Part shown: positions 1-64,000 of the stretch, piece after piece
Layout of the letters: the number at the start of each line of letters is the position of its first letter
Position numbering within the stretch: the stretch's first letter is position 1
Notes under the pieces: generated by a model
The model's input: only the letters and a program-made list of their open reading frames with translations
What the model was told of the DNA's origin: nothing
Databases searched by the model: none
Program-made: the position numbers and the translations under genes
From: Streptomyces sp. NBC_01803
GTDB taxonomy: Bacteria; Actinomycetota; Actinomycetes; Streptomycetales; Streptomycetaceae
Length of the DNA: 64,000 nt
Direction of reading: 5' to 3'
NCBI RefSeq assembly: GCF_035917415.1
Contig: NZ_CP109073.1
Span: 620,001-684,000 of the forward strand

Positions 1-679
1 GGCCGGTGCCGCCGGGGGCGAGGAAGCCGCGCAGGAGGGGCCGCACCACGAACACCATCGCGACGAGGTAGGGAAGGGTGATGACGACCATCCAGTGCTC
101 GTCGGCGCTGCCGCCGACCGAGGCGTTCATCGCGGCCAGGGCCGCCCAGGCCACCACGTCGACGATCGCCGCCGTGGCCAGCGCCAGGGCGCCGACCGCG
201 GTTCTGCTCAGCCCCCGGTCGGTGAGGATACGGGCGAGGACCGGGAACGCGGTGACGGACACCGACAGACCGATGAAGATCACGAACGCGGCGCGATTGC
301 CGCTCTCATGGCGCTGGAGCAGGAAGAACGCGAGGCCGATGCCGAGCAGGAAGGGCACGAGTGTCGAGCCGACGGCCGCCGCCGCGGTCACCCGGCCCTG
401 TCCGCGCAGGGTGTCGCTTTCGATTTCCAGCCCGACCCCGAACATGAAGAGCGCGACACCGAGGTTGGCCATGGCGCTGAGCATCGGCCGTACGTCGGCC
501 GGGAAGAGCGTGTCGCTCATGGCTCCGTTCAGGAGGGTCGGCCCGAGCAGCACGCCGGCGATGATCTCGCCCACGACCGGCGGCTGGTGGACACGGACCG
601 CCAGATGGCCCAGACCGCGGGCCAGCAGAACGATGAGCGCGATATCGAGGAAGAATATCTGTACCTGATGGCTGGTCAT
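1..679 (-). CDS. Cation:proton antiporter (CPA2 family), C-terminally truncated by window edge
   Basis: Reading leftwards from an ATG at 679, the frame stays open for 226 codons to the window edge. It encodes alternating hydrophobic segments typical of a Na+/H+ or K+/H+ exchanger domain. The first helix is followed by a VGEIIAGVLLGPT block and then LGVALFMFGVGLEIE, both characteristic of the monovalent cation:proton antiporter-2 family in the cytoplasmic membrane. Full family members have about 400 residues, so roughly half is seen. It is read in the same direction as the halogenase, which ends about 100 bp upstream, so the two may be co-transcribed. Ion and direction of transport cannot be read from the sequence. 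Confidence 0.85.
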   Translation of the reverse strand, partial: MTSHQVQIFFLDIALIVLLARGLGHLAVRVHQPPVVGEIIAGVLLGPTLLNGAMSDTLFPADVRPMLSAMANLGVALFMFGVGLEIESDTLRGQGRVTAAAAVGSTLVPFLLGIGLAFFLLQRHESGNRAAFVIFIGLSVSVTAFPVLARILTDRGLSRTAVGALALATAAIVDVVAWAALAAMNASVGGSADEHWMVVITLPYLVAMVFVVRPLLRGFLAPGGTG

Positions 680-779
680 TTTGTTCCGGAGCCCCCGTCG
701 TGATCCATTCTCCGCGTCACCCGGTCCGTCTGTACGGGCCGACCGCCACGACGGTGGGGCGGTCGGCACCTGTGTCAGA

Positions 780-2054
780 TCAGGACTGCGCGCTCTCGGG
801 CTCCGGCACGTCGGAAATGAGGTCGTCCAGGTTGATATGGAACATCGGGTGCTTTCCGCTGAGGCCGGAGATCAGTGTGACGAAGTCCTCGGCGGGCTTG
901 CGCTCGTGCTCCGGGTCGATCATTTCCTGGGCGAGGCCGAAATAGAACTCCTTGTACTTCGTGCGGTCGTAGAACCGCTCGACGAACTCACGGATCTCGT
1001 CGAAGAACGCCGAGTACGCGGTGGCGTACCGGTCGAGTGCCTTCTCCTCGATCTCCGGGTGCTGAATGATCTGGTCGACGATCTTCGCGAGCGTGCTGCC
1101 GGCGAGGCATGCCAGAGCGACGCCGGTGGAGAACAGGGGATCGACGAACGCGGCGGAGTCGCCCACCAGCACCCAGCCGTCACCGTAGAAGCGGTCGGAG
1201 TGGTAGGACCAGTCGCGCGCCGTGCGGAAACCGGCGCACTGACGGGCGTTGCGCAGCATGTGCTTGAGCTTCGTCGTCCGGTCCCGCTCGGAGGCGAACA
1301 GGTCCTCCAGGGAGGTCCCGGCGTCACCGGCGGTCTCGGACCGGGTGACGTAGCCGACGCTGATGTTGTTCTTGTCGATCGGGATCGCCCAGAACCAGCC
1401 GGTGTCGAGTCCCTCGATCAGGATGTTGGTGTACTCGTCGCCGGCCAGCCGCTCGCAGTTGTCGAAGTAGGTCCAGACGGCCACGTTGCGCAGCTCGTCG
1501 TGCCACTTGACGCCGGTGTACTTGCGGCTGAGCACCCGCGCCTGGCCGGAGGCGTCGATCACCAGGGCGGCGCGCGCCTCGTGCACGCCGTCCGTGCCGC
1601 GCAGGGTGTAACGCACGCCGGTGACCCGGCCGTCCACCTCGATGGCTTCCTTGACGGTCGCGTCCTCGATGATGAAGCAGCCCAGCTCCCGGGCCCGGTC
1701 CAGGATCAGGGCGTCCAGGTCGGCCCGGCGGGTGTGGAACGCGTACGGGTACTTGCCCTTGAGGAAGGCGAACTCCCAGGGGATCTGGTTGTTCCCCCAG
1801 ACGAGAGATCCGCCGTACTTCCGCTCGAAGCCCCGCTCGTCCATTCGCTCGATCAGGCCCAGCTCATCCATGGGTCGCATGAAAGCGGGAATGAGTGACT
1901 CACCAACGTGATACCGAGGGAATCGCTCCCGGTCGAGAACGAGAACACGGTGACCGCGCTTCGCGAGAAGCCCGGCCGTCGTCGCTCCGGCCGGACCTCC
2001 CCCGATGACTATGACGTCGTATTCGGCGGGCACACCGAAAAGACTGGAGGACAT
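780..2054 (-). CDS. Flavin-dependent halogenase
   Basis: A 424-aa FAD enzyme predicted to chlorinate or brominate an aromatic or pyrrole substrate, using reduced FAD supplied by a separate flavin reductase. The N-terminal dinucleotide-binding motif GGGPAG is at residues 18-23. The FxxKxG segment (F76, K79) carries the lysine that forms the haloamine/hypohalous relay. The halogenase signature WxWxIP is present as W220-F-W-A-I-P225, which separates it from plain FAD monooxygenases and geranylgeranyl reductases. The length fits the shorter phenol/pyrrole halogenases better than the roughly 530-aa tryptophan halogenases. The ATG is preceded by GGGGAAGG 7 nt upstream. An inverted repeat TTTCCG-ttc-CGGAAA (2193-2207) lies in the 216-bp upstream gap. 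Neighbours suggest a biosynthetic or resistance locus; the substrate is unknown. Confidence 0.88.
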   Translation of the reverse strand: MSSSLFGVPAEYDVIVIGGGPAGATTAGLLAKRGHRVLVLDRERFPRYHVGESLIPAFMRPMDELGLIERMDERGFERKYGGSLVWGNNQIPWEFAFLKGKYPYAFHTRRADLDALILDRARELGCFIIEDATVKEAIEVDGRVTGVRYTLRGTDGVHEARAALVIDASGQARVLSRKYTGVKWHDELRNVAVWTYFDNCERLAGDEYTNILIEGLDTGWFWAIPIDKNNISVGYVTRSETAGDAGTSLEDLFASERDRTTKLKHMLRNARQCAGFRTARDWSYHSDRFYGDGWVLVGDSAAFVDPLFSTGVALACLAGSTLAKIVDQIIQHPEIEEKALDRYATAYSAFFDEIREFVERFYDRTKYKEFYFGLAQEMIDPEHERKPAEDFVTLISGLSGKHPMFHINLDDLISDVPEPESAQS

Positions 2055-2270
2055 GCGTTGACCTTCCCCTCATCCGGTGCAAGCACGGCGCGGAAGAGTA
2101 TCCGCGCTGTCGTGCGGAACGCATGGGGAAGTCTGCATCAGCCCAACTGGAGAGAGTCTATATACGACCTGTACGAGGGTCCTCGGGTGGATTTTCCGTT
2201 CCGGAAAGGGCTGACGGTTTAATGGGGCACCAGAACCGATGGCGCCACCGGATCACGCCATCCGCCGGCG

Positions 2271-3278
2271 TCAGTTCCTTTCCCGGACGCGGGACGCGCC
2301 CACCGGCAGGTCCCAGAGGTCCTCGCGCGGCCGGCCCGTCTTCGCCCAGGCGGCGCGGACCCGGCGCAGGGGTTCGAGCGGCGCCTCGGCGGACAGCAGG
2401 AAAGTGGCCCAGTGCATCGGCACCATGATCCGGGCCCCGACGGCCTCGCATGCCTGGACGGCCTCCTCGGGGGTGGTGTGGACCGGAGCCAGCATCCAGC
2501 GCGGCTCGTAGGCGCCGATCGGCAGCAGGGCGAGGTCGATCCCGGGGTAGCGCCGGCCGATCTCCCCGAACCAGTGGCCGTGGCCGGTGTCGCCGGCGAA
2601 GTAGATCCGCCGGCCGTCCGGTGCGGTCAGGATCCAGCCGCCCCACAGGCTGCGGCAGGTGTCCAGGAGACCGCGCCGGCTCCAGTGGTGCGAGGGCACG
2701 AAATCGAACCGGACCGGGCCGGCTTCGCCCTCCAGCTCCACGGCTTCCCACCAGTCGAGCTCGGTGACATGCGTGAACCGCCGGCGGCGGGCCCAGCGGG
2801 CGAGTCCCGCGGGCACGAACAGCGGGGTGTGGCGGGGCAACCGCTCCAGGGTGGGAGCGTCGAGATGGTCGTAGTGGTCATGGCTGATGACGACGGCGTC
2901 GATGGCCGGGAGATCCTCCCAGCGGATGCCGACCGGGGTGACCCGCCGCGGGGTGCCGGGGATCCGGCGCGACCACACCGGGTCGGTCAGGACGGTCAGC
3001 CCGCCGACATACACCACCCAACTGGCGTGGCCGGCCCAGGCAAGACCGATGCCGCCGGGCCCCGGATCGGGTAACGGCCCTGGCTTGTAAGGGAGTTCAG
3101 CGATCTCGGCGAGCGCCTCGCCGGAGGGCCGGAGCCGCTGCCCCCTCCACAGCAGGCGGAGGAAGTCGCCCGCTCCCGGCAGCGGTGCGGTCAAGCGGTC
3201 CGCGAAGGAGGCGGGCCACTCCCGGATCTCACCGAGCGGCCGGGGATCGGTGAGCGGAGAGCGTGCCGCTGATGTCAT
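2271..3278 (-). CDS. MBL-fold metallo-hydrolase (NAPE-PLD/UlaG-like)
   Basis: A 335-aa metallo-beta-lactamase-fold hydrolase. The zinc motif HxHxDH reads SHDHYDHLD at residues 132-140. Further ligands are likely in the SHHW block, the AGDTGHG block and the late PMHW motif, a spacing seen in the N-acyl-phosphatidylethanolamine phospholipase D-like and UlaG-like lactonase branch rather than true beta-lactamases. There is no signal peptide, so a cytoplasmic enzyme acting on a phosphodiester or lactone is the likely role. The ATG at 3278 is chosen because AAGGAG sits 7 nt upstream; a start 8 codons earlier lacks this. It precedes the halogenase on the same strand and follows the TetR gene by about 50 bp. 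Confidence 0.85.
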   Translation of the reverse strand: MTSAARSPLTDPRPLGEIREWPASFADRLTAPLPGAGDFLRLLWRGQRLRPSGEALAEIAELPYKPGPLPDPGPGGIGLAWAGHASWVVYVGGLTVLTDPVWSRRIPGTPRRVTPVGIRWEDLPAIDAVVISHDHYDHLDAPTLERLPRHTPLFVPAGLARWARRRRFTHVTELDWWEAVELEGEAGPVRFDFVPSHHWSRRGLLDTCRSLWGGWILTAPDGRRIYFAGDTGHGHWFGEIGRRYPGIDLALLPIGAYEPRWMLAPVHTTPEEAVQACEAVGARIMVPMHWATFLLSAEAPLEPLRRVRAAWAKTGRPREDLWDLPVGASRVRERN

Positions 3279-3331
3279 CGAAGGACTCCTTCCGGGCGGC
3301 ACACGTCCCGGCGCCCGGCCGGAACGTGTGC

Positions 3332-3952
3332 CTACTCCTGATCGTGGACCAGGGCGCCGTCGAGCACGATGTCGATCATCTCCATGATCTGATCGTCCAG
3401 CAGCGGTCGTCCCTGTCCGAGGAAGAGACGGAGGATCACCACGCCGGCCAGCATGTCGACGACGCCGGTGAGGTTGACATCTTCACGGACCTCCCCGGCG
3501 TGGCGCCCGCGGACCAGTACGGCTTCCGCGGCGTCGCGCCAGGGGCAGACCCAGGTGTCCATGTGGCTGGAGGGGAAGTCGGGATCTCTGATGGCCTGGA
3601 CCGCCAGATGCGGCAGGAGCCGTCCCTCCGGGGCGTTCAGGAGACCGTCCCGGAGCCATCGGGTCATGGCGAGCAGGTCGTGGCGGAGATCACCGGTCTC
3701 GGCGACGTCGAAGTCGGCCATCAGCGTATCGAGCGCGCTGATGATCATTTCTTCCTTGGACTTCCAGCGCCGATAGACGGTCGCCCGGCCGACACCCGCC
3801 CGCCGCGCGACCTGATCCATGGTCAGCCCCTGAAAGCCGGACTCACCCAACAACGAGACCGTCGCGCGCAGGATCGCGCTCTCCGCCTTGGCGCTGCGGG
3901 GACGTCCCATCCGTCGTTCGGTCTGCTGACGATTCCTGTGGACGTCCTGCAT
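3332..3952 (-). CDS. TetR-family transcriptional regulator
   Basis: A 206-aa TetR-type repressor. The N-terminal helix-turn-helix covers about residues 15-60, with the typical run of 'MDQVARRAGVGRATVYRRW'. The C-terminal two-thirds is helical and should bind a ligand and dimerise. It lies 57 bp downstream of the MFS exporter on the same strand and probably shares its transcript, so autoregulation through the operator at 5593-5624 is likely. The start is uncertain: an upstream TTG (3964), the ATG at 3952 and an ATG at 3910 are all in frame, and none has a perfect ribosome-binding site. The fold is secure; the ligand is unknown. Confidence 0.87.
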   Translation of the reverse strand: MQDVHRNRQQTERRMGRPRSAKAESAILRATVSLLGESGFQGLTMDQVARRAGVGRATVYRRWKSKEEMIISALDTLMADFDVAETGDLRHDLLAMTRWLRDGLLNAPEGRLLPHLAVQAIRDPDFPSSHMDTWVCPWRDAAEAVLVRGRHAGEVREDVNLTGVVDMLAGVVILRLFLGQGRPLLDDQIMEMIDIVLDGALVHDQE

Positions 3953-4009
3953 CTCTACCGCCAACCCTCCGCTATGCGCGCCGACTCGCTCAGGCGGGAT
4001 CCTGAAGAC

Positions 4010-5575
4010 TCATACTACGGGCTCCCCCTCCCGACGAGCAGGCGGCGGGACGGGAACAAGCGCGGGCACCCCCGGCGCACTCCTGGGCATGTAGGCGAAC
4101 ACCACCGCCGCCAGGGCGAAGACCACGACGGCGCCCCCGACGAGCGCGAGATCCATGCTGTCGACATAGATATCGCGTGCCGCGGCCACGATGCTCCGTC
4201 CCTCCTCGCCCAGGTGTCCGCCGACCTGCACGGCGCCCGAGACGTTGTCCCGCGCGGCATCGGCGGCCTCCTCGGGAAGCCCGGCGACGACCGGTTCCAT
4301 GTCGTCCCGGTAGGCCGTGCTCACGACGCTGCCCAGGACGGCCACCCCGATGACGCCACCGACCTGACGGAAGGCACTGACCATCCCGGACGCCTCACCG
4401 GACTTCTCGTCCGGCGCCGTGGACAGGGCGGTGTGCATCGCGAGGGCGAGGGTGAGGCCGATACCGAGACCGAGTGGCACCTGGCATGCGGCCACCAGGA
4501 GATCGGTCGACTCGGGGCCCGTGAGGGAGAAGATCAGCAGACCCGCGGCCATCAGCACCAGCCCCGTGACCACGGGGCCGCGCGCCCCCACCCTGGGAGC
4601 CAGCCGCTCGGCCGTGCCCGCGCCGACGATGACCGCCACCACGACGGGCAGCATCCGCACTCCGGTGCCGAACGAGGTGTTGTCCAGCACGGACTGGAGG
4701 TAGGGGCTGAGCATGAACAGGAAGCCGGTCATGGCGAAGTGCACCACCAGCAGCGCCACGACGGCCGCGCCGAGGTGCCGGCTCCGGAACGACGAGACGT
4801 CCAGCACGGGATGCGCGATGCTCCGCTCGCGCACGACGAAGAGCGCCAGCGCCACCAGCCCCAGTGCGGCGGTGCCCAGCGTGGCCCCGCTCAGCCAGCC
4901 CTCCTCCGGCGCCTGGGTCAGGGCGTAGGTGAGGGACCCCAGGCCCACGACCGAGAGCGCGGCACCCAGCCAGTCGAACGGATGCTCGTGCTGCTCCCTG
5001 CGCTCGGGGAACAGGAACGCACCACCGACCAGAGCGGCCAGCAGGATCGGGATGTTGATGAGGAACACCGATCCCCACCAGAAGTTCTCCAGCAGCCAGC
5101 CGCCGGTCAGCGGGCCGATGGGCAGCCCCAGGGCCACTCCCGCCGACCAGATCACCAGGGCCCGCGCGCGCTCGTGCGGGGGGAAGAGCACGGGCAGCAT
5201 GGCGAGCGAGACCGGTGTCACGATCGCGGCTCCGAGCCCCATGAGCGCGCGGCCGAGGATCAGCTCCTCCGGGCTGTTCACGGCCATGGCGTAGGCCGAG
5301 GCGAGACCGAAGACGGCCAGGCCCGCCAGCAGCAACCGCTTGCGCCCGATGCGGTCGGCGAGGGCGCCGAAGGGCAGCATCAGGCCGGCGAAGACCAGCA
5401 GGTAGGCGTTGTGGAACCACTGCAGTTCGGAGTTGGAGGCGCCCAGTGCCTCCACGAGCTCCGGCATGGCCACGTACAGGATCGTCGTGTCCAGCCCGTT
5501 GACGAGGACGCAGACGACGAGGATGCCGAGCGCCCACCAGCGCTTCGGATCTTCCCAGATGTCAGGTTTGGGCAC
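4010..5575 (-). CDS. MFS multidrug exporter, DHA2 (14-TM) family
   Basis: A 521-aa membrane protein of the drug:H+ antiporter-2 family (EmrB/QacA type), which exports amphipathic drugs using the proton gradient. The first helix, with motif D1-like LDTTILYVAMP, starts near residue 25. The cytoplasmic loop motif A appears as GALADRIGRKR. The helix-5 motif C region reads ALGLPIGPLTGGWL, with the proline-glycine pattern of antiporters. The length accommodates 14 helices. The start is GTG, with GGGAG about 6 nt upstream. A near-perfect palindrome sits 18-49 nt upstream of the start and the TetR gene follows, the usual layout of an inducible efflux operon. It could give self-resistance to the product of the adjacent halogenase/SARP region, which is inference. 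Confidence 0.9.
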   Translation of the reverse strand: MPKPDIWEDPKRWWALGILVVCVLVNGLDTTILYVAMPELVEALGASNSELQWFHNAYLLVFAGLMLPFGALADRIGRKRLLLAGLAVFGLASAYAMAVNSPEELILGRALMGLGAAIVTPVSLAMLPVLFPPHERARALVIWSAGVALGLPIGPLTGGWLLENFWWGSVFLINIPILLAALVGGAFLFPERREQHEHPFDWLGAALSVVGLGSLTYALTQAPEEGWLSGATLGTAALGLVALALFVVRERSIAHPVLDVSSFRSRHLGAAVVALLVVHFAMTGFLFMLSPYLQSVLDNTSFGTGVRMLPVVVAVIVGAGTAERLAPRVGARGPVVTGLVLMAAGLLIFSLTGPESTDLLVAACQVPLGLGIGLTLALAMHTALSTAPDEKSGEASGMVSAFRQVGGVIGVAVLGSVVSTAYRDDMEPVVAGLPEEAADAARDNVSGAVQVGGHLGEEGRSIVAAARDIYVDSMDLALVGGAVVVFALAAVVFAYMPRSAPGVPALVPVPPPARREGEPVV

Positions 5576-5592
5576 AGGTCGCTCCCACTCGA

Positions 5593-5624
5593 GTTTTCGA
5601 TACGAGACTGCCCCGTATCAAAAC
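5593..5624. promoter_or_regulatory. Candidate TetR operator upstream of MFS exporter
   Basis: Inverted repeat GTTTTcGATACG / CGTATCaAAAC with a 9-nt spacer; the core half-sites GATACG are at 5599-5604 and CGTATC at 5614-5619. It sits immediately upstream of the exporter start codon, in locally AT-rich sequence where a promoter would be expected. The nearest cognate regulator is the TetR gene at 3332-3952. Confidence 0.65.
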
Positions 5625-5649
5625 ACATCCGTCCGTCACCCACACCCTC

Positions 5650-5668
5650 CACCCCGACAGGGGGGGTG
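5650..5668 (-). terminator. Weak GC hairpin between SARP gene and MFS operon
   Basis: CACCCC-loop-GGGGTG hairpin downstream of the SARP stop codon on the minus strand and upstream of the MFS promoter. There is no U-tract, so the terminator assignment is tentative. Confidence 0.35.
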
Positions 5669-5766
5669 CGGATTCAGCCAGTTGAGTGGGAGGACCGTGT
5701 CATGCCCAACGACGGATCACCCCACGACGTCTGCCGCGCCGAGTGCCGTCACGCTCCGGGACGGTG

Positions 5767-7695
5767 TCAGGTCGAGCACGGGTGCGAGGCGAAATCCTCG
5801 GCCGCCGCGACTTCCGACGCGAAGATCCGGACCAGCTCGTTCATGCGGAACAGGCCGGGGCCGATCCGTTCCAGGAGCCGGCGGTCGACCAGCAGGCGCA
5901 GACATCGGTCGGCCGTGGACGGCTCGGTATCGAGCATGCGGACGACGTGGGAGACGTTGACCACCTCGTCCCGGCACTCGCCCAGCAGCCGGAACAGCCG
6001 GGCCGCCTCCCGCGTCAGCGTGCGATAACTGGCCGACAGCGCGCCCCGCACGCTCACCTCCTCGTCGTCCTCGACGGTCAGGTGATCGAGCCGACCGCTC
6101 GGGTCCTCGTACTGCCCGACCAGCCGGTCGATCCGCAGATACGGGTCGCCGCTGAGCGATCCCGCGGCGATCCGCATGGCCAGCGGCAGCCGTCCGCAGA
6201 GCTCGGCCAGCCGCTCGACGGCCGCCCGCTGCCCGGCACAGCGCTCCCGGCCGAGCAGGGTGGTGAAGAGGTCGACCGAGGTGTCCAGGTCCAGTGGTCC
6301 CACCTCGATCCGGTGCGCGCCCTCCCGGACGACCAGCCCCTCCTGGCGCCAGCGGCTGGTGATGATCACGCAGGTCGGCCCCTGCGGGATCATGGGCCGA
6401 AGCTGGTTCGCGTCCACCGCGTCGTCCAGCAGGACGAGCATCCGCCTGCCGTGCAGCAGACTGCGGTACAGCGCGGAACGGCCTTCGAGATCGGCGGGCA
6501 GGTCCGGCTCCTCGACACCGAGGCCGCGCAGCAGCAGCCCCAGCCCCTCGCACGCGCTCAACGGCCTCCGCCGGGAGCAGGTTCCGGACAGGTCGGCGTA
6601 GAGCTGGCCGTCGGGGAACTGGTCGAGCGACTCGTGGGCCAATTCGAGCGCGAACGCGCTCTTGCCCACGCCGGCGGCGCCGTCGATGGCCAGAATCGGG
6701 GTCGCCCGGCCCCGCCGCGGACTGCCCTGGGTGAGCAGCCGGCGGACATACCGCAGCTCGTCCCCCCGGCCGACGAACACCCCCGCCCGGGAAGGAAGCT
6801 GTTTGGGGATCAGCGTCCGCAGCTCCCGGCCTCCGCTCCCCGGAGCCGGCGGTGACGCGGTCTCCGGTCCCTTCGCCGCCCGCCGCGCCGGCACGTCGTC
6901 CGCCGGCCCCCCGGCCAGGATCCGCGCGTGCAAGACGCGCAGTTCGGGACCCGGTTCGATGCCCAGTTCCTCGCTGAACAGCCGCCGGGCGTCCCGGTAC
7001 GCGCGTAGCGCGTGGGCCTGACGACCGCACCGGTGGAGGCCCAGCATGAGCAGATACCACAGCTTCTCCCGCAGCGGCTCCTGGGCGACCGCGTCGGACG
7101 CCGCGACGACGGCCTCCTCGCTCCGTCCGGCGCCGACGAGGAGAGCGATCCATTCCTCCACCGCGGCGAAACGGATCTCGTTGAGCCTGGTGCGCTCCAG
7201 CATCGCGTAGGGACCCGGTATACCGGCGAGCGCTTCCCCCCGCCAGAGGCCCAGTGACGTCGCGTACTGCGCGCACGCGCCGACGCGGTCCCGCTCCGCC
7301 GTGAGCCGGCGCGCCTGCTCGCAACCGCGCTCGAACGCCACGGCGTCCACCGTCTCCGGCGGCAGCCGCAGCAGGTACCCGCCGGCGCTCGACACGAGCA
7401 CCCGGGCGGGATCCCGCCTACTGCGATCCGGCTCCAGGACCCGGCGCAGGCCCGCGACATAGGTGTGGACCCCGTTGATCGCGGTCAGCGGCGCGTCACT
7501 TCCCCAGAGCGCGTCCACGATCTGGCCCGGGGTCACCACACTCCCGGCGTGCCCGGCGAGCAATGCCAGAACCGCCCGTTGCTTCGGCGGTCCCACGGTC
7601 ACCTCCGCCATGCCTCGCCACGCCCGGACCGGGCCCAACAGGTGTAGCGCAAGAGCTCGGCTTCCGTCTAAGAGATTCACTGCCATGTCCGACAC
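5767..7695 (-). CDS. SARP-family regulator (AfsR-like, BTAD + NB-ARC) with TTA codon
   Basis: A 642-aa activator with three regions. An OmpR-type winged helix lies at about residues 15-105 (start ALHLLGPVRAW). A bacterial transcriptional activation domain spans about 110-265 (AYRDARRLFSEELGIEPGP). A STAND/NB-ARC ATPase has its Walker A motif GAAGVGKS near 339-346. This is the short AfsR-like layout without C-terminal TPRs. SARPs activate antibiotic clusters by binding direct repeats upstream of target promoters. GTG at 7695 is preferred because a purine-rich GAGGGGGG lies 6 nt upstream. Codon 9 is TTA (7669-7671), so translation should depend on the late-expressed bldA tRNA. A pathway-specific role in the halogenase region is inferred from position. 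Confidence 0.88.
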   Translation of the reverse strand: MSDMAVNLLDGSRALALHLLGPVRAWRGMAEVTVGPPKQRAVLALLAGHAGSVVTPGQIVDALWGSDAPLTAINGVHTYVAGLRRVLEPDRSRRDPARVLVSSAGGYLLRLPPETVDAVAFERGCEQARRLTAERDRVGACAQYATSLGLWRGEALAGIPGPYAMLERTRLNEIRFAAVEEWIALLVGAGRSEEAVVAASDAVAQEPLREKLWYLLMLGLHRCGRQAHALRAYRDARRLFSEELGIEPGPELRVLHARILAGGPADDVPARRAAKGPETASPPAPGSGGRELRTLIPKQLPSRAGVFVGRGDELRYVRRLLTQGSPRRGRATPILAIDGAAGVGKSAFALELAHESLDQFPDGQLYADLSGTCSRRRPLSACEGLGLLLRGLGVEEPDLPADLEGRSALYRSLLHGRRMLVLLDDAVDANQLRPMIPQGPTCVIITSRWRQEGLVVREGAHRIEVGPLDLDTSVDLFTTLLGRERCAGQRAAVERLAELCGRLPLAMRIAAGSLSGDPYLRIDRLVGQYEDPSGRLDHLTVEDDEEVSVRGALSASYRTLTREAARLFRLLGECRDEVVNVSHVVRMLDTEPSTADRCLRLLVDRRLLERIGPGLFRMNELVRIFASEVAAAEDFASHPCST

Positions 7696-8481
7696 GCGAA
7701 GCCCCCCTCTCAAAATTCCGTTCACAACTCGACGCACGCAGCCAGAAGGATAAGCATCTGATTGATAGTTCAGTAAGAGGGACTCCAGAGCTTGGACAGA
7801 CCTGACCGATTCCCGTCGGCAGCGCGGCAGCCTGGACCTTCACGGGCGGAGGACCGGCCCTTGTGCCCTTTCCAGCGCGTGGGGAGACGTGGAGACGGAC
7901 GGCCGCCTTCTTCACAAGAGCCGCGACATAAAAGGGCGGTATGCGACTCTTGCAATACGGCGGCCTCTAGCCCTGCCCCGAGCGCTCCGCCGTGAATCCT
8001 CTATCTCATTGATTCTTCTCGCCGCCATCCGTTGGTTTCGCCGTCGGCCGGAATGCGGGACGGCGGAGCGCCCGGCCGACCCTTCGTGCTCAGTCGGGGC
8101 ATCGAACTTCCATGGCGAATAAGGAAGTTGTCCCATGGCCGACAGTGCGACACACGGGTCTCCCGGCGGGATCGGTGGGCGGCGGGCACCGCCGGGCGAC
8201 GACACCCGCCCCGCGGCGGACGGCGGGCGCCATCGTGACCAAACGGTGGACAGGACCTGTCGGAGATCGCCGCGCGTCCGACCCGTACGACCGGGCCGCG
8301 GCACGCTCCCGGAGCGTGGCCACGACTCACATCCGCCCGCCGCACGGCGTCACGTGGCCGAATTTCGCCGCTCGGACACCCCACCGCACCGCGCGCGGAG
8401 CCCCCGGCGCCGCGGCTCCGCGCACCTTCCACGCCGTGCGCCGCGCGGGTTCCCTCACCGGCGCGGCCCAGCAGCCAGGGA
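7696..8481. other. 786-bp intergenic region upstream of SARP gene
   Basis: No convincing coding sequence on either strand. The part nearest the regulator (about 7740-8030) is visibly AT-richer than its surroundings and probably carries the SARP promoter and regulatory sites. From about 8130 onward the sequence is GC-rich without recognisable motifs. Confidence 0.5.
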
Positions 8482-9147
8482 TCACCCGTCGCCGAAGCCG
8501 AAGCCGATGTCGCGCAACGCTCCGGCCGCCGCCCGGTCCAGCAGCGCGGCCGAGGCGCAGCCGTCGGGCAGCCGCCCGGCGGCCACCTGCGCGACCAGCC
8601 GGGCCACCGCGCGCCGGTGCCGTTCGAACACGTACCCGGACACGGTCCGGCCGCGCGTGCGCTGCCCGGCCAGCGCGGTGCCGGCGGGCACGTCCAGCAC
8701 GACCAGGTGCAGCTGCCGCCCCCGGCGTCGGGCGTCCCAGCCGAGCCAGCGGCGCACCCAGGCCGTGCGCCCGCAGTCGTGCACGATGACGCCGGCCGAG
8801 GAGCGCAGCGCGCGGCCCAGGCGCGCGTAGTGGGCGAGGCGGACGGCGGGCCGGTAGACCGCGTACGGGACCCAGCCGGGCAGCCGGCGGGCCCAGCGCT
8901 CCCGCGTGTCCTGGGAGTCGATCCTGATCAGCGCGGAGCCCGGGACGGCCGCCGCGGCCCGCCGCATCAGCGTGGACTTGCCACTGCCGGGGAGCCCGGA
9001 GACGACGACCCGGTGGCCGGCCGGCCAGCGCAGCTCCAGCCGCCCGCCGTCCGCCGCCGACCCGCGCAGGTCGAAGACCAGGGGACTCGGGGCCAGGCGG
9101 GAGCCACAGGTGCCCGCCGGCGTCCCGGCAGCGTTGCGCCACGTCAT
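8482..9147 (-). CDS. P-loop ATP-binding protein, AAA/kinase-like
   Basis: A 221-aa protein with a clear Walker A motif GLPGSGKS near residue 50, followed by a segment with acidic and hydrophobic positions (SALIRIDSQDTR) resembling the lid and substrate regions of small P-loop kinases. A second hydrophobic strand GVIVHDCG could be Walker B-like. This domain is common in Actinobacteria and is usually annotated as an AAA-family ATPase or zeta-toxin-like kinase; no toxin residues are evident. The start is ATG at 9147, with GGGGGAG 5-6 nt upstream. The gene stands alone, 119 bp from the TetR gene on the same strand. Substrate unknown. Confidence 0.75.
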   Translation of the reverse strand: MTWRNAAGTPAGTCGSRLAPSPLVFDLRGSAADGGRLELRWPAGHRVVVSGLPGSGKSTLMRRAAAAVPGSALIRIDSQDTRERWARRLPGWVPYAVYRPAVRLAHYARLGRALRSSAGVIVHDCGRTAWVRRWLGWDARRRGRQLHLVVLDVPAGTALAGQRTRGRTVSGYVFERHRRAVARLVAQVAAGRLPDGCASAALLDRAAAGALRDIGFGFGDG

Positions 9148-9266
9148 GCTGTCTCCCCCCGGAAAAAGGCGCACGCGGACGCGACTCACCGTAACGGCCG
9201 GGCATGCCACACGCAACGGCCCGACCGACGTGAGCAGTTGAATGTCAGCGCCCGAGGGGCGCCGGT

Positions 9267-9902
9267 TCACGGCCGCACGCCGAGGCGCTCCCGCACCCGC
9301 GCCCACAGGTCCGCGTCGCCCAGCGCGGCGGCGACGAGCTGGTAGCAGCTCCGCTCGCACAGGTCGACCAGCTCGGTCCGGCTCAGCGCCCGGTGGTCCA
9401 GCCAGCTCGTCACGACCTCCTCCATGTACGCCTGCCAGCCCTTGACCGTCAGGGCCAGGGCCGGCGAGCGCGGCGCCCCGGCGGCGGTCAGGCCCGTCAT
9501 GATCCAGTCGACGAACGCGGCCCGCACCGAGCCGTGCAGCCGGCGCATCTCCGGATCGCTGTGGGTGAGGCGCACGACTGCCAGGTAGACGGAGGGACGG
9601 AGTGCCACCTGATCGATGAACGCGCCGATGCCGTTGCGTAGTTGCTCCTCGGCGCTGAGCGCGGGGTCGGGAGCGACGTGGTCGAGCAGCTCCTCCGCCA
9701 CGGACTGGACGATCGCGCCGCGCAGCTTGCGCAGCGATCCGAAGTAGTGGAAGAGCAGGCCGGGCGAGACGCCCGCCTCCCGGGCGATGGAGTCGACCGA
9801 GAGGGTGTCCAGCTCCCGCTCCTCCAGAAGGACGCGGGCGGCGGCGAGGATCTGGGCCTTCCGCTCCACCGGGGACAGCCGGGCACCACTTGCTTGAGGC
9901 AT
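9267..9902 (-). CDS. TetR-family repressor of the adjacent divergent redox operon
   Basis: A 211-aa TetR protein. The DNA-binding domain covers about residues 10-60 (SIAREAGVSPGLLFHYFGS), and the C-terminal part resembles the TetR_C domain of lipid and fatty-acid regulators. It is transcribed away from the operon beginning at 9984, across an 81-bp gap that contains overlapping palindromes and a -35/-10 pair. This is the classic divergent autoregulated layout, so it very probably represses the redox/lipid genes at 9984-14819 and itself. By analogy the inducer might be a fatty acid or acyl-CoA, but this cannot be seen in the sequence. Confidence 0.87.
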   Translation of the reverse strand: MPQASGARLSPVERKAQILAAARVLLEERELDTLSVDSIAREAGVSPGLLFHYFGSLRKLRGAIVQSVAEELLDHVAPDPALSAEEQLRNGIGAFIDQVALRPSVYLAVVRLTHSDPEMRRLHGSVRAAFVDWIMTGLTAAGAPRSPALALTVKGWQAYMEEVVTSWLDHRALSRTELVDLCERSCYQLVAAALGDADLWARVRERLGVRP

Positions 9903-9914
9903 GCGTCCATCCTA

Positions 9915-9956
9915 TTGACTTCACACCAACAGCCTTTACTGTTGAGTAACTCTCAA
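9915..9956 (+). promoter_or_regulatory. Promoter and overlapping TetR operator
   Basis: TTGACT (9915-9920) and TACTGT (9937-9942), 16 nt apart, form a plausible rightward promoter. Two overlapping inverted repeats cover the -10 region: TTACT-gttg-AGTAA (9936-9949) and TTGAG-taact-CTCAA (9942-9956). A repressor bound here would block the operon starting at 9984 and also the TetR gene at 9902. Confidence 0.6.
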
Positions 9957-9983
9957 TAAGGGACTCCAACGGAGGAGGCCACC

Positions 9984-10892
9984 ATGCCGGAGACACCGCC
10001 GACCAGGAAGGCCCGGGCGACGCGGGAGGAGCACGACCATCTGGTGCTGCACCCCAGGGACGTCCGCTTCGACTGGTCCCGGCTGCCCATGCACTGGGTC
10101 CCCGGCGAGCCGATGGCGACCCACGTGCTCAACGTGCTGCACCTGCTGCTCCCCGAGGGCGAGCGCTGGTTCGTCCGGACCTTCCGGGAGGCGCTGCCGC
10201 TGATCACCGACGAGGGCCTGCGGGACGACGTCCTCGGGTTCATCGGGCAGGAGGCCATCCACGCCGAGGCCCACCAGGGCGTCCAGGACCACCTCCTGGC
10301 CAAGGGACTCGACCCGCTCCCCTACGTCCGGCAGGTCGAATACCTCTTCCACCGCATCCTCGGCGCGCGGCCCGGCCTGTCCCCCGTCCGGTCGCGCGAG
10401 CACCTGCTGGAGCGGGTGGCGGTCATAGCCGCGATCGAGCACTTCACCGCCTTCCTCGGCGACTGGGTGCTCAACGCCGACGGCCTCGACCGGGCGGGCG
10501 CCGACCCCACCATGCTCGACCTGCTGCGCTGGCACGGCGCCGAGGAGGTCGAGCACCGCAGCGTCGCCTACGACCTGCTCCAGCACCTGGACCCGCGGTA
10601 CGCGCGCCGCGTGCGCACCATGGTCGTCACCGGGCCGGTCATGGTCCAGCTCTGGATACGCGGCACCCGCTACCTGATGGCCGCCGATCCCGGGCTCGGC
10701 CCCGGCGCCCGGCCCCGCTGGCGCGACTACGCCGCCGCCGCCCGGCGCGGCCTGCTGCCCGGAGGCGGCCGCATCCTCATCTCCGCCGGACGCTATCTGC
10801 GCCGCGATTACCACCCCACGCAGGAGGGCTCCACCCAACAGGCCGTGGCCTACCTCGGCACCTCCCCCGCGGCCCGCGCCGCCGCCCACTGA
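9984..10892 (+). CDS. Predicted metal-dependent hydrolase (PF10118-type)
   Basis: A 302-aa protein resembling the actinobacterial/proteobacterial 'metal-dependent hydrolase' family, which is ferritin-like and rich in conserved His and Glu. Candidate metal ligands are the EAIHAEAHQ block near residue 92, IEHFTAF near 155 and GAEEVEHRSVAYD near 190, a repeated ExxH pattern consistent with a di-iron or di-metal site. The biochemical reaction of this family is not established. GGAGGAGG lies just upstream of the ATG. It is the first gene of a four-gene operon with a ferredoxin-fused reductase, which would suit a di-iron oxygenase-like role, although this is inference. Confidence 0.78.
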   Translation: MPETPPTRKARATREEHDHLVLHPRDVRFDWSRLPMHWVPGEPMATHVLNVLHLLLPEGERWFVRTFREALPLITDEGLRDDVLGFIGQEAIHAEAHQGVQDHLLAKGLDPLPYVRQVEYLFHRILGARPGLSPVRSREHLLERVAVIAAIEHFTAFLGDWVLNADGLDRAGADPTMLDLLRWHGAEEVEHRSVAYDLLQHLDPRYARRVRTMVVTGPVMVQLWIRGTRYLMAADPGLGPGARPRWRDYAAAARRGLLPGGGRILISAGRYLRRDYHPTQEGSTQQAVAYLGTSPAARAAAH

Positions 10893-10944
10893 CACCGACG
10901 GCCACCCTCCCGCGGCCGGCGCACGACCCGAGGACGTCACGCAC

Positions 10945-12021
10945 ATGAGCAGCATCCTGCCGCCGGACCTCTACGGCCGACGACGCGGCGACCGCTACCT
11001 GCGCTTCCTGACCCGGCTGGTGGACGCCTATCTGCCCACCGCCACCAAGACGGACCGGTACGCGCGTCCCCGCCCCGTGCCGCCGCTCGACCTGGTGGTG
11101 GCCGCCCGCGAGAGCGTCGCCGAGGACGTCGTCTCGCTGCTGCTGGCCGCGCCCGACGGCGGCGAGCTGCCCCGCTGGCAGCCCGGCGCCCACCTGGATC
11201 TGCGGCTGCCCTCCGGCCGCACCCGGCAGTACTCGCTGTGCGGGGACCCGGCCGACCGCCATGCCTACCGGATCGCGGTCCGCCGCGTCGACACGGGCGG
11301 CGGCGGCTCGGCCGAGGTGCACCGGGACCTGCCGGTGGACACGCGGCTGACCGTGCGCGGGCCGCGCAACGCCTTCCCGTTCGCCGCCGAGCCCGCCGTG
11401 CTGCTGATCGCGGGCGGGATCGGCATCACCCCGATCCTGCCGATGGCCGCCGAGGCGATCCGGCGCGGTCTGGACTGGCGTCTGGTCCACACCGGCCGCA
11501 CCCGCGCCTCCCTGCCGTTCGCGGCGCGCGTCGCCGAGTTGGCCGAGCGGCACCCGGGCCGGGTGCTGACGCTGCCCGACGACGAGCACGGCGTGCCCGA
11601 CGGGGAACGGCTGCTCGCCCTCGCCCCGGCCGGCGCGGCCGTCTACTGCTGCGGGCCGGCGCCCATGCTCGACTCCGTCCGCGCGGCCCTCGACACCGGC
11701 CCGGCGACCGCGCTGCACTTCGAGCGGTTCGCGCCCGCGCCGATCGTCGACGGCCGCCCGTTCACGCTGCGGCTGCGCCGCACGGGCGAGGAGCTGCCGG
11801 TGCCCGCCGACCGCTCCGCGCTCGACGTGCTGCGCGAACGCGACCCCGCCACGCCCTACTCCTGCCGCCAGGGCTTCTGCGGAGTCTGCCGGCAACGGGT
11901 GACCGGCGGCACCCCCGAGCACCGCGACCGCAGGCTCACCGAACGCGAGCGTGCCGAGGGCGACATGCTCGTCTGCGTGTCCCGCGCCGCCGAGGGCGCC
12001 TGCCTGGAGCTGGACCTCTAG
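10945..12021 (+). CDS. Ferredoxin reductase-type oxidoreductase with C-terminal 2Fe-2S domain (PDR/VanB type)
   Basis: A 358-aa single-component electron-transfer protein. Residues from about 45 to 150 form the flavin-binding barrel, with the RxYS-like motif RQYSLCGD. About 150-255 is the NAD(P)H domain, starting at LLIAGGIGITPILPM. About 265-358 is a plant-type ferredoxin with a CxxxxCxxC cluster (SCRQGFCGVC) and a last cysteine about 30 residues later. This order (reductase then ferredoxin) is that of phthalate dioxygenase reductase and VanB. It should pass electrons from NAD(P)H to a partner oxygenase; the upstream hydrolase-like protein is the obvious candidate partner. It sits 52 bp downstream of that gene. 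Confidence 0.9.
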   Translation: MSSILPPDLYGRRRGDRYLRFLTRLVDAYLPTATKTDRYARPRPVPPLDLVVAARESVAEDVVSLLLAAPDGGELPRWQPGAHLDLRLPSGRTRQYSLCGDPADRHAYRIAVRRVDTGGGGSAEVHRDLPVDTRLTVRGPRNAFPFAAEPAVLLIAGGIGITPILPMAAEAIRRGLDWRLVHTGRTRASLPFAARVAELAERHPGRVLTLPDDEHGVPDGERLLALAPAGAAVYCCGPAPMLDSVRAALDTGPATALHFERFAPAPIVDGRPFTLRLRRTGEELPVPADRSALDVLRERDPATPYSCRQGFCGVCRQRVTGGTPEHRDRRLTERERAEGDMLVCVSRAAEGACLELDL

Positions 12022-12023
12022 CC

Positions 12024-12131
12024 TCCCCCGATCCCCCGATCCCCCGAGCTCCCACTCCCCCGGCACTCCCGCCACCTCCCGCCACCTCCCGACATCCCCC
12101 GACATCCCCCGACCTCCCCGACATCTCCCGA
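12024..12131. repeat. Pyrimidine-rich short tandem repeats
   Basis: Imperfect 7-10 bp units fill most of the space between two operon genes: CCCCCGAT runs, then CACCTCCCGC twice, then GACATCCCCC three times. On the + (mRNA) strand the tract is almost all C, T and A with few G. Confidence 0.8.
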
Positions 12132-12147
12132 CCGAAGAGGCCCGCCG

Positions 12148-13053
12148 ATGAGCCCGTCCGCACCCGCCCGTGGGTCGCGTTCCCGCGCCGCCCCGCCCGC
12201 CTTCCCGTTCGACGACCACGACCTCGGCCGCTTCCGCGAGGTCCAGCGGCTCGCCTACCACTGCGCGGAGGAGGTCGCCGCCTGGCTCGCGCCCGGCGTC
12301 ACCGAACGCGAGGCCGCGGCCCGGCTGCGCCGCGCGCTGACCTCGGCCGGGGTCAGGGACTTCTTCCACGTGCCGTTCGCGTGGTTCGGCGACCGCACGG
12401 CCTTCCGGCACTTCAGGACCCCGCTCCAGTTCTTCCCCGGCGGGCGGCGGCTGGCCGAGGGCGAGCCGTTCGTGCTGGACTGCGCGCCCGTCGTGGACGG
12501 CTACACCGCCGACATCGGCTACGGCGGCACGCTCGGCGACAACCCGGTGTGGAACGCCCTCGACCGCGACCTGGGCGCCTACCGGGAGCTGATCCTGCGC
12601 GAGGTCCGGCGGCGCAGGCCGCTGGCCGAGGTGTACGGCGCGGTGGACGCGCTCATCGCCCGGCACGGCTACGACAACCGGCACCGCGTCTATCCCGGGC
12701 GGGTCATCGGCCACCAGGTCACCCGTCTCACGGCCCGCGGACCGGCCGGGGTCACGATGTTCGGGTTCGGCGTGCGGACCCTCCAGACGCTGGGCCGCGA
12801 GCTGATCGGCGAGCGGTTGCGGGGCCGTTCCCCGCTGTGGGCCGACGGCCGCGCCTCGCGCCACGCGCCCACGCCCGGACTGTGGGCCGTGGAGCCGCAC
12901 ATCGGGTTCCGGGACGTGGGGCTGAAGTTCGAGGAGCTGCTGGTGGTCACCGAGGACGACGCCCACTGGCTGGACGACGATCTGCCGCACGTCCGCCGCT
13001 GGCGGGACCGCGCGGCGGCCCAGGACGACACCGTGGGAAGGGCTGACCGATGA
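12148..13053 (+). CDS. M24-family metallopeptidase-like protein (Xaa-Pro aminopeptidase fold)
   Basis: A 301-aa 'pita-bread' fold protein. The five metal ligands of M24 enzymes can be placed: Asp in LDCAPVVDG, Asp in YTADIG, His in RVIGHQV, Glu in AVEPHIGF and Glu in KFEELLVV. It could therefore be an active dinuclear aminopeptidase, although the family also includes non-peptidase members. Substrate is not apparent. AGAGG lies 7 nt before the ATG. The stop overlaps the next start by 4 bp (ATGA), so it is translationally coupled to the hydrolase-SDR fusion. Why a peptidase sits in a redox/lipid operon is unclear. Confidence 0.82.
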   Translation: MSPSAPARGSRSRAAPPAFPFDDHDLGRFREVQRLAYHCAEEVAAWLAPGVTEREAAARLRRALTSAGVRDFFHVPFAWFGDRTAFRHFRTPLQFFPGGRRLAEGEPFVLDCAPVVDGYTADIGYGGTLGDNPVWNALDRDLGAYRELILREVRRRRPLAEVYGAVDALIARHGYDNRHRVYPGRVIGHQVTRLTARGPAGVTMFGFGVRTLQTLGRELIGERLRGRSPLWADGRASRHAPTPGLWAVEPHIGFRDVGLKFEELLVVTEDDAHWLDDDLPHVRRWRDRAAAQDDTVGRADR

Positions 13054-14819
13054 ACACCACCGAGGCGCCGCGCCGCCGCACGGTCACGTCCGGCGACGTC
13101 TCGCTCGCCGTTTACGAACAGGGCGAGCCCGAGCACCCCACCGTGCTCCTCGTGCACGGCTATCCCGACAACCATCAGGTCTGGGACGACGTGGCGGCCG
13201 ACCTCGCCGCCGACCACCACGTGGTCCGTTACGACGTGCGCGGCGCGGGCGGCTCCGACCATCCCGCCCACCGCGACGACTACGCCCTGGAGGCGCTGGC
13301 CCGCGACCTGTTCGCGGTGGCCGAGGCCACCAGCCCCGGCCGCCCGGTGCACGTCGTCGCCCACGACTGGGGCTCGATCCAGTCCTGGGAGGCGGTCACC
13401 GACCGCGCCGCGCCCGGCCGCATCGCGTCGTACACCTCACTGTCCGGCCCGTGCCTGGACCACGTCGCCCACTGGACGCGCCACCGCTACCGGCACCCCA
13501 CCCCCCGCCACCTCGTCCAGCTCCTCAACCAGGCGGCGCACTCCTGGTACATCGCCGCCTTCCACGTGCCCGCGCTCGCCCCCGCGGTGTGGCGGTACGG
13601 CCTGGCCGCGCGCTGGGGCACGGTACTGCGGACGCTGGAGGGCGTCCGGCCGCGCCCCGGGCACCCGCGGCCGGACCTGGCCGGCGACGCGGTGCGCGGC
13701 ATCGAGCTCTACCGCGCCAACATGCTGCCGCGCCTGCGCAATCCGCGCCGGCGCCCGACGCTGCTGCCGGTGCAGCTCATCACCCTGACCAAGGACCACT
13801 ACGTGAGCCCCGCGCTGGCCGAGGGCGCCGCGCCCTGGGTGCCGAACCTGTGGCGGCGCTCCATCCCCGCCACCCACTGGTCCGCGCTGCTGGGCAAGGG
13901 CACGACCGTGGCCCGGATGGTCCGCGAGTTCGTCGGGCACCACGAGGGCACGCCCGCCGCGCCGCAGCTCGACCGCGCGCGCCGCAGGCGGGAGGCGGAC
14001 GCCGAGCGGCCGTTCACCGGGCAGCTCGCCGTCGTCACCGGCGCGGGCAGCGGCATCGGGCGGGCCACCGCGCTGGCCTTCGCCGAGCAGGGCGCGGATG
14101 TGGTGGTCTGCGACATCGACGCGGAGGCCGCCGAGCGCACGGCCGCGCTGGCCCGGCTGCTGGGTGCCGAGGCGAGCGCGTACCGCGTGGACGTCTCCGA
14201 CGGCGCCGCGGTGGACGCCTTCGCCGCCGAGGTGGCGGCCGGACACGGCGTCCCGGACATCGTGGTCAACAACGCGGGCGTCGGCCACGCCGGTTCGTTC
14301 CTGGAGACGACCGAGAAGGAATGGCGGCGCGTCCTCGACGTCAACCTCTGGGGGGTCATCCACGGCTGCCGCGCCTTCGGCGCCCTGCTGACCGAACGGA
14401 ACGAGGGCGGGCACATCGTCAACGTCGCCTCGGCCGCCGCCTATCTGCCGTCCCGGGCGCTGGCCGCGTACGCCACCAGCAAGGCCGCCGTCGTGATGCT
14501 CTCCGACTGCCTGCGGGCCGAGGTGGCCGGCGCGGGCATCGGCGTGAGCGCGATCTGCCCCGGCGTGATCAAGACCGACATCACGCGGACCACCACGTTC
14601 TCCGGGCTGGGCGCCGAGGAGCAGGACGAGCGGCGCCGGCGGGCCACCGACGCCTACTCCCGGCGGAACTACCCGCCGGAGAAGGTCGCCGCCCAGATCC
14701 TGCGCGCCGTGCGGAGCAACCGGGCGGTCGTCCCGGTCACGCCGGAGGCCAGGGTCGGGCGCCTGGTCAGCCGCGTCTCCCCCGGCCTGCTGCGCAAGGC
14801 GGCCCGCTTCCCGCGCTGA
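13050..14819 (+). CDS. Alpha/beta-hydrolase - SDR fusion protein (EphD-like)
   Basis: A 589-aa two-domain protein. Residues 1-310 form an alpha/beta hydrolase: LLVHGYPDN oxyanion region, nucleophile elbow HDWGS (Asp nucleophile, epoxide-hydrolase type) and a late His in PATHWSAL. Residues 325-589 form a classical short-chain dehydrogenase: TGAGSGIG cofactor loop, NNAG, catalytic Ser in NVASAAAY, and YATSK (Tyr/Lys). The same fusion is known in mycobacterial EphD, an epoxide hydrolase acting on mycolates, and in Streptomyces paralogues. The protein could hydrolyse an epoxide or ester and then oxidise or reduce the product. It is the last intact gene of the TetR-controlled operon, overlapping the preceding gene by 4 bp. 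Confidence 0.88.
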   Translation: MNTTEAPRRRTVTSGDVSLAVYEQGEPEHPTVLLVHGYPDNHQVWDDVAADLAADHHVVRYDVRGAGGSDHPAHRDDYALEALARDLFAVAEATSPGRPVHVVAHDWGSIQSWEAVTDRAAPGRIASYTSLSGPCLDHVAHWTRHRYRHPTPRHLVQLLNQAAHSWYIAAFHVPALAPAVWRYGLAARWGTVLRTLEGVRPRPGHPRPDLAGDAVRGIELYRANMLPRLRNPRRRPTLLPVQLITLTKDHYVSPALAEGAAPWVPNLWRRSIPATHWSALLGKGTTVARMVREFVGHHEGTPAAPQLDRARRRREADAERPFTGQLAVVTGAGSGIGRATALAFAEQGADVVVCDIDAEAAERTAALARLLGAEASAYRVDVSDGAAVDAFAAEVAAGHGVPDIVVNNAGVGHAGSFLETTEKEWRRVLDVNLWGVIHGCRAFGALLTERNEGGHIVNVASAAAYLPSRALAAYATSKAAVVMLSDCLRAEVAGAGIGVSAICPGVIKTDITRTTTFSGLGAEEQDERRRRATDAYSRRNYPPEKVAAQILRAVRSNRAVVPVTPEARVGRLVSRVSPGLLRKAARFPR

Positions 14820-14856
14820 CCCTCGTGCCCCGCTCCTTCTCCCGACCGGGCCAGGA

Positions 14857-14889
14857 CCCGACCGCGACCCGACCGCGACCCGACCGCGA
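14857..14889. repeat. Three perfect 11-bp tandem repeats
   Basis: CCCGACCGCGA is repeated three times without mismatch between the fusion gene and the acyl-CoA synthetase remnant. Confidence 0.9.
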
Positions 14890-14915
14890 CCACCGACTCG
14901 CCGCTGGAGCCCTCG

Positions 14916-15074
14916 ATGCTGAGCACGACGCGGGACGTACCGCTGACCATCACCAGAATCCCGCAGCACGGCGGAACCGCGCACGCCCGCGCCCAGGTCA
15001 TCGCCTGGACCGCGAGCGGGCCGCGGCACCGCGACGTCGGTGCAGTGGGCGGCCGGGCGGCCCCCGCGGCCTGA
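14916..15074 (+). pseudogene. N-terminal remnant of a fatty-acid--CoA ligase (FadD-like)
   Basis: A 52-codon frame beginning MLSTTRDVPLTITRI and continuing with TAHARAQVIAWT matches, from memory of the family, the first 30-40 residues of actinobacterial long-chain acyl-CoA synthetases of about 540 aa. It then degenerates and stops. The adenylation domain is absent: the next gene, convergent at 15090-15587, begins immediately. It would have been the last gene of the operon with the EphD-like fusion, implying that the operon once activated a fatty acid. A fragment this short cannot be functional as a ligase. Confidence 0.7.
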
Positions 15075-15089
15075 AGGGGCCCCGGGGCG

Positions 15090-15587
15090 TCAGGTGACGC
15101 CGTCGAGGCCGCGCGGAGTGTGTCCCGCGCGGTCGGACACGGGCCACACGTAGGGCAGATCGTCCGGCACACCGGGGAAACGCTCGGTGTAGAAGGCCGG
15201 GTCCTTGCGCACCAGCGCCGACTGGTGGCCGCGGTGGAACGCCTCGTCGCCCAGCCAGGGCGGCACGTCCCCGCCGGCCGCCAGCCGCTCCTGGCGGCGG
15301 ATCCGGCGCCGGGCGCCGAGGGCCGCGAAGTCGGCGGCCAGCGACACCGCGCAGGTGTCCCGCCGCCCGCCGACCACCCACACGCGGCACATCTCCAGGC
15401 CGTACCGGACCAGCGCCTCCTCGTACCCCGCCCACATCCGGACGGCCGGATGGTGCCGCCACCCGTATCCCGGCACGGTGAGCCCGCGCAGCACCTGCAA
15501 CGCCTCGACCCGCTGCTTGCCCAGCCGCCGCACATCCAGCACCCCGGCGGACCGGGCGAAGTCGGGATAGGGGAGAAACGTCTGCAC
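15090..15587 (-). CDS. MSMEG_6728-family protein
   Basis: A 165-aa protein starting at GTG 15587 (VQTFLPYPDF). The conserved opening TFLPYPDF...LD.RRLGKQR, followed by HHPAVRMWAGYE, is the hallmark of the MSMEG_6728 family, distantly related to pyrimidine-dimer DNA glycosylases of the phage T4 EndoV type. The conserved Arg/Lys cluster near the N terminus would fit a DNA-binding or lyase role, but function is not demonstrated. The length matches the family (about 160-170 aa). It is a monocistronic gene on the minus strand, 56 bp downstream of the Rieske gene's stop. Confidence 0.8.
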   Translation of the reverse strand: MQTFLPYPDFARSAGVLDVRRLGKQRVEALQVLRGLTVPGYGWRHHPAVRMWAGYEEALVRYGLEMCRVWVVGGRRDTCAVSLAADFAALGARRRIRRQERLAAGGDVPPWLGDEAFHRGHQSALVRKDPAFYTERFPGVPDDLPYVWPVSDRAGHTPRGLDGVT

Positions 15588-15643
15588 AGCCCTCTGTCTA
15601 CCGCCGATCCACCCCCCGCGCCGCCGGAGGGCGGGCGGGGCGG

Positions 15644-16558
15644 TCAGATCTCCTTCTCCTCCGCCGGGAGGCGGGCCTCCACCCGGCCGTCCGTCACCCG
15701 GCACTCGAACGCGGGCTGCGGCGCGGTGGCCGGGCCGTGGACGTTCCAGCCGTCGGTCAGACGGAAGGCGCTGCCGTGCCAGGGGCACCGTACGCAGCCG
15801 TCCTCGATCGTGCCCTCGGACAGCGGGCCGCCCATGTGGGCGCACCGGTCGGCGAGCACCCGCGGCGTCTCCCCCGGTTCCCGGTACACCAGGACCGGGA
15901 TGTCGCGCAGCAGGTGCCGGACGGGGACCCCGACGGGGAACTCGTCGAGCCCGCCCAGCGGATGCCAGCCCGGCTCCATGGCGGCGGCCACCGAGTCGCC
16001 GTGGTTGGCGCCCGCGGCCTGCCGGTAGGCGAGGTGGCCGCCGAGCGCGCCGCCAACGCTCACGGTGGCGAGGCCGGCGAAGCCCAGGCCGCGACCTGCC
16101 AGCCGCCGACCCCGCAGCCGGGCGGACAGCGACGCGGCGTAGAGGGCGACGGCGGCGGTGTTGGTCGCGGCGTGCAGCAGCCCGACCCGCATCTGCGGCT
16201 TGCGCAGCTCGGCCCAGTCGGCCAGGCCCGCCAGCGCGGCCGGGAGCGCGGCGGCCAGCCCGACGGCCACCAGGACGCCCGCGCCGCCGCGGTGCCCGGG
16301 CAGCAGGTCCAGGATGGCGGCGGACATCCACGTCCCGATCGGCACCTGGACCATCAGCGGGTGCACGGGGTGCCCGAGCCAGGTGCCGTGCAGGACGTCC
16401 CGGGCGCCCTCGGGCAGGGTGGTGCGGACCGCGCCGCGCAGCGGGCCCAGCAGGGAGTCGGCCCACCGCGTCCCCTCCAGCCGGTCCATGGCGGCCAGCA
16501 CCCGTCCGGGGCGGCCGGGTTCGGGCAGCAGCCCGTGGAGTCTGTCGAAGAAGGTCAT
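15644..16558 (-). CDS. DUF2231 membrane domain - Rieske 2Fe-2S fusion protein
   Basis: A 304-aa membrane-anchored Rieske protein. The first 185 residues include the DUF2231-type segment LGHPVHPLMVQVPIGTW, with several transmembrane helices. The C-terminal 110 residues form a Rieske ferredoxin domain, with cluster ligands in DRCAHMGG (C-x-H) and CPWHGS (C-x-x-H). All four ligands are present, so a 2Fe-2S cluster is expected. The partner oxidase or oxygenase is not in the neighbourhood. The ATG at 16558 follows the terminator at 16603-16632, so it has its own promoter in the short gap. Confidence 0.87.
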   Translation of the reverse strand: MTFFDRLHGLLPEPGRPGRVLAAMDRLEGTRWADSLLGPLRGAVRTTLPEGARDVLHGTWLGHPVHPLMVQVPIGTWMSAAILDLLPGHRGGAGVLVAVGLAAALPAALAGLADWAELRKPQMRVGLLHAATNTAAVALYAASLSARLRGRRLAGRGLGFAGLATVSVGGALGGHLAYRQAAGANHGDSVAAAMEPGWHPLGGLDEFPVGVPVRHLLRDIPVLVYREPGETPRVLADRCAHMGGPLSEGTIEDGCVRCPWHGSAFRLTDGWNVHGPATAPQPAFECRVTDGRVEARLPAEEKEI

Positions 16559-16602
16559 GCCGTCCAGTCCAGTGCCCCACCGGCACCCGCGCAAGCGCGA
16601 AG

Positions 16603-16632
16603 CCCCCCGACGGCCGATGGGCCGTCGGGGGG
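16603..16632 (-). terminator. Strong hairpin terminator after SRPBCC gene
   Basis: A perfect 13-bp stem, CCCCCCGACGGCC (16603-16615) with GGCCGTCGGGGGG (16620-16632), and a 4-nt loop, 28 bp downstream of the SRPBCC stop and before the next minus-strand gene. Confidence 0.8.
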
Positions 16633-16659
16633 CGGAGGTCGGGGTGGACCGGTCGCGGA

Positions 16660-17106
16660 TCAGACCTCGCCGCGCCAGGCACCGGTGGCGGCGCCCCGGG
16701 ACTCGATGTAGCTCTTGAAGTTGTTCAGGTCGCTCTTGGCCCGCCGGCGCACGAGGCCGAGCTTGTCGCCGACGGCCTCGGTGAAGAGCTCGGGCGCGTA
16801 CTCCAGTTGGAGCATGATCTTGGTGTGCTTCTCGTCCAGGCGGTGGAACGTGACCACCCCCGCCTGCTTGGGGCCGTTCCTGCTGACCCACGCGATCCGC
16901 TCGTCGGGGATCTGCTCCGAGATGTCCGCGTCGAACTCCCGCTCGGCGCCGGCGATGCTGGTCACCCAGTGCGTGCGCGTGTCGCCGATCTGGTCGACGC
17001 GCTCGACGCCTCCCATGAACGCGGGAAAGGACTCGAACTGCGTCCACTGGTTGTAGGCGGTGGTCACCGGGACCGCGACTTCGATGGACTCCTCGATGTG
17101 CGACAT
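16660..17106 (-). CDS. SRPBCC (START/Bet v1-like) family protein
   Basis: A 148-aa helix-grip fold protein of the 'cyclase/dehydrase' type. The opening ESIEVAVPVTTAYNQWTQFESFPAFMGGV and the following VTSIAGAEREFDADI are typical of the stand-alone actinobacterial subgroup. These proteins have a hydrophobic cavity for a lipid or polyketide-like ligand; most members have no assigned reaction. No polyketide synthase is nearby, so a role as aromatase/cyclase is not supported. AAGG lies 7 nt before the ATG. It is monocistronic, followed by a strong terminator. Confidence 0.88.
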   Translation of the reverse strand: MSHIEESIEVAVPVTTAYNQWTQFESFPAFMGGVERVDQIGDTRTHWVTSIAGAEREFDADISEQIPDERIAWVSRNGPKQAGVVTFHRLDEKHTKIMLQLEYAPELFTEAVGDKLGLVRRRAKSDLNNFKSYIESRGAATGAWRGEV

Positions 17107-17217
17107 GGTGTGCCTTCCGCTCCTTCCTGCCTCTTGTCTGAGGGGACGCCGCCGCGAAGTACCCCTGCCGCCGGAGCGGAAACCCGGCCGGGGTCGCGGG
17201 ATCGGCGCGCGCCGCGT

Positions 17218-18057
17218 TCACACTTTGCGTTTGAAGACCCAGACGGACAGCGGCGCGAAGACGGCGGCGATGGCGGCGGCCCAGGCCAGGGACGTGGCGG
17301 CGGGGGTGGCGACCTCGCCGCCCAGCATCAGGCCCCGGCACGCCTCGGCGAGGACGCTCACCGGGTTGACGTCCACGAACGCCTGGAGCCAGCCCGGCAT
17401 GGTGTCGGCGGGCACGAACACGTTGCTGACGAAGGTGAGCGGGAAGAGCGACGTGAAGCCGAAGATCTGCACCCGTTCGGCGTCCTTGGCCAGCAGGCCG
17501 ACCAGCACGGCGACCCAGGAGAAGGCGAGCGCGAAGACCAGCAGCAGCAGGACGGCGCCGAGCAGCCCGGGGAGACCGGGGTCGCCGAGCCGGAAGCCGA
17601 GGATGACGCCGACCGCCAGCACCAGGACGATCGACCACGCCTGTTTCACCTGGTCGGCGGCGATCCGGCCGGCCAGCGGCGCCCAGCGGGCGATCGGCAG
17701 CGACCGGAGCCGGTCGAACACGCCCTTGTTGACGTCGGTGTTGAGGCCCTGGCCGACGTAGAGGGTGACGAACAGCATGTTCATCACGATCATGCCGGGC
17801 AGCATGAACGTCAGGTACTCCTTGACCGAGCCCGCGATCGCGCCGCCGAACACGTAGGTGAAGAGCAGCACGAACATGATCGGCTGGATGCTGAAGTCCG
17901 TCAGCTCCGCCGGATTGTGCCGGACCTGGACGACGGTCCGCCAGGCCAGGGTCAGGGTCTGACGGATTCCCTGGAGCGGGGTGACCCGGGGGGCGAGCTC
18001 CCGGTCGGCCGACGCGGGCGCCACCGAGGAGGAGCCGGCGTCGCTGATGCCGCTCAT
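17218..18057 (-). CDS. ABC-2 type transporter permease (DrrB-like)
   Basis: A 279-aa permease with about six transmembrane helices after a cytoplasmic N terminus. The conserved ABC-2 segment NPAELTDFSIQPIMFVLLFTYVFGG is typical of daunorubicin-resistance-like exporters. The stretch FGFTSLFPLTFVSNVFVPADTMPGWLQ is the second family hallmark. It forms an exporter with the ATPase encoded immediately upstream, whose stop overlaps this start by 4 bp (18054-18057). Drug, antibiotic or lipid export is the known role of relatives; the substrate here is unknown. Confidence 0.9.
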   Translation of the reverse strand: MSGISDAGSSSVAPASADRELAPRVTPLQGIRQTLTLAWRTVVQVRHNPAELTDFSIQPIMFVLLFTYVFGGAIAGSVKEYLTFMLPGMIVMNMLFVTLYVGQGLNTDVNKGVFDRLRSLPIARWAPLAGRIAADQVKQAWSIVLVLAVGVILGFRLGDPGLPGLLGAVLLLLVFALAFSWVAVLVGLLAKDAERVQIFGFTSLFPLTFVSNVFVPADTMPGWLQAFVDVNPVSVLAEACRGLMLGGEVATPAATSLAWAAAIAAVFAPLSVWVFKRKV

Positions 18058-19007
18058 CCCGTGCCCGCCTCCCCGTTTCCCACCGGGCGGCCGGTCAGGG
18101 TCAGGAAGACCTCGTTGAGGCTGGAGCCGCGCAGCGACAGCTCGGTGACCAGCACGCCCGCGTCGTCCAGCCGCCGCACGACGGCGGGCAGCACGGCCGG
18201 GTCCACCACCCGCGCGGTCACCAGCCCGCCCTTGACGCCGGGCTCCGCGCCGGTCAGCTCCGCCACGGCGGCCCGGACCTCGGGCAGCCGCCCGGCGTCC
18301 ATGGGGCGAACGGCCAGCGTCCGCGCGCCCATCCGGGCCTTGAGGTCCTCTGGGGTGCCGGTGGCGATCACCTCGCCGTGGTCGATGACGACGATCTGGT
18401 CCGCGAGTTCGTCCGCCTCGTCCAGGTACTGGGTGGTCAGCAGCACCGTCGCGCCGTCCGCGACCAGCCGCCGGATGAGCTCCCACAGCTCGGAGCGGGC
18501 CCGGGGGTCCAGGCCGGTGGTCGGCTCGTCCAGGAAGAGCACCGGCGGCCTGCCCACCAGGCTGGCCGCGAGGTCGAGACGGCGGCGCATGCCGCCGGAG
18601 AACGTGCCGACCGCCCGGCCGCCCGCGTCGGCCAGACCGAACCGCTCCAGCAGCTCCCGGGCCCGCCGCCGCGCGTCGCCGCGGCTCATGCCGAGCAGGC
18701 GGCCGATGAGCAGCAGGTTCTCGATGCCGGTGAGCTGCTCGTCCACGGAGGCGTACTGCCCGGTCAGACCGATGAGCTGGCGCACCCGGTGGGCGTCGCG
18801 CCGCACGTCGTGGCCGCCGACGGTGGCGTGTCCGGCGTCCGGCCGCAGCAGGGTGGCCAGCACCCGCACCACGGTGGTCTTGCCGGCGCCGTTCGGGCCC
18901 AGCAGGCCGAGCACCGTGCCGGCCGGGACGCTGAGGTCCACCCCGGCGAGCGCGGTGGTGGGGCCGAACCGCTTGAGCAGCCCCTCGGCCCGGATCGCAT
19001 GGCTCAT
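18054..19007 (-). CDS. ABC transporter ATP-binding protein (DrrA-like)
   Basis: A 317-aa ATPase with Walker A GPNGAGKTT near residue 40, Q-loop LTGQYASVDE, ABC signature FSGGMRRRLD, Walker B VLFLDEPTTGLDP and the H-loop position occupied by Gln in LLTTQYLDEADEL. The Gln replacement of the switch His is usual in DrrA-type daunorubicin exporters. The C-terminal 90 residues form the DrrA-specific extension. The ATG at 19007 is preferred over an upstream GTG at 19013 because AAGGGAAG is then 7 nt away. It is coupled by a 4-bp overlap to the permease, so the two genes make one exporter. Confidence 0.92.
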   Translation of the reverse strand: MSHAIRAEGLLKRFGPTTALAGVDLSVPAGTVLGLLGPNGAGKTTVVRVLATLLRPDAGHATVGGHDVRRDAHRVRQLIGLTGQYASVDEQLTGIENLLLIGRLLGMSRGDARRRARELLERFGLADAGGRAVGTFSGGMRRRLDLAASLVGRPPVLFLDEPTTGLDPRARSELWELIRRLVADGATVLLTTQYLDEADELADQIVVIDHGEVIATGTPEDLKARMGARTLAVRPMDAGRLPEVRAAVAELTGAEPGVKGGLVTARVVDPAVLPAVVRRLDDAGVLVTELSLRGSSLNEVFLTLTGRPVGNGEAGTG

Positions 19008-19034
19008 GGACACGCTTCCCTTCCGGCCTTCCGG

Positions 19035-19871
19035 TCAGCTCCCACTATGCGGGCGGCCCCTCGGGCCCGCGACCCGGGCCGAAGTGCCGCGGCCGGCCTG
19101 GCAGTGCGGGCACCAGGTGGTGGAGCGGCCGGCGATCCGGTCCTTGCTGAGCGGGCCGCCGCAGCGCGGGCAGACCGGGTCGGGCCCCTCGCGGTGACCG
19201 GTGAGCCACGACGGGCGGGCGGGCACGCATCCGGCGCGGACCGCGTCGCGCAGCACGCCGCGCAGCGCGTCGGCGAGCCGGCCGCGCTCGCCGGCGTCCA
19301 GGTCGCGGGCCGGGCGCGCCGGGTCGACGCGGGCCCGCCAGAGGATCTCGTCGCCGAGCAGGTTGCCGAGCCCGGCCAGCACCGACTGGTCGATGAGCAC
19401 CGCCTTGACGCGGGCGCGGCGTCCGTCGAGGAGCCGGTCGAGCAGGGGCCGGTCGACAGTCAGCGCGTCGGGGCCCTGGCCGCCGAGCACCTCGTCGAGG
19501 TCCGCGTCGGTGGCGGCCAGCCGCAGGCCCTGGAGCTTGCGCTGGTCGCGGTAGCGGAGCTGGCGTTCGCCCGCCAGGGTGAACGTGACCCGGTCGTGGG
19601 GATGCGGGGGGTCGGCGGGCGCGGCCGGGAGGAGCCGCCCGGTCATGCCGAAGTGCAGCAGGAGCGAGGGTCCGTCGGTGCGGGCGAGGAGCCACTTGCC
19701 GTGGCGCTCCGGCTCGGCGAGGCGGCGGCCGGTGAGGGCGCGGCGCAGCCGGGGAGCGGTCACCCCGCGCAGGACCCCGGGGTCGGCCACCTCGACGCGC
19801 TCGACGCGGCGGCCTCGGCCGTGGTCGGCCAGGACGCGGCGGAACCCCTCGACATCCGGCAGTTCGGGCAT
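19035..19871 (-). CDS. Fpg/Nei-family DNA glycosylase
   Basis: A 278-aa base-excision repair enzyme that removes oxidised bases and nicks the abasic site. The N terminus is MPELPDVE, so Pro2 would be the Schiff-base nucleophile and Glu3 the catalytic acid. The middle helix-two-turn-helix region contains VLAGLGNLLGDEILWRARV, the conserved DNA-binding segment. The C-terminal zinc finger is intact (CPRCGG...CPHCQ). The sequence is closer to the actinobacterial Nei2/Fpg-like branch than to canonical MutM, judging from the N-terminal LPDVEGFRR. The gene lies 4 bp downstream of the DUF4032 gene, so co-transcription is likely. Confidence 0.9.
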   Translation of the reverse strand: MPELPDVEGFRRVLADHGRGRRVERVEVADPGVLRGVTAPRLRRALTGRRLAEPERHGKWLLARTDGPSLLLHFGMTGRLLPAAPADPPHPHDRVTFTLAGERQLRYRDQRKLQGLRLAATDADLDEVLGGQGPDALTVDRPLLDRLLDGRRARVKAVLIDQSVLAGLGNLLGDEILWRARVDPARPARDLDAGERGRLADALRGVLRDAVRAGCVPARPSWLTGHREGPDPVCPRCGGPLSKDRIAGRSTTWCPHCQAGRGTSARVAGPRGRPHSGS

Positions 19872-19875
19872 GCCC

Positions 19876-21129
19876 TCACGGTACGGCGGCGTCGCCCTCC
19901 CGGCGCGCGAGGACCGTGGCGATGTAGTCCTCGGCGGCGGCCTCCATGCCGATGTCGCGCCGGGCGCGCTCCGAGAGGTACCAGCGGTGTTCCAGCAGCT
20001 CGTGGTAGACCTGCGCGGTGTCCAGGCCCTCCCGCAGCCCCCGGGGGATGGTCCGGACGGTGGGGCGGAAGACGTCGCGGACCCAGCGGTGGGCGAGCAC
20101 CTCGGGGCGGGCGCCCCCGAGTCCCCCCTCCGCGGGAGAGTCGCCGGGCGCGTAGTCCTCGTAGTCCTCCTGGCCGGCCATCCACGTCTCCAGGTCGTTG
20201 AGCAGGCTGCGCGCCTGGTTCTCCTCGGCGTCCAGTCCGGTCAGCCGCAGGAGCTGCCGCTGGTGGTGCCCGGCGTCGACGACCTTCGGCAGGAAGGTGA
20301 CGGCGTCGCCGTCCGGGGAGCGCTGGATCTGCATCTCCGCGACGTCGAAGCCGAGGTCGTTCAGGCGGCGGATGCGGCGGTCGATGTAGTGGCGCTTGTC
20401 GCGCGGGTAGACCGAGGTGCGGGTCAGCTCGTGCCACAGCTCGCCGTACCGGTCGATCAGGTCCCGCCCGAAGGGGACCGGGTCGACGGAGGGGTGCAGG
20501 GAGCCGCCGGCCTCCAGGTCCATCAGCTCGCCGACGATGTTGACCTGGGCGACGTCGAGGTCGTAGCCGCGCTGGCCGTCGGTGAGCCGTGGCTGGATCT
20601 GCCCGGTCTCCGCGTCCACGAGGTACGCGGCGTAGGCGCCGGCGTCGCGGCGGAAGAGGGTGTTGGACAGCGAGCAGTCGCCCCAGGCGAAGCCGCTGAG
20701 GTGGAGGCGGACGAGGAGCACGGCGAGCGCGTCGAGCAGCCGCTTGATGGTGCCGGGCCGCATCGTCGTCTCGAACATCGACCGGTAGGGCAGGGAGCCC
20801 TTCAACTGCCGGGTGATGAGGACGGGTTCGAGCGGCTGGCCGTGGGCGTCGGTCCGTCGGGTGACGACGGCCACCGGGTCCACGGCGGGGACGGCGAGCC
20901 GGTCGAGGTCGCGCAGCAGGGCGTATTCGCGGACGGCCGCCCACTCCCCGACCTCCTTGACCGCGAAGACCTCGTGGCCGGCCCGGGCGAACCGGACGAC
21001 GTGGCGCGAGATCCCGCGCGGCAGCGCGACGAGGTGCTTCTCCGGCCACTCCGACAGCGGGACGTCCCAGGGGAGGTCGAGCAGGGTGGTCACGTGCTCG
21101 GGGTCGGTCGCGGTGATCTGGAGCTCCAT
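19876..21129 (-). CDS. DUF4032 protein with kinase-like fold
   Basis: A 417-aa actinobacterial protein. It has a lipopolysaccharide-kinase-like core: a Lys in FAVKEVGEW, then GFAWGDCSLSNTLF, equivalent to the catalytic loop with its Asp and Asn, and AYLVDAETG as the metal-binding Asp. The C-terminal half (DUF4032 proper) contains RDKRHYIDRRIRRLNDLGFDV. The residues suggest an active phosphotransferase, but no substrate is known for the family. ATG at 21129 is chosen as the start of the conserved block. It is followed after 4 bp by the DNA glycosylase gene. Confidence 0.82.
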   Translation of the reverse strand: MELQITATDPEHVTTLLDLPWDVPLSEWPEKHLVALPRGISRHVVRFARAGHEVFAVKEVGEWAAVREYALLRDLDRLAVPAVDPVAVVTRRTDAHGQPLEPVLITRQLKGSLPYRSMFETTMRPGTIKRLLDALAVLLVRLHLSGFAWGDCSLSNTLFRRDAGAYAAYLVDAETGQIQPRLTDGQRGYDLDVAQVNIVGELMDLEAGGSLHPSVDPVPFGRDLIDRYGELWHELTRTSVYPRDKRHYIDRRIRRLNDLGFDVAEMQIQRSPDGDAVTFLPKVVDAGHHQRQLLRLTGLDAEENQARSLLNDLETWMAGQEDYEDYAPGDSPAEGGLGGARPEVLAHRWVRDVFRPTVRTIPRGLREGLDTAQVYHELLEHRWYLSERARRDIGMEAAAEDYIATVLARREGDAAVP

Positions 21130-21247
21130 GGGACCAGTCTGCGCGAGGTCTCCACGAGATGTCTCCAACAGGTTTTCGATACGCCGGTTCCGGTCACTCG
21201 GTACGACGCTCCACCGGTGCCCAACCGGTAACGAAAGGAGGCCGACG

Positions 21248-21418
21248 ATGGCCGTAGTGCTTCTGGTCCTGCTGCTCGCCCTGGTGCTGTTCGGCGCGGG
21301 TTTCGCCCTGGACGTGCTGTGGTGGCTGGCGGTCGCCGTGCTGATCGTCTGGCTGCTCGGCTTCGTGATGCGCGGTACGACCTCACACGGGACGCGGTCC
21401 CGCTGGTATCGCTGGTAG
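21248..21418 (+). CDS. Small hydrophobic membrane protein (lmo0937/DUF5670-like)
   Basis: A 56-aa protein with two closely spaced transmembrane segments (MAVVLLVLLLALVLFGAGF and LWWLAVAVLIVWLLGFV) and a short basic tail RWYRW. AAAGGAGG is 6 nt upstream of the ATG, a strong ribosome-binding site. Such very small proteins are abundant and often stress-induced in Gram-positive bacteria; function unknown. A long perfect palindrome terminator follows at once. Confidence 0.85.
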   Translation: MAVVLLVLLLALVLFGAGFALDVLWWLAVAVLIVWLLGFVMRGTTSHGTRSRWYRW

Positions 21419-21428
21419 AGGCCGCGAG

Positions 21429-21474
21429 GACCCGGGCCCGGCGTGGCGGCATGCCGCCACGCCGGGCCCGGGTC
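21429..21474. terminator. Bidirectional terminator, 46-nt perfect palindrome
   Basis: GACCCGGGCCCGGCGTGGCG... folds on itself with no mismatch over 46 nt, centred at 21451/21452. It lies between the convergent small hydrophobic gene (+) and the YihY gene (-). Confidence 0.85.
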
Positions 21475-21485
21475 GTCGCGCGTGC

Positions 21486-22427
21486 TCAGAGCTTGCGGGT
21501 GTCGCGCGGCTCGGCGTAGGGCTCCTCCTCGGGAGGATGCCCGCTGTCGATGGCGCGGCGCCGTTCCAACTCGGCGTCGAACTCCAGGCCCAGCAGGATG
21601 GCCGTGTTGGAGAGCCACAGCCAGACCAGGAAGACGATCACGGCGGCGAGACTGCCGTAGGTCTTGTTGTAGCTGCCGAAGTTCGCCACGTAGAACGTGA
21701 ACGCGGCCGAGGCCACGATCCAGATCCCGACGGCGAGGAAGCTGCCGGGCGTGACCCAGCGGAAGCCCCGCTTGACGTTGGGCGCGGCCCAGTACAGCAG
21801 CGCGATGACGAGTCCGACCAGCAGCACCAGGACGGGCCACTTGGCGATGTCCCAGACCGTGACGGCCGTCTCGCCCAGGCCGAGGACATCCCCGGCCTTC
21901 TCGGCCAGACCGCCGGTGAAGACCACCGCGACCGCGATCGCGGCCAGCAGCACCACGACGGCCAGCGTGATGGCGAACCGGGTGGGCAGGGTCTTCCAGG
22001 CCGGGCGTCCCTCGCCGATGTCGTAGACCACGTTGCCCGCCCGCATGAAGGCCGCGATGTATCCGGACGCGGACCACAGGGCGAGCGAGAGGCCCACGAC
22101 GAACGAGATCCCGGCCCCGCCCGCGCCGCCCTTGAGATGTTCCAGGGCGTCGGTGAGCACGTCGCGCACCGAACCGGGGGCCAGGTCCGCGACGTTGTCG
22201 ATCAGCGGGTCGATGGCCGAGCTACCGATCAGGCCCAGCACGGAGACGAGGGCCAGCAGGGCCGGGAAGATCGCCAGCACCCCGTAGTACGTCAGGGCCG
22301 CGGCCCAGTCGGTGAGGTTGTCGGCCCTGAACTCCCGGGCGGTGCCCTTGAGCACCGCCCACCACGAGCGCTTGGGCAGGTCACCCGGCGTTTCCGCCGG
22401 TGCCTGCCCGTGGTGCGCGGCGCTCAT
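21486..22427 (-). CDS. YihY/virulence factor BrkB family membrane protein
   Basis: A 313-aa integral membrane protein with about six transmembrane helices. Typical blocks are DWAAALTYYGVLAIFPALLALVS near residue 40, APNVKRGFRWVTPGSFLAVGIW and NKTYGSLAAVIVFLVWLWLSN in the second half. Once annotated as RNase BN, the family is now regarded as a membrane protein of unknown transport or scaffolding role. The C-terminal 40 residues are acidic and cytoplasmic. The start overlaps the DUF3618 stop by 4 bp, so these genes form one operon (24022 down to 21486). Confidence 0.9.
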   Translation of the reverse strand: MSAAHHGQAPAETPGDLPKRSWWAVLKGTAREFRADNLTDWAAALTYYGVLAIFPALLALVSVLGLIGSSAIDPLIDNVADLAPGSVRDVLTDALEHLKGGAGGAGISFVVGLSLALWSASGYIAAFMRAGNVVYDIGEGRPAWKTLPTRFAITLAVVVLLAAIAVAVVFTGGLAEKAGDVLGLGETAVTVWDIAKWPVLVLLVGLVIALLYWAAPNVKRGFRWVTPGSFLAVGIWIVASAAFTFYVANFGSYNKTYGSLAAVIVFLVWLWLSNTAILLGLEFDAELERRRAIDSGHPPEEEPYAEPRDTRKL

Positions 22428-23101
22428 CGCTGCCCGTCGTTCCGCCGTGCCTCGGCGGACATGTCGCGAGCCGAGTTCCTGGCCTGTCCGGCCACGTCGT
22501 CGGCCCGTTCGCGGGCCTGCTGCCCGGTGTCGCGGGCGGCCTGGGCGGAGTGGTCCTTGATGTCACTGGCCGCCTGCCGGGCGTGCTCGGTGGCGTCGTC
22601 CTTCAGGTGCTGGGCGGACTCCATGGCGGCACTCTTCACGGGGCCGGCCATCCGGCCCGCCCGGTCGGAGACCTGGCCGGCGGCCCGCTGCTCGCTGTCC
22701 GAGGTGGGCGCGAGCGAGGCGGCGACGAGTCCGGCGCCGAACGCGACCGCGCCGGCCGCGAGCGGGTTGCCCTGGGTCTGCCGCATCGCCTGTCCGGGCG
22801 CCTGGCCCGCCGCCTCGCGGGCGTGCCGGGCGCTCTCACGGGTGGACTCGGCGGCCCGCCCGCTCTGGTCGCCGGCCTGTCCCCGGGCGCCCCTGGCCTG
22901 GTCCTTCGCCCGGCCCACGCGGTCGGAGGCGCCGCCCATGACGCGCTCCTTGAGCTGGGCGAGACCGCCGCGCATGTGCTCACCCCGGCGGTGGGCCATG
23001 CGACGCGGGCTGGCACGTTCCGCCAGCCGATCCAGGTCGGTGGTCAGCTTGGCCCGGGTAGCCTCGATATCGGCCCTTATGTGGTCGGGTGACGTGCCCA
23101 T
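22424..23101 (-). CDS. DUF3618 domain protein with long Ala/Gln/Arg-rich helical tail
   Basis: A 225-aa protein. The N-terminal DUF3618 segment, SPDHIRADIEATRAKLTTDLDRLAERASP, is followed by about 150 residues of heptad-like Ala/Gln/Asp/Arg-rich sequence resembling CsbD/LEA-type stress proteins, with one short hydrophobic stretch (AAGAVAFGAGLVAASLA). DUF3618 proteins are typically encoded with phage-holin-like proteins and membrane stress genes in Actinobacteria. AAGGAGG precedes the ATG. It overlaps the holin-like gene by 25 bp in another frame. Function unknown; membrane association is likely. Confidence 0.85.
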   Translation of the reverse strand: MGTSPDHIRADIEATRAKLTTDLDRLAERASPRRMAHRRGEHMRGGLAQLKERVMGGASDRVGRAKDQARGARGQAGDQSGRAAESTRESARHAREAAGQAPGQAMRQTQGNPLAAGAVAFGAGLVAASLAPTSDSEQRAAGQVSDRAGRMAGPVKSAAMESAQHLKDDATEHARQAASDIKDHSAQAARDTGQQARERADDVAGQARNSARDMSAEARRNDGQR

Positions 23102-23508
23102 CGCGCGTCCTCCTTCAGGGTTTCCATGGTCTGTCGGGGTTGGGGGGACACGCTCCGCATGCGGGAGCGGCCCAGGACGAACAGCACGGCGCCGAGGGCC
23201 GCCCAGACGCCGGCGACGATGAGCGCGGCCCAGCCGCCGTCCATGACGTTGGCCAGTCCGAACACCGCGGCGAGGGAGAGGAAGAAGGCCACCATGTATC
23301 CGGCGAAGCCGGCGCCGCCGTACATCCCGGCGGCCTTACCCGCCGTGGCGACCTCCTCGCGGATCTCGGCCTTGGCCAGCTCCACCTCCTGCCGGAACAG
23401 GAGCTGGGTGTCCGCGGTGACCTCGGTCAGCATCTGGCCGATCGAGCCGTCGTCCTCCCGCGTACGGGTACCGGCCGTGGGATCGGCGCGGCGCGATGTC
23501 AGCGCCAT
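23077..23508 (-). CDS. Phage holin-like / Act_transporter-type membrane protein (PF07332-type)
   Basis: A 143-aa protein with a cytoplasmic amphipathic helix (TQLLFRQEVELAKAEIREE) and two transmembrane helices (GFAGYMVAFFLSLAAVFGLA and AALIVAGVWAALGAVLFVL). This is the actinobacterial 'phage holin family/putative Actinobacterial Holin-X' pattern; despite the name these genes are chromosomal and not lytic. The GGGAGG site 6-7 nt from the ATG is strong. The last 25 bp overlap the DUF3618 start, suggesting tight co-translation in a membrane-homeostasis operon. Confidence 0.87.
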   Translation of the reverse strand: MALTSRRADPTAGTRTREDDGSIGQMLTEVTADTQLLFRQEVELAKAEIREEVATAGKAAGMYGGAGFAGYMVAFFLSLAAVFGLANVMDGGWAALIVAGVWAALGAVLFVLGRSRMRSVSPQPRQTMETLKEDARWARHPTT

Positions 23509-23509
23509 G

Positions 23510-24022
23510 TCACACCTCCCGCGGCTCGGTGCCGGTGCCGGCCGAGGGGTCCTGGCCCGTGGAGTCGGCGCGGCCGATCTTGACGAGCCGGCCGATGGCG
23601 AATCCCGCGAGCGCGGCTCCGCCCAGGAACGCGGCGGGACGCTGCCGGGCGAATCCCTGCACGTCCTCGATCAGGCCGTCGATGCCGCGCTCGTCGAGGT
23701 AGTCGGCGGCGCGGTGGCCCCGGTCGGCGGCCTGCGCCACCATGCCCCGGGCCGGCGAGTCGGCCGGGGCGTTGTCGGCGAGCCCGGCGAGGTCGTCGGC
23801 CCACTGGCGGACGGCGCCGACCGTGCGCCGCGCCTGGCTGCCGGCCTCGTCGGCCACCCGGCCCCTGAGGTCGTGGGCGGTGGTGCGCGCGTGGTCCCTG
23901 GCCTGGCCCGTGACGGATCTGGCCTGTTCCCTGGCGTCGCCGGCGAGCCCGCGGGCGGCCTGCCCGGCCTGCCCGGCCGTGGCCGACATCTCCTGCTGAG
24001 CACGCTGCGTGCTCTGGCTCAT
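23510..24022 (-). CDS. Ala-rich helical stress-type protein, first gene of the DUF3618/holin operon
   Basis: A 170-aa protein. Residues 1-110 are Ala/Gln/Arg-rich and predicted helical, like the tail of the DUF3618 protein. About 120-150 contains FARQRPAAFLGGAALAGFAIGRLVK, a membrane-anchoring hairpin typical of ElaB/YqjD-like or DUF3618-associated proteins. AAGGAG lies about 6 nt before the ATG. The next gene starts 1-2 bp after its stop. Function unknown; a ribosome- or membrane-associated stress role is only suggested by the resemblance. Confidence 0.75.
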   Translation of the reverse strand: MSQSTQRAQQEMSATAGQAGQAARGLAGDAREQARSVTGQARDHARTTAHDLRGRVADEAGSQARRTVGAVRQWADDLAGLADNAPADSPARGMVAQAADRGHRAADYLDERGIDGLIEDVQGFARQRPAAFLGGAALAGFAIGRLVKIGRADSTGQDPSAGTGTEPREV

Positions 24023-24143
24023 GGGTCTCTCCTTACCTCTGAGACGCCCTGCTCGGCCTCGGGTAACCGGCCCCTCCGGCATGAAACCCCGCATTCCTCG
24101 CATAACGCCGCTTGCGCCGCCCGGCACGGGGTAGGCGAGGGGA

Positions 24144-24899
24144 ATGTCGGACGTCGTACTGGCCGGGATGTGGGGACTGGTGGCGGGGTCCGCGCTGCTG
24201 TTGGGCGCGGTCGTCGGGTACCGGGTGCGGGTGCCGCAGTGGCTCGTGGCCTCCGTGATGGCGTTCGGCGCCGGGGTGCTGATCTCCGCGGTGTCGTTCG
24301 AGCTGGTGGGTGAGGCGTACGAACAGGCCGGGCTGGGCCCGACGGTGGTCGGCACGGTCGGCGGCGCCGTCGCGTTCACGGCGGGCAACGCGTGGCTGGC
24401 GTACCGCGGCGCGCGGAACCGCAAACGCTCCGGCCGGGTGCGCTCCCAGCCGTCCGAGTCCCAGCGGGAGGGCTCGGGCCTGGCACTGGCGCTGGGCGCG
24501 CTGCTGGACGGCGTGCCCGAGTCGGCCGTGATCGGCGTCAGCCTGCTCGACGGGGGCGCGGTCAGCGTGGTGACGGTGGCCGCGGTCTTCATCAGCAACG
24601 TGCCCGAGGGGCTGTCCAGTTCGGCGGGCATGCGGGCGGCCGGGCGCCGCGAGGGGTACGTGTTCGGGGTCTGGGGCGCGATCGCCGCCGCGAGCACCGT
24701 CGCGGCGGTCCTGGGCTACGCGGTGGTCGGTGGCTTCCCCGAGGCCGTGATCGCCGGGGTCACGGCGGTCGCCGCGGGGGCGATCCTGGCGATGATCGCC
24801 GACACGATGATTCCGGAGGCTTTCGAGGAGGCGCATCTGGCCAGCGGGTTGGTCCTGGTCTGCGGTTTCCTCGTCTCGTTCGCCCTCTCCCACGCCTGA
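24144..24899 (+). CDS. ZIP-family metal transporter
   Basis: A 251-aa inner-membrane protein with about eight transmembrane segments. The metal-pathway motifs of ZIP proteins are visible: ALLDGVPESAVIGVSLL in helix IV, with His replaced by Asp/Glu, and FISNVPEGLSSSAG in helix V, with N-x-x-E. A third conserved block is AMIADTMIPEAFEEAHL. The His-poor binding sites place it with the bacterial 'ZIP family metal transporter/permease' branch, so zinc specificity is uncertain. It is monocistronic and divergent from the stress operon at 24022. Confidence 0.87.
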   Translation: MSDVVLAGMWGLVAGSALLLGAVVGYRVRVPQWLVASVMAFGAGVLISAVSFELVGEAYEQAGLGPTVVGTVGGAVAFTAGNAWLAYRGARNRKRSGRVRSQPSESQREGSGLALALGALLDGVPESAVIGVSLLDGGAVSVVTVAAVFISNVPEGLSSSAGMRAAGRREGYVFGVWGAIAAASTVAAVLGYAVVGGFPEAVIAGVTAVAAGAILAMIADTMIPEAFEEAHLASGLVLVCGFLVSFALSHA

Positions 24900-24951
24900 G
24901 TTCACGGCGCTCGCACATGCGCCGCCGAGGGGGCGACCGCAGAATAGGTGA

Positions 24952-25575
24952 ATGCTCGTAGAGCAGAAAACGGGCGATTCCCCCGCGGCGGCGGACCGCG
25001 CCACCATCGGGGTGGTCCGCACGACCGTCCCGGCCCGCCTCGACCGGCCGCCGCGGTCCGGCTGGCACTGGCGGATCGTCATCGGCCCGGGCACGGTGTG
25101 GATCCTCGACGGGTTCGACGTCACCCTGGTCGGCACCATGGCGGAGCGGCTCGCGGAGCCGGACAGCGGCCTGAGCGTCACGTCCACCCGGATCTCGGGC
25201 CTGGCCGCCGCGCTCGGTGTGACGGGCGCCCGCGTCGGCGTCCTCCTCCTCGGCCGGCTGAACCGACGGATTCGGGCTCTTCGCGTCGGCCGGGGCCGGT
25301 TCCGCCTCTCTCACGGTGAGCGAGATCTTCCCCATGGAGACGCGCGCGAGGGCCATCGCCTTCCGCTCCGCGGTCGGCACGGCGGCGGGCGGGATCAGCC
25401 CTTCGCCGCTCTTCGCCTCGCTGACCGGGAGCGGCGTCCCCCGCGACACCGCGCTCGCGTTCTGTCCCGGCGCCTCCCTGATGGTCGCGGTCGGGCTCGT
25501 CGAGCTGTTCCTCGCGGTGAAGACCGGGCGCCGGGGGCTGGAGAGCATCGCCCACCCCGCTGTCGGCCGAGCCGG
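24952..25575 (+). pseudogene. MFS transporter pseudogene with large internal deletion
   Basis: The first part, in frame with 24952, reads as the start of a roughly 480-500-aa sugar-porter-like MFS protein: GWHWRIVIGPGTVWILDGFD, then the family motif EPDSGLSVTSTRISGLAAAL. At about 25268 the homology jumps to another frame and to the C-terminal part of the same family: SLTVSEIFPMETRARAIAF, GTAAGGIS, then ALAFCPGASLMVAVGLVEL and GLESIAHP. About 270 residues in between are missing. A single deletion with loss of frame explains the pattern. The following gene has its own ribosome-binding site. Confidence 0.8.
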
Positions 25576-25647
25576 AGGGGGCGGCGGCGGAGCCGGCCGC
25601 CGCCCGGCAGCCGCCGATACGCTGACCGGAACGATCAAGGAGAAGCA

Positions 25648-26478
25648 GTGGCCGCACCCCCCATCCACACCCTCAACGACACCCACGCCCTGCCCGCCAC
25701 CGGCTTCGGCACCTACCCGATGGACGACGCCGAGGCCGAGCGGGCGGTCGCCGGGGCGCTCGACCTCGGCTACCGGCTGATCGACACCGCCGTGAACTAC
25801 CGCAACGAGAGCGGCGTCGGCCGGGGCATCGCCGCGTCCGGGGTGCCGCGCGAGGACATCGTCGTCACCACCAAGCTGCCGGGCCGTCACCACGGCCACG
25901 ACGAGGCGCTGGCGTCGTTCGAGCAGTCGCGGGCCCGCCTCGGGCTCGACCGCGTCGACCTCTATCTCATCCACTGGCCCAACCCCCGGGTCGACAAGTA
26001 CATCGACTCGTGGCGGGCGATGATCAAGCTCCGGGACGACGGCCTGGTGCGGTCCATCGGTGTCTCCAACTTCACCCCCGGGCACATCCGGCGGCTGGCG
26101 GAGGAGACCGGCGTGCTACCGGCCGTCAACCAGATCGAGTTGCACCCGCTGCTCCCCCAGGAGGAAGCCCGCGCCTTCCACGCCGGGCACGGCATCGTGA
26201 CCGAGAGCTGGAGCCCGCTCGGCCGGGGCAGCGCCCTGCTGCACGACGAGAGGATCGCGCGGATCGCGGCGGCCCACGGCGTCAGCAGCGCCCAGGTGAT
26301 CCTGCGCTGGCACGTCCAGCTCGGCGCCGTGCCCCTCCCCAAGTCCGGCGATCCGGCGCGCCGGCGCGCGAACTTCGACGTGTTCGGATTCGCCCTGAAC
26401 GCCGCCGAGATGGCCGCCGTCGCCGACCGGCCGCACCGCCGGCTGGGCGGAGACCCGCGGGCCCACGAGGAGTTCTGA
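25648..26478 (+). CDS. Aldo/keto reductase
   Basis: A 276-aa NADPH-dependent carbonyl reductase of the 2,5-diketo-gluconate reductase-like AKR5 type. The tetrad can be placed: Asp in RLIDTA, Tyr in AVNYRNE, Lys in VTTKLPG and His in LYLIHWP. The NADP-binding C-terminal block reads PLPKSGDPARRRANFDVFGF. The start is GTG at 25648, with AAGGAG 5 nt upstream. The gene follows the MFS pseudogene and precedes 6-phosphogluconate dehydrogenase; a link to sugar-acid metabolism is possible but not shown. Confidence 0.9.
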   Translation: MAAPPIHTLNDTHALPATGFGTYPMDDAEAERAVAGALDLGYRLIDTAVNYRNESGVGRGIAASGVPREDIVVTTKLPGRHHGHDEALASFEQSRARLGLDRVDLYLIHWPNPRVDKYIDSWRAMIKLRDDGLVRSIGVSNFTPGHIRRLAEETGVLPAVNQIELHPLLPQEEARAFHAGHGIVTESWSPLGRGSALLHDERIARIAAAHGVSSAQVILRWHVQLGAVPLPKSGDPARRRANFDVFGFALNAAEMAAVADRPHRRLGGDPRAHEEF

Positions 26479-26558
26479 CCGGGCGGAGCGCGCGCGGGGA
26501 CGTCGGATACGCTCGCGCGACGGAACGCCGACCACCCGGGCCGACGTGCGAAAACGGC

Positions 26559-26613
26559 AGCTCAACGGCTCAACAGCTCAACGGCGCAACGGCGCAACGG
26601 CGCAAGGCTCAAC
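26559..26613. repeat. Seven 8-bp tandem repeats upstream of gnd
   Basis: The units are AGCTCAAC, GGCTCAAC, AGCTCAAC, GGCGCAAC, GGCGCAAC, GGCGCAA (one base short) and GGCTCAAC. The array ends 22 nt before the ATG of the 6-phosphogluconate dehydrogenase gene, so it is in the leader or promoter. Confidence 0.9.
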
Positions 26614-26635
26614 AGTGATGACGGGAGATGATGGC

Positions 26636-28072
26636 ATGGCGCGGCAGGCGCAGATCGGTGTCACCGGGCTGGCGGTGATGGGCCGCAACCTGGCCCGCAA
26701 CTTCGCCCGGCACGGGCACACCGTGGCCCTCCACAACCGGACCGCCGCCAGGACACGGCAGTTGGTCGAGGAGTTCGGCCACGAGGGCGAGTTCCTGCCG
26801 GCCGAGACGGCGGAGGAGTTCGTCGCCTCGCTGGAGCGCCCGCGCCGGCTCGTGATCATGGTCAAGGCGGGGGCCCCCACGGACGCCGTGATCGAGGAGT
26901 TCGCCGGGCTGCTGGAGCCCGGCGACATGATCGTCGACGGCGGCAACGCGCACTTCGAGGACACCCGCCGCCGCGAGGCCGCGCTGCGCGAGCGCGGACT
27001 GCACTTCGTGGGCTGCGGCATCTCCGGCGGGGAGGAGGGCGCGCTGAACGGCCCGAGCATCATGCCCGGTGGCTCGCCCGAGTCGTACGAGGCGCTCGGC
27101 CCGCTGCTGGAGAGCGTCGCGGCCAAGGTCGACGGCGAGCCGTGCTGCACGCACATCGGCCCGGACGGCGCCGGTCACTTCGTGAAGATGGTGCACAACG
27201 GCATCGAGTACGCCGACATGCAGCTCATCGCCGAGGCGTACGACCTGCTGCGCAACGTCGCCGGGTACGATCCCGGGCGGATCGCCGACGTTTTCCGCAA
27301 GTGGAACACCGGGCGGCTCGACTCGTACCTGATCGAGATCACCGCCGAGGTGCTGTCGCACACCGACGCCGCCACCGGCGGCCCGTTCGTCGACATCGTC
27401 GCCGACCAGGCCGAGCAGAAGGGCACCGGCCGCTGGACGGTGCAGACCGCGCTCGACCTCGGCGTGCCGGTCTCCGGGATCGCCGAGGCCGTCTTCGCCC
27501 GCTCGCTGTCCGGCCACGTCGAGCTGCGCGCCGCCACCCGTGACCTGCCGGGCCCGGTCCGGCCACGCCTGCACCCGGACGACGCGGCCCGTTTCACCGA
27601 GAACGTCGAACAGGCGCTGTACGCCTCCAAGATCGTGGCCTACGCCCAGGGCTGGCACCTGATCCAGACGGGCAGCCAGCAGTACGGCTGGGACATCGAC
27701 CGCGGCGCGGTCGCCGCGATCTGGCGTGGCGGCTGCATCATCCGGGCCCGGTTCCTCGACCAGATCCGCGCCGCCTACCGGGGCGGCGAGGCCGGGGTGA
27801 CGCTGCTGACCGACCCGACGTTCGGCGACGCCCTGCGCGACGCGCAGAACGCCTGGCGCCACGTGGTGGCCACCGCCACCGAACTGGGTGTGCCCGCGCC
27901 CGGGTTCTCCGCCGCGCTGGCCTACTACGACGCGCTGCGGGCCGGCCGGCTGCCGGCCTCGCTCGTGCAGGGCCTGCGGGACTACTTCGGCGCGCACACC
28001 TACCTGCGCACCGACCGGGAGGGATCGTTCCACACGCTGTGGGGCGGCGACCGCTCCGAAGTCGCGGGCTGA
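26636..28072 (+). CDS. gnd: 6-phosphogluconate dehydrogenase (decarboxylating, NADP+)
   Basis: A 478-aa enzyme of the oxidative pentose phosphate pathway, converting 6-phosphogluconate to ribulose 5-phosphate, CO2 and NADPH. The N-terminal Rossmann motif GLAVMG is at 11-16, and HNRT after the second strand indicates NADP preference. GGNAHFEDT and GISGGEEGALNGPSIMPGG form the substrate site. The catalytic Lys184 lies in HFVKMVHNGIEY, followed by the Glu in that block. The all-helical C-terminal domain is complete. ATG at 26636 is used, with GGGAG 8 nt upstream; an in-frame ATG at 26618 is less well placed. Confidence 0.95.
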   Translation: MARQAQIGVTGLAVMGRNLARNFARHGHTVALHNRTAARTRQLVEEFGHEGEFLPAETAEEFVASLERPRRLVIMVKAGAPTDAVIEEFAGLLEPGDMIVDGGNAHFEDTRRREAALRERGLHFVGCGISGGEEGALNGPSIMPGGSPESYEALGPLLESVAAKVDGEPCCTHIGPDGAGHFVKMVHNGIEYADMQLIAEAYDLLRNVAGYDPGRIADVFRKWNTGRLDSYLIEITAEVLSHTDAATGGPFVDIVADQAEQKGTGRWTVQTALDLGVPVSGIAEAVFARSLSGHVELRAATRDLPGPVRPRLHPDDAARFTENVEQALYASKIVAYAQGWHLIQTGSQQYGWDIDRGAVAAIWRGGCIIRARFLDQIRAAYRGGEAGVTLLTDPTFGDALRDAQNAWRHVVATATELGVPAPGFSAALAYYDALRAGRLPASLVQGLRDYFGAHTYLRTDREGSFHTLWGGDRSEVAG

Positions 28073-28087
28073 GCGCCGGTCTTCCCC

Positions 28088-28129
28088 GGCCCGGCCGGGC
28101 CGTCGCCACGGCGGCGCCCCGGCCGGGCC
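28088..28129 (+). terminator. Long GC hairpin after gnd
   Basis: GGCCCGGCCGGG (28088-28099) pairs with CCCGGCCGGGCC (28118-28129). The inner sequences CGTCGCC and GGCGGCG extend the stem with one mismatch around a 2-nt loop. It starts 16 bp after the gnd stop codon. Confidence 0.7.
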
Positions 28130-28140
28130 CACCCATGTCC

Positions 28141-28174
28141 CGCCTCGCCCGTCTCGCCCGCCTCGCCCGTCTCT
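28141..28174. repeat. Short tandem repeats CGCCTCGCC/CGTCTCGCC
   Basis: About four 9-bp units alternating CGCCTCGCC and CGTCTCGCC between the gnd terminator and the next gene. Confidence 0.8.
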
Positions 28175-28236
28175 CAAGTGGCAGCCCCTCCGGCGCCGGA
28201 GGAACATAGTGCGCAAACACGGGAAAAGAGGCACAC

Positions 28237-29208
28237 ATGCGCATGGGATACAAGCTGGCCGCCGAGGCGTTCGGGCCCAAGGAGCTCATCCGCCAGGCAC
28301 AGCTCGCCGAGCGGGCCGGATTCGACTTCGTGGAGATCAGCGACCACTTCCACCCCTGGCTGGACAACCAGGGCCATTCGCCGTTCGCCTGGACCGTGCT
28401 GGGCTCGATCGCGGCGAAGACCGAACGGATCGGCCTGGCGACCGGCGTCACCTGCCCCACCGTCCGCTACCACCCGGCGATCATCGCGCAGGCCGCCGCG
28501 ACCCTCTCGCTGGTCTCGGACGGCCGCTTCACGCTCGGCATCGGCTCGGGCGAGCGGCTGAACGAGCACGTCGTGGGGATCGGCTTCCCCGACTCCGTCC
28601 ACGTCCGGCACGAGCGGCTGTGCGACGCGCTGCACATCATCCGCCTGCTGTGGCAGGGCGGTTACCGCTCGTACGAGGGCAAGCACCTGCGGATCGAGGA
28701 CGCCCGGATCTTCGACCTGCCCGCCGAGCCGCCCGTGATCGCGGTCGCCGCCGGCGGCGCGGAGGCGGCGCACATCGCCGCGGACCTCGGGGACGGGCTC
28801 TTCGCGACGGAACCCAAGGGGGACATCGTCGCCACTTACCACAAGGCCGGCGGCACCGGGCCGCGCTACGCCGAGATGCCGATGGCCTGGGCACCCGACG
28901 AACACACCGCGGCCCAGGCCGTGCTGGAGACGAGTCGGTGGTCGATGCTGGGCTGGAAGGTCATGAGCGAGCTGCCCAACCCGGTCAACTTCGAGGCGGC
29001 CTCGGCCACCGTCCGGGAGTCCGACGTGCTGGAGCAGTTCGCCTGCGGATCCGATCCGGAGCGGTTCGTCGAGGTCGCGCAGCAATTCGTCGACGCGGGC
29101 TTCGACCACCTGGTGACACAGAACGCCGGACCGGATCCGGACGGCTTCATCGACTTCTACGAGCGCGAGCTCGACCAGCGGCTGCGCGCCCTGAAGCCCC
29201 GGGACTGA
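28237..29208 (+). CDS. LLM-class F420-dependent oxidoreductase, glucose-6-phosphate dehydrogenase-like
   Basis: A 323-aa luciferase-like (TIM-barrel) enzyme using the deazaflavin F420. It starts GYKLAAEAFGPKELIRQA and has SDHFHPWLDNQGHSPFAW, a close match to the F420-dependent glucose-6-phosphate dehydrogenase (Fgd) pattern with its catalytic His. GIGSGERLNEHVVG and FATEPKG are the F420 phosphate loops. It belongs to the Fgd-like family found widely in F420-making actinomycetes; true G6P specificity cannot be concluded. If it does oxidise glucose 6-phosphate, placement right after gnd would complete a route that reduces F420. ATG 28237 has AAAGAGG upstream; ATG 28243 is also possible. Confidence 0.87.
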   Translation: MRMGYKLAAEAFGPKELIRQAQLAERAGFDFVEISDHFHPWLDNQGHSPFAWTVLGSIAAKTERIGLATGVTCPTVRYHPAIIAQAAATLSLVSDGRFTLGIGSGERLNEHVVGIGFPDSVHVRHERLCDALHIIRLLWQGGYRSYEGKHLRIEDARIFDLPAEPPVIAVAAGGAEAAHIAADLGDGLFATEPKGDIVATYHKAGGTGPRYAEMPMAWAPDEHTAAQAVLETSRWSMLGWKVMSELPNPVNFEAASATVRESDVLEQFACGSDPERFVEVAQQFVDAGFDHLVTQNAGPDPDGFIDFYERELDQRLRALKPRD

Positions 29209-29210
29209 AC

Positions 29211-29250
29211 CGCGCGCGGGGACCGGCCGCCCGGTCCCCGCCCGCGCGCC
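29211..29250. terminator. Bidirectional terminator between convergent genes
   Basis: GGGGACCGG (29218-29226), loop CCGC, CCGGTCCCC (29231-29239), extended by flanking GCGCGC-type arms. It fills exactly the gap between the F420 enzyme (+) and the DyP peroxidase (-). Confidence 0.82.
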
Positions 29251-31179
29251 TCAGTGCGCGGTGTCGGTGTGCCAGAGGACGCTGCCGTCGGCGGCGCGGA
29301 TCACCACGTCGCCGTCGGTCTGGACCACGAGCACGGCCCCCGGGTGGGAGCCGAGCCGCTCGTTCTCGGGCGGCCACAGGACGTCGCCCTCGGTGTTGGG
29401 CAGCAGCAGCTCCCCGTCACTGGTGAACTCGGCGCGGACCGCCTTCAGTTCGATCTCCGGGTCAAGTCCCGTGCTCCAGATCTCCACCTCGTTCTCGTCG
29501 TGCACCACCAGGTTGCCGGTCAGGTCGTTGAAGCGCAGACGAGCCTTGAACGAGCTGATCACATCCCCGCGTTGGATCAGATCGGGAGCGGTGATCACCT
29601 GTTCCTTGGCCGGCCCCCCGCCCGGCGGAATGGTGCCGTCGGCGAGTTGCTTGAGCGCCGAGAGGGACGGCGTGAAGGCGTAGACGCATCCCTCGGTACG
29701 GACGAACTGCCGCAGGCTCAACTCCACGCTCGCCGTGGGCGTCTGGGTTCCGCCGGCGGGGAAGGCGACCTTGCCGCCCCGGCCGAGCACCGCGTCCTTG
29801 CCCACCTGGGGGGAACGCTCCGGGAAGTTGGATCCCTCGATCCACGTCCGCTGAACGAACTCGAACTGCTGGACGAGATCGGCCTGGTAGGTGACGAAGA
29901 CGAGACCCCTCGGCGCGTCCGGCCCGTTCGCCTCCCCGCCGGCCGGGTCGAACGGCATACCGTAAGGGATCCCCCGGCGCATGAGGCGCCTGCCGTCCAG
30001 CGCGCCCTTCTGGGCCAGCGGCTCCGGATCCGTCGTCCGGACCTTGAGGCCGTCGCGCGGATTGACCTTCCGGGCATGGGCGAAGAGCGGCGTGACGCGG
30101 CCGTCCGTGTCGTCCCGGTAGCTGATGTCGTTGTCCGTCTCCGCTCCGGGGCGCGCGGGCACGTCCGCGTCCGGGCTCTTGGCGACGGGCGTGCCGGACC
30201 GCCATCGGCCGAACAGCCGGGCGGCCAGCCACTCGGTGGTCGCGGTGTCCGGCACGGCCTTGGCGTCCTTGAGGACCTTGAGCTGGTCGGCGACCTGCGC
30301 CCACCAGCCCGGCACGTCCTGGGCCAGCCGGCGCACCACGTGGAAGGAGCCGTTCCGCATCCAGTCCGGCAGCGAGGCCGGCCTGCGGTGATCGGCCGGG
30401 TACTCCACGACGAACTCGCCGGGCGGGATGAGCCGGGTCCCGGGCTTGTCCTTCTGGTACTCGGGGTTGTCGGGGTCGGGCTCGTCGAAGTCCGCCACGC
30501 CGGGCTGGCTGACGGAGTCCTTGAAGCCGAAGTGCTCCTTGCCCCGCCGGTTGCCCTCCAGGGTCGCGCCCGACTGCTCGAAGGCGACCGCCAGCCGGTG
30601 GGCGGCGATCTCCTCCCGCTCCCTGGCCAGGGCCGCGCCCAGATCCGCGGCGCGGTCGGCCGCGACCGTGAGGATCACATGCACCGGCTCGCTGTGCTGG
30701 GCGCCGAAGAGCCAGTGCGCCGGGTCGTTGGCCTCGGTGTCGCCGAGCACCTCCTTGCGGGCGGCGGCGCCCTGCGCGAGGGCCTGCTGGGTGGTGCCGT
30801 TCGGCACGTCAGCGATGGGCGAGCCGCCCACGAGCTGTTCCAGCCCGGGGTAGGTGAAGCTGACCGAGCGCCACACGGCCCGCAGGCTCGCCGGGTCCGT
30901 GCCCGCCGCGTTGCGGCGCGCGGCGCTGAAGGTGGCGTTGAACGCGGCCACCTCCCGCGTGGTGGCGATCCGGTGGCGCAGCTTGGCCAGCCAGCGCCGG
31001 GCCTGCGTCGGATCCCCGATGGTGAGGAAGAGCAGCTGAACGTGATCCTTCCTGAAGCCCGCGAGGACGTCGCCCTGGATCTCGGCGCTCTCCCGGAGCG
31101 GTAACGAAGCCGCGGCGGCCGTGCTCTGCCCCGGAATGACGGAGCGCACGGCGGCAGAACCTGCGGCGGTTTGGGTCAT
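29251..31179 (-). CDS. DyP-type peroxidase with C-terminal B-lectin domain
   Basis: A 642-aa haem peroxidase. Residues 30-540 hold the dye-decolourising peroxidase domain: the distal Asp221 in GFKDSVSQPG, an Arg in FHVVRRLAQD, the proximal His368 in FAHARKVNPRDG, and MRRGIPYG. The canonical GxxDG is altered, with Ser in place of the second Gly after Asp221. The last 100 residues (NLVVHDENEVEIWSTG, then DGDVVIRAADGSVLWHTDT) are repeated mannose-binding B-lectin-like units with bulb-lectin QxDxNxVxY-like spacing. No Tat or Sec signal is obvious. ATG 31179 has GGAG 6 nt upstream. DyPs oxidise dyes and lignin-like phenolics with H2O2; the lectin tail suggests binding to polysaccharide. Confidence 0.85.
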   Translation of the reverse strand: MTQTAAGSAAVRSVIPGQSTAAAASLPLRESAEIQGDVLAGFRKDHVQLLFLTIGDPTQARRWLAKLRHRIATTREVAAFNATFSAARRNAAGTDPASLRAVWRSVSFTYPGLEQLVGGSPIADVPNGTTQQALAQGAAARKEVLGDTEANDPAHWLFGAQHSEPVHVILTVAADRAADLGAALAREREEIAAHRLAVAFEQSGATLEGNRRGKEHFGFKDSVSQPGVADFDEPDPDNPEYQKDKPGTRLIPPGEFVVEYPADHRRPASLPDWMRNGSFHVVRRLAQDVPGWWAQVADQLKVLKDAKAVPDTATTEWLAARLFGRWRSGTPVAKSPDADVPARPGAETDNDISYRDDTDGRVTPLFAHARKVNPRDGLKVRTTDPEPLAQKGALDGRRLMRRGIPYGMPFDPAGGEANGPDAPRGLVFVTYQADLVQQFEFVQRTWIEGSNFPERSPQVGKDAVLGRGGKVAFPAGGTQTPTASVELSLRQFVRTEGCVYAFTPSLSALKQLADGTIPPGGGPAKEQVITAPDLIQRGDVISSFKARLRFNDLTGNLVVHDENEVEIWSTGLDPEIELKAVRAEFTSDGELLLPNTEGDVLWPPENERLGSHPGAVLVVQTDGDVVIRAADGSVLWHTDTAH

Positions 31180-31406
31180 GGATTCTCCGAATTCGATGCG
31201 ATCGGGAACGCGCCGGCGCGGATGTGCCCGGACGCGCACGGAACCTATCGGCCCGCTGGCACGGCCGGGCCGTCTCCTTCGCCAAACCACCCAACAGAGG
31301 GCAGTTTGTGGCATCGACCCTACCGATGTTTCCGTTTCCGCCGCACTGGTTACCCGGGGCGCGGGCCGGAGATGGTCACGCCGCACGCACAAGGAACGGT
31401 GAGAAT

Positions 31407-31949
31407 ATGCGGATCGCATTTGTGATGGCACACGAAGGCGTCGAGCAAATCGAACTGACGTCGCCCTGGCAGGCGCTCGTGGAGACCGGGGAGACGCCGC
31501 AGCTCATCTCCACCAGGCCCGGCAGCGTCCAGGCGTTCCATCATCTGGACAAGGCGGACACCTTCCCGGTGGACGACACCGTGGAGGGCGCGTCCCCGGA
31601 GGACTTCGACGCCCTGGTCCTGCCCGGCGGCGTCGCCAACCCGGACGCCCTGCGGATGGACCGGCGGGCGGTCGCGTTCGTCAAGGCGTTCTTCGACGCC
31701 CGCAAGCCCGTGGCGGCGATCTGCCACGCGCCGTGGAGCCTCATCGAGGCCGGCGTGGTGCGCGGCCGGACCATGACGTCCTGGCCGAGCCTGCGCACGG
31801 ACCTGCGCAACGCGGGCGCCACCTGGGTGGACGAGCGGGTGGTGGTCTGCCACGAGGGCCCCAGCGCACTCGTCACCAGCCGCAAGCCGGACGACCTGGA
31901 ATTCTTCAACGACGCGATGCTGCGGGAGTTCGGGAAGGTCGCCGTGTGA
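31407..31949 (+). CDS. DJ-1/PfpI family protein (class I glutamine amidotransferase-like)
   Basis: A 180-aa flavodoxin-like protein of the DJ-1/ThiJ/PfpI superfamily. The nucleophile elbow AICHAPW places the reactive Cys at 106, and the family acidic residue is in GVEQIEL near the N terminus. VLPGGVANPDALR is the conserved glycine-rich strand. Relatives include PfpI/YhbO-type stress proteins reported as proteases, chaperones or glyoxalase/deglycases; the exact reaction is disputed. It starts at ATG 31407 and is divergent from the DyP gene, with the Vms1-like gene 49 bp downstream. An oxidative/carbonyl-stress role fits the neighbours. Confidence 0.9.
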   Translation: MRIAFVMAHEGVEQIELTSPWQALVETGETPQLISTRPGSVQAFHHLDKADTFPVDDTVEGASPEDFDALVLPGGVANPDALRMDRRAVAFVKAFFDARKPVAAICHAPWSLIEAGVVRGRTMTSWPSLRTDLRNAGATWVDERVVVCHEGPSALVTSRKPDDLEFFNDAMLREFGKVAV

Positions 31950-31998
31950 CGGCCGCCGCCCGCGATCCCCAGACGTACCGGACGCACCGGAGGAAGCC

Positions 31999-33165
31999 AT
32001 GAACCTAGCGTTCCTCGACCCGCTGCTGCACAAGCCGGGGCCCTGGGCCTCGGTGTACTTCGACACCTCCGACGCGACCGAGGACGCCGCCGCGGTCCGG
32101 GAGTTGCAGGCGCGCGGCGCCCGCGACCGGCTGGCCGACCTGGGGGCGGACGAGGCGACGTGCCGCGCGGTGTACGACACGCTCGGCGGGCTGGCCCCGG
32201 ACGACGCGGGCCGGGCGGTCTTCGCGACCGACGGCGAGACCGTGCTCGACGTGCCGCTCGCCGCGCCGCCCCCCTCCCCGCCGCTGACCAGCTGGGCCGT
32301 GCTGCCGCGCCTGGGACCGCTGCTCGACTACGGCGAGCGGGATCCGACCTGCCTGGTCGCGTTCGTCGACCGCAGGGGCGCCGATCTGCAGCTGCGCGGC
32401 ACCCACGGCCGACCGCGCCCGGCCGACGAGGTGCGCGGCCGGCAGTGGCCGATGCACCGCACCGGGCGGGCCGACTGGTCCGAGCGGCACTTCCAGCTCG
32501 CCGTCCAGAACACCTGGGACGAGAACGCGGCCCGGATCGCCGAGCGACTGGCCGCCGACGCCGAGCGGGCGCACGCCGAGATGCTGGTGCTCGCGGGCGA
32601 CAGGCGGGAACGGCGCGCGGTGCGCGAGCGGCTGCCCGAGTCGCTGCGCGAGGTGACCGTGGAATCCGACCACGGCGGCCGGGCCGCCGGATCCTCCCCC
32701 AGGCTGCTGGACGCGGACATCGCCCAGGCGCGCGAGGACCTGGCGCGGGAGCACACCACCGAGGCGCTGGAGCGGTTCGAGGCCGGCCGGATGCCGGCGC
32801 ACGGCCGCGTCGACGCCGCCGAGGGCGTGCCCGCGCTGGTCGACGCCGCGCGCGAGCACCGCATCGACACACTGCTGGTGCGCCTGGACGGCCCCGACCT
32901 GCACCAGGACGTGTGGGTGGGCCACGAGCCGGACCAGCTGGCGGTGCGCCGCACCGACTCGCGCTACCTCGGCGAGCCGGCACCGGCCGCGGCGCGCGCC
33001 GACGACGCGCTGCTGCGCTCCGCGGCGGCGACCGGCGCGGACGTGGTGGCCCTGCGCGGGGCGGGCGCGGGCACCGGGGCGATGCCGGTCGGCGGCCTCG
33101 GCGCGCTCCTGCGCTGGCCCTACACGGACGGCGTGCCCGGCGGGGGCCACCGCGCGACGGCCTGA
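31999..33165 (+). CDS. Rv2629/Vms1-like eRF1-fold protein
   Basis: A 388-aa protein resembling the actinobacterial Rv2629 family, now grouped with Vms1/ANKZF1-type peptidyl-tRNA hydrolases (eRF1-like fold). The opening WASVYFDTSDATEDA and the middle HFQLAVQNTWDENAARIAERLA are typical. The last third contains the eRF1-domain-3-like ALVDAAREHRIDTLLV. The catalytic Gln expected in Vms1 (GSQxT loop) is not obvious, so activity is uncertain. In mycobacteria Rv2629 is hypoxia-associated. It is the middle gene of a set DJ-1 - Vms1-like - transketolase with short gaps, probably co-transcribed. Confidence 0.78.
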   Translation: MNLAFLDPLLHKPGPWASVYFDTSDATEDAAAVRELQARGARDRLADLGADEATCRAVYDTLGGLAPDDAGRAVFATDGETVLDVPLAAPPPSPPLTSWAVLPRLGPLLDYGERDPTCLVAFVDRRGADLQLRGTHGRPRPADEVRGRQWPMHRTGRADWSERHFQLAVQNTWDENAARIAERLAADAERAHAEMLVLAGDRRERRAVRERLPESLREVTVESDHGGRAAGSSPRLLDADIAQAREDLAREHTTEALERFEAGRMPAHGRVDAAEGVPALVDAAREHRIDTLLVRLDGPDLHQDVWVGHEPDQLAVRRTDSRYLGEPAPAAARADDALLRSAAATGADVVALRGAGAGTGAMPVGGLGALLRWPYTDGVPGGGHRATA

Positions 33166-33251
33166 CCATCCCGGGTCCGGCCCGCCCCGGCGTCGTTAGG
33201 CGCCGGGGCGCCTGGGTACCCGCACGCGCACGGTTCAACCAGGAGGCTCGT

Positions 33252-35114
33252 ATGACCACAGACCAGTACCTGGCCGAGCTCGGGCAGCAGTTCCGCGTGG
33301 ACGCCGTGCGCGCGACGTCGACCGCCGGCTCCGGGCACGCCACCTCCTCGATGTCCGCCGCGGACCTGATGGCCGTGCTGATGGCGCGGTATCTGCGCTA
33401 CGACTTCGACTGGCCCGCCCACCCCGGCAACGATCACCTGATCCTGTCCAAGGGACACGCCTCGCCGCTGCTGTACGCCGCGTACAAGGCGGCCGGCGTG
33501 ATCTCGGACGAGGAGCTGCTGACGTTCCGGGAGTACGGCAGCCGGCTGGAGGGCCATCCCACGCCCCGGCTGCCGTGGGTGGATGTCGCCACCGGCTCGC
33601 TGGGGCAGGGACTGCCCATCGGCGTGGGTATCGCGCTCGCCGGCCGGCGCCTGGACGAGATGCCGTACCGGGTGTGGGTGCTGTGCGGCGACAGCGAGAT
33701 GGCCGAGGGCTCCGTCTGGGAGGCGTTCGAGCACGCCGGGTACGAGAAGCTGAGCAATCTGACCGCGATCGTCGACGTCAACCGGCTCGGCCAGCGGGGA
33801 CCGACCCGGCACGAGTGGGATCTGGACGCGTACGCGCGGCGGGCGCGGGCGTTCGGCTGGCACGCCGTGGAGGTGGACGGCCACGACCCGGCGGCCATCG
33901 ACGCGGCCTACGCGGAGGCGATCGGCGTCCAGGACCGGCCCACCGTGGTCCTGGCCCGGACGATGAAGGGCCGGGGCGTGGCCGCCGTGCAGGACCGCGA
34001 GGGCTTGCACGGCAAGCCGATGCCCGACGAGCGCGAGGCCGTCGAGGAGCTCGGCGGCGTGCGGAACCTGACGGTCGAGGTGCGGCGCCCGCCCGCGTCC
34101 ACGGCGCCCCGGCAGGCGCACGGCGTGCACGCCGTGCTGCCGCGCTACAAGCCGGGCGACCAGGTCGCCACCCGGAACGCCTACGGCCAGGCGCTGGCCG
34201 CCGTGGGCACCGACCGGGCCGACGTCGTCGCGCTGGACGGCGAGGTCAGCGACTCGACGCGGTCGGAGTTCTTCGCCAAGGAGCACCCCGACCGGTTCTT
34301 CGAGTGCTACATCGCCGAGCAGGAGCTGATCGCCACCGCCGTGGGCATGCAGGTGCGCGGCTGGACACCGTTCGTCTCGACCTTCGCCGCGTTCCTGACC
34401 AGGGCGCACGACTTCCTGCGGATGTCGGCCGTCAGCCGGGCCGGCATCAGCGTGGCCGGATCGCACGCCGGGGTCGCCATCGGCGAGGACGGTCCGTCGC
34501 AGATGGGTCTGGAGGACCTGGCGCTGTTCCGGGCGGTGCACGGCAGCACCGTGCTCTACCCGTGCGACGCCAATCAGACCGCGCGCCTGGTGGCGGGGAT
34601 GACGGACGGCGCGGGCGTGCGCTATCTGCGCACCTCGCGCGGCAAGAGCCCGGTGATCTACGGCCCGGACGAGGACTTCCCGGTCGGCGGCAGCAAGCTG
34701 CCGCGGTCCTCGGACGCGGACGTGCTGACGATCGTCGCCGCCGGGGTGACCGTGCACGAGGCGCTGACCGCCGCCGACGAGCTGGCGGCGGACGGCATAC
34801 CGGTGCGGGTGCTGGACCTGTACTCGGTGAAGCCGGTGGACGCGCGGGCCCTGTGGGCGGCGGCCGAGGACACCGGCTGTCTGCTGACGGTGGAGGACCA
34901 CCGGCCCGAGGGCGGGCTGGGCGACGCGGTGCTCGACGCCTTCACGGACGGGCGTCCGGTACCGCGCCTGATCCGGCTGGCCGTGGGCACCATGCCGGGC
35001 TCGGCGACCCCCGCCGAGCAGCTCAGGGAGGCCGGGATCGACGCGCGGGCGATAGCGACGGCCGCCCGCCGGCACGTCGCGGAGGCGGGCGCGACGAACG
35101 CGGCGGCGGCTTGA
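33252..35114 (+). CDS. tkt: Transketolase
   Basis: A 620-aa thiamine-diphosphate enzyme of the non-oxidative pentose phosphate pathway. The N-terminal TPP domain shows TAGSGHATSS, SKGHASPLLY (active-site His), LPIGVGIALAGR, and the TPP/Mg motif CGDSEMAEGSVWEAFEHAG. The central Pyr domain has the catalytic Glu in FFECYIAEQELIATAVGMQ, and GEDGPSQMGLEDLALFR. The C-terminal domain is complete. It is somewhat shorter than the 690-aa housekeeping enzymes and resembles the alternative short transketolases of actinomycetes. AGGAGG is 5 nt before the ATG. With gnd and the G6PDH-like gene upstream it forms a local pentose-phosphate set. Confidence 0.93.
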   Translation: MTTDQYLAELGQQFRVDAVRATSTAGSGHATSSMSAADLMAVLMARYLRYDFDWPAHPGNDHLILSKGHASPLLYAAYKAAGVISDEELLTFREYGSRLEGHPTPRLPWVDVATGSLGQGLPIGVGIALAGRRLDEMPYRVWVLCGDSEMAEGSVWEAFEHAGYEKLSNLTAIVDVNRLGQRGPTRHEWDLDAYARRARAFGWHAVEVDGHDPAAIDAAYAEAIGVQDRPTVVLARTMKGRGVAAVQDREGLHGKPMPDEREAVEELGGVRNLTVEVRRPPASTAPRQAHGVHAVLPRYKPGDQVATRNAYGQALAAVGTDRADVVALDGEVSDSTRSEFFAKEHPDRFFECYIAEQELIATAVGMQVRGWTPFVSTFAAFLTRAHDFLRMSAVSRAGISVAGSHAGVAIGEDGPSQMGLEDLALFRAVHGSTVLYPCDANQTARLVAGMTDGAGVRYLRTSRGKSPVIYGPDEDFPVGGSKLPRSSDADVLTIVAAGVTVHEALTAADELAADGIPVRVLDLYSVKPVDARALWAAAEDTGCLLTVEDHRPEGGLGDAVLDAFTDGRPVPRLIRLAVGTMPGSATPAEQLREAGIDARAIATAARRHVAEAGATNAAAA

Positions 35115-35133
35115 GAGGGCCGGAAAAGCCCTC
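35115..35133. terminator. Hairpin between convergent transketolase and TPR genes
   Basis: GAGGGC-CGGAAAA-GCCCTC, a 6-bp stem and 7-nt loop starting at the transketolase stop and overlapping the end of the TPR gene. It is modest in strength but well placed. Confidence 0.55.
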
Positions 35134-35500
35134 AGGGAGCCTCTTCGAAGCGGGCGGCGGCGAGATAGTCCGGACGCGGGTCGAGCGCGGCGGCCAGCCG
35201 GAAGTGGCGGGTCGCCTCGCTGTCGCGTCCGGCGCGCTGGAGGGTCCGGGCCAGCGCGAAGTGGGCGAAGGCGTTGTCCGGCTCGCGCTCCACGACGAGC
35301 TGGAACTCCAGCTCGGCGGAGCGGAGCTGGGCGGCGAGGAAGAACGCGCGGGCGCGCAGGAGGCGGGCCGCGGTGTTCTCCGGGTGCGCGGTGATCAGCG
35401 GGTCGAGCAGCTTCAGCGCCCCGCGCGGGTCGCGGGCCTGGAGAAGTTGTTCGGCGGCGCGGTAGGCGATGACGTGGGTTTCCGGTGTGGCTTCGGGCAC
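35132..35500 (-). CDS. Small TPR protein
   Basis: A 122-aa protein with three tetratricopeptide-like helical repeats. The pattern ALKLLDPLITAHPENTAARLLRARAFF and then AELEFQLVVEREPDNAFAHFALARTL, ending in HFRLAAALDPRPDY, has the W/L-G-Y-A-F-AP spacing of TPRs. It has no enzymatic domain and should serve in protein-protein contacts. GTG at 35500 has AAGGAGG 5 nt upstream, which decides the start; the frame is open 40 codons further upstream without another good site. It is monocistronic and convergent to the transketolase gene. Confidence 0.87.
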   Translation of the reverse strand: MPEATPETHVIAYRAAEQLLQARDPRGALKLLDPLITAHPENTAARLLRARAFFLAAQLRSAELEFQLVVEREPDNAFAHFALARTLQRAGRDSEATRHFRLAAALDPRPDYLAAARFEEAP

Positions 35501-35968
35501 GGGCCCTCCTTGCGAACAGGTCGAGGCGACGGCACGTGTACCAGGGTGAGTCCAACACCGGGGCGAGGGCCAGTATTCCCCTGGGGTTTTCCCACCCGGT
35601 CCCGCGCGGGCCCTCCTCATGGGTGACGCGGGGCCTCACTGAGCGTGACCGAACGCGCCGTGACCGCGTGCTCACACCGGCGCGAGCCCCGGTGCCCGGC
35701 GCACCGGACCGGCGGATGGACGGACGGGGCTCAGCCGTTCCGGCCGTCGAGAACGAGCCAACCCCTGCCCGCGCGCCGGGCCGAACCGCCCGTCCCGGCG
35801 GTCTCCCCGGCCCCCGCCGTCCCGCGCGGGGTCCCCTCGGCCGCTCCCCCGCACCGCGCGTATCACCGTCGCCCGAAGGTCAGTTCGGGTGGCTGACCGG
35901 ATGTCAGGGCGTACCCGCCCGGCGGGAAACATCACCGACATGCTAACGAGCTATGATCCGCTTCACAC
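35501..35968. other. 468-bp non-coding region
   Basis: No convincing gene on either strand. The right end (from about 35930) becomes AT-richer and contains TATGAT (35952-35957), a possible -10 box only about 12 nt before the first ATG of the ATP-grasp gene. Confidence 0.5.
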
Positions 35969-37237
35969 ATGATCATGTATGGCCCGGCGACCGTGGTATA
36001 TGGCGTGGGCATTTCCCGCCTGCCCGATCCCCGACAGCGGTACATGAGCGCTCCGTGTGTTGGCATCGATGATGAGGGGAGCGTCGCGATAGCACTACGT
36101 ATTTGGCTCAGCAGCGCAGGGGCAGCCACGACTCAGGTGATGCGGATGTTGCGCGACAACCCTGACGCCGCCCATGTCCGTGTCTACGGGACGAACGTGG
36201 ACCCTGCCGCACCCGCACTAGCGGCATGCGATGTGGGAGAGATAGAGCCCCATCGCGTATCCAATGACGACTACGCCGAGTTCGCGATCGATTTCTGCCG
36301 CAGGCATGGGATCGACGTCCTCATTCCGCCCAGACGGCTCGACGCCCTGGCCGTGCACACCGACGCCTTCGCCGCTGTCGGTACCCGGCTGATGTGCTCA
36401 TCGCCCGGGGCGGTCGACGTGCTCACGAGTAAGAGCCGCACCTACGAGGCGGCCCGCTCCATCGGTGTGCCCGTGCCCGACTGGCGGGTGGTCTCCGATG
36501 CCGACGGGTTGCGCGCGGCGGTGGAGGATCTCACCCGGGCCGGCGAGACCGTCTGCATCAAACCCGCCGGCGAGTACTCGGCCTTCGGGTTCCGCATCCT
36601 GGACGACAGTCCCCTCAGCATAAGGGATCTGCTCGCCCCGGCCCGGCCCCTGGTCTCGGTCGACGCCGTGGCCGCCGCGCTCAAGCGGGCCGCGGACGAG
36701 CACGAGAGCGTGCCGCAGTTCATCGTCATGCCCTATCTCGAAGGGCCCGAGGTGAGCGTGGACTGCCTCTCCACGCCCGGAGGAACGCTGCTGGCCGGCA
36801 TCCCCCGGGCCAAACAAGGCCGTTACCGGCTGCTGTTGGACAACCCCGCCTACACGGCGATCGCGGAACGGCTGGTCGGCCATTTCCGGCTGGCCTACCT
36901 CTCCAACGTCCAGCTGCGCCACCGGAACGGACAGCCCGTGCTGCTGGAGGCCAACCCCCGGCCTTCCGCCGGCATCTTCCAGACCGCGTTCACCGGGGTC
37001 AACCTGCCCTGGGCGGCCGTACGTCTGCTGCTGACCGGCGATCCGGGTCCCCTCACACCGCTGCGCCTCGGCGGCCGGGTGGCGGTCACCGAGACCGCCA
37101 CCGAGGTCGGTTCCGGCATCGGCATCGGCATCGGCATCGGCATCGGCGCCGGCTCCGGCTCCGGCTCCGGCAGCGACGCCGGGTTCGGTGCCAAGGTCGG
37201 CACCGGAGCGCTCGCGGCGGCCGGGGAGTTGGTGTGA
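35969..37237 (+). CDS. ATP-grasp ligase-like protein with Gly-rich repeat tail
   Basis: A protein of up to 422 aa with an ATP-grasp fold. The pre-ATP-grasp strand is ALRIWLSSAGAATTQVMRML at about 40-60. The ATP lid region has TVCIKPAGEYSAFGFR, the adenine-binding hinge QFIVMPYLEGPEVSVDCL and the Mg-binding LLEANPRPSAG. Such enzymes join a carboxylate to an amine or other nucleophile via an acyl-phosphate; relatives act in small-peptide biosynthesis and in carbamoyl-phosphate-like chemistry. The C-terminal 45 residues are (GI)5GA(GS)4, encoded by hexanucleotide repeats. The start is unsure: ATG 35969 would be nearly leaderless, and ATG 36044 lacks a ribosome-binding site. Codon use at the 5' end is less GC-rich than its neighbours. 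Confidence 0.75.
   Translation: MIMYGPATVVYGVGISRLPDPRQRYMSAPCVGIDDEGSVAIALRIWLSSAGAATTQVMRMLRDNPDAAHVRVYGTNVDPAAPALAACDVGEIEPHRVSNDDYAEFAIDFCRRHGIDVLIPPRRLDALAVHTDAFAAVGTRLMCSSPGAVDVLTSKSRTYEAARSIGVPVPDWRVVSDADGLRAAVEDLTRAGETVCIKPAGEYSAFGFRILDDSPLSIRDLLAPARPLVSVDAVAAALKRAADEHESVPQFIVMPYLEGPEVSVDCLSTPGGTLLAGIPRAKQGRYRLLLDNPAYTAIAERLVGHFRLAYLSNVQLRHRNGQPVLLEANPRPSAGIFQTAFTGVNLPWAAVRLLLTGDPGPLTPLRLGGRVAVTETATEVGSGIGIGIGIGIGAGSGSGSGSDAGFGAKVGTGALAAAGELV
37115..37174. repeat. In-frame hexanucleotide repeat array
   Basis: Five GGCATC units, one GGCGCC, three GGCTCC and one GGCAGC, coding for alternating Gly-Ile then Gly-Ser near the C terminus of the ATP-grasp protein. Copy number can change without shifting the frame. 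Confidence 0.92.
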
Positions 37238-37411
37238 GGAAGGTCGCCACCACCGGACCGGGTCCGTTGTGACGGTCCGGAGCATCACCGTCGTCGGCGG
37301 TCTCCGCCCGCGGAGCCGCCACCACGACCGGCCGCCCCTCCCGGGGCGGCGTCGGCGACGACGAGGCGGGCGTTGGCCACGGCAGACGCTCGCCTCCGCC
37401 GGGACGGGCCG

Positions 37412-38048
37412 TCAGCCCACCCCCGGCGTGGCGCCGCTCAGCGTGGTGTGGAGCGCGGCCCCGAGGTGACGCCGGGACCCTCCCCCGGACAGACGTCGAG
37501 GTGGCGCTCGCCGCCGAGCCCCGGGTGAACTCGTCCCGGACTCCCAGGACGCCGCCATCGGCGCCGCGCACACCTCCGGCTCGATGGCGTCGCCGTTCTC
37601 CCCCGTGCCGCGGTCGCGGATGCCCACCCGCCGCCTGGGCGAGGACATCGGCGGCGGCGGCCGAGACATGGGCTCCGGCGGACGGCCCTGGCTGTCGCGG
37701 GGCGCGCTGTCCAGCCAGTAGCCCCCGTCCCAGGACCAGTTGAGGTACGCGCCGGCGTGCGGTCCACGGTCGACGCGGCCGGCTCCCTCAGTCTCCACGG
37801 CCGCCACGAAGTCCTGCGGACAACTGCCGAGTTCCGCCTCACCGCGGGCACAGTCGAGCACCGGACAGCCGGTCACCGGGACCGGCTCGCCGTCGCGGAA
37901 GGACTCGACGGCCCTGTACCGCACCGTCACCGTCAGTCGTCGGACCGCCCCCACCACCGTCGTTCCCACAGCCTTGGTGGGCGACGAGGGGCGGAACGGC
38001 CGCCCGGGCGGCGAGGAGCGGCGCCGTCCGGCGCCCGGCGCGTCGCAT
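37412..38048 (-). pseudogene. Frameshifted gene for a secreted-type hypothetical protein
   Basis: Conserved-looking protein sequence moves between frames. One frame gives LTVTVRYRAVESFRDGEPV, PVTGCPVLDCARGEAELG, AYLNWSWDGGYWLDSAPRD and GENGDAIEPEVCAAPMAASWE. A second then gives VRDEFTRG, and a third LGGERHLDV. The original frame seems to return for LHTTLSGAT at the end. Each switch can be explained by loss of one base in a G/C run (for example GAG-GTC reduced to GAGTC). The N terminus, a possible signal peptide starting near 38048, is also out of frame. No domain name can be given. Confidence 0.6.
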
Positions 38049-38082
38049 GTCCCCGGCATATCCGAATCTTCAATCTATGGTC

Positions 38083-38127
38083 AATGCTTCACGTTCGGAA
38101 AGAAGCTTTGGGTAATGCTTCCCCGAA
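38083..38127 (+). promoter_or_regulatory. Direct repeats and imperfect stem-loop upstream of P450-rppA operon
   Basis: The octamer AATGCTTC occurs at 38083-38090 and again at 38114-38121, 31 bp apart (three helical turns). The second copy is part of an interrupted hairpin: TTCGG (38094-38098) and GAAGC (38102-38106) against GCTTC (38117-38121) and CCGAA (38123-38127). TAATCT (38133-38138) could be a -10 box. An activator or repressor site is inferred. Confidence 0.45.
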
Positions 38128-38194
38128 AGGGTTAATCTCGTAGCTGTACGCATGAGCCTGGCAACCACCGGGGACACCTCATGAGTCCAGGAGG

Positions 38195-39421
38195 ATGACC
38201 GATTGGAGTACTGGGGTGGGAACCTCCGACACTGTGTGGACATGCCCGTTCGATTTCGCTGAGGGCCTGGAATTTGACCCGTTGCTCAGGCAACTAATGA
38301 CCGATGCACCGATCGCCCGTATCACGATGGCCTACGGCCAGGGCGAGGCGTGGCTGGTCACCAGGTTCGAGGACGTCAGGACCGTCACGACCGACCGCCG
38401 GTTCAGCCGCGCGGCCGTCGCCGGACGTGACTTCCCGCGCATGACACCGGAACCGATCGTGCAGTCCGAATCAATCAACCTGCTCGACCCACCGGAGAGC
38501 AGCCGGCTGCGCCGCCTGGTCTCCCAGGCGTTCACGGCGCCGCGCGTCGAGGCGATGAAGCCGAAGACGCAGCGCATCGTGGACTCGCTGCTCGACGAGA
38601 TGGCGGATCACGGTCCGCCCGCGGACGTCGTCAAGCACGTGTCGACGCGACTGCCGCTGACGACCATCTGCGAGGTCCTCGACATCCCGGAGAGCGACCG
38701 GCCGGAGTTGCGGCGCCGCGCGATGGAGATGATGACCATCGGCGCGGCGACCCGTGAGACGGCCGTCGAGGCCAAGGCCGAGCTCCGGTCGTACTTCGCG
38801 GAGCTCACCCGGATCCGCCGGGAGGCTCCGGGGGACGACCTGATCAGCTCGCTGGCCACGGCCAGGGACGGCGACGAGATCCTCGGCGCCGACGAGCTGA
38901 CGGTCATGGCGATGGTGCTGCTGATGACCGGGCACGACACCAGCACCTATCAGCTCAGCAACATCACCTACACCCTGCTGGCTCATCCCGAGCAGCTCGC
39001 GAAGCTGCGGGCCCGGCCCGAGATGCTGCCGAGGGCGCTGGAGGAGCTGCTGCGGTACATCCCGTTCCGCAAGGGGGTCGGCATCCCGCGCATCGCCACG
39101 GAGGATGTCGAGCTCGGCGGAGTGACCATCAAGGCGGGCGACACGGTCCACGTGTCGTATCTCGCGGCCAACAGGGACCCGGACCGCTTCGACAACCCGG
39201 ACGAGCTCGATCTGGACCGGCCCACGCAGCCCCACATGACCTTCGGGTGGGGCTCGCACCACTGTGTCGGTTCGCCGCTGGCGCTCATGGAGATCCAGCT
39301 GGCCATCGGGACGATGCTCGCCCGCTTCCCGGGGCTGGAGCTGGCGGTGCCGGCCTCGGAGCTGCGCTGGAACACCGAATCGATCTGGCGCTACCCGTAT
39401 GAGCTCCCGGTCTCTTGGTGA
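38195..39421 (+). CDS. Cytochrome P450 (CYP158-like) paired with rppA
   Basis: A 408-aa soluble bacterial P450. The I-helix oxygen-activation motif is LLMTGHDTSTYQLSN, the ExxR is ALEELLRYIPF, and the haem loop is FGWGSHHCVG with Cys357. The sequence resembles the CYP158 group. In S. coelicolor a CYP158A enzyme is encoded next to rppA and couples flaviolin, made by oxidation of tetrahydroxynaphthalene, into dimeric pigments. Here the P450 precedes rppA by 76 bp on the same strand, so the same pathway is likely. The start ATG at 38195 directly abuts AGGAGG and overlaps the stop of a five-codon frame, MSPGG (38181-38198), in an ATGA pattern. Confidence 0.87.
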   Translation: MTDWSTGVGTSDTVWTCPFDFAEGLEFDPLLRQLMTDAPIARITMAYGQGEAWLVTRFEDVRTVTTDRRFSRAAVAGRDFPRMTPEPIVQSESINLLDPPESSRLRRLVSQAFTAPRVEAMKPKTQRIVDSLLDEMADHGPPADVVKHVSTRLPLTTICEVLDIPESDRPELRRRAMEMMTIGAATRETAVEAKAELRSYFAELTRIRREAPGDDLISSLATARDGDEILGADELTVMAMVLLMTGHDTSTYQLSNITYTLLAHPEQLAKLRARPEMLPRALEELLRYIPFRKGVGIPRIATEDVELGGVTIKAGDTVHVSYLAANRDPDRFDNPDELDLDRPTQPHMTFGWGSHHCVGSPLALMEIQLAIGTMLARFPGLELAVPASELRWNTESIWRYPYELPVSW

Positions 39422-39497
39422 CCGGGGCTATCGCTGAAACAGCCATCGATGCCGCGGGGGACTCCATGGTGAGTGCCCGCGGCACGGGGAGGGGATC

Positions 39498-40613
39498 ATG
39501 GCAACGCTGTGCCGACCGTCCATCGCGGTCCCGGAGAACGTGCTCACCAATGAGGAAACCCTGGAGCTGGCGCGCACCATGCACGCCGATCACCCGCAGC
39601 TCCGCCTCGCCCTGCGACTGATCGAGAACACCGGGGTCCGTACCCGGCACCTCGTCCAGCCCATCGAGGAGACACTGAAGCACCCGGGCTTCGAGGCCCG
39701 CAACAAGGTCTACGAGGCCGAGGCCAAGCGCCGCGTCCCTCCGGTCGTCTACGGGGCTCTGGACAACGCCGGGCTCGGCGTCGAGGACATCGACCTCATC
39801 GTCTACGTCTCGTGCACCGGATTCATGATGCCGTCGCTGACGGCATGGCTGATCAACACCCTCGGATTCACGTCCGACACCAGGCAGTTGCCGATCGCTC
39901 AGCTCGGCTGCGCGGCCGGCGGCGCGGCGATCAACCGCGCGCACGACTTCTGCCTGGCCTACCCGAACTCCAACGTGCTGATCGTGGCCTGCGAGTTCTG
40001 CTCGCTGTGCTACCAGCCGACGGACCTCGGAGTGGGGAACCTGCTGTCCAACGGTCTCTTCGGGGACGCCGTGGCCGCCGCCGTCGTGCGCGGTCAGGGG
40101 GGCACCGGCATGCGGCTGGAGCGGAACGGCTCGCACCTGGTCCCGGACACGGAGGACTGGATCTCCTACGCGGTGCGGGCCACCGGCTTCCACTTCCAGC
40201 TGGACAAGCGGGTCCCGACGACCATGAAGATGCTGGCCCCGGCGCTGCGCACGCTCGCCAGCCAGCACAACTGGGACGTCTCCGGGCTCGATTTCCACAT
40301 CGTGCACGCCGGCGGTCCCCGGATCCTCGACGACCTGTGCTACTTCCTGGACGTGGATCCGGAGATGTTCCGCTTCAGCAGGGCCACGCTCACCGAACGC
40401 GGCAACATCGCGAGTTGCGTGGTCTTCGACGCTCTCGACCGGCTCTTCGAACACGGCGCGGTCACCGACTCCGCCCGGGGACTGATCGCGGGCTTCGGCC
40501 CCGGCATCACCGCCGAGATCGCGCTGGGCAGGTGGGTCACCTCCGACCGCCCGGCCGTCGGCGGCCAGGGGTCGGGGCGCCTGGCCGAGCAGCAGCAGGC
40601 CGGCGTGGCCTGA
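39498..40613 (+). CDS. rppA: Type III polyketide synthase, 1,3,6,8-tetrahydroxynaphthalene synthase
   Basis: A 371-aa chalcone-synthase-fold enzyme that condenses five malonyl-CoA to tetrahydroxynaphthalene, precursor of flaviolin and melanin-like pigments. The catalytic triad is Cys138 (QLGCAAGG), His270 (IVHAGG) and Asn303 (RGNIAS), the same numbering as RppA of Streptomyces. The sequence CEFCSLCYQPTD, with Cys around 171, and GFGPGITAE are RppA signatures. The opening MATLCRPSIAVPE is also typical. GGGAGGGG precedes the ATG. It is the second gene of a P450-rppA operon and should act in the cytoplasm; the pigment is thought to protect against UV and oxidative stress. Confidence 0.95.
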   Translation: MATLCRPSIAVPENVLTNEETLELARTMHADHPQLRLALRLIENTGVRTRHLVQPIEETLKHPGFEARNKVYEAEAKRRVPPVVYGALDNAGLGVEDIDLIVYVSCTGFMMPSLTAWLINTLGFTSDTRQLPIAQLGCAAGGAAINRAHDFCLAYPNSNVLIVACEFCSLCYQPTDLGVGNLLSNGLFGDAVAAAVVRGQGGTGMRLERNGSHLVPDTEDWISYAVRATGFHFQLDKRVPTTMKMLAPALRTLASQHNWDVSGLDFHIVHAGGPRILDDLCYFLDVDPEMFRFSRATLTERGNIASCVVFDALDRLFEHGAVTDSARGLIAGFGPGITAEIALGRWVTSDRPAVGGQGSGRLAEQQQAGVA

Positions 40614-40629
40614 TCGTCGGCGTCGCGGG

Positions 40630-41139
40630 TCAGCGGCGGGCGAAGTAGGCCGACACCACCCCGGTGTGGGTGGGGAAGGCCAGTTCCGTCGGCTCCCGCA
40701 GGACGAGCCACTCGGTGGCCTCGGCGGTGGCGGAGGAAGCCGGCAGGGAGTGCGCGTCCCTGCTCGGCAACAGGGCGAAGAGGTTCAGCGTCCGATCCGC
40801 GCTCAGCACGTCGAAGAGCGTGGCCTCCGCCGCCGTCGCGGTCAGTCCGGTCTCCTCCCAGAGCTCCCGGACGGCGGCCTGCTGCCAGGTCTCACCGAGC
40901 TCCATGTAGCCGCCGGGCAGGGCGAGCTCACCACGGCACGGCTCGATGTCGCGCCGTACGACGACGAGCCCTCGCCCGGCGGCGTCCAGCACCGGGAGCA
41001 GCGCGACGGCGACGGGAAGCGGGTTGGCCCACTGGGTCTCGCCGCAGCCGGGGCAGTCCCTCGGCCATCCGTGGGCAGCCGCGTAGCCAGCACCGCAGTA
41101 CGGACAGTGTTTGGCACTACGGCCGTATGTGTACCCCAT
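40630..41139 (-). CDS. Nudix hydrolase with N-terminal zinc ribbon
   Basis: A 169-aa protein. A zinc ribbon occupies residues 10-35 (CPYCGAGY...CPGCGET), followed by a Nudix fold with the catalytic box starting at GGYMELGETWQQAAVREL and continuing WEETGL (Gx5Ex7REUxEExGU complete, Glu residues present). The architecture is like NADH pyrophosphatase (NudC-like) reduced in length, although the SQPWPFPxS NudC signature is absent, so the nucleotide substrate is open. It is convergent to rppA with a 16-bp gap and shows no functional link to it. Confidence 0.9.
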   Translation of the reverse strand: MGYTYGRSAKHCPYCGAGYAAAHGWPRDCPGCGETQWANPLPVAVALLPVLDAAGRGLVVVRRDIEPCRGELALPGGYMELGETWQQAAVRELWEETGLTATAAEATLFDVLSADRTLNLFALLPSRDAHSLPASSATAEATEWLVLREPTELAFPTHTGVVSAYFARR

Positions 41140-41211
41140 CGGCAGCTCGCACCCGCCTTTCCCTCGACCCGACGTGCGAGCTTATCGAACGCCGGGCCGG
41201 GCGTGATCGGC

Positions 41212-41560
41212 TCAGGGCTTGCGGCCGACGCCGCCGAAGGCGTCCAGGGCGTCGTGCGGCCCGGCCGGTCCGGTGGCCGGACCGCCCCAGCGAGCACGGC
41301 ACCGGGAGCCGCGCAGGTGATACGGCGCGGCCCCGCTCTCGTCGTCCACGCGCCGGGCCGCGACGAATTCCGGGCGGACGGCGTGGGGGCCGTCGCTCAG
41401 GGCCAGGTGGCTGCCGGCGGGCAGGGCGGCCATCAGCCGCCGCACGAGGGAGCACGCCTCGGCGTGGTCCGGGATGGGGCCGAGGACACCGCTGAGGATG
41501 AGCCCGACGGGCCGACCCCGCGAGGCGCGGGCGACGTTCACGACGGCGGGGAAGACGGTG
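41212..41560 (-). pseudogene. C-terminal remnant of a SAM-dependent methyltransferase (DUF574/Methyltransf_19-like)
   Basis: The frame reads RPVGLILSGVLGPIPD, then ACSLVRRLMAALPAGSHLAL and SDGPHAVRPEF, matching the second half of actinobacterial DUF574 methyltransferases (about 270 aa). The SAM-binding N-terminal half is absent, and the end loses the usual FFDGLELVEPG block. The coding potential is continuous with, but in a different frame from, the FAD-protein fragment just upstream on this strand, so two broken genes appear joined. Confidence 0.65.
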
Positions 41561-41579
41561 CGGTAGCGGTCGCCGGCGG

Positions 41580-41648
41580 CTCGGAATGGCAGGCGGCGGA
41601 CAGGCCGGCCCGGCCCGCGCCGATGACGACGACCTCGACGTCGTCCAT
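41580..41648 (-). pseudogene. N-terminal fragment of an FAD-dependent oxidoreductase
   Basis: From the ATG at 41648 the first codons give MDDVEVVVIGAGRAGLSAA, a dinucleotide-binding motif GxGxxG identical in style to flavin monooxygenases. The similarity ends after about 22 residues and the frame closes shortly after. Only the first strand, loop and helix of the protein remain. Confidence 0.6.
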
Positions 41649-41701
41649 GCCCTGACAACCGCCGGCGGGCGCCACGGCTTCCCGGGTAGTTGACTGTCCC
41701 C

Positions 41702-42133
41702 GTGGACTGTCTCTTCTGCGCGATCGCCGGCGGCGACGCCCCGGCCCACCGGGTGCTGGAGGACGAGCGGGTGGTGGCGTTCCTCGACACCAGGCCGCTG
41801 TTCCCCGGCCACGTGCTGGTGGTGCCCCGGGCGCACGCCGAGACGCTCACCGATCTTCCCGAGCCGGACGTGGGCCCGTTCTTCGTCCGGGTACGGCGGA
41901 TCGCGGCGGCCGTGGAGCGCGGCATGGGGGCCGACGGATCGTTCGTCGCCGCCAACAACCGGATCAGCCAGTCGGTGCCGCACTTCCACGCACACGTCGT
42001 ACCGCGCCGCCGCAAGGACGGGCTGCGCGGCTTCTTCTGGCCGCGCGGTCGCTACGCCGACGCCGCCGAGGCGGAGGGCGTGGCCGCCCGGCTGCGGGAG
42101 GCGCTCAGTGCCGGTGCCGGTGGCCCGGGGTGA
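41702..42133 (+). CDS. HIT-family protein
   Basis: A 143-aa histidine-triad nucleotide-binding protein (Hint/Fhit superfamily). It begins DCLFCAIAGGDAPAHRVLEDE and contains the catalytic triad HFHAHVVPR (His-x-His-x-His). Cys residues in the CLFC motif at the start and a downstream His could bind zinc, as in many HIT proteins. Likely activity is hydrolysis of nucleotide phosphoramidates or dinucleotide polyphosphates. The start is GTG 41702; TTG at 41690 is also possible and neither has a strong ribosome-binding site. The 3' end overlaps the convergent DNA ligase gene by 29 bp. Confidence 0.88.
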   Translation: MDCLFCAIAGGDAPAHRVLEDERVVAFLDTRPLFPGHVLVVPRAHAETLTDLPEPDVGPFFVRVRRIAAAVERGMGADGSFVAANNRISQSVPHFHAHVVPRRRKDGLRGFFWPRGRYADAAEAEGVAARLREALSAGAGGPG

Positions 42134-43184
42134 GGACCTCGTCCAGGTCGAACCGGACCGGCTCCTCCAGCTGCGCGTAGGTGCAGTCGTCCGGCATCCG
42201 GTCGGGCCGCCAGCGGCGGAAGCGCGCCGTGTGCCGGAAACGGTCGCCCTGCATGTGGTCGTACGCCACCTCGCAGACGCGCTCCGGGCGCAGCGGCAGC
42301 CAGGAGAGATCCTTCCGCCCGGTCCAGCGGCTGGGCCCGCCCGGCATCCGGGCGCCGGCGTGTGCCTCCTCCCGCGCCCAGTCGGCCCAGGGGTGGCCCT
42401 CGACATGGTCCAGGACCAGCGGCGCCAGCTCCGTCATCAGCTCCTGCCGCCGCTTCATCGGGAAGGCCGCGCAGACGCCGACGTGCTGGAGACGGCCCGA
42501 CCCGTCGTGGAGACCGAGCAGCAGCGAGCCCACGACAGGGCCCGACTTGTGGTGGCGCAGGCCCGCGACCACGCAGTCGGCGGTGCGCTCGTGCTTGACC
42601 TTGACCATCACCCGTTCGTCCGGGCGGTAGCGCAGGTCGAGGGGCTTGGCGACGACGCCGTCGAGACCGGCGCCCTCGAACCGCTCGAACCAGCCCTGGG
42701 CCACCGCGAGGTCGCGGGTGGCGGGGGCGACGAAGAGCGGCTGCCGGGCGTCGGCGAGGGCGGCGGTGAGCACGGCGCGGCGTTCGCTCAGGGGGGTGTC
42801 CAGCAGGGAGTCGTCGCCGAGAGCCAGCAGGTCGAAGGCGACGAAGCTGGCGGGGGTGCGTTCGGCGAGCTGCCGGACCCGGGAGTCGGCGGGGTGGACG
42901 CGTTCGAGCAGCGCGTCGAAGTCGAGCCGGCCGCCGCGGGCGATCACGATCTCGCCGTCCACGACGCAGCGGGCGGGCAGCTGGTCGCGCAGGCCGTCGG
43001 CCAGCTCGGGGAAGTAGCGGGTGAGGGGCTTGGTCGTACGGCTGCTGATCTCGATCTCGTCGCCGTCGCGGAAGACGATGGCCCGGAAGCCGTCCCATTT
43101 GGCCTCGTAGTGCATGTCCGCCGGGATGCGCGCCTGGGGCTTGGCGAGCATCGGTTTGACGGGCGGCATCACCGGGAGGTCCAT
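42105..43184 (-). CDS. ATP-dependent DNA ligase (NHEJ LigC/LigD-ligase type)
   Basis: A 359-aa ligase. Motif I is EAKWDGF with the adenylated Lys29, motif III-like FVAFDLLAL, motif IV DGVVAKPL and motif V MVKVKHERTADCVV. A C-terminal OB-fold follows (motif VI-like CEVAYDHMQGDRFRH). The size equals the free-standing ligases related to LigD's ligase domain. It seals nicks or double-strand breaks in the two-component end-joining pathway with Ku (no Ku gene in this window). It is divergent from the LigD-type polymerase gene across a 77-bp gap, so the two may be co-regulated. Its 3' end overlaps the HIT gene. Confidence 0.93.
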   Translation of the reverse strand: MDLPVMPPVKPMLAKPQARIPADMHYEAKWDGFRAIVFRDGDEIEISSRTTKPLTRYFPELADGLRDQLPARCVVDGEIVIARGGRLDFDALLERVHPADSRVRQLAERTPASFVAFDLLALGDDSLLDTPLSERRAVLTAALADARQPLFVAPATRDLAVAQGWFERFEGAGLDGVVAKPLDLRYRPDERVMVKVKHERTADCVVAGLRHHKSGPVVGSLLLGLHDGSGRLQHVGVCAAFPMKRRQELMTELAPLVLDHVEGHPWADWAREEAHAGARMPGGPSRWTGRKDLSWLPLRPERVCEVAYDHMQGDRFRHTARFRRWRPDRMPDDCTYAQLEEPVRFDLDEVLTPGHRHRH

Positions 43185-43261
43185 GTCCCGGATTCTGGGC
43201 GCGGGAGGTGGCCGCCGCCCGTCGGCGGGCGCGTTCGGGTGCGGCGGCCTACGGTGGCGTC

Positions 43262-44329
43262 ATGGCCAGTGCTGACAAGAGCCCCGCGAGCGGTGGGAAG
43301 CGCGCGCTGGAGCTCACGGTGGGTGAGCGGACGGTGCGGCTGTCGAATCCCGACAAGGTGTACTTTCCGGAGCGCGGCTTCACCAAGTTGGACGTCGCCC
43401 GGTACTACATGGCGGTGGGCGAGGGCGTGGTGCGGGCGCTGCGCGACCGTCCGACGACGCTGGAGCGGTTCCCGGACGGGGTGACCGGTGAGTCGTTCTT
43501 CCAGAAGCGGGCGCCGAAGAACCTGCCGGAGTGGATTCCCACCGGGCGGATCGCGTTCCCCAGCGGGCGGTACGCGGACGAGATCTGCCCGACCGAGCCC
43601 GCCGCGGTGGTGTGGGCGGCGAACCTGGGCTGCCTCACCTTCCACCCCTGGCCGGTGCGGCGCGACGACACCGATCACCCGGACGAGCTGCGGATCGATC
43701 TGGACCCGCAGCCGGGCACGGACTACGCGGACGCGGTGCGGGCCGCGACCGAGCTGCGGGGGCTGCTGGAGGAGCTGGGGCTGCGCGGCTGGCCGAAGAC
43801 CTCGGGCGGTCGGGGGTTGCACGTGTTCGTGCCGATCGCGCCGGAGTGGACGTTCCCGCAGGTGCGGCGGGCCGCGATCGCGATCGGCCGGGAGCTGGAG
43901 CGGCGGGCGCCGGAGCGGATCACCACCTCGTGGTGGAAGGAGGAGCGCGGGGCGAGGATCTTCGTGGATTACAACCAGACGGCCCGGGACCGGACGATCG
44001 CCGGCGCGTACTCGGTGCGACCCCGCCCCCGGGCGCCGGTGTCGGCGCCGCTGCGGTGGGAGGAGGTGCCCGACGCGGTGCCCGAGGACTTCGACCTGGC
44101 GACCATGCCGGTCCGGTTCGCGGAGGTGGGCGACGTGCACGCGGAGATGGCGGACCACCCCTGCCGGCTGGAGGCGGTGCTGGAGCTGGCCGAGCGGGAC
44201 GAGCGCGAACACGGTCTGGGCGATCTGCCGTATCCGCCGGACCATCCCAAGGCGGCGGGCGAGCCGACGCGGGTCCAGCCGAGCCGGGCCAGGCGCCCGC
44301 GGGCTACACCGGAGCCACCGTCCGGCTGA
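43262..44329 (+). CDS. LigD-type primase-polymerase (NHEJ polymerase domain)
   Basis: A 355-aa archaeo-eukaryotic-primase-like polymerase that adds ribo/deoxynucleotides at broken ends. The metal-binding motif is D146-L-D148 in RIDLDPQPG. The following KTSGGRGLHVFVP supplies the His/Ser triphosphate site, and IFVDYNQTARD carries the third Asp. The domain is stand-alone, not fused to ligase or nuclease. The ATG at 43262 has only a weak upstream signal; a GTG at 43208 extends the frame with unlike sequence. The C-terminal 40 residues are Pro/Arg-rich. The 3' end overlaps the convergent rho gene by 26 bp. Confidence 0.92.
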   Translation: MASADKSPASGGKRALELTVGERTVRLSNPDKVYFPERGFTKLDVARYYMAVGEGVVRALRDRPTTLERFPDGVTGESFFQKRAPKNLPEWIPTGRIAFPSGRYADEICPTEPAAVVWAANLGCLTFHPWPVRRDDTDHPDELRIDLDPQPGTDYADAVRAATELRGLLEELGLRGWPKTSGGRGLHVFVPIAPEWTFPQVRRAAIAIGRELERRAPERITTSWWKEERGARIFVDYNQTARDRTIAGAYSVRPRPRAPVSAPLRWEEVPDAVPEDFDLATMPVRFAEVGDVHAEMADHPCRLEAVLELAERDEREHGLGDLPYPPDHPKAAGEPTRVQPSRARRPRATPEPPSG

Positions 44330-45422
44330 CCCGGGTGAGGAACTCGGCGTTGCTGCCGGTCTGCCGCATCCGCTCCAGGAGCACTTCGACGGCCTGCCGG
44401 GGGTCACGGTCGCCGCCCAGGGCGCGGCGCAGCCTGTGGACGAGCTCCAGCTCGACGGGCGCGAAGAGCATCTCCTCGCGCCTGGTGCCGGAGGGGTCGA
44501 TGTCGATGGCGGGGTAGACGCGGCGGTCGGCCAGCACGCGGTCGAGGCGCAGCTCCATGTTGCCGGTGCTCTTCAGCTCCTCGAAGAAGAAGTCGTCGGC
44601 GCGGGACCCGGTGTCGACCAGGGCGGTCGCCAGGATGGTCAGCGAGCCGCCGTCCTCGGTGGCGCGGGCGGCACCGAAGAGACGCTTGGGCGGGTACAGC
44701 GCGGCGGCGTCGACGCCGCCGGTGAGGACCCGGCCGGTGGAGCGGGCGCTGGAGTTGTGGGCGCGGCACAACCGGGTGAGGGAGTCGAGCAGGATCACGA
44801 CGTCGCGGCCCATCTCGACCAGGCGCTTGGCGCGTTCGACGGCGAGGTCGGCGGCCGTGGTGTGGTCGCGGGCCGGGCGGTCGAAGTGGGAGGCGATGAC
44901 CTCGGCGGGCACCGAGCGCGTCAGGTCGGTGACCTCCTCGGGCCGTTCGTCCAGGAGCACCAGCATCAGATGGCACTCGGGGTGATTGCGGACGATGCCG
45001 TCGGCGATGGCCCGCAGGATGGTGGTCTTGCCGGTCTTGGGGGGCGCCACGATCAGACCGCGCTGCCCCTTGCCGATCGGGGTCAGCACGTCCATGAGGC
45101 GGGTGACGAGCTGATGGGGCGTGGTCTCCAGGCGCAGCCGCCGGCTGGGGTGGAGGGGCACGAGGTCGGCGAAGTCGGGCCGACCGGTGGAGTCTTCGGG
45201 CGGCATGCCGTTGAGGGTGTCGAGCCGGGTCAGGCCGCGCCGGTCGGCGGTGCCCTCGATCTGGTCGCCGCGGCGCAGCCCGTAGCGGCGCGTCTGGGCG
45301 GGGGGCAGTGGGATGTCGCGGGGGCCGGGGAGGTAGCCGTCGCGGCGGAGCTCGGCCTTGCCGCCGGTGATGTCGACGATGCCGGTGACGGGTTCGGCCG
45401 CGCGGTCCGGAGTGGACGTCAT
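44304..45422 (-). CDS. rho: Short transcription termination factor Rho (paralogue)
   Basis: A 372-aa Rho ATPase/RNA translocase. It has a cold-shock-like RNA-binding part (DITGGKAELRRDGYLPGP to about 95), Walker A APPKTGKTT (127-135), Walker B VVILLDSLTRL, and the Q/R-loop region NSSARSTGRVLTGGVD. The long N-terminal Arg/Asp-rich insertion of housekeeping actinobacterial Rho (usually 600-700 aa in total) is missing, and the first residues go straight into the RNA-binding domain. It may be a second Rho with specialised targets. The start is ATG 45422. A leader of about 190 nt follows a candidate promoter on the minus strand. Confidence 0.9.
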   Translation of the reverse strand: MTSTPDRAAEPVTGIVDITGGKAELRRDGYLPGPRDIPLPPAQTRRYGLRRGDQIEGTADRRGLTRLDTLNGMPPEDSTGRPDFADLVPLHPSRRLRLETTPHQLVTRLMDVLTPIGKGQRGLIVAPPKTGKTTILRAIADGIVRNHPECHLMLVLLDERPEEVTDLTRSVPAEVIASHFDRPARDHTTAADLAVERAKRLVEMGRDVVILLDSLTRLCRAHNSSARSTGRVLTGGVDAAALYPPKRLFGAARATEDGGSLTILATALVDTGSRADDFFFEELKSTGNMELRLDRVLADRRVYPAIDIDPSGTRREEMLFAPVELELVHRLRRALGGDRDPRQAVEVLLERMRQTGSNAEFLTRVSRTVAPV

Positions 45423-45723
45423 GCTGGTCCTCAAGCGTGTGTGGGAGACGGGGGAACGAAACACAAAGGGGGGAGAGCACCGTGCGCACGACGGGCCGCG
45501 ACCGGTCGCGGGACATACGTCGGCTCGGTGGGAACGGGCTCCGGTGAGCACACCGGGAAGCCGGTGGGAAGGAACTGGCACGGACGCCGCGTGTGGGGGC
45601 GTACAGACGCGCTGCTTCCCACTATACACCCGGGGAAGGCGACGTCGGGGCTTGCCTTGGAGCGCGCTCCAGCTCCTGGCGTGCGTGGTGCGAGACGACC
45701 GAGCGACGACCGGAGGTGGGCGG
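45423..45723 (-). promoter_or_regulatory. Promoter and C-rich leader of the rho gene
   Basis: On the minus strand TATAGT (45626-45621) is a good -10 box. From there to the rho start (about 190 nt) the transcript would be pyrimidine-rich, with C exceeding G roughly two to one over the last 60 nt, in the style of Rho utilisation sites. No other gene is seen in this 301-bp stretch. Confidence 0.5.
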
Positions 45724-46020
45724 GTGGAGGAGGCCGGGATCGTCTGGATCTCCGCGATGGACCACTCCGTCCAGAGGGAACACCGGGCACCGGCCGAGCA
45801 GCCGATGCTGGAGGGCCACACCACCCCGGGCTTTCTGGCCGCCCACACCTCGACGGCTCACCTCTGGCTGCCAGTCACGGGAGTGACGTACCGTCATCCG
45901 ACTCCGCTGGCCAAGATCGTGACCACGCTGGACGTGCTCTCCGGCGGCCGGGCCGTACGGGGCATCGGCGCCGCCCGGTACGCGCGGGCGCGCCCGGTGG
46001 ACGGCGGCGCCCGGGGCGGG
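45724..46020 (+). pseudogene. Remnant of an F420-dependent LLM oxidoreductase
   Basis: A single frame reads VEEAGIVWISAMDHSVQ, PMLEGHTTPGFLAAHTS, VTGVTYRHPTPLAKIVTT and LDVLSGGRAVRGIGAARY. This is the first third of the luciferase-like F420 oxidoreductase family, lacking its N-terminal strand and about 200 C-terminal residues. It is truncated where the convergent bioF gene ends (46027). Sequence drift (for example GIVWISAMDH for the usual GFDSVWVMDH) suggests it is no longer under selection. Confidence 0.7.
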
Positions 46021-46026
46021 GGCTCG

Positions 46027-47184
46027 TCACGGGCGCCCGGGCGCCCGGGCGACGACCACCTCCACCGCGCGGTCGATCTCGCCGTCGGTCAGGTCGGCGC
46101 GGGCGGTCAGCCGGAGCCGGGAGATCCCGTCCGGCACCGACGGCGGGCGGAAACAGCCCACCGCGACCCCGGCCTCCCGGCAGCGCGCCGCCCAGCTCAG
46201 CGCCGCCTCCGGCGAGGGCGCCAGCACCGACACCACGGCGGAGTCGGGACGGGTGGCGGCCAGCCCGGCAGCCGCCAGCCTGCGGTGCAGCTCGGTGGCG
46301 ACGCCCCGGACGAGGGCCGCCCGGTCGGGCTCGCGGCGCAGCAGCCGCAGGGCGGCCAGCGCGCCCCCGGTGGCGGCGGGGGCCAGCCCGGTGTCGAAGA
46401 TGAAGGTGCGGGCGGCGTTGAGCAGGTGCTCGATCACCCGGGCCGGCCCCAGCACGGCGCCGCCCTGGCTGCCCAGGGACTTCGAGAGGGTGACGGTCGC
46501 GACCACGTCCGGCGCCCCGGCCAGCCCGGCGGCGGCCACGGCCCCGCGCCCGCCCTCGCCGAGCACGCCGAAGCCGTGGGCGTCGTCGACGACGAGCGCC
46601 GCGCCCGCGTCCCGGCAGACGGCGGCGAGCCCGGCCAGCGGGGCGGCGTCCCCGTCGACCGAGAAGACCGAGTCGGTGACGGCCAGGGCGCGCCCCGGAT
46701 GTCCGTCGAGGGCCTTGCGGAACGCCGCCGGGTCGGCGTGCGGCACGACGGAGACCTCGGCCCGGGAGAGGCGGCAGCCGTCGATGAGGGAGGCGTGGTT
46801 GGCCGCGTCGGAGACGATCAGCGAGCCCCGGCCGCTGAGCGCGGTGAGGACGGCGAGATTGGCGGCGTAGCCGGAGGCGAACACCAGCGCCGCGCCGAAA
46901 CCGGTGAACGCGGCCAGCTCCGCCTCAAGTTCGGCGTGGAGCGCGGTGCTGCCGGTGACCAGCCGGGAGCCGGTCGCACCGGCGCCCCAGCGCCGTGCCG
47001 CGTCGGCGGCGGCGGCGGTGACCTCGGGGTGGCGGGTCAGGCCGAGGTAGTCGTTCCCGGCCAGGTCCAGGGCGGGGGAATCAGCGAGCCTGGGCCGCAC
47101 CTCCCGGACCAGTCCGGCGCGCCGCCGCGCGCCGCGGGCGGACTCCAGCCAGTCGAACACCCGGCCGTACGCTTCGTCGTGCAC
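46027..47184 (-). CDS. bioF: 8-amino-7-oxononanoate synthase
   Basis: A 385-aa PLP enzyme that condenses pimeloyl-thioester with L-alanine to give 8-amino-7-oxononanoate, the first ring-assembly step of biotin synthesis. Alpha-oxoamine synthase motifs: AGNDYLGLTRHPEV near the N terminus, GSRLVTGST, cofactor-stacking His130 (DAANHASLID), VVDDAHGFG with the pyridine-N Asp, and the Schiff-base Lys235 in TLSKSLGSQGG. GTG 47184 is the start, with GAAGGA upstream. It is transcribed divergently from bioB-bioA-bioD across 150 bp, the arrangement known in Streptomyces, and is probably co-regulated with them. Confidence 0.95.
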   Translation of the reverse strand: MHDEAYGRVFDWLESARGARRRAGLVREVRPRLADSPALDLAGNDYLGLTRHPEVTAAAADAARRWGAGATGSRLVTGSTALHAELEAELAAFTGFGAALVFASGYAANLAVLTALSGRGSLIVSDAANHASLIDGCRLSRAEVSVVPHADPAAFRKALDGHPGRALAVTDSVFSVDGDAAPLAGLAAVCRDAGAALVVDDAHGFGVLGEGGRGAVAAAGLAGAPDVVATVTLSKSLGSQGGAVLGPARVIEHLLNAARTFIFDTGLAPAATGGALAALRLLRREPDRAALVRGVATELHRRLAAAGLAATRPDSAVVSVLAPSPEAALSWAARCREAGVAVGCFRPPSVPDGISRLRLTARADLTDGEIDRAVEVVVARAPGRP

Positions 47185-47208
47185 CGGTGACCGTCCTTCG
47201 TCTCTTGT

Positions 47209-47233
47209 GGGTTACGCATAAAACGTAGTGCCC
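47209..47233. promoter_or_regulatory. Inverted repeat in the divergent bioF/bioB promoter region
   Basis: GGGTTACG-N7-CGTAGTGCCC, with core TACG (47213-47216) and CGTA (47224-47227), in the AT-richest part of the 150-bp divergent gap. The position suits an operator for a biotin-responsive repressor (BioQ- or BirA-like), although the match to a published consensus was not checked. Confidence 0.45.
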
Positions 47234-47334
47234 GTCGAGTCCTGGGAGCATGTGGTGATGGACACACGTCCACGAAGCGCTCTTGTAGCTTTCCTCCTTG
47301 GACCCGCAGGGGCGCATACGTCAGGATCGGCGCC

Positions 47335-48399
47335 ATGGACCTGCTGAACGCCCTGGTGGACAAGGGCCTCCGCCGCGAACTGCCCACCCGCGAGGAAGCG
47401 CTGGCCGTGCTGGCGACCTCCGACGACGAGCTGCTCGACGTGGTCGCGGCGGCCGGGAAGGTCCGCCGCCAGTGGTTCGGGCGGCGGGTGAAGCTCAACT
47501 ACCTGGTCAACCTCAAGTCCGGGCTCTGCCCCGAGGACTGCTTCTACTGCTCCCAGCGGCTCGGCTCGCAGGCCGACGTCCTCAAGTACACCTGGCTGAA
47601 GCCGGGCGAGGCCGCCGACGCGGCGAGCGCCGGGGTGGCGGGCGGCGCCAAGCGCGTCTGCCTGGTCGCCAGCGGACGCGGGCCGACCGACCGCGACGTG
47701 GACCGGGTCTCGGAGACGATTTCCGCGATCCGCGAGCGCCACGGCGACGTCGAGGTGTGCGCCTGCCTCGGCCTGCTCTCGGACGGCCAGGCCGAGCGCC
47801 TGAAGGAGGCCGGGGCCGACGCCTACAACCACAACCTCAACACCTCGGAGGCCACGTACGGCGACATCTGCACCACCCACGAGTTCTCCGACCGGGTCTC
47901 CACCGTCAAGCAGGCCCAGGCGGCCGGGCTGTCGGCCTGCTCCGGGCTGATCGCGGGCATGGGCGAGAGCGACGAGGACCTGGTGGACGTCATCTTCGCG
48001 CTGCGCGAGCTGGATCCGGACTCAGTGCCGGTCAACTTCCTGATCCCGTTCGAGGGCACGCCGCTCGCCAAGGAGTGGAACCTCACCCCGCAGCGGGCGC
48101 TGCGCATCCTGGCGATGGCCCGCTTCGTCTGCCCGGACGCCGAGGTGCGGCTGGCGGGCGGGCGCGAGCAGCACCTGCGCACGCTCCAGCCGCTGGCGCT
48201 GCACCTGGTCAACTCGATCTTCCTGGGCGACTACCTGACCAGCGAGGGCCAGGCCGGGCAGGCCGACCTGGAGATGATCGCGGACGCCGGCTTCGAGGTG
48301 GAGGGCGCGGAGACCACGACGCTGCCGGAGCACCGCGCGGCGGATCTGGTGGCGGTGCGCCGCCGGGGGACGGGCACGGAGCTGCCGCCCAATGCCTGA
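47335..48399 (+). CDS. bioB: Biotin synthase
   Basis: A 354-aa radical-SAM enzyme that inserts sulphur into dethiobiotin to form biotin. The CxxxCxxC motif for the 4Fe-4S cluster is C65-P-E-D-C69-F-Y-C72. Biotin-synthase blocks follow: [21 protein letters not shown], with conserved Cys for the 2Fe-2S cluster, [20 protein letters not shown] and the Arg in [11 protein letters not shown]. The ATG at 47335 has a weak AGGA 9 nt upstream. It overlaps bioA by 8 bp, so the genes form an operon bioB-bioA-bioD. Confidence 0.96.
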
Positions 48400-49705
48400 C
48401 CCGGACGCGAAGCTCTCGGCGGACGAACTGCTGGCCCTGGACCGGGAACACGTCTGGCATCCCTACGGGCCGATGCCGGGCCGGCAGGACCCGCTGATCG
48501 TGGAGTCGGCCTCGGGCGTGCGCCTGAGGCTGGCCGAGCCCGCCTGGGGCCGCCGGGAGCTGGTGGACGGGATGGCGTCGTGGTGGTCGGCCCTCCACGG
48601 CTACAACCATCCCGTCCTCAACGCGGCGGCCCGGGAGCAGCTGGACCGGATGAGCCACGTGATGTTCGGCGGGCTGACCCACGAGCCCGGGGTGCTGCTC
48701 GCCAAGCGGCTGGTGGACATCACCCCCCAGCCGCTGGAGCACGTCTTCCTCGCCGACTCCGGCTCGGTGTCGGTCGAGGTCGCGATCAAGATGTGCCTGC
48801 AGTACTGGCGCTCGCTCGGCCGGCCGGCCAAGCGGCGGCTCCTCACCTGGCGCGGCGGCTACCACGGCGACACCTGGCACCCGATGTCGGTGTGCGACCC
48901 GGACGGCGGCATGCACGGCATCTGGGCCGGCGCGCTGCCCCGCCAGGTCTTCGTGAACCGGCCGCCGGCCGGCTTCGACGCGGAGCCCGACGAGGAGTAC
49001 GCGCTCCATCTGCGGGAGTCGATCGCGCGGCACGCGGACGAGCTGGCCGCGGTGATCGTGGAGCCGGTGGTGCAGAACGCCGGCGGGATGCGGTTCCACG
49101 CGCCCGGCTATCTGCGGATCCTGCGCGAGGCGTGCGACGAGCACGGTGTACTGCTCGTGTTCGACGAGATCGCCACCGGCTTCGGCCGCACCGGCACGCT
49201 GTTCGCGGCGGAACACGCGGGGGTCACGCCGGACATCATGTGCGTCGGCAAGGCCATGACCGGCGGCTATCTGACGATGGCGGCCACCCTGTGCACACCG
49301 CGCGTCGCGGCCGGGATCTCCCGGGGCGAGACGCCGGTGCTCGCGCACGGGCCGACGTTCATGGGCAACCCGCTGGCCGCCGCCGTCGCGAACGCCTCGA
49401 TCGGGCTGCTGCTGGCCGGCGACTGGGCGGGCGACGTGGCCCGGATCTCGGCCGGGCTGCGCGCGGGGCTGGCCGAGGCGGCCGGACTGCCCGGCGTGCG
49501 GGACGTGCGGGTGCTCGGCGCGATCGGCGTGATCCAGCTCGACCACCCGGCGGACATGGCGGCGGCCACCCGCGCGGCGGTCGGCACGGGCGTGTGGCTG
49601 CGCCCCTTCGGCGACCTCGTCTACACGATGCCGCCGTACATCACGGACGACGACGACATCGCCCTGATCTGCGCGGCGGCGAGCGCGGCGGCGCGGGTGG
49701 CGTGA
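48392..49705 (+). CDS. bioA: Adenosylmethionine--8-amino-7-oxononanoate transaminase
   Basis: A 437-aa class III PLP aminotransferase that uses SAM as amino donor to make 7,8-diaminopelargonate from the BioF product. Typical BioA blocks: [84 protein letters not shown] (pyridine Asp) and the Schiff-base Lys in [15 protein letters not shown]. The fold and the substrate residues of BioA are complete. It overlaps bioB by 8 bp, and bioD starts about 25 bp downstream. Confidence 0.96.
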
Positions 49706-49729
49706 GCGACGGAAAAGGTGGAGGACGTG

Positions 49730-50464
49730 GTGGGAGCGGACAGGCCGGCCGGGGAGATCCTGGTCGTCTCGGGCACCGGCACGGAGATCGGCAAGACCGT
49801 GGTGACGGCGGCGGTGGCCGCCGTCGCGCTGGCGGAAGGCCGTTCGGTCGCGGTGCTCAAGCCCGCGCAGACCGGCATGGCGCCCGGCGAGCACGGCGAC
49901 GTGGCCGAGGTCGCCCGGCTGGCGGGCGCCGCCGTGACCACCGCCGAGCTCGCCCGCTTCCCCGAGCCACTGGCCCCCGCCACGGCGGCCCGCCGGGCCG
50001 GGCTGCCCCCGGTGCGTCCGGCGGAGATCGCCCATGCGGCCGAGGAGCTGGCGAACGGCCACGACCTGGTCCTGGTGGAAGGCGCGGGCGGGTTGCTCGT
50101 ACGGTTCGACGACGAGACGGGCGCGACGCTCGCGGACGCCGCGCGGCTGCTCGACGCGCCGGTCCTGGTCGTCACCCGGGCCGGGCTCGGCACCCTCAAC
50201 ACCACGACCCTGACGGCCGAGGCGCTGCGCGCCCGCGGCCTCGCCTGCGTCGGCGTCGTCATCGGAAGCTGGCCGGCCGAGCCCGGCCTGGCCGCCCGCT
50301 GCAACCTGGCCGACCTCCCCTCGGCCGCCGACGCTCCGCTGCTCGGCCGCGTCCCCGAAGGCGCGGCGGCCCTGCCCCCCGAGGAGTTCCGCGCCCGCGC
50401 CACCTCCTGGCTGGCCCCGGCCCTGGGCGGGCGCTGGAGCGGCCCGGACCAGGACGGGCTGTGA
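49730..50464 (+). CDS. bioD: Dethiobiotin synthetase
   Basis: A 244-aa P-loop ATPase that closes the ureido ring of dethiobiotin from diaminopelargonate and CO2. Motifs: Walker A-like [14 protein letters not shown], the substrate-binding [20 protein letters not shown] and the nucleotide loop [14 protein letters not shown]. Three in-frame GTG codons are possible (49718, 49727, 49730). GGAGG at 49720-49724 is best spaced for GTG 49730. It is the last gene of the bioB-bioA-bioD operon. Confidence 0.93.
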
Positions 50465-50468
50465 GGAT

Positions 50469-50567
50469 GTGTGGTGGCTTCTCCGCCGGGTCCGACTCAC
50501 GGACCGACCGACACCGACCGGCTGTCTTGGGGCGGATATGTCGGCCCGCGCGAGGGAGCCACCACAC
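50469..50567. repeat. 11-bp inverted repeat with 77-nt loop after bioD
   Basis: GTGTGGTGGCT (50469-50479) and AGCCACCACAC (50557-50567) are exact reverse complements. The first arm lies 4 bp past the bioD stop. It could be a weak long-range terminator or the scar of a lost element. Confidence 0.6.
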
Positions 50568-50668
50568 GCGACCGGACGGACGCTCGTGACCGCGCACGCG
50601 CGTCCCTCGGCGGTCCCGGCACGCCGATGTAGCGGCGGGCCGGCGCTCCGGAAGCGCCCCGCCCGGAC

Positions 50669-50965
50669 CTGATCGTCGACTTTCCCCTCCCCGACGCCCC
50701 CCACCGCCGGATCCTGTGGGACCGCTGCCTGGGCCCCGCCGTCCCCCGGGCCGACGACCTGGACCTGGACTTCTGCGCCGGATCCTTCGAACTGGCCGGC
50801 GGCAACATCCGCTCGATCGCGATCACCGCCGCCTACCTGGCCGCCGACTCCGGCCACCCCGTCACGATGCCCACCCTGATCCACGCGATCCAGCGCGAAT
50901 ACCAGAAACTCGGCCGCCTCACCCTGGCCTCCGAGTTCGGCCCGTACGTGGAGCTGCTGAGTTAG
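50669..50965 (+). pseudogene. C-terminal fragment of an AAA+ ATPase
   Basis: An open frame without a start encodes LIVDFPLPDAPHRRILWDRC, then CAGSFELAGGNIRSIAITAA and REYQKLGRLTLASEFGPY. This is the C-terminal lid domain of the AAA ATPases that accompany contractile-injection and GAP1-type loci in Streptomyces. The Walker A, Walker B and sensor-1 regions are gone and no initiation codon is available. It ends overlapping the stop of the convergent GAP1 gene by 4 bp, which suggests the two were once neighbouring genes of one system. Confidence 0.75.
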
Positions 50966-53259
50966 CGGCGCGATTGCCGGCCGGTGAGACGTCGGCCGAA
51001 CCGGCCCCACGCGCCCGATCGGCCGAGGTCCTGGAACGCCACCGCCCAGCGGACGTCCGCCCGCTTCAACCGCTCCTCGACGGCGGCGAGTTCCGCACTG
51101 GACAGCGTCCGGACCATCGGGCGCAGCACGCTGTCCAGCAGGTGCGAACGGGTCTCCTCCCAGACGGCGTTCACCTGCGGATAGGAACTCCACGCGATGA
51201 AACAGTCAGCCACGCGGACAGGAACGGTGCACAGTCGGTCGGCCATCCGCTTCGAACGGGCGGCCCGGCCGTAGGCCGTGATCAGATCGACATCGCCGCT
51301 GTTGACCAGCGCGGCCAGCTCTCCGTCCGGCCGCTCCCCCGTGAGCAGCCGGTACGCGAGCGCGTCGTAGACCCGTTCGAGCACAGCGGGTTCCACCGGC
51401 GCCCCGGCCGCGCGGAGCGTCAGCACCCGGTCGGTCCACCCCTCGGGGGCGGCGGAGCCGTTCCGCAGTTCCCGGGCGAAGTCCAGGAGTTGGAGTACCC
51501 GGCGCTCGCGGGGCCTCAGATCGTCGGAGAAGCCGCGCAACAGATCGTGGGCGAGATCGGGCACATCCGGGTCGTCGGCGGGCCCGTGGAGCGCCGCGCC
51601 GACGAGGTGGGACCACGTGCCGGCGGCGAGGTGCGCGCTGGAGCCGTTCTCGCCGAGCATCGCCCTGGCCTCGCCGGCGGTCGGCCTGTCGTCACCCCAC
51701 ACCAGCCGGACGGCGGTGCGCAGCAGCGTCGGGTCGGCCATCGGGGAGACCCGGCCGGCCCGCAGGACGGCGTTCAGGACGGCGACACGGCCGCCGTCGG
51801 CCGCCGCCGCCCGGGGCGCTTCGGCGCACATCCGCAGGTGCGGCAGGACCTGGCTCGCGGTGAACGGCATCGGGACCGTGGCGAGCAGCCGGGCCACGGC
51901 GGGCGGGTCGCCCTGGGCGAGCACTTCCCACTCGGCCAACAGCAGGGCGCGGAGGTCGAAGCGGTCCTCCAGCGTGAGGCGCACGGCGGGCGCGTGCGCC
52001 GCGTCCGGGTCGGCCAGCAGCGCCACGGCGAGGCGGCGCGCCACTCCGGCCAGCAGATCCGCGCAGTCGACACCCAGGATGTCGGCGACGCACAGCAGTT
52101 CCGCCGTCCGCGCGGGGCCGTGCCCGGCGTCCGCGACACCCGCGCGCAGCTCGGGTCCGAGCTCGCCGGCGAGGCTCCGCCTGAGATCGTCGGTGAGGGG
52201 AACGCGCCGCAGGCCGTCCAGATCCGTCCCGGCACCGGGCGAGCGGACCACGTCCGTGAGGACGAGCGAGGCGAACGGCACGAGCTCGACGGCCGCCAAA
52301 CGGGCATCGAGCACCGGGAACAGCCGGGTCGAGGCGGCCGTTTCGGCCGCCGTCCGGCTCCCACCGTGCGCGCTCAGCGCGTTCACAAGCCGGCGCAGCC
52401 GGTCGCGGTCCACCGTGTCCGCGTGGTGCCGCACCCAGTCGGCCGCCGCCGTTCGGCCCTCGGCGTCCAAGTCCAGCCCCGCGCACAGGGCCTCGACGGC
52501 GAGCGGGCCGTCGGACAGCACGGTCACCGCCTCGAAGAGCCGCGGTGCCCTGCCCAGCCAGACGTGGGCGGCGATCCGCGCCCAGACGTCCTCGGTCGGC
52601 GCGCCGGACGCGCGGCCGGTGCAGTCGTACACGCGGTAGCGGTGGCCGTGCCCGGCCAACCCGTGCGCGTCCTCGGGCAGGACCCCGATGATCTGCTGCC
52701 GGGCCAGCTCGGGGCGCCGCGTGTAGGTGGTGAACGTCAGCCGGTGGGCGATCTCGCGCGGCAGTACGGTGCCGGCGAGCGCGATCCACCGGGCGACGGC
52801 GGCGCTGTCCCGTTCGACGACGACGATGCGCGGCGCTGCGTCGTCCTGGATCACCTGGCGCAGATCGGCGAAGAAGCCCGCGAGCCATGAGGCCCTGGAG
52901 GCGGCGAACCCGATCAGCCGGTCCAGGTCCAGACCCCCCGGCCGCGCCCCGAAGGCGGTGATGGGCAGCGCGCCGTCGGGGAGTGTCGTGCCCAGGGGCA
53001 GATGCACGGCCTGGGCCTGGAAGCTCCCTCCGCCCGTGCAGACCGCACGGGCCACGAGCCGGCTGCCGTCGGCCAGCAGGCTGTGGCTGAACGTCTCGGG
53101 AAACGCGCCGAGTTCCGCGGTTGTGGGCCGCTGCGGCGCACCGGGCGGGGGCTCGTACCCGAGCAGCGGCTCGGCTTCCCTGAGCAGCCACGGGGATGCC
53201 CCGGGGCCGACCGACGTGAACCCCGACGCGGATGAGTACTGGAGCTGTATCAGGCCCAC
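50962..53259 (-). CDS. GTPase-associated protein 1 (GAP1), copy 1
   Basis: A 765-aa protein of the actinobacterial GTPase-associated protein 1 family. The N-terminal region (about 1-170) starts LIQLQYSSASGFTSVGPGAS and ends near the middle-domain segment HRLTFTTYTRRPELA. The rest, rich in Leu/Ala/Arg helices, corresponds to the GAP1 middle and C-terminal domains. There is no ATPase or nuclease motif; the protein is thought to be the large partner of a TRAFAC GTPase. It resembles copy 2 (62339-64000) very closely over the shared part. Here no GTPase, kinase or phosphatase gene lies directly downstream. GTG 53259 has GGGGAGGGG 6 nt upstream. Confidence 0.85.
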   Translation of the reverse strand: MGLIQLQYSSASGFTSVGPGASPWLLREAEPLLGYEPPPGAPQRPTTAELGAFPETFSHSLLADGSRLVARAVCTGGGSFQAQAVHLPLGTTLPDGALPITAFGARPGGLDLDRLIGFAASRASWLAGFFADLRQVIQDDAAPRIVVVERDSAAVARWIALAGTVLPREIAHRLTFTTYTRRPELARQQIIGVLPEDAHGLAGHGHRYRVYDCTGRASGAPTEDVWARIAAHVWLGRAPRLFEAVTVLSDGPLAVEALCAGLDLDAEGRTAAADWVRHHADTVDRDRLRRLVNALSAHGGSRTAAETAASTRLFPVLDARLAAVELVPFASLVLTDVVRSPGAGTDLDGLRRVPLTDDLRRSLAGELGPELRAGVADAGHGPARTAELLCVADILGVDCADLLAGVARRLAVALLADPDAAHAPAVRLTLEDRFDLRALLLAEWEVLAQGDPPAVARLLATVPMPFTASQVLPHLRMCAEAPRAAAADGGRVAVLNAVLRAGRVSPMADPTLLRTAVRLVWGDDRPTAGEARAMLGENGSSAHLAAGTWSHLVGAALHGPADDPDVPDLAHDLLRGFSDDLRPRERRVLQLLDFARELRNGSAAPEGWTDRVLTLRAAGAPVEPAVLERVYDALAYRLLTGERPDGELAALVNSGDVDLITAYGRAARSKRMADRLCTVPVRVADCFIAWSSYPQVNAVWEETRSHLLDSVLRPMVRTLSSAELAAVEERLKRADVRWAVAFQDLGRSGAWGRFGRRLTGRQSRR

Positions 53260-53715
53260 GCTCTGCCCCTCCCCATGCTGACGCCACCGAGGAGCGACGC
53301 GGGCTCCCCTCCCGACCACCGGCGGAACGCACCGAAGCCCCAGCTGTCCCTCACCACGTCGGCCGGTCCTCCTCGTCGTTGGGCGGATGCCTCGGCGACA
53401 CCGGGCCCGCCACCGGATCACCGGCGGAGCGATCACGGCCCACCGCTGCGAGCGACATTCCAGCAGGTCGCCGCCGCGGCGCACGGCCCACCACCAATTC
53501 CCGTCTATCCAGGGAAAGTTAAAGAGGAGCGACCTCCCCCTGATCATAGCGGCGCCCCCCGCGAGCGAACGCCGCGATCACCGCCGGCCCTACGGCCGGG
53601 GTCCCGTGCCCTGCTCCGTTACGGAGCCGACCCGGCCGCCGGTCCGACAGGCCGGGTTACGGTTGGCGCAGCCCGCCTCGCGCCCCGCTGCGGCCCGCGC
53701 ACCGAGAACGAGACG
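53260..53715. other. 456-bp region between GAP1 copy 1 and the next gene
   Basis: No gene recognised. It contains two short hairpins, CCGGCC-cta-CGGCCGG and CTCCG-tta-CGGAG, around 53581-53627 and an AT-richer patch near 53500-53560, which may hold the GAP1 promoter for the minus strand. Confidence 0.4.
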
Positions 53716-54030
53716 GTGGAGATCTGCGAGGTGTGGGCCGTAGGAGCCCGCGCGGACGCCGAGGTGTACGCGGAGGCGGCAGCCAGGGTGCGGGAGGCCG
53801 ACGCACGCCGCCCGGAGTTCCAGCAGCTCTCCGAGGTGATCGAACGCTTTGGCCGCCTGGTCAGCGACATCAACCTGCCCGACCAGGAGCAGGGCGACCC
53901 CGTCCCGGACTGGCTCGCGAACCGCCTGATCCACACAGCCAGCATGAGACGCGAAGAGGTAGCCACGCTCACCCTGGAGGAGGCCGTCGACAGGTGGGCG
54001 GCTTTCACCGCCCGGCCAAGGGAGAACTGA
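53716..54030 (+). CDS. Hypothetical small acidic protein
   Basis: A 104-aa protein from GTG 53716 (VEICEVWAVGARADAEVYAEAAARV). It is acidic and mainly helical, with no membrane segment and no motif I recognise. The second half, PVPDWLANRLIHTASMRREEV and TLEEAVDRWAAFTARPREN, looks like genuine protein, with third-position GC as in its neighbours. No strong ribosome-binding site is present. The frame is open far upstream but that portion is Pro/Arg-rich and looks non-coding. It is placed between GAP1 copy 1 and an epoxide hydrolase; a link to the conflict genes is possible only by position. Confidence 0.55.
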   Translation: MEICEVWAVGARADAEVYAEAAARVREADARRPEFQQLSEVIERFGRLVSDINLPDQEQGDPVPDWLANRLIHTASMRREEVATLTLEEAVDRWAAFTARPREN

Positions 54031-54186
54031 CCCAGAATCCCTGCCCCTGTATGGACCGGCCCAGCGAGCCATACCCCCCGGCATCGGCACGCCTCGCACG
54101 GCTGTTTCTGGTGGCCGACGCCCGACGCGCACCGCCCGCCAGGCAACGTTCGCCTGGCCCGTCACCAGACGAGTCCGCAGGGTCGT

Positions 54187-55422
54187 TCAGGGCCTGCGGC
54201 CGTGGAAGGTGCGGCGCAGGTCGCTCACCCAGGCGTCGGGGTTCTCCCAGGGGATGAAGTGGCCGCCGTGGTCGTGGGCGTTGACGTTGACGTGGTTGAA
54301 CCAATCGGCCTGCGGGCCGGTCCTGAACGCCCGGACGCGCTCGTTGGCGGTCTGGATGCCGGGCGGGTTCTCGTACGTGACGAAGGTGAGGCCGACCGGG
54401 GCCTGCACGACCGGGGTGCGGTCGTGGGCGGGGGCCCAGGGGTAGCGGTTGGCGTTGGCGTAGTAACGCATCGAGGTGGCGATGGAGTTGTTCACCCAGT
54501 AGATCGTGGCGTGGGTGAGCAGGTCGTCCTTGGTGAAGACGGACTCGATGTCGCCGCCGTTGTCGCTCCAGGCGTTCCAGCGCTCCAGCAGCCAGGCGAG
54601 CAGTCCGGCGGGTGAGTCGCTCAGCCCGTGGGCCAGGGTGGCGCCGTCGAGCATGTGCACGGCGAGGTGGGACGCCCAGCGGTGGTCCAGCTCGATGATG
54701 CGGGCGCGGACGTCGGCGGGCTGGTCGTCGGTGAGGGGCCGATTCCGGGCGAAGTCCCAGGCGCGGGGGCCAGTGAAGAAGTCGAGCGGCAGCCCGGAGC
54801 CGATGTGGATGCCGTACAGCTCGTCGGCGTACTTGTGGCCGAGCTGGCTGGAGACGATCCCACCGATGTCGCAGCCCCCGGCGGCGTACTTCTCGTACCC
54901 CAGGGTCTCGGTCATCAGGGTGTGCCAGAGGTCGGAGACCTTCCAGAAGTTGACGTCCGAAAAGCCGGTGAGCGGGCCGGGGAAACCGAAGCCGGGCAGA
55001 GACGGCACGATGACGTCGAACGCGTCGGCGGGGTCCCCGCCGCACGCGGCCGGGTCGGCGAGCGGGTCGATCACCTTCGACCAGTGCCAGAACGTCCACG
55101 GCCAGCCGTGGGTGAGGATCAACGGGATCGGACGGGGGCCGCGGCCGGGCTTGCGCATGAAGTGCACCGGGACACCGGCGACGTTCGCCTGGTAGTGCTC
55201 GTGGACGTTGATGGCGGCCTCGGCCTTGCGCCAGTCGTAGCCGTCCCGCCAGTAGGCGACCAGCTCACGGAGATAGCTGTCCGGGACGCCGTAGGACCAG
55301 TCCCCATTCCCCTCGTCCAGCGGCGGACGGGTCAGTGTGAGACGGGCGCGCAGGTCATCGAGGACCTTGTCGGACACATGGATCGGCGTGGGCTCCAGGG
55401 GGAAGGCGTGCGGGGTGGTCAC
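54187..55422 (-). CDS. Epoxide hydrolase (EHN domain - alpha/beta hydrolase)
   Basis: A 411-aa protein. The N-terminal 110 residues form the epoxide hydrolase N-terminal (EHN) domain, with LRARLTLTRPP and YLRELVAYWRDGYDWRKAEA. The hydrolase core has the oxyanion motif LILTHGWPWTFWHW, the nucleophile region AAGGCDIGGIVSSQLG (Asp nucleophile), and a late His in HDHGGHFIPWENPDAW. Members are related to juvenile-hormone/microsomal epoxide hydrolases and open epoxides by an alkyl-enzyme ester. GTG 55422 has AAGGA upstream. It is a single gene on the minus strand within the GAP1 interval; the substrate is unknown. Confidence 0.9.
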   Translation of the reverse strand: MTTPHAFPLEPTPIHVSDKVLDDLRARLTLTRPPLDEGNGDWSYGVPDSYLRELVAYWRDGYDWRKAEAAINVHEHYQANVAGVPVHFMRKPGRGPRPIPLILTHGWPWTFWHWSKVIDPLADPAACGGDPADAFDVIVPSLPGFGFPGPLTGFSDVNFWKVSDLWHTLMTETLGYEKYAAGGCDIGGIVSSQLGHKYADELYGIHIGSGLPLDFFTGPRAWDFARNRPLTDDQPADVRARIIELDHRWASHLAVHMLDGATLAHGLSDSPAGLLAWLLERWNAWSDNGGDIESVFTKDDLLTHATIYWVNNSIATSMRYYANANRYPWAPAHDRTPVVQAPVGLTFVTYENPPGIQTANERVRAFRTGPQADWFNHVNVNAHDHGGHFIPWENPDAWVSDLRRTFHGRRP

Positions 55423-55639
55423 GGCGTGGTTCCTTACTGGGTAGGGGGAAGCGGTGTCGTCGGCCTGTTGGGTGCTTGGGCGGCGAGCCGGGCCATTTTA
55501 AGGAGTGCGGGCAGCGACGCGGGGGTCGGTACGGGGAACTGCTGAACTGAGCCCGTCACCGGTCACGGTCACCCGTGAGGCGACAGCGGACGTGCTCGAT
55601 ACCGCCTAGAGTGATGCGGGCGAACCTCGGGGAGGGCGA

Positions 55640-57124
55640 ATGGGGAACCGGCAGTTACCCGCGTTGCCGCAGTACCGGTCAGACGCGGTGACCCGGCGAT
55701 TGTGTGCCGCGGTGCATCTGGACGAAGGCTTCGCGCGTCAAGTGTACGAGGAGCTCACGGCGGACCGGTTGACCGCGGTCGGGCTGTCGCTGGGTGTCAA
55801 TCTGCTGGCGCTGGTGAGGCACGCCAAGGCGGCTGCCGAGCGGATCGACACCCGGGACCGCCGGCTGGCATGGCTGTTCGCCGGGCTGTGCGCGGCGGTA
55901 TCGCTCGCCTTCTATGGCTTCGCCAGCGGGACGTTCGCCGTAGGGGTGGCGGGTTGCTCGGCGGTACTCATCGCCGTCGGTACCGCGTGGGCGGTGGTCC
56001 ACACGGCGGAGAGTCAGGGCCGGGCCGCCGCGCAGGAGGTGTTCCGCCTAAGCGGGGAGCCCGAGGATCTGGTGCCGCCCGCACCGCCGGATGCCGAGGC
56101 CCGGCTGCGGGAGCTGAAAAAGGCCAACGTCGTTCCGTACACGGCGAGCGCCGAGCGCACCAACCCCTTCGTGGGCAGTGGTACGAAGATCAAAGAGGTG
56201 GTCTGGCAGCCCATCGACATCAGCCGCCCGGCCGATGCCCCCGGTGGCGGCAAGCTGGCCGTCAAGCCTTTCGACGCCGTGGACCTGCACACGTATGTCG
56301 CCAAGGAGATGGCGAACATCGCTGGCCTCGAAGGACTGCGGGCCAGGAACCGGCTCTATGTGCTGGGGACCCATGTGCGGCACCTCGGCGATGATCTGCT
56401 GCCCGATCCGCTCCAGAGACCGCGCACGCGGGTCCCCAAGCAGTTGGTGCAGGCGGGCCTGGTCCGGTCCGGCGCCGGAATGCGCACCTACCTGAGCCTG
56501 GAGCGGATCGGCGAGGGCGGCCGTGTCATCGTGTCGATGCATCTCCGAGCCCGACTGCGGCATCCCAGCCTCTCGTGGGAGGTCGCGGCCTACGCGATTC
56601 CCCCGGTGAGCAGCCACTACTGTCGCGTGGACTGGCTGCCGATCGACGGTTTCGAGCGCTGGTGGAGTCTGGTGCGGTACGCGACCGGGCAGACGTGGCC
56701 CGCGTTGCGCGGCGCGCCCGGCCGTATCCAGCGGCGGCGTTCCGAGTCGAACCGCAGGGCGCGCACGCTGGAAAAGTGGCGCAAGGAGATCAGCAAGCGC
56801 CATGCCCTGTACGACTACGGGGCCGTGGACAGTGTGCGGGAACGTGTCGGTGCCTGGGACCAGTTGGGCCACTCCGAACGCACGGACTCACAGGACTTCC
56901 TGCACCGTCTCCAGCAGGGGGTACTGATCGCCACCGAGCGGTTTCTGAAGGCCCATAACGTCGACACCAGTTCCTTCGACCAGGCCCAGCAGGTCATCAA
57001 CACCCAGACGTACAACTTCTCGGGAGACATCACCGGGCCGAGCAACTTCGGCAACAACGGACAGGTTACCTCGTACGGACAGGGCGCACAGCCGTCCGGA
57101 GCCCCCGGCGGCGGACACCCCTGA
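55640..57124 (+). CDS. Two-TM hypothetical protein with C-terminal amyloid-like motif
   Basis: A 494-aa protein. The N terminus RRLCAAVHLDEGFARQVYEEL is a conserved opening of many actinobacterial membrane proteins. Two transmembrane helices follow: LAWLFAGLCAAVSLAFYGFA and FAVGVAGCSAVLIAVGTAWA, residues about 75-118. A large domain without named motif spans about 150-440 and includes PSLSWEVAAYAIPPVSSHYC. Residues 457-482 hold the motif TYNFSGDITGPSNFGNNGQ..., after which there are only 12 residues. The same motif opens the next gene product. GGGGAGGG precedes the ATG. It could be a membrane effector or sensor; that is inference. Confidence 0.75.
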   Translation: MGNRQLPALPQYRSDAVTRRLCAAVHLDEGFARQVYEELTADRLTAVGLSLGVNLLALVRHAKAAAERIDTRDRRLAWLFAGLCAAVSLAFYGFASGTFAVGVAGCSAVLIAVGTAWAVVHTAESQGRAAAQEVFRLSGEPEDLVPPAPPDAEARLRELKKANVVPYTASAERTNPFVGSGTKIKEVVWQPIDISRPADAPGGGKLAVKPFDAVDLHTYVAKEMANIAGLEGLRARNRLYVLGTHVRHLGDDLLPDPLQRPRTRVPKQLVQAGLVRSGAGMRTYLSLERIGEGGRVIVSMHLRARLRHPSLSWEVAAYAIPPVSSHYCRVDWLPIDGFERWWSLVRYATGQTWPALRGAPGRIQRRRSESNRRARTLEKWRKEISKRHALYDYGAVDSVRERVGAWDQLGHSERTDSQDFLHRLQQGVLIATERFLKAHNVDTSSFDQAQQVINTQTYNFSGDITGPSNFGNNGQVTSYGQGAQPSGAPGGGHP

Positions 57125-57185
57125 CTCCGGCGGACGCATGTCCACTCGACGGCACACCTCCGACGGCAACCTTCCAGGAGTACCG

Positions 57186-57515
57186 ATGAGCACGTTCAAC
57201 TTCCACGGTGAGATCTCCGGGCCGAGCAACTTCGGTGACGGCGGGAAGATCGAGATTCATCAGCATGGGTCGAGTCCGGCCGATGCCCTGCGCCTGGCCA
57301 CCGAGCTGGTACGTCAGTTGCGGACCGAGAACCAGCCGACGCTCGCCGACCAGGCGGAAGTGGTGCGCGGCGAGCTGGTGCGGGCTGAGCAGGAGCAACG
57401 GCCCGCCGACCGCGGGCGGGTCCGACAAGCGCTGGAAACGATCTCGCTCGGGCTCGCCACGGGCAGCGGCGGTCTGGCCCTCGCCCAGGAGCTGGGGCGC
57501 GCCTTCGGACTGTGA
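57186..57515 (+). CDS. Small helical protein with N-terminal amyloid-like motif
   Basis: A 109-aa protein. Residues 3-28 are TFNFHGEISGPSNFGDGGK..., 13 of 26 positions identical to the C terminus of the preceding gene's product. The remaining 80 residues are helical (ADALRLATELVRQL, AEVVRGELVRAEQEQRP, RVRQALETISLGLATGSG) and resemble the short 'effector-associated' helical domain found in many actinobacterial small proteins with Gly/Asn-rich N termini. AGGAG lies 6 nt before the ATG. The gene is 61 bp downstream of its partner and probably co-transcribed. It is convergent with the kinase operon and separated from it by a terminator. Confidence 0.75.
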   Translation: MSTFNFHGEISGPSNFGDGGKIEIHQHGSSPADALRLATELVRQLRTENQPTLADQAEVVRGELVRAEQEQRPADRGRVRQALETISLGLATGSGGLALAQELGRAFGL

Positions 57516-57537
57516 GGGTGACGGACATGTAAGCCGT

Positions 57538-57557
57538 CGGGGAGCTCGCGCTCCCCG
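57538..57557. terminator. Bidirectional terminator between small motif gene and kinase gene
   Basis: CGGGGAGC-TCGC-GCTCCCCG, an 8-bp perfect stem, with an outer GTGAGGG/CCCTCAC pair of arms close by. It separates the convergent gene ends at 57515 and 57565. Confidence 0.8.
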
Positions 57558-57564
57558 CAGGCCC

Positions 57565-58920
57565 TCACTTCGACCGTACGACGGCCTGCGCGCCGCCAAG
57601 TTCCAGCGTGAGTCCGGAGCGCAGCGGCACCGTCTGGCCCGGTGCGATCTGCTGGGTCGAGCCGTCCGAACGCGTCCCCGTCCATGCCGCGTCGGAACGG
57701 TTCGCGAGGCCGAACCGACCGGGCTTCTGCGGGTGTTCGGTCAGCTCGGCGACCAGCGTCGCGTCGCTGTAGTCGTGTCGTGCCGGCTCGGGCACCAGAT
57801 GGTGGGCGTGCACGCGGGCGGCACGGTGCAGCCGGACATGGCGTTCCACGCGCGGCAGGGGGGTGATCACGACCAGCCGGGGCGGCAGTACCAGAGGGCT
57901 GGCGCAGGACCAGCATGTCCCGGCGGTGGTCTCCTCGGGCTGGGTCATGTTCTGCCGCCCGCAGTGCGCGCAGTCGACGACCGCGTCAAGCACGGCCCGC
58001 AGCGCGTCACGCCACTGCGATTCCCGTACCCGCGCCAACGGGTCGCCCAGCCCTACGGTGAAGTTGTGCGTGAAGAGGTCCCGAAGAGCCGCAGGGGCCG
58101 CCTTCCAGGTGTGCAGAACCGTGGACTGCTCAGCGGGGTCGGGCACGTTGGAGCGGTCCTTCGGGTCGAAGACGAACAGCGGCTGCTTGCCGTACAGCTT
58201 CTTCTCGGCCGCCTCGTCCAGGCATCGGATGGCCAGCTCCTGTTTCCCCTTCAGCGGGTGATGGTTCATCAGCAGCATAAAGAGCAACACCGAAAGAGAG
58301 TGCAGATCGGTCTGGGTGCCGGGCTTCGCCCCGGGGTCCCCGCGCACCAGCTCGGGGGCCATGAACTCCATCGTCCCGGAGATGCCGCTGGTGTCACCCT
58401 CCACCACGGCGTTGTCGTTGTCGCACACCAGGACCTCGCCGGTGGCCGGGTCGAAGAAGATGTTGCCCCAAGAGATGTCCCGGTAGGCGATGCCCCGGGA
58501 GTGCAACGCCTGATACGCCTCCACCGTGTAGAGGCTCGCGGCCAGCAGGGCACGCGGCGTGGTGCGCAACTGCCTGCGGAACAACGCGGGCAGGCCCTTG
58601 AAGCGGTCCGGGCGAATGTCCATCAGATAACCGAAGGCGTCCGGCCAGGTGCCCCGGACGAACGTCGTCGGCCACAGGAAACGTTCGTCGTCGAAGTCCC
58701 GGGTCACCAACTCCTGGACGATGGCCTCCTGCCCGGGTGTCGCGCACGCCGGGTAGTACCACTTGAGCGCCTTGTCGCCGGTCGGGGTCGCCACTCGGTA
58801 CACCTCGCCCTGACCGCCGGCGCCGAGCATCCCGGTGATCCGGATCTCTTCGCCGCTGTCGGCGGTGAGGAGGGTGCCCGTGTCGAGCATGCCGGTCATC
58901 ATCTCTCCGTTGTCTGTCAC
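57565..58920 (-). CDS. Ser/Thr kinase with zinc ribbon and FHA-like tail (TerY-P triad kinase)
   Basis: A protein of up to 451 aa. The kinase domain spans about 20-330: Gly-rich loop GAGGQGEVYRV, Lys53 in KALKWYY, catalytic loop AYRDISWGN (Asp148, Asn153) in place of HRDxxxxN, and metal Asp167 in VCDNDN, which replaces DFG. A zinc ribbon CAHCGRQN...CWSC is followed by a C-terminal beta-rich segment RFGLANRSDAAW resembling an FHA-type fold. GTG 58920 overlaps the phosphatase stop as GTGA; in-frame ATGs at 58902, 58899 and 58890 are alternatives. With vWA and PP2C genes immediately upstream it makes the TerY-P kinase/phosphatase triad. Confidence 0.87.
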   Translation of the reverse strand: MTDNGEMMTGMLDTGTLLTADSGEEIRITGMLGAGGQGEVYRVATPTGDKALKWYYPACATPGQEAIVQELVTRDFDDERFLWPTTFVRGTWPDAFGYLMDIRPDRFKGLPALFRRQLRTTPRALLAASLYTVEAYQALHSRGIAYRDISWGNIFFDPATGEVLVCDNDNAVVEGDTSGISGTMEFMAPELVRGDPGAKPGTQTDLHSLSVLLFMLLMNHHPLKGKQELAIRCLDEAAEKKLYGKQPLFVFDPKDRSNVPDPAEQSTVLHTWKAAPAALRDLFTHNFTVGLGDPLARVRESQWRDALRAVLDAVVDCAHCGRQNMTQPEETTAGTCWSCASPLVLPPRLVVITPLPRVERHVRLHRAARVHAHHLVPEPARHDYSDATLVAELTEHPQKPGRFGLANRSDAAWTGTRSDGSTQQIAPGQTVPLRSGLTLELGGAQAVVRSK

Positions 58921-59792
58921 GTGTCACCGTCGGCCGCTGTGTGCTGTACCGGCCGCCTGCCGGCCGCCAGGGTGGTGTCGTCGCCCGAGTACTGCGCGGC
59001 CTTCGCCAGCCACTCGGGCAGCATGGCCCGCGCGCCCTCGGCGCTTTCCCCGGAGAGCCGCTGGTCGAGGCCTGTCATGAACTGAACGAAGCCCTCGTCC
59101 GAGGCGAAGCTCTTGGACAGGCCGTCCGTGGACAGCGCGATGAACCGCGGCGTACGGTCCGGCGCCACGATCGGCGCCCAGTGCACCCGCACCAGGTCCC
59201 AGGCATCACGGCTGCACAGCGATTCGGTCTCGTCTCCGAAGTCCGCCTCCAGTGGGGCGAGCGGACGGCCGACGTCGCCGTTGGGTTCGATCACCGTCAA
59301 CTCGCCGTCGCCGAGCTGCCAGGCCGCGAACAACCGCGGGGTCAGCACGGTGCCGATCAGCGTGGACCCGTACAGCACGAGCTTCCGCCCGTCGCCCATC
59401 ACGGGCGGGGACTCGGTCCCCGGCTCGGTCGCGCCCTGGTTCTGTTCGTACTGGCGCTGCCAGTGGTCCAGGACGCGGCGCTGCCAGGCGACGATCAGTC
59501 GGCGCGGCATGACGTTCCGGGCGTAGTGCATCAGCCGGCTGAGGCTGCGCGGCCCTTCGGGTCCCTCGGCGTTCGCCATGGCCGCGAACTCCCTGGCGTG
59601 CGCGGTGAACAGCTCCACCGCATACCGGGCCCCGACCCCGCTGCGGGCGTGCCGCGCCGAGCCGTGCCCGTCCGCGACCGCGAGGACCAGCGGGTCCTCC
59701 AGGGTGCCGCGGCCGTCGGCCGCGCACTCGTCCTGGTTGCACTGCTTGTTGACTCCCTGGACGCTCCCGGTGAGCGTCTCCCAGTGCGACAT
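58917..59792 (-). CDS. PP2C-family Ser/Thr phosphatase
   Basis: A 291-aa phosphatase. Metal-binding residues are in place: Asp21 (NQDE), Asp41 with DGHG (41-44), GSTLIGTVLT, WQLGDGELTV, Asp in STDGLSKS and Asp in GDDTTLA. The fold should remove phosphates placed by the co-encoded kinase on the vWA protein or other targets. The start is ATG 59792; GTG at 59807 or 59810 would overlap the vWA stop as GTGA and cannot be excluded. It is the middle member of the vWA - PP2C - kinase triad, transcribed on the minus strand. Confidence 0.87.
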   Translation of the reverse strand: MSHWETLTGSVQGVNKQCNQDECAADGRGTLEDPLVLAVADGHGSARHARSGVGARYAVELFTAHAREFAAMANAEGPEGPRSLSRLMHYARNVMPRRLIVAWQRRVLDHWQRQYEQNQGATEPGTESPPVMGDGRKLVLYGSTLIGTVLTPRLFAAWQLGDGELTVIEPNGDVGRPLAPLEADFGDETESLCSRDAWDLVRVHWAPIVAPDRTPRFIALSTDGLSKSFASDEGFVQFMTGLDQRLSGESAEGARAMLPEWLAKAAQYSGDDTTLAAGRRPVQHTAADGDT

Positions 59793-59803
59793 CCGCGGCT
59801 CGC

Positions 59804-60490
59804 TCACCACACGTCATCATCGTCGTCGCCCAGCACCGGCGGGGCGTACGGCGGCTGCTTCGCCATCACGACCGTCGGTTCCGCCACCGGCTGCGAAGCC
59901 GCCTTCACCGCGGCGGTCGAGGCCCACCGGATCGCCGCCGCGAGTTGCCTGGGGCTGTTGGCGTCCAGCGGCTGTAGCTCGGGATTGCCGAGGAATTCCT
60001 GCAGCACGCTCCGGTCCGCCTCCGCGCCGATGGCGATCGCCACCCGGACCGCTTTCTTGCCCCACGGCGTGGCGTCGACAGCCTTCAGCCCGATCTTCCA
60101 GTCGTCGGTGGGCACGCCGTCGGAGACCAGTGCCAGCACCGGCTTGAGCGCACGTTGCGGCATCGGTGGGGTCTGCAGCTCACGCGCCACCAACTGCAGC
60201 GCCTCGCCCAGATTGGTCACCCCGTCCACCTGGACGTCCTGCCAGGCGAAGTCGTCGACCGGAACCGGGTCCTTGTGCAGCCACCGTGCGGTGGTGGAGA
60301 AGGTGATGGTACGCACCAGCAGTTGGGCCGCGGGGTTGGCGTGCGCGACCGAGCGCATCTCCGGGATCGCCTCCCGGATCGCGTAGTTGAGCTGGCCGAT
60401 TCTCTCGCCCTGCATGGAGTACGAGCAGTCCAGCAGCCAGATGAAGTGGACCGGCCGGTTCGCCATCGGCCCACCCGGGATGTCACTCAT
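59804..60490 (-). CDS. TerY-type von Willebrand factor A protein
   Basis: A 228-aa vWA-domain protein. The MIDAS motif is complete: DxSxS as D21-C-S23-Y-S25, the Thr in GVTNLGEAL and the Asp in VSDGVPTDDW. This is the TerY pattern of tellurite/stress and phage-defence operons, where TerY is combined with a PP2C and a kinase. The tail ends in an acidic DDDDDVW. A strong GGAGG site is upstream of the ATG. It is a cytoplasmic metal-dependent protein-interaction module and a likely substrate or scaffold of the kinase. Confidence 0.9.
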   Translation of the reverse strand: MSDIPGGPMANRPVHFIWLLDCSYSMQGERIGQLNYAIREAIPEMRSVAHANPAAQLLVRTITFSTTARWLHKDPVPVDDFAWQDVQVDGVTNLGEALQLVARELQTPPMPQRALKPVLALVSDGVPTDDWKIGLKAVDATPWGKKAVRVAIAIGAEADRSVLQEFLGNPELQPLDANSPRQLAAAIRWASTAAVKAASQPVAEPTVVMAKQPPYAPPVLGDDDDDVW

Positions 60491-60569
60491 TCTGTGCCCT
60501 CCGTTGTGTCGGCTTCGATTCCGTTGTCTTCGATTCCGTCGTCTTCGTCGTCTCCGCGCGGACGCCGCC

Positions 60570-60701
60570 TCAGCCGGCCAGTCTGATCAGCCCGAACGCG
60601 GCCACCGCCGCGACCACGACTGTCGTGATCACCACCGCGGTGATGAACAGGCCAAGTACGAGGCGCCGTCCCCGCGCGATGTGCGGCACCACCGTCGTCA
60701 T
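60570..60701 (-). CDS. 43-aa single-pass membrane peptide in the GAP1-TerY operon
   Basis: A short frame too small for most gene finders: ATG 60701 to TGA 60570. The sequence starts MTTVVPHIARGRR, followed by a continuous hydrophobic stretch LVLGLFITAVVITTVVVAAV and a short basic end. GGGAGG lies 4 nt before the ATG, which makes translation likely. The orientation (basic before the helix) predicts an N-in membrane protein. It sits between the GTPase and vWA genes, in their direction. It might anchor the complex; no homology is claimed. Confidence 0.6.
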   Translation of the reverse strand: MTTVVPHIARGRRLVLGLFITAVVITTVVVAAVAAFGLIRLAG

Positions 60702-60767
60702 GCCGCCTCCCGGCTGTCGCTTCTTCGGATCCCGTTGTCCCCGTTCCGTACCACCGTCGTGCCCACG

Positions 60768-62342
60768 TCAGCGCCCCGGCCGATCGGGTACGGCCGCACC
60801 GCGCAGCCCCGAGCGGGCCAACACCCACAGCACCGGCTCCGCGGCCCGGCGCTGCTCACTGTCGAGCGCTCCCGCTCCGGTCGCCGCGTAGGCGCTCACC
60901 GCCCAGTAGCGGCCCGCGCCGAAGTCGTGGCCCAGACCCCGGACCAGCGCGCCGAGGCCGATGTTCTCCAGCCAGGTGTCGATCCTGGCGCCCGGTACGG
61001 GCAATGAGGTGATCCGGTCAAGGACGTCCCGTTTGGTGACCACCGTGGCCACCGGTATACGCCGACGCCGCCCGGTGAGTGCCGCGAGTTCGCCGGTCAG
61101 GCGCTGGTAGGTGTCCATCGGCCCCAGGTCGGCGGGGCGGGCGTCGGCCGCGAGTTCGGCGTCGGCCGCCCCCAGCGCGCGTCGCACCTGCGGTTCGGCG
61201 AGTACGTCGGCGACCAGGATCACCCCGTCGGCGTGGGCCAGATACTGCTGTTCGCGTAGGGACCCGGCGTCGCGCAACGACTCGCCCATCGGGTCGTACA
61301 GATAGAGCAGCCGCCGTCGCCTGCCGTGGCCGATGAGCAGCATGAAGGCCCGGGGCTGGCCGCCCTGCGTCTTGAGCGCCCAACCAGCCTGGTTCAGTTG
61401 CTGGTTGAGCATCCCGGCGTCCCGCTGATCGGTCGCGGAAGCGTACTCGACGGTCAGCCGGCTCCGCCGCGACCAGGACTGCAGCCCCGCCGCCATCGCC
61501 GCCATCAGCATGGTCTTGCCGGAGGACCGGCCGCCGATCAGGGGCACATGGACCACCCGTGTGCTGCCGACCGCCTCGGGAAGCAGCTGGTCACAGTGCG
61601 GACAGCGGGCAGCGAGGCGCGCCCGGCCCGCCAGAGACGTGGTGACAAGACGCCGCCCGCACGCGCACACGTGCCACAGCGCGCCGTAGCGGCCGGGGCG
61701 CAGCTCGCCGTGCGCGACGTCGCAGTTCGGGCAGCGGTGAACGGCCAGCGGGAACGGACGGTAGCAGCCGGGATACGGGCACTTCATCCGAATACGGCGG
61801 AGCAGTACCCCGAGCCGTTCCGTACTGCGGAGGGCGAGGACGGCTGTCGCGGCCAACAGCCACATCAGGCCGAGCAACAGCCCAAAGACGATCATGATCA
61901 GGGAGGTGAGCAGCGCCGCGAGCAGCGCTCCCAGGACCGCCCCGGCCGCCGTTCCCGGGGCCAGGAGGCGCATCACGGTACGGGTGAACCAGTTCTCACC
62001 CGGTCGTCCGGTGGCCGGGTCGCGGCCCTGTAAGAGCCGCGCGGCCCAGTGCTGCAGCCACTGCATGGTCAGCCGGTACCACATGTCGCGCAGGGCGGTA
62101 CGTGCCGCGGACCCGGCGTCCAGCCACATCTGCCGTGACCAGTACGCGCGGTGGACGGGCTCGCCGGGGGTGACGCCCGGCAGCCGCGGATCCGGTGCGC
62201 CGACCCGCCAGGGGCCGAGGACCCTTCCGGCGGCCTCAATCGACTTGCCGAGGAACAGCCAGAGCGTGTAGCCGAGGCAGAGCGGCACCGCCACCACGCC
62301 GGTGACCCAGAGCGCGGCCGTCATCAGGGTCGTCTCACTCAC
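60768..62342 (-). CDS. TRAFAC-clade GTPase with transmembrane and zinc-ribbon regions
   Basis: A 524-aa protein. A first TM helix is at about 8-30 and further hydrophobic segments at about 130-170. Then comes a cysteine-rich zinc-ribbon part (CPYPGC...CPNCDV, CACGR...CPHCD, 188-250). The GTPase domain has Walker A GGRSSGKT (270-277), a DxxG switch at D350-P-M-G353 and the base-specificity motif TKRD (436-439). It is the GTPase partner of GAP1; its GTG start overlaps the GAP1 stop by 4 bp (GTGA). It is probably located at the membrane, regulating the kinase module downstream. Confidence 0.87.
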   Translation of the reverse strand: MSETTLMTAALWVTGVVAVPLCLGYTLWLFLGKSIEAAGRVLGPWRVGAPDPRLPGVTPGEPVHRAYWSRQMWLDAGSAARTALRDMWYRLTMQWLQHWAARLLQGRDPATGRPGENWFTRTVMRLLAPGTAAGAVLGALLAALLTSLIMIVFGLLLGLMWLLAATAVLALRSTERLGVLLRRIRMKCPYPGCYRPFPLAVHRCPNCDVAHGELRPGRYGALWHVCACGRRLVTTSLAGRARLAARCPHCDQLLPEAVGSTRVVHVPLIGGRSSGKTMLMAAMAAGLQSWSRRSRLTVEYASATDQRDAGMLNQQLNQAGWALKTQGGQPRAFMLLIGHGRRRRLLYLYDPMGESLRDAGSLREQQYLAHADGVILVADVLAEPQVRRALGAADAELAADARPADLGPMDTYQRLTGELAALTGRRRRIPVATVVTKRDVLDRITSLPVPGARIDTWLENIGLGALVRGLGHDFGAGRYWAVSAYAATGAGALDSEQRRAAEPVLWVLARSGLRGAAVPDRPGR

Positions 62343-64000
62343 GGGCGGCCACCCTTGCGGGGTGGTTCCACATCGCCCCAGCGCGGTCCCGCCGCAGTGT
62401 CCTTGCGGCCCCGGCCGGTGAGGCGTCTGCCGAACCGCCCGAACGCCCCCGGTCGGCTGAATGCCTGGAACTCCTCCGCCCAGCGCGCTCCGGCCCGCTC
62501 CAACTGCCTCTCGACGGCGGAAAGGTCCGCGTCGGGCAGCGCCCGGACGATGGGGCGCAGCACCCGGTCGAGTAGGTGGGAACGGGTCTCCTGCCAGGCC
62601 ACGCTCGCCTGCGGGTGCGAACTCCACACGGCGAAACAGTCGGCCACGTAGGCGGGGACGACGCGCAGCCGGTCCCCCACCCGCTTCGACTGGGCGGCCC
62701 GGCCGTATGCCGCGATCAGATCGGCGTCACCGCTGAGGATCAGCGCGCGCAACTCTCCGTCCGGCCGCTCCTCGGAGAGCAGCCGGCGCGCGAGCGCCCC
62801 GTAGGCCCGTTCGAGCACGGCGGGTTCCACGGGCTCCGCGACCGCCCGGAGCGTCAGAGCCCGGTCGATCCAGCCCTTGGGGGCCGCCGAGCCGTCCCGG
62901 AGTTCGCGGGCGAATTCCAGGAGCTGGAGCGCCCGGCGCTCGCGCGGCTCCAGGTCGTCGGAGATGGCGTGCAGCAGATCGTGGGCGAGATCGGGTACGT
63001 CGGGATCGTCGGCGGGGCCCTGGAGCGCCGCCTTGACGAGGTCGGACCAGGTGCCGGCCGCGAGGTGCGCGCTGGAGCCGGTCTCGCCCAGCATCAGCCT
63101 CGCCTCACGCGCGGTCGGCGGATCGCCGTCCCACACCAGTCGGACGGCGGTGCGCAGCATCGTCGGCTCGGCGATCGGGGAGACCCGGCCGGCCCGCAGG
63201 ACGGCGTTCAGGACGGTGACACGGTCGCCGCGGGCCGCCGCCACCCGAGGAGCCTCAGCGCACATCCGCAGGTGCGGCAGGGCCTGGCTCTCGGTGAACG
63301 GCAACGGGACCCTGGCAAGCAGCCGGGCGGCGGCGGGCGGGTCGCCCTGGGCGAGGAAGTCGAGTTCGGCCAGCAACGCGGCGCGGAGGTCGAAGCGGTC
63401 CTCCAGCGCGAAGCGTACGGCGGGCGTGCGCGCCGAGTCCGGGTCCGCGAGCAGGGCGACGGAGAGCCGATGCGCCACGTCGGGCAGAAGGTCCGCACAG
63501 TCCACGCCGAGCGTGTCCGCGACGCACAGCAGTTCCGCCGACCGCGAAGAGCGGTTGCCGGTGTCCGCGACGCCCGCGCGCAGATCGGGGCCGAGCTCGG
63601 CGGCGAGGCGCCGCCTGAGATCCTCGGTGAGCGTGACTCGCCGCAGGACCGCGAGGCCGGTCCCGGCCTCCGTCCCGGCGCCGGGCGAGCGGACGGCGAC
63701 GGTCAGCACGAGGGCGGCGAGCGGCGCGATCGTGCTGACCGGCAGCCTGCCGTCGAGCGCCGCGAACAGCCGCGTCAGAGCAGCCGTCTCTGCCGCCGTC
63801 CGGTTCCCGGTGGGCGCGCCCAGCGCGTTCACGAGCCGGTGCAGCCGGTTGCCGCCCAGCGTGTCCGCGTGGTGCTGTGCCCAGTCGGCCGCCGCGGTGC
63901 GGCCGTCGGCGTTCAGCTCCAGGCCGGCGCACAGTGCCTCGACGGCGAGCGGGCCGGGCGCGAAGTGGCCGTCCGGCAGCGCGGCCGCCGCCTTGAACAG
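62339..64000 (-). CDS. GTPase-associated protein 1 (GAP1), copy 2, N-terminally cut by window edge
   Basis: The visible 553 residues are the GAP1 middle and C-terminal domains, open to the right-hand edge, so the N terminus lies outside. Segments such as EETRSHLLD/QETRSHLLD, GSSAHLAAGTWS and DDPDVPDLAHDLL are shared with copy 1 at 50962-53259. The two proteins look roughly three-quarters identical by eye. The last 20 residues are extra (KDTAAGPRWGDVEPP). It is coupled to the GTPase by a 4-bp overlap and is the first visible gene of the conflict operon. Confidence 0.88.
   Translation of the reverse strand: MFKAAAALPDGHFAPGPLAVEALCAGLELNADGRTAAADWAQHHADTLGGNRLHRLVNALGAPTGNRTAAETAALTRLFAALDGRLPVSTIAPLAALVLTVAVRSPGAGTEAGTGLAVLRRVTLTEDLRRRLAAELGPDLRAGVADTGNRSSRSAELLCVADTLGVDCADLLPDVAHRLSVALLADPDSARTPAVRFALEDRFDLRAALLAELDFLAQGDPPAAARLLARVPLPFTESQALPHLRMCAEAPRVAAARGDRVTVLNAVLRAGRVSPIAEPTMLRTAVRLVWDGDPPTAREARLMLGETGSSAHLAAGTWSDLVKAALQGPADDPDVPDLAHDLLHAISDDLEPRERRALQLLEFARELRDGSAAPKGWIDRALTLRAVAEPVEPAVLERAYGALARRLLSEERPDGELRALILSGDADLIAAYGRAAQSKRVGDRLRVVPAYVADCFAVWSSHPQASVAWQETRSHLLDRVLRPIVRALPDADLSAVERQLERAGARWAEEFQAFSRPGAFGRFGRRLTGRGRKDTAAGPRWGDVEPPRKGGRP

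Follow-up and report, generated by a model that had tools for sequence, protein, structure and literature searches.

Two adjacent genes in the window (the whole 64,000-nucleotide stretch of Streptomyces sp. NBC_01803 DNA that was analysed) encode a 494-residue membrane protein, p494, and a small helical protein, p109, which carry matching short tags at the C terminus of the first and the N terminus of the second. The pairing of the tags, the adjacency of the genes, the co-evolution of the tags, the decay of the tag in unpaired p109 genes and the recurrence of the arrangement in distant relatives all speak for a signalling pair. We put the probability at roughly 0.6 that p494 and p109 are the two components of an NLR-independent signalling pair and are joined by a short homotypic motif, probably cross-beta.

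Results

Matching terminal tags in two adjacent gene products

The two genes are read in the same direction, and the ATG of p109 at 57186 follows the p494 stop codon after a gap of 61 nt. The features of the pair are as follows.

55640..57124, + strand: p494, 494-aa membrane protein with C-terminal tag (ORF; relatives; AlphaFold2)
55865..55996, + strand: p494 hydrophobic segments, residues 76-94 and 101-119, inside a helical hairpin at residues 55-136 (hydropathy; AlphaFold2)
57008..57085, + strand: p494 C-terminal tag, residues 457-482 (alignment to p109; conserved with variation in relatives)
57176..57180, + strand: AGGAG, resembling a ribosome-binding site, upstream of p109 (direct sequence reading)
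57186..57515, + strand: p109, small protein with N-terminal tag and four-helix bundle (relatives; AlphaFold2)
57192..57269, + strand: p109 N-terminal tag, residues 3-28 (alignment to p494; AlphaFold2)
57276..57506, + strand: p109 four-helix bundle, residues 31-107 (pLDDT about 85-94)

An earlier note on this DNA had claimed a 26-residue motif shared by the two proteins, and this motif pair is real. Residues 457-482 of p494 and 3-28 of p109 align without gaps at 13 identical positions of 26; both tags are polar and rich in Gly and Asn, and each window protein holds a single copy. The local BLOSUM62 score of the two proteins was 93, which was equalled by none of 3000 shuffles of p109 (maximum 68), and composition-preserving shuffles of the p109 tag alone scored no higher than 48 in 20,000 trials, as compared with 81 for the real tag. 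The identical DNA run common to both tags, given in the earlier note as 17 nt, is 19 nt long (at 57033 and 57217). When the p109 tag was compared with the 542 stop-to-stop frames of at least 60 codons in the window, p494 scored 81 and the next unrelated frame 45. When residues 1-30 of p109 were searched against the 5.85-Mb genome, the matches were p109 itself, p494 at E 5.6e-5 and a third at E 0.42; below that value, no gene of this genome other than p494 and p109 matched the tag.

The AlphaFold2 model of p494 (mean pLDDT 84.9) has disordered residues 1-13 and 462-494, hairpin helices at residues 55-96 and 99-136, and then a soluble part that ends in the disordered tail from residue 462, so that most of the tag is predicted to be disordered. 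The two hydrophobic segments agree with an earlier assignment of two transmembrane segments. In the p109 model, residues 1-27 are disordered and are followed by a confident four-helix bundle. The soluble part of p494 showed weak likeness to helix-grip and KA1 folds, with no significant match among the Foldseek results. Searches with p494 found 183 relatives, of which the best 120 were listed, and searches with p109 found 33, every one with a named source being from Streptomyces. The nearest named relatives in these searches are Streptomyces proteins.

Several known families were considered for the two proteins. No Pfam family matched p494 at its cut-off, the one mention being SLATT_1 at E 0.43. 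Like the SLATT 2TM effectors, p494 has a helical hairpin containing two hydrophobic segments, but its SLATT_1 score of 11.1 bits lies below the cut-off of 26.3 and the assignment was rejected. DUF5955 was likewise rejected for p109, for which no match to this family was found to E 0.5 and profile comparison with hhalign gave a probability of 26%; DUF5955 and TCAD2 are matched by partners in distant loci (see below), but p109 matches neither. An effector-associated domain (EAD) was not adopted for the common unit: this tag spans about 26 residues and, in both proteins, is predicted to be disordered and not a folded domain. No NLR-type Pfam domain was found in p494 or in p109, which consists of the tag and four helices, no PADLOC model matched either protein, and p494 had no match among the phage records searched.

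The tagged pair is conserved and its tags co-vary

A scan of genome contigs with the p494 alignment gave 62 loci. In the 52 close ones (L004-L055), p494 identity ranged from 38 to 77%, and all but L051 (Actinobacteria bacterium OV450) are recorded under Streptomyces. A p109 relative lay directly downstream of p494 in all 52, at a spacing of -4 to 108 nt, counted up to the point where the alignment begins. This adjacency is not circular, since the loci were found through p494 and not through p109. Thus, a check of whether homologues carry the motif as an unpaired low-complexity stretch came out against that possibility. Among 295 genomes of the window's genus, 26 had a p494 orthologue at an identity of at least 41%, and 25 of these also had a p109 match. 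The pair is patchy in its distribution, being found in about 9% of these genomes; since five candidates were scored per genome for p494 and for the kinase described below, absences in these counts are soft. In the remaining p494 genome (G173, locus L154), neither p109 nor another matching tag was found near p494 in the 10 kb examined. The tail of this p494, NFHGSINGPGIYGDRG, resembles a p109-type tag, and the p494 gene adjoins a GAP1 gene.

Partners carry the same variant of the tag. Both proteins of locus L044 contain YNIGSVSGGQNQFG and both proteins of L024 contain YNINNVNGPSNIGP, and the tags of L012 read VQAGVIGDNGT in one partner and VNAGIIGDNGT in the other. Co-variation was quantified in 51 distinct pairs, two of an initial 53 having been dropped for their identical tags. 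Tags scored a mean of 74.2 against that of their own partner and 52.1 otherwise, a value reached in none of 20,000 permutations, and the true partner had a mean rank of 6.9 where 26 would be expected. Distances between the tags correlated at r 0.80, and removal of the p494-body and p109-helix distances left a partial Mantel r of 0.69, as high as which none of 5000 permutations came (maximum 0.29). The best partial r among 230 other windows of the p494 body was 0.37. The tags thus vary together beyond phylogeny. At identical residues, codons agreed in 486 of 660 cases (74%) within pairs and in 69% between pairs, so that gene conversion can have played at most a minor part.

The tag of p109 decays in the absence of p494

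A p109-like match (E 0.001) was present in 49 of the 295 genomes, 25 with a p494 orthologue and 24 without. Fourteen of the latter (L096-L101 and L103-L110) were taken as the orphan set, and 10 weaker ones, including G238, were left out. Within about 5 kb on each side of these 14 orphans, as far as the contig allows, no p494 or kinase-cluster gene was found, and a search of their genomes for p494 gave nothing closer than distant relatives (no more than 32% identical across most of the protein) or weak matches of short length, and in some cases no match. Compared with the nearest paired protein, orphan p109 retained 70% identity in the helical domain and 43% in the tag, which was shortened and scrambled. 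For 51 paired proteins compared at a helical identity of 30 to 62%, mean identity was 57% for the tag and 59% for the helices. A loose tag pattern was matched by 50 of 51 paired proteins and still by 7 of the 14 orphans, some of which are near-duplicates (L108 and L110), and the decay is therefore partial. A conserved GLPPNRGRIRSALE-type helical core is kept by the orphans without p494. This conservation of the helical domain implies that p109 has some role of its own without p494.

The pair adjoins a kinase, phosphatase and GTPase cluster

The genes beyond the pair lie on the opposite strand.

57565..58920, - strand: protein kinase, convergent to the pair (Pkinase E 2.1e-14; found in 50 of 52 pair loci)
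58917..59810, - strand: PP2C phosphatase (PP2C_2 E 3.8e-31)
59804..60490, - strand: vWA protein (VWA E 1.1e-4, 23.0 bits, against a Pfam cut-off of 23.8)
60768..62627, - strand: DO-GTPase2 protein (E 4.3e-10)
62339..63832, - strand: GAP1 protein, C domain matched (GAP1-C E 3e-140)

Pfam thus bore out the kinase, phosphatase and GTPase neighbours that had been proposed, identifying the kinase, PP2C, DO-GTPase2 and GAP1. A second GAP1 paralogue at 50962-53547 (-) has GAP1-N2, M and C domains, the paralogue at 62339-63832 has GAP1-C only, and the two flank the region. The final 80 or so residues of the kinase (57565-57870) look FHA-like by eye; Pfam FHA was absent to E 0.5.

In the conserved loci, the kinase is mostly accompanied by PP2C, vWA, GTPase and GAP1 genes, some of the loci being truncated; in L030 it lies about 4 kb off, and L052 and L053 hold the pair without cluster genes. 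Across the 295 genomes of the genus, the kinase (E 1e-100 or below) occurred in 31, 8 of them without a p494 orthologue, and in 23 of the 26 p494 genomes (Fisher p 1.8e-24). Two genomes, G173 and G038, have p494 without the kinase, yet abutting a GAP1 gene. The pairs L052, L053 and L162 are without the kinase cluster, and their tags still match. In genome G238 (L155), the kinase lies beside the latter half of a p109-like helical domain, perhaps a remnant of the pair, and p494 was not detected at the locus.

The neighbours, namely DO-GTPase, GAP1, kinase, PP2C and a vWA protein just below the cut-off, make up the gene set of the third theme of the GAP1-N2 GTPase-centric conflict systems, in which the vWA protein stands alone (PMC7159879). 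In the part of that account available to us, p494 and p109 are unmentioned, and the word "amyloid" is not in its main text (PMC7159879).

Distant relatives pair with other tags and other partner domains

Distant p494 relatives, with 20 to 30% identity, were found in Saccharopolyspora, one cyanobacterium, one acidobacterium and one Anaerolineae bacterium. With the cyanobacterial relative as the query, 347 relatives were found among the candidates scored, of which 120 were listed. FHA domains were present in 12 of these 120 listed relatives, and many of the listed tails resemble NNGVIVSGGSIQAESLAVG, with an ad hoc pattern fitting 66 of the 120. The p494 relatives P0190, P0208 and P0230 are extended at the N terminus, and their precomputed domains include FHA. 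On the p494 side, a zinc-ribbon was also found. The distant families are sparse: of 296 genomes from the phylum, one distant query matched 9 and another matched 8.

For each distant locus, the p494 tail was compared with the other frames of the locus to find which of them matched it best. In 27 of the 30 loci, this was the adjacent gene (10/10, 9/9, 6/9 and 2/2), a set that includes close relatives (L064/L065, L059/L062, L111/L113/L118 and L115-L117). The margin was thin in L058 (49 vs 47) and L114 (43 vs 40), and no adjacent matching partner was found in L141, L142 or L143, of which L142 lies at a contig end. The partner lies upstream in L057, and in L063 the tag of the partner is internal, near residue 91 of its 224. 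Twenty-five pairs picked by hand, of which 22 were distant, were also compared in a matrix; for 19 of them the true partner ranked first, with a mean score of 70.8 for own partners and 29.4 for others.

The folded domain of the partner differs between loci. In L119, the sole TIR case, the partner is fused to a CAP12-PCTIR_TIR domain, a CBASS/Pycsar-type TIR (E 1.6e-25). Partners matched DUF5955 in L061 (4e-8) and L057 (1.9e-6) and TCAD2 in L063 (5.9e-12); the DUF5955 match of the L060 partner was under the cut-off, and the L053 partner had none. In L164 (Nonomuraea gerenzanensis), GSNFGNAP-like repeated units are present in both partners and may form a beta-solenoid repeat.

Discussion

Mutual recognition of the p494 and p109 tags, which would place both under mutual constraint, is well supported by their joint variation, and from this constraint we infer direct like-with-like recognition. 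In the mechanism that we propose, the tags would be unfolded in the resting monomers, and a signal would arrive by way of the p494 fold and the adjacent GTPase, kinase and phosphatase cluster. In response, like tags would stack on one another, most likely in a parallel cross-beta arrangement, and one tag would template the other, so that the attached domain clusters. The output would be the domain of the partner (the four-helix bundle here, TIR in one relative), and p494 would serve as the membrane-bound input or scaffold. Templating of this kind is favoured because the two sides are identical and recur so with many sequences, which matches the prediction for in-register stacking. Defence or cell death is a plausible outcome, and it is the genomic context that suggests a role in defence.

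The direction of signalling is little better than an even guess. Input through p494 is favoured by the FHA domains on the p494 side, the kinase and phosphatase neighbours and the TIR partner; by analogy, the C-terminal position of the p494 tag counts against it, since BELL and HET-S effectors carry their tag at that end (PMC7889193). An earlier description of p494 as a membrane-linked effector is accordingly upheld as to the membrane; as to the effector, p494 may instead be the input side, given the FHA-bearing relatives and the TIR of the L119 partner.

BASS motifs that link BELL effectors to NLRs were reportedly described by Dyrka et al. in 2020. As far as the published accounts available to us in part extend, such motifs connect BELL effectors with NLRs in bacteria (PMC7889193, PMC8086366). 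The window pair shares with them a short Gly/Asn-rich motif that lies C-terminally in one protein and N-terminally in that of the neighbouring gene, as well as bacterial hosts of multicellular habit, and some TIR association has been reported for BASS (PMC7889193). It differs in that its partners are without an NLR and in that the motif at the C terminus is borne by a 2TM protein of 494 residues and not by a small BELL domain. Two published BASS3-type peptides showed marginal likeness to 102 tags, with p no higher than 0.01 in 12 of the 204 comparisons. In the same partial account, HET-S/NWD2 and other fungal pairs have adjacent genes, terminal motifs and a C-terminal motif on a membrane-linked protein (PMC7889193), as does the window pair; in the latter, no NLR and no HeLo-type domain was found. 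Thus, of the amyloid-signalling layout first proposed for this locus, the matched terminal tags in adjacent genes stand, and because there is no NLR the layout is not that of classical HET-s/NWD2 or BASS. Deep learning has uncovered a new pair of fungal motifs, which, as far as we could consult its description, implies that unlisted motif families exist (PMC12261475).

Other accounts of the tags were weighed. The two tags might co-fold into a small finite beta structure, by strand exchange or as a swapped hairpin, giving a static p494-p109 complex without templating. Co-evolution, adjacency and orphan decay fit any direct contact, and the tags are short and single in each window protein. However, a heteromeric contact needs complementary sides, whereas near-identity recurs here with many different sequences, and the Nonomuraea partners have repeated units in common; we regard a finite co-fold as unlikely, at about one chance in five.

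Both tags might instead be short linear motifs for one third protein, such as a component of the cluster, with which they would co-evolve. The tie of the pair to the kinase and GTPase genes is what this explanation would predict, but the tags also match in the three pairs without the kinase cluster and in the distant relatives, where p109-type and kinase-cluster genes were sought with the listed queries. It is improbable on these grounds.

That p109 is an inhibitor or immunity protein, restraining a toxic pore-forming p494 through the tag, would suit a small partner beside a 2TM protein and the near-constant company of p109 (25 of 26 p494 genomes). The TIR partner and the zinc-ribbon or FHA on the p494 side look like signalling, however, and G173 lives with p494 alone, which makes such restraint quite improbable. 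An artefact arising from low-complexity sequence, a recent duplication of the tag or gene conversion, to which the Gly/Asn-rich tags, the 19-nt identical DNA and the slightly raised codon identity within pairs might point, is contradicted by the shuffles, the tag co-evolution, the codon comparison and the matching of unlike sequences in several phyla, and is very improbable.

The favoured signalling pair may belong to something broader. We give an even chance to a widespread bacterial superfamily of NLR-independent pairs, in each of which a 2TM protein, sometimes with FHA, has a cross-beta tag at its end and recruits an adjacent partner with the matching tag, the output domain of the partner being interchangeable between four-helix, DUF5955, TCAD2 and TIR. 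The tags would have diversified into many mutually distinct sequences that make up a natural like-with-like code, and one Streptomyces pair would have come under a GTPase, kinase and phosphatase switch. The pair family offers distant matched tags, natural mismatched pairs, natural losses as controls and one TIR partner swap. If the tags do template each other, they would represent bacterial prion-like signalling beyond NLR/BELL pairs, at a point where it meets the GTPase-centric conflict systems predicted from sequence.
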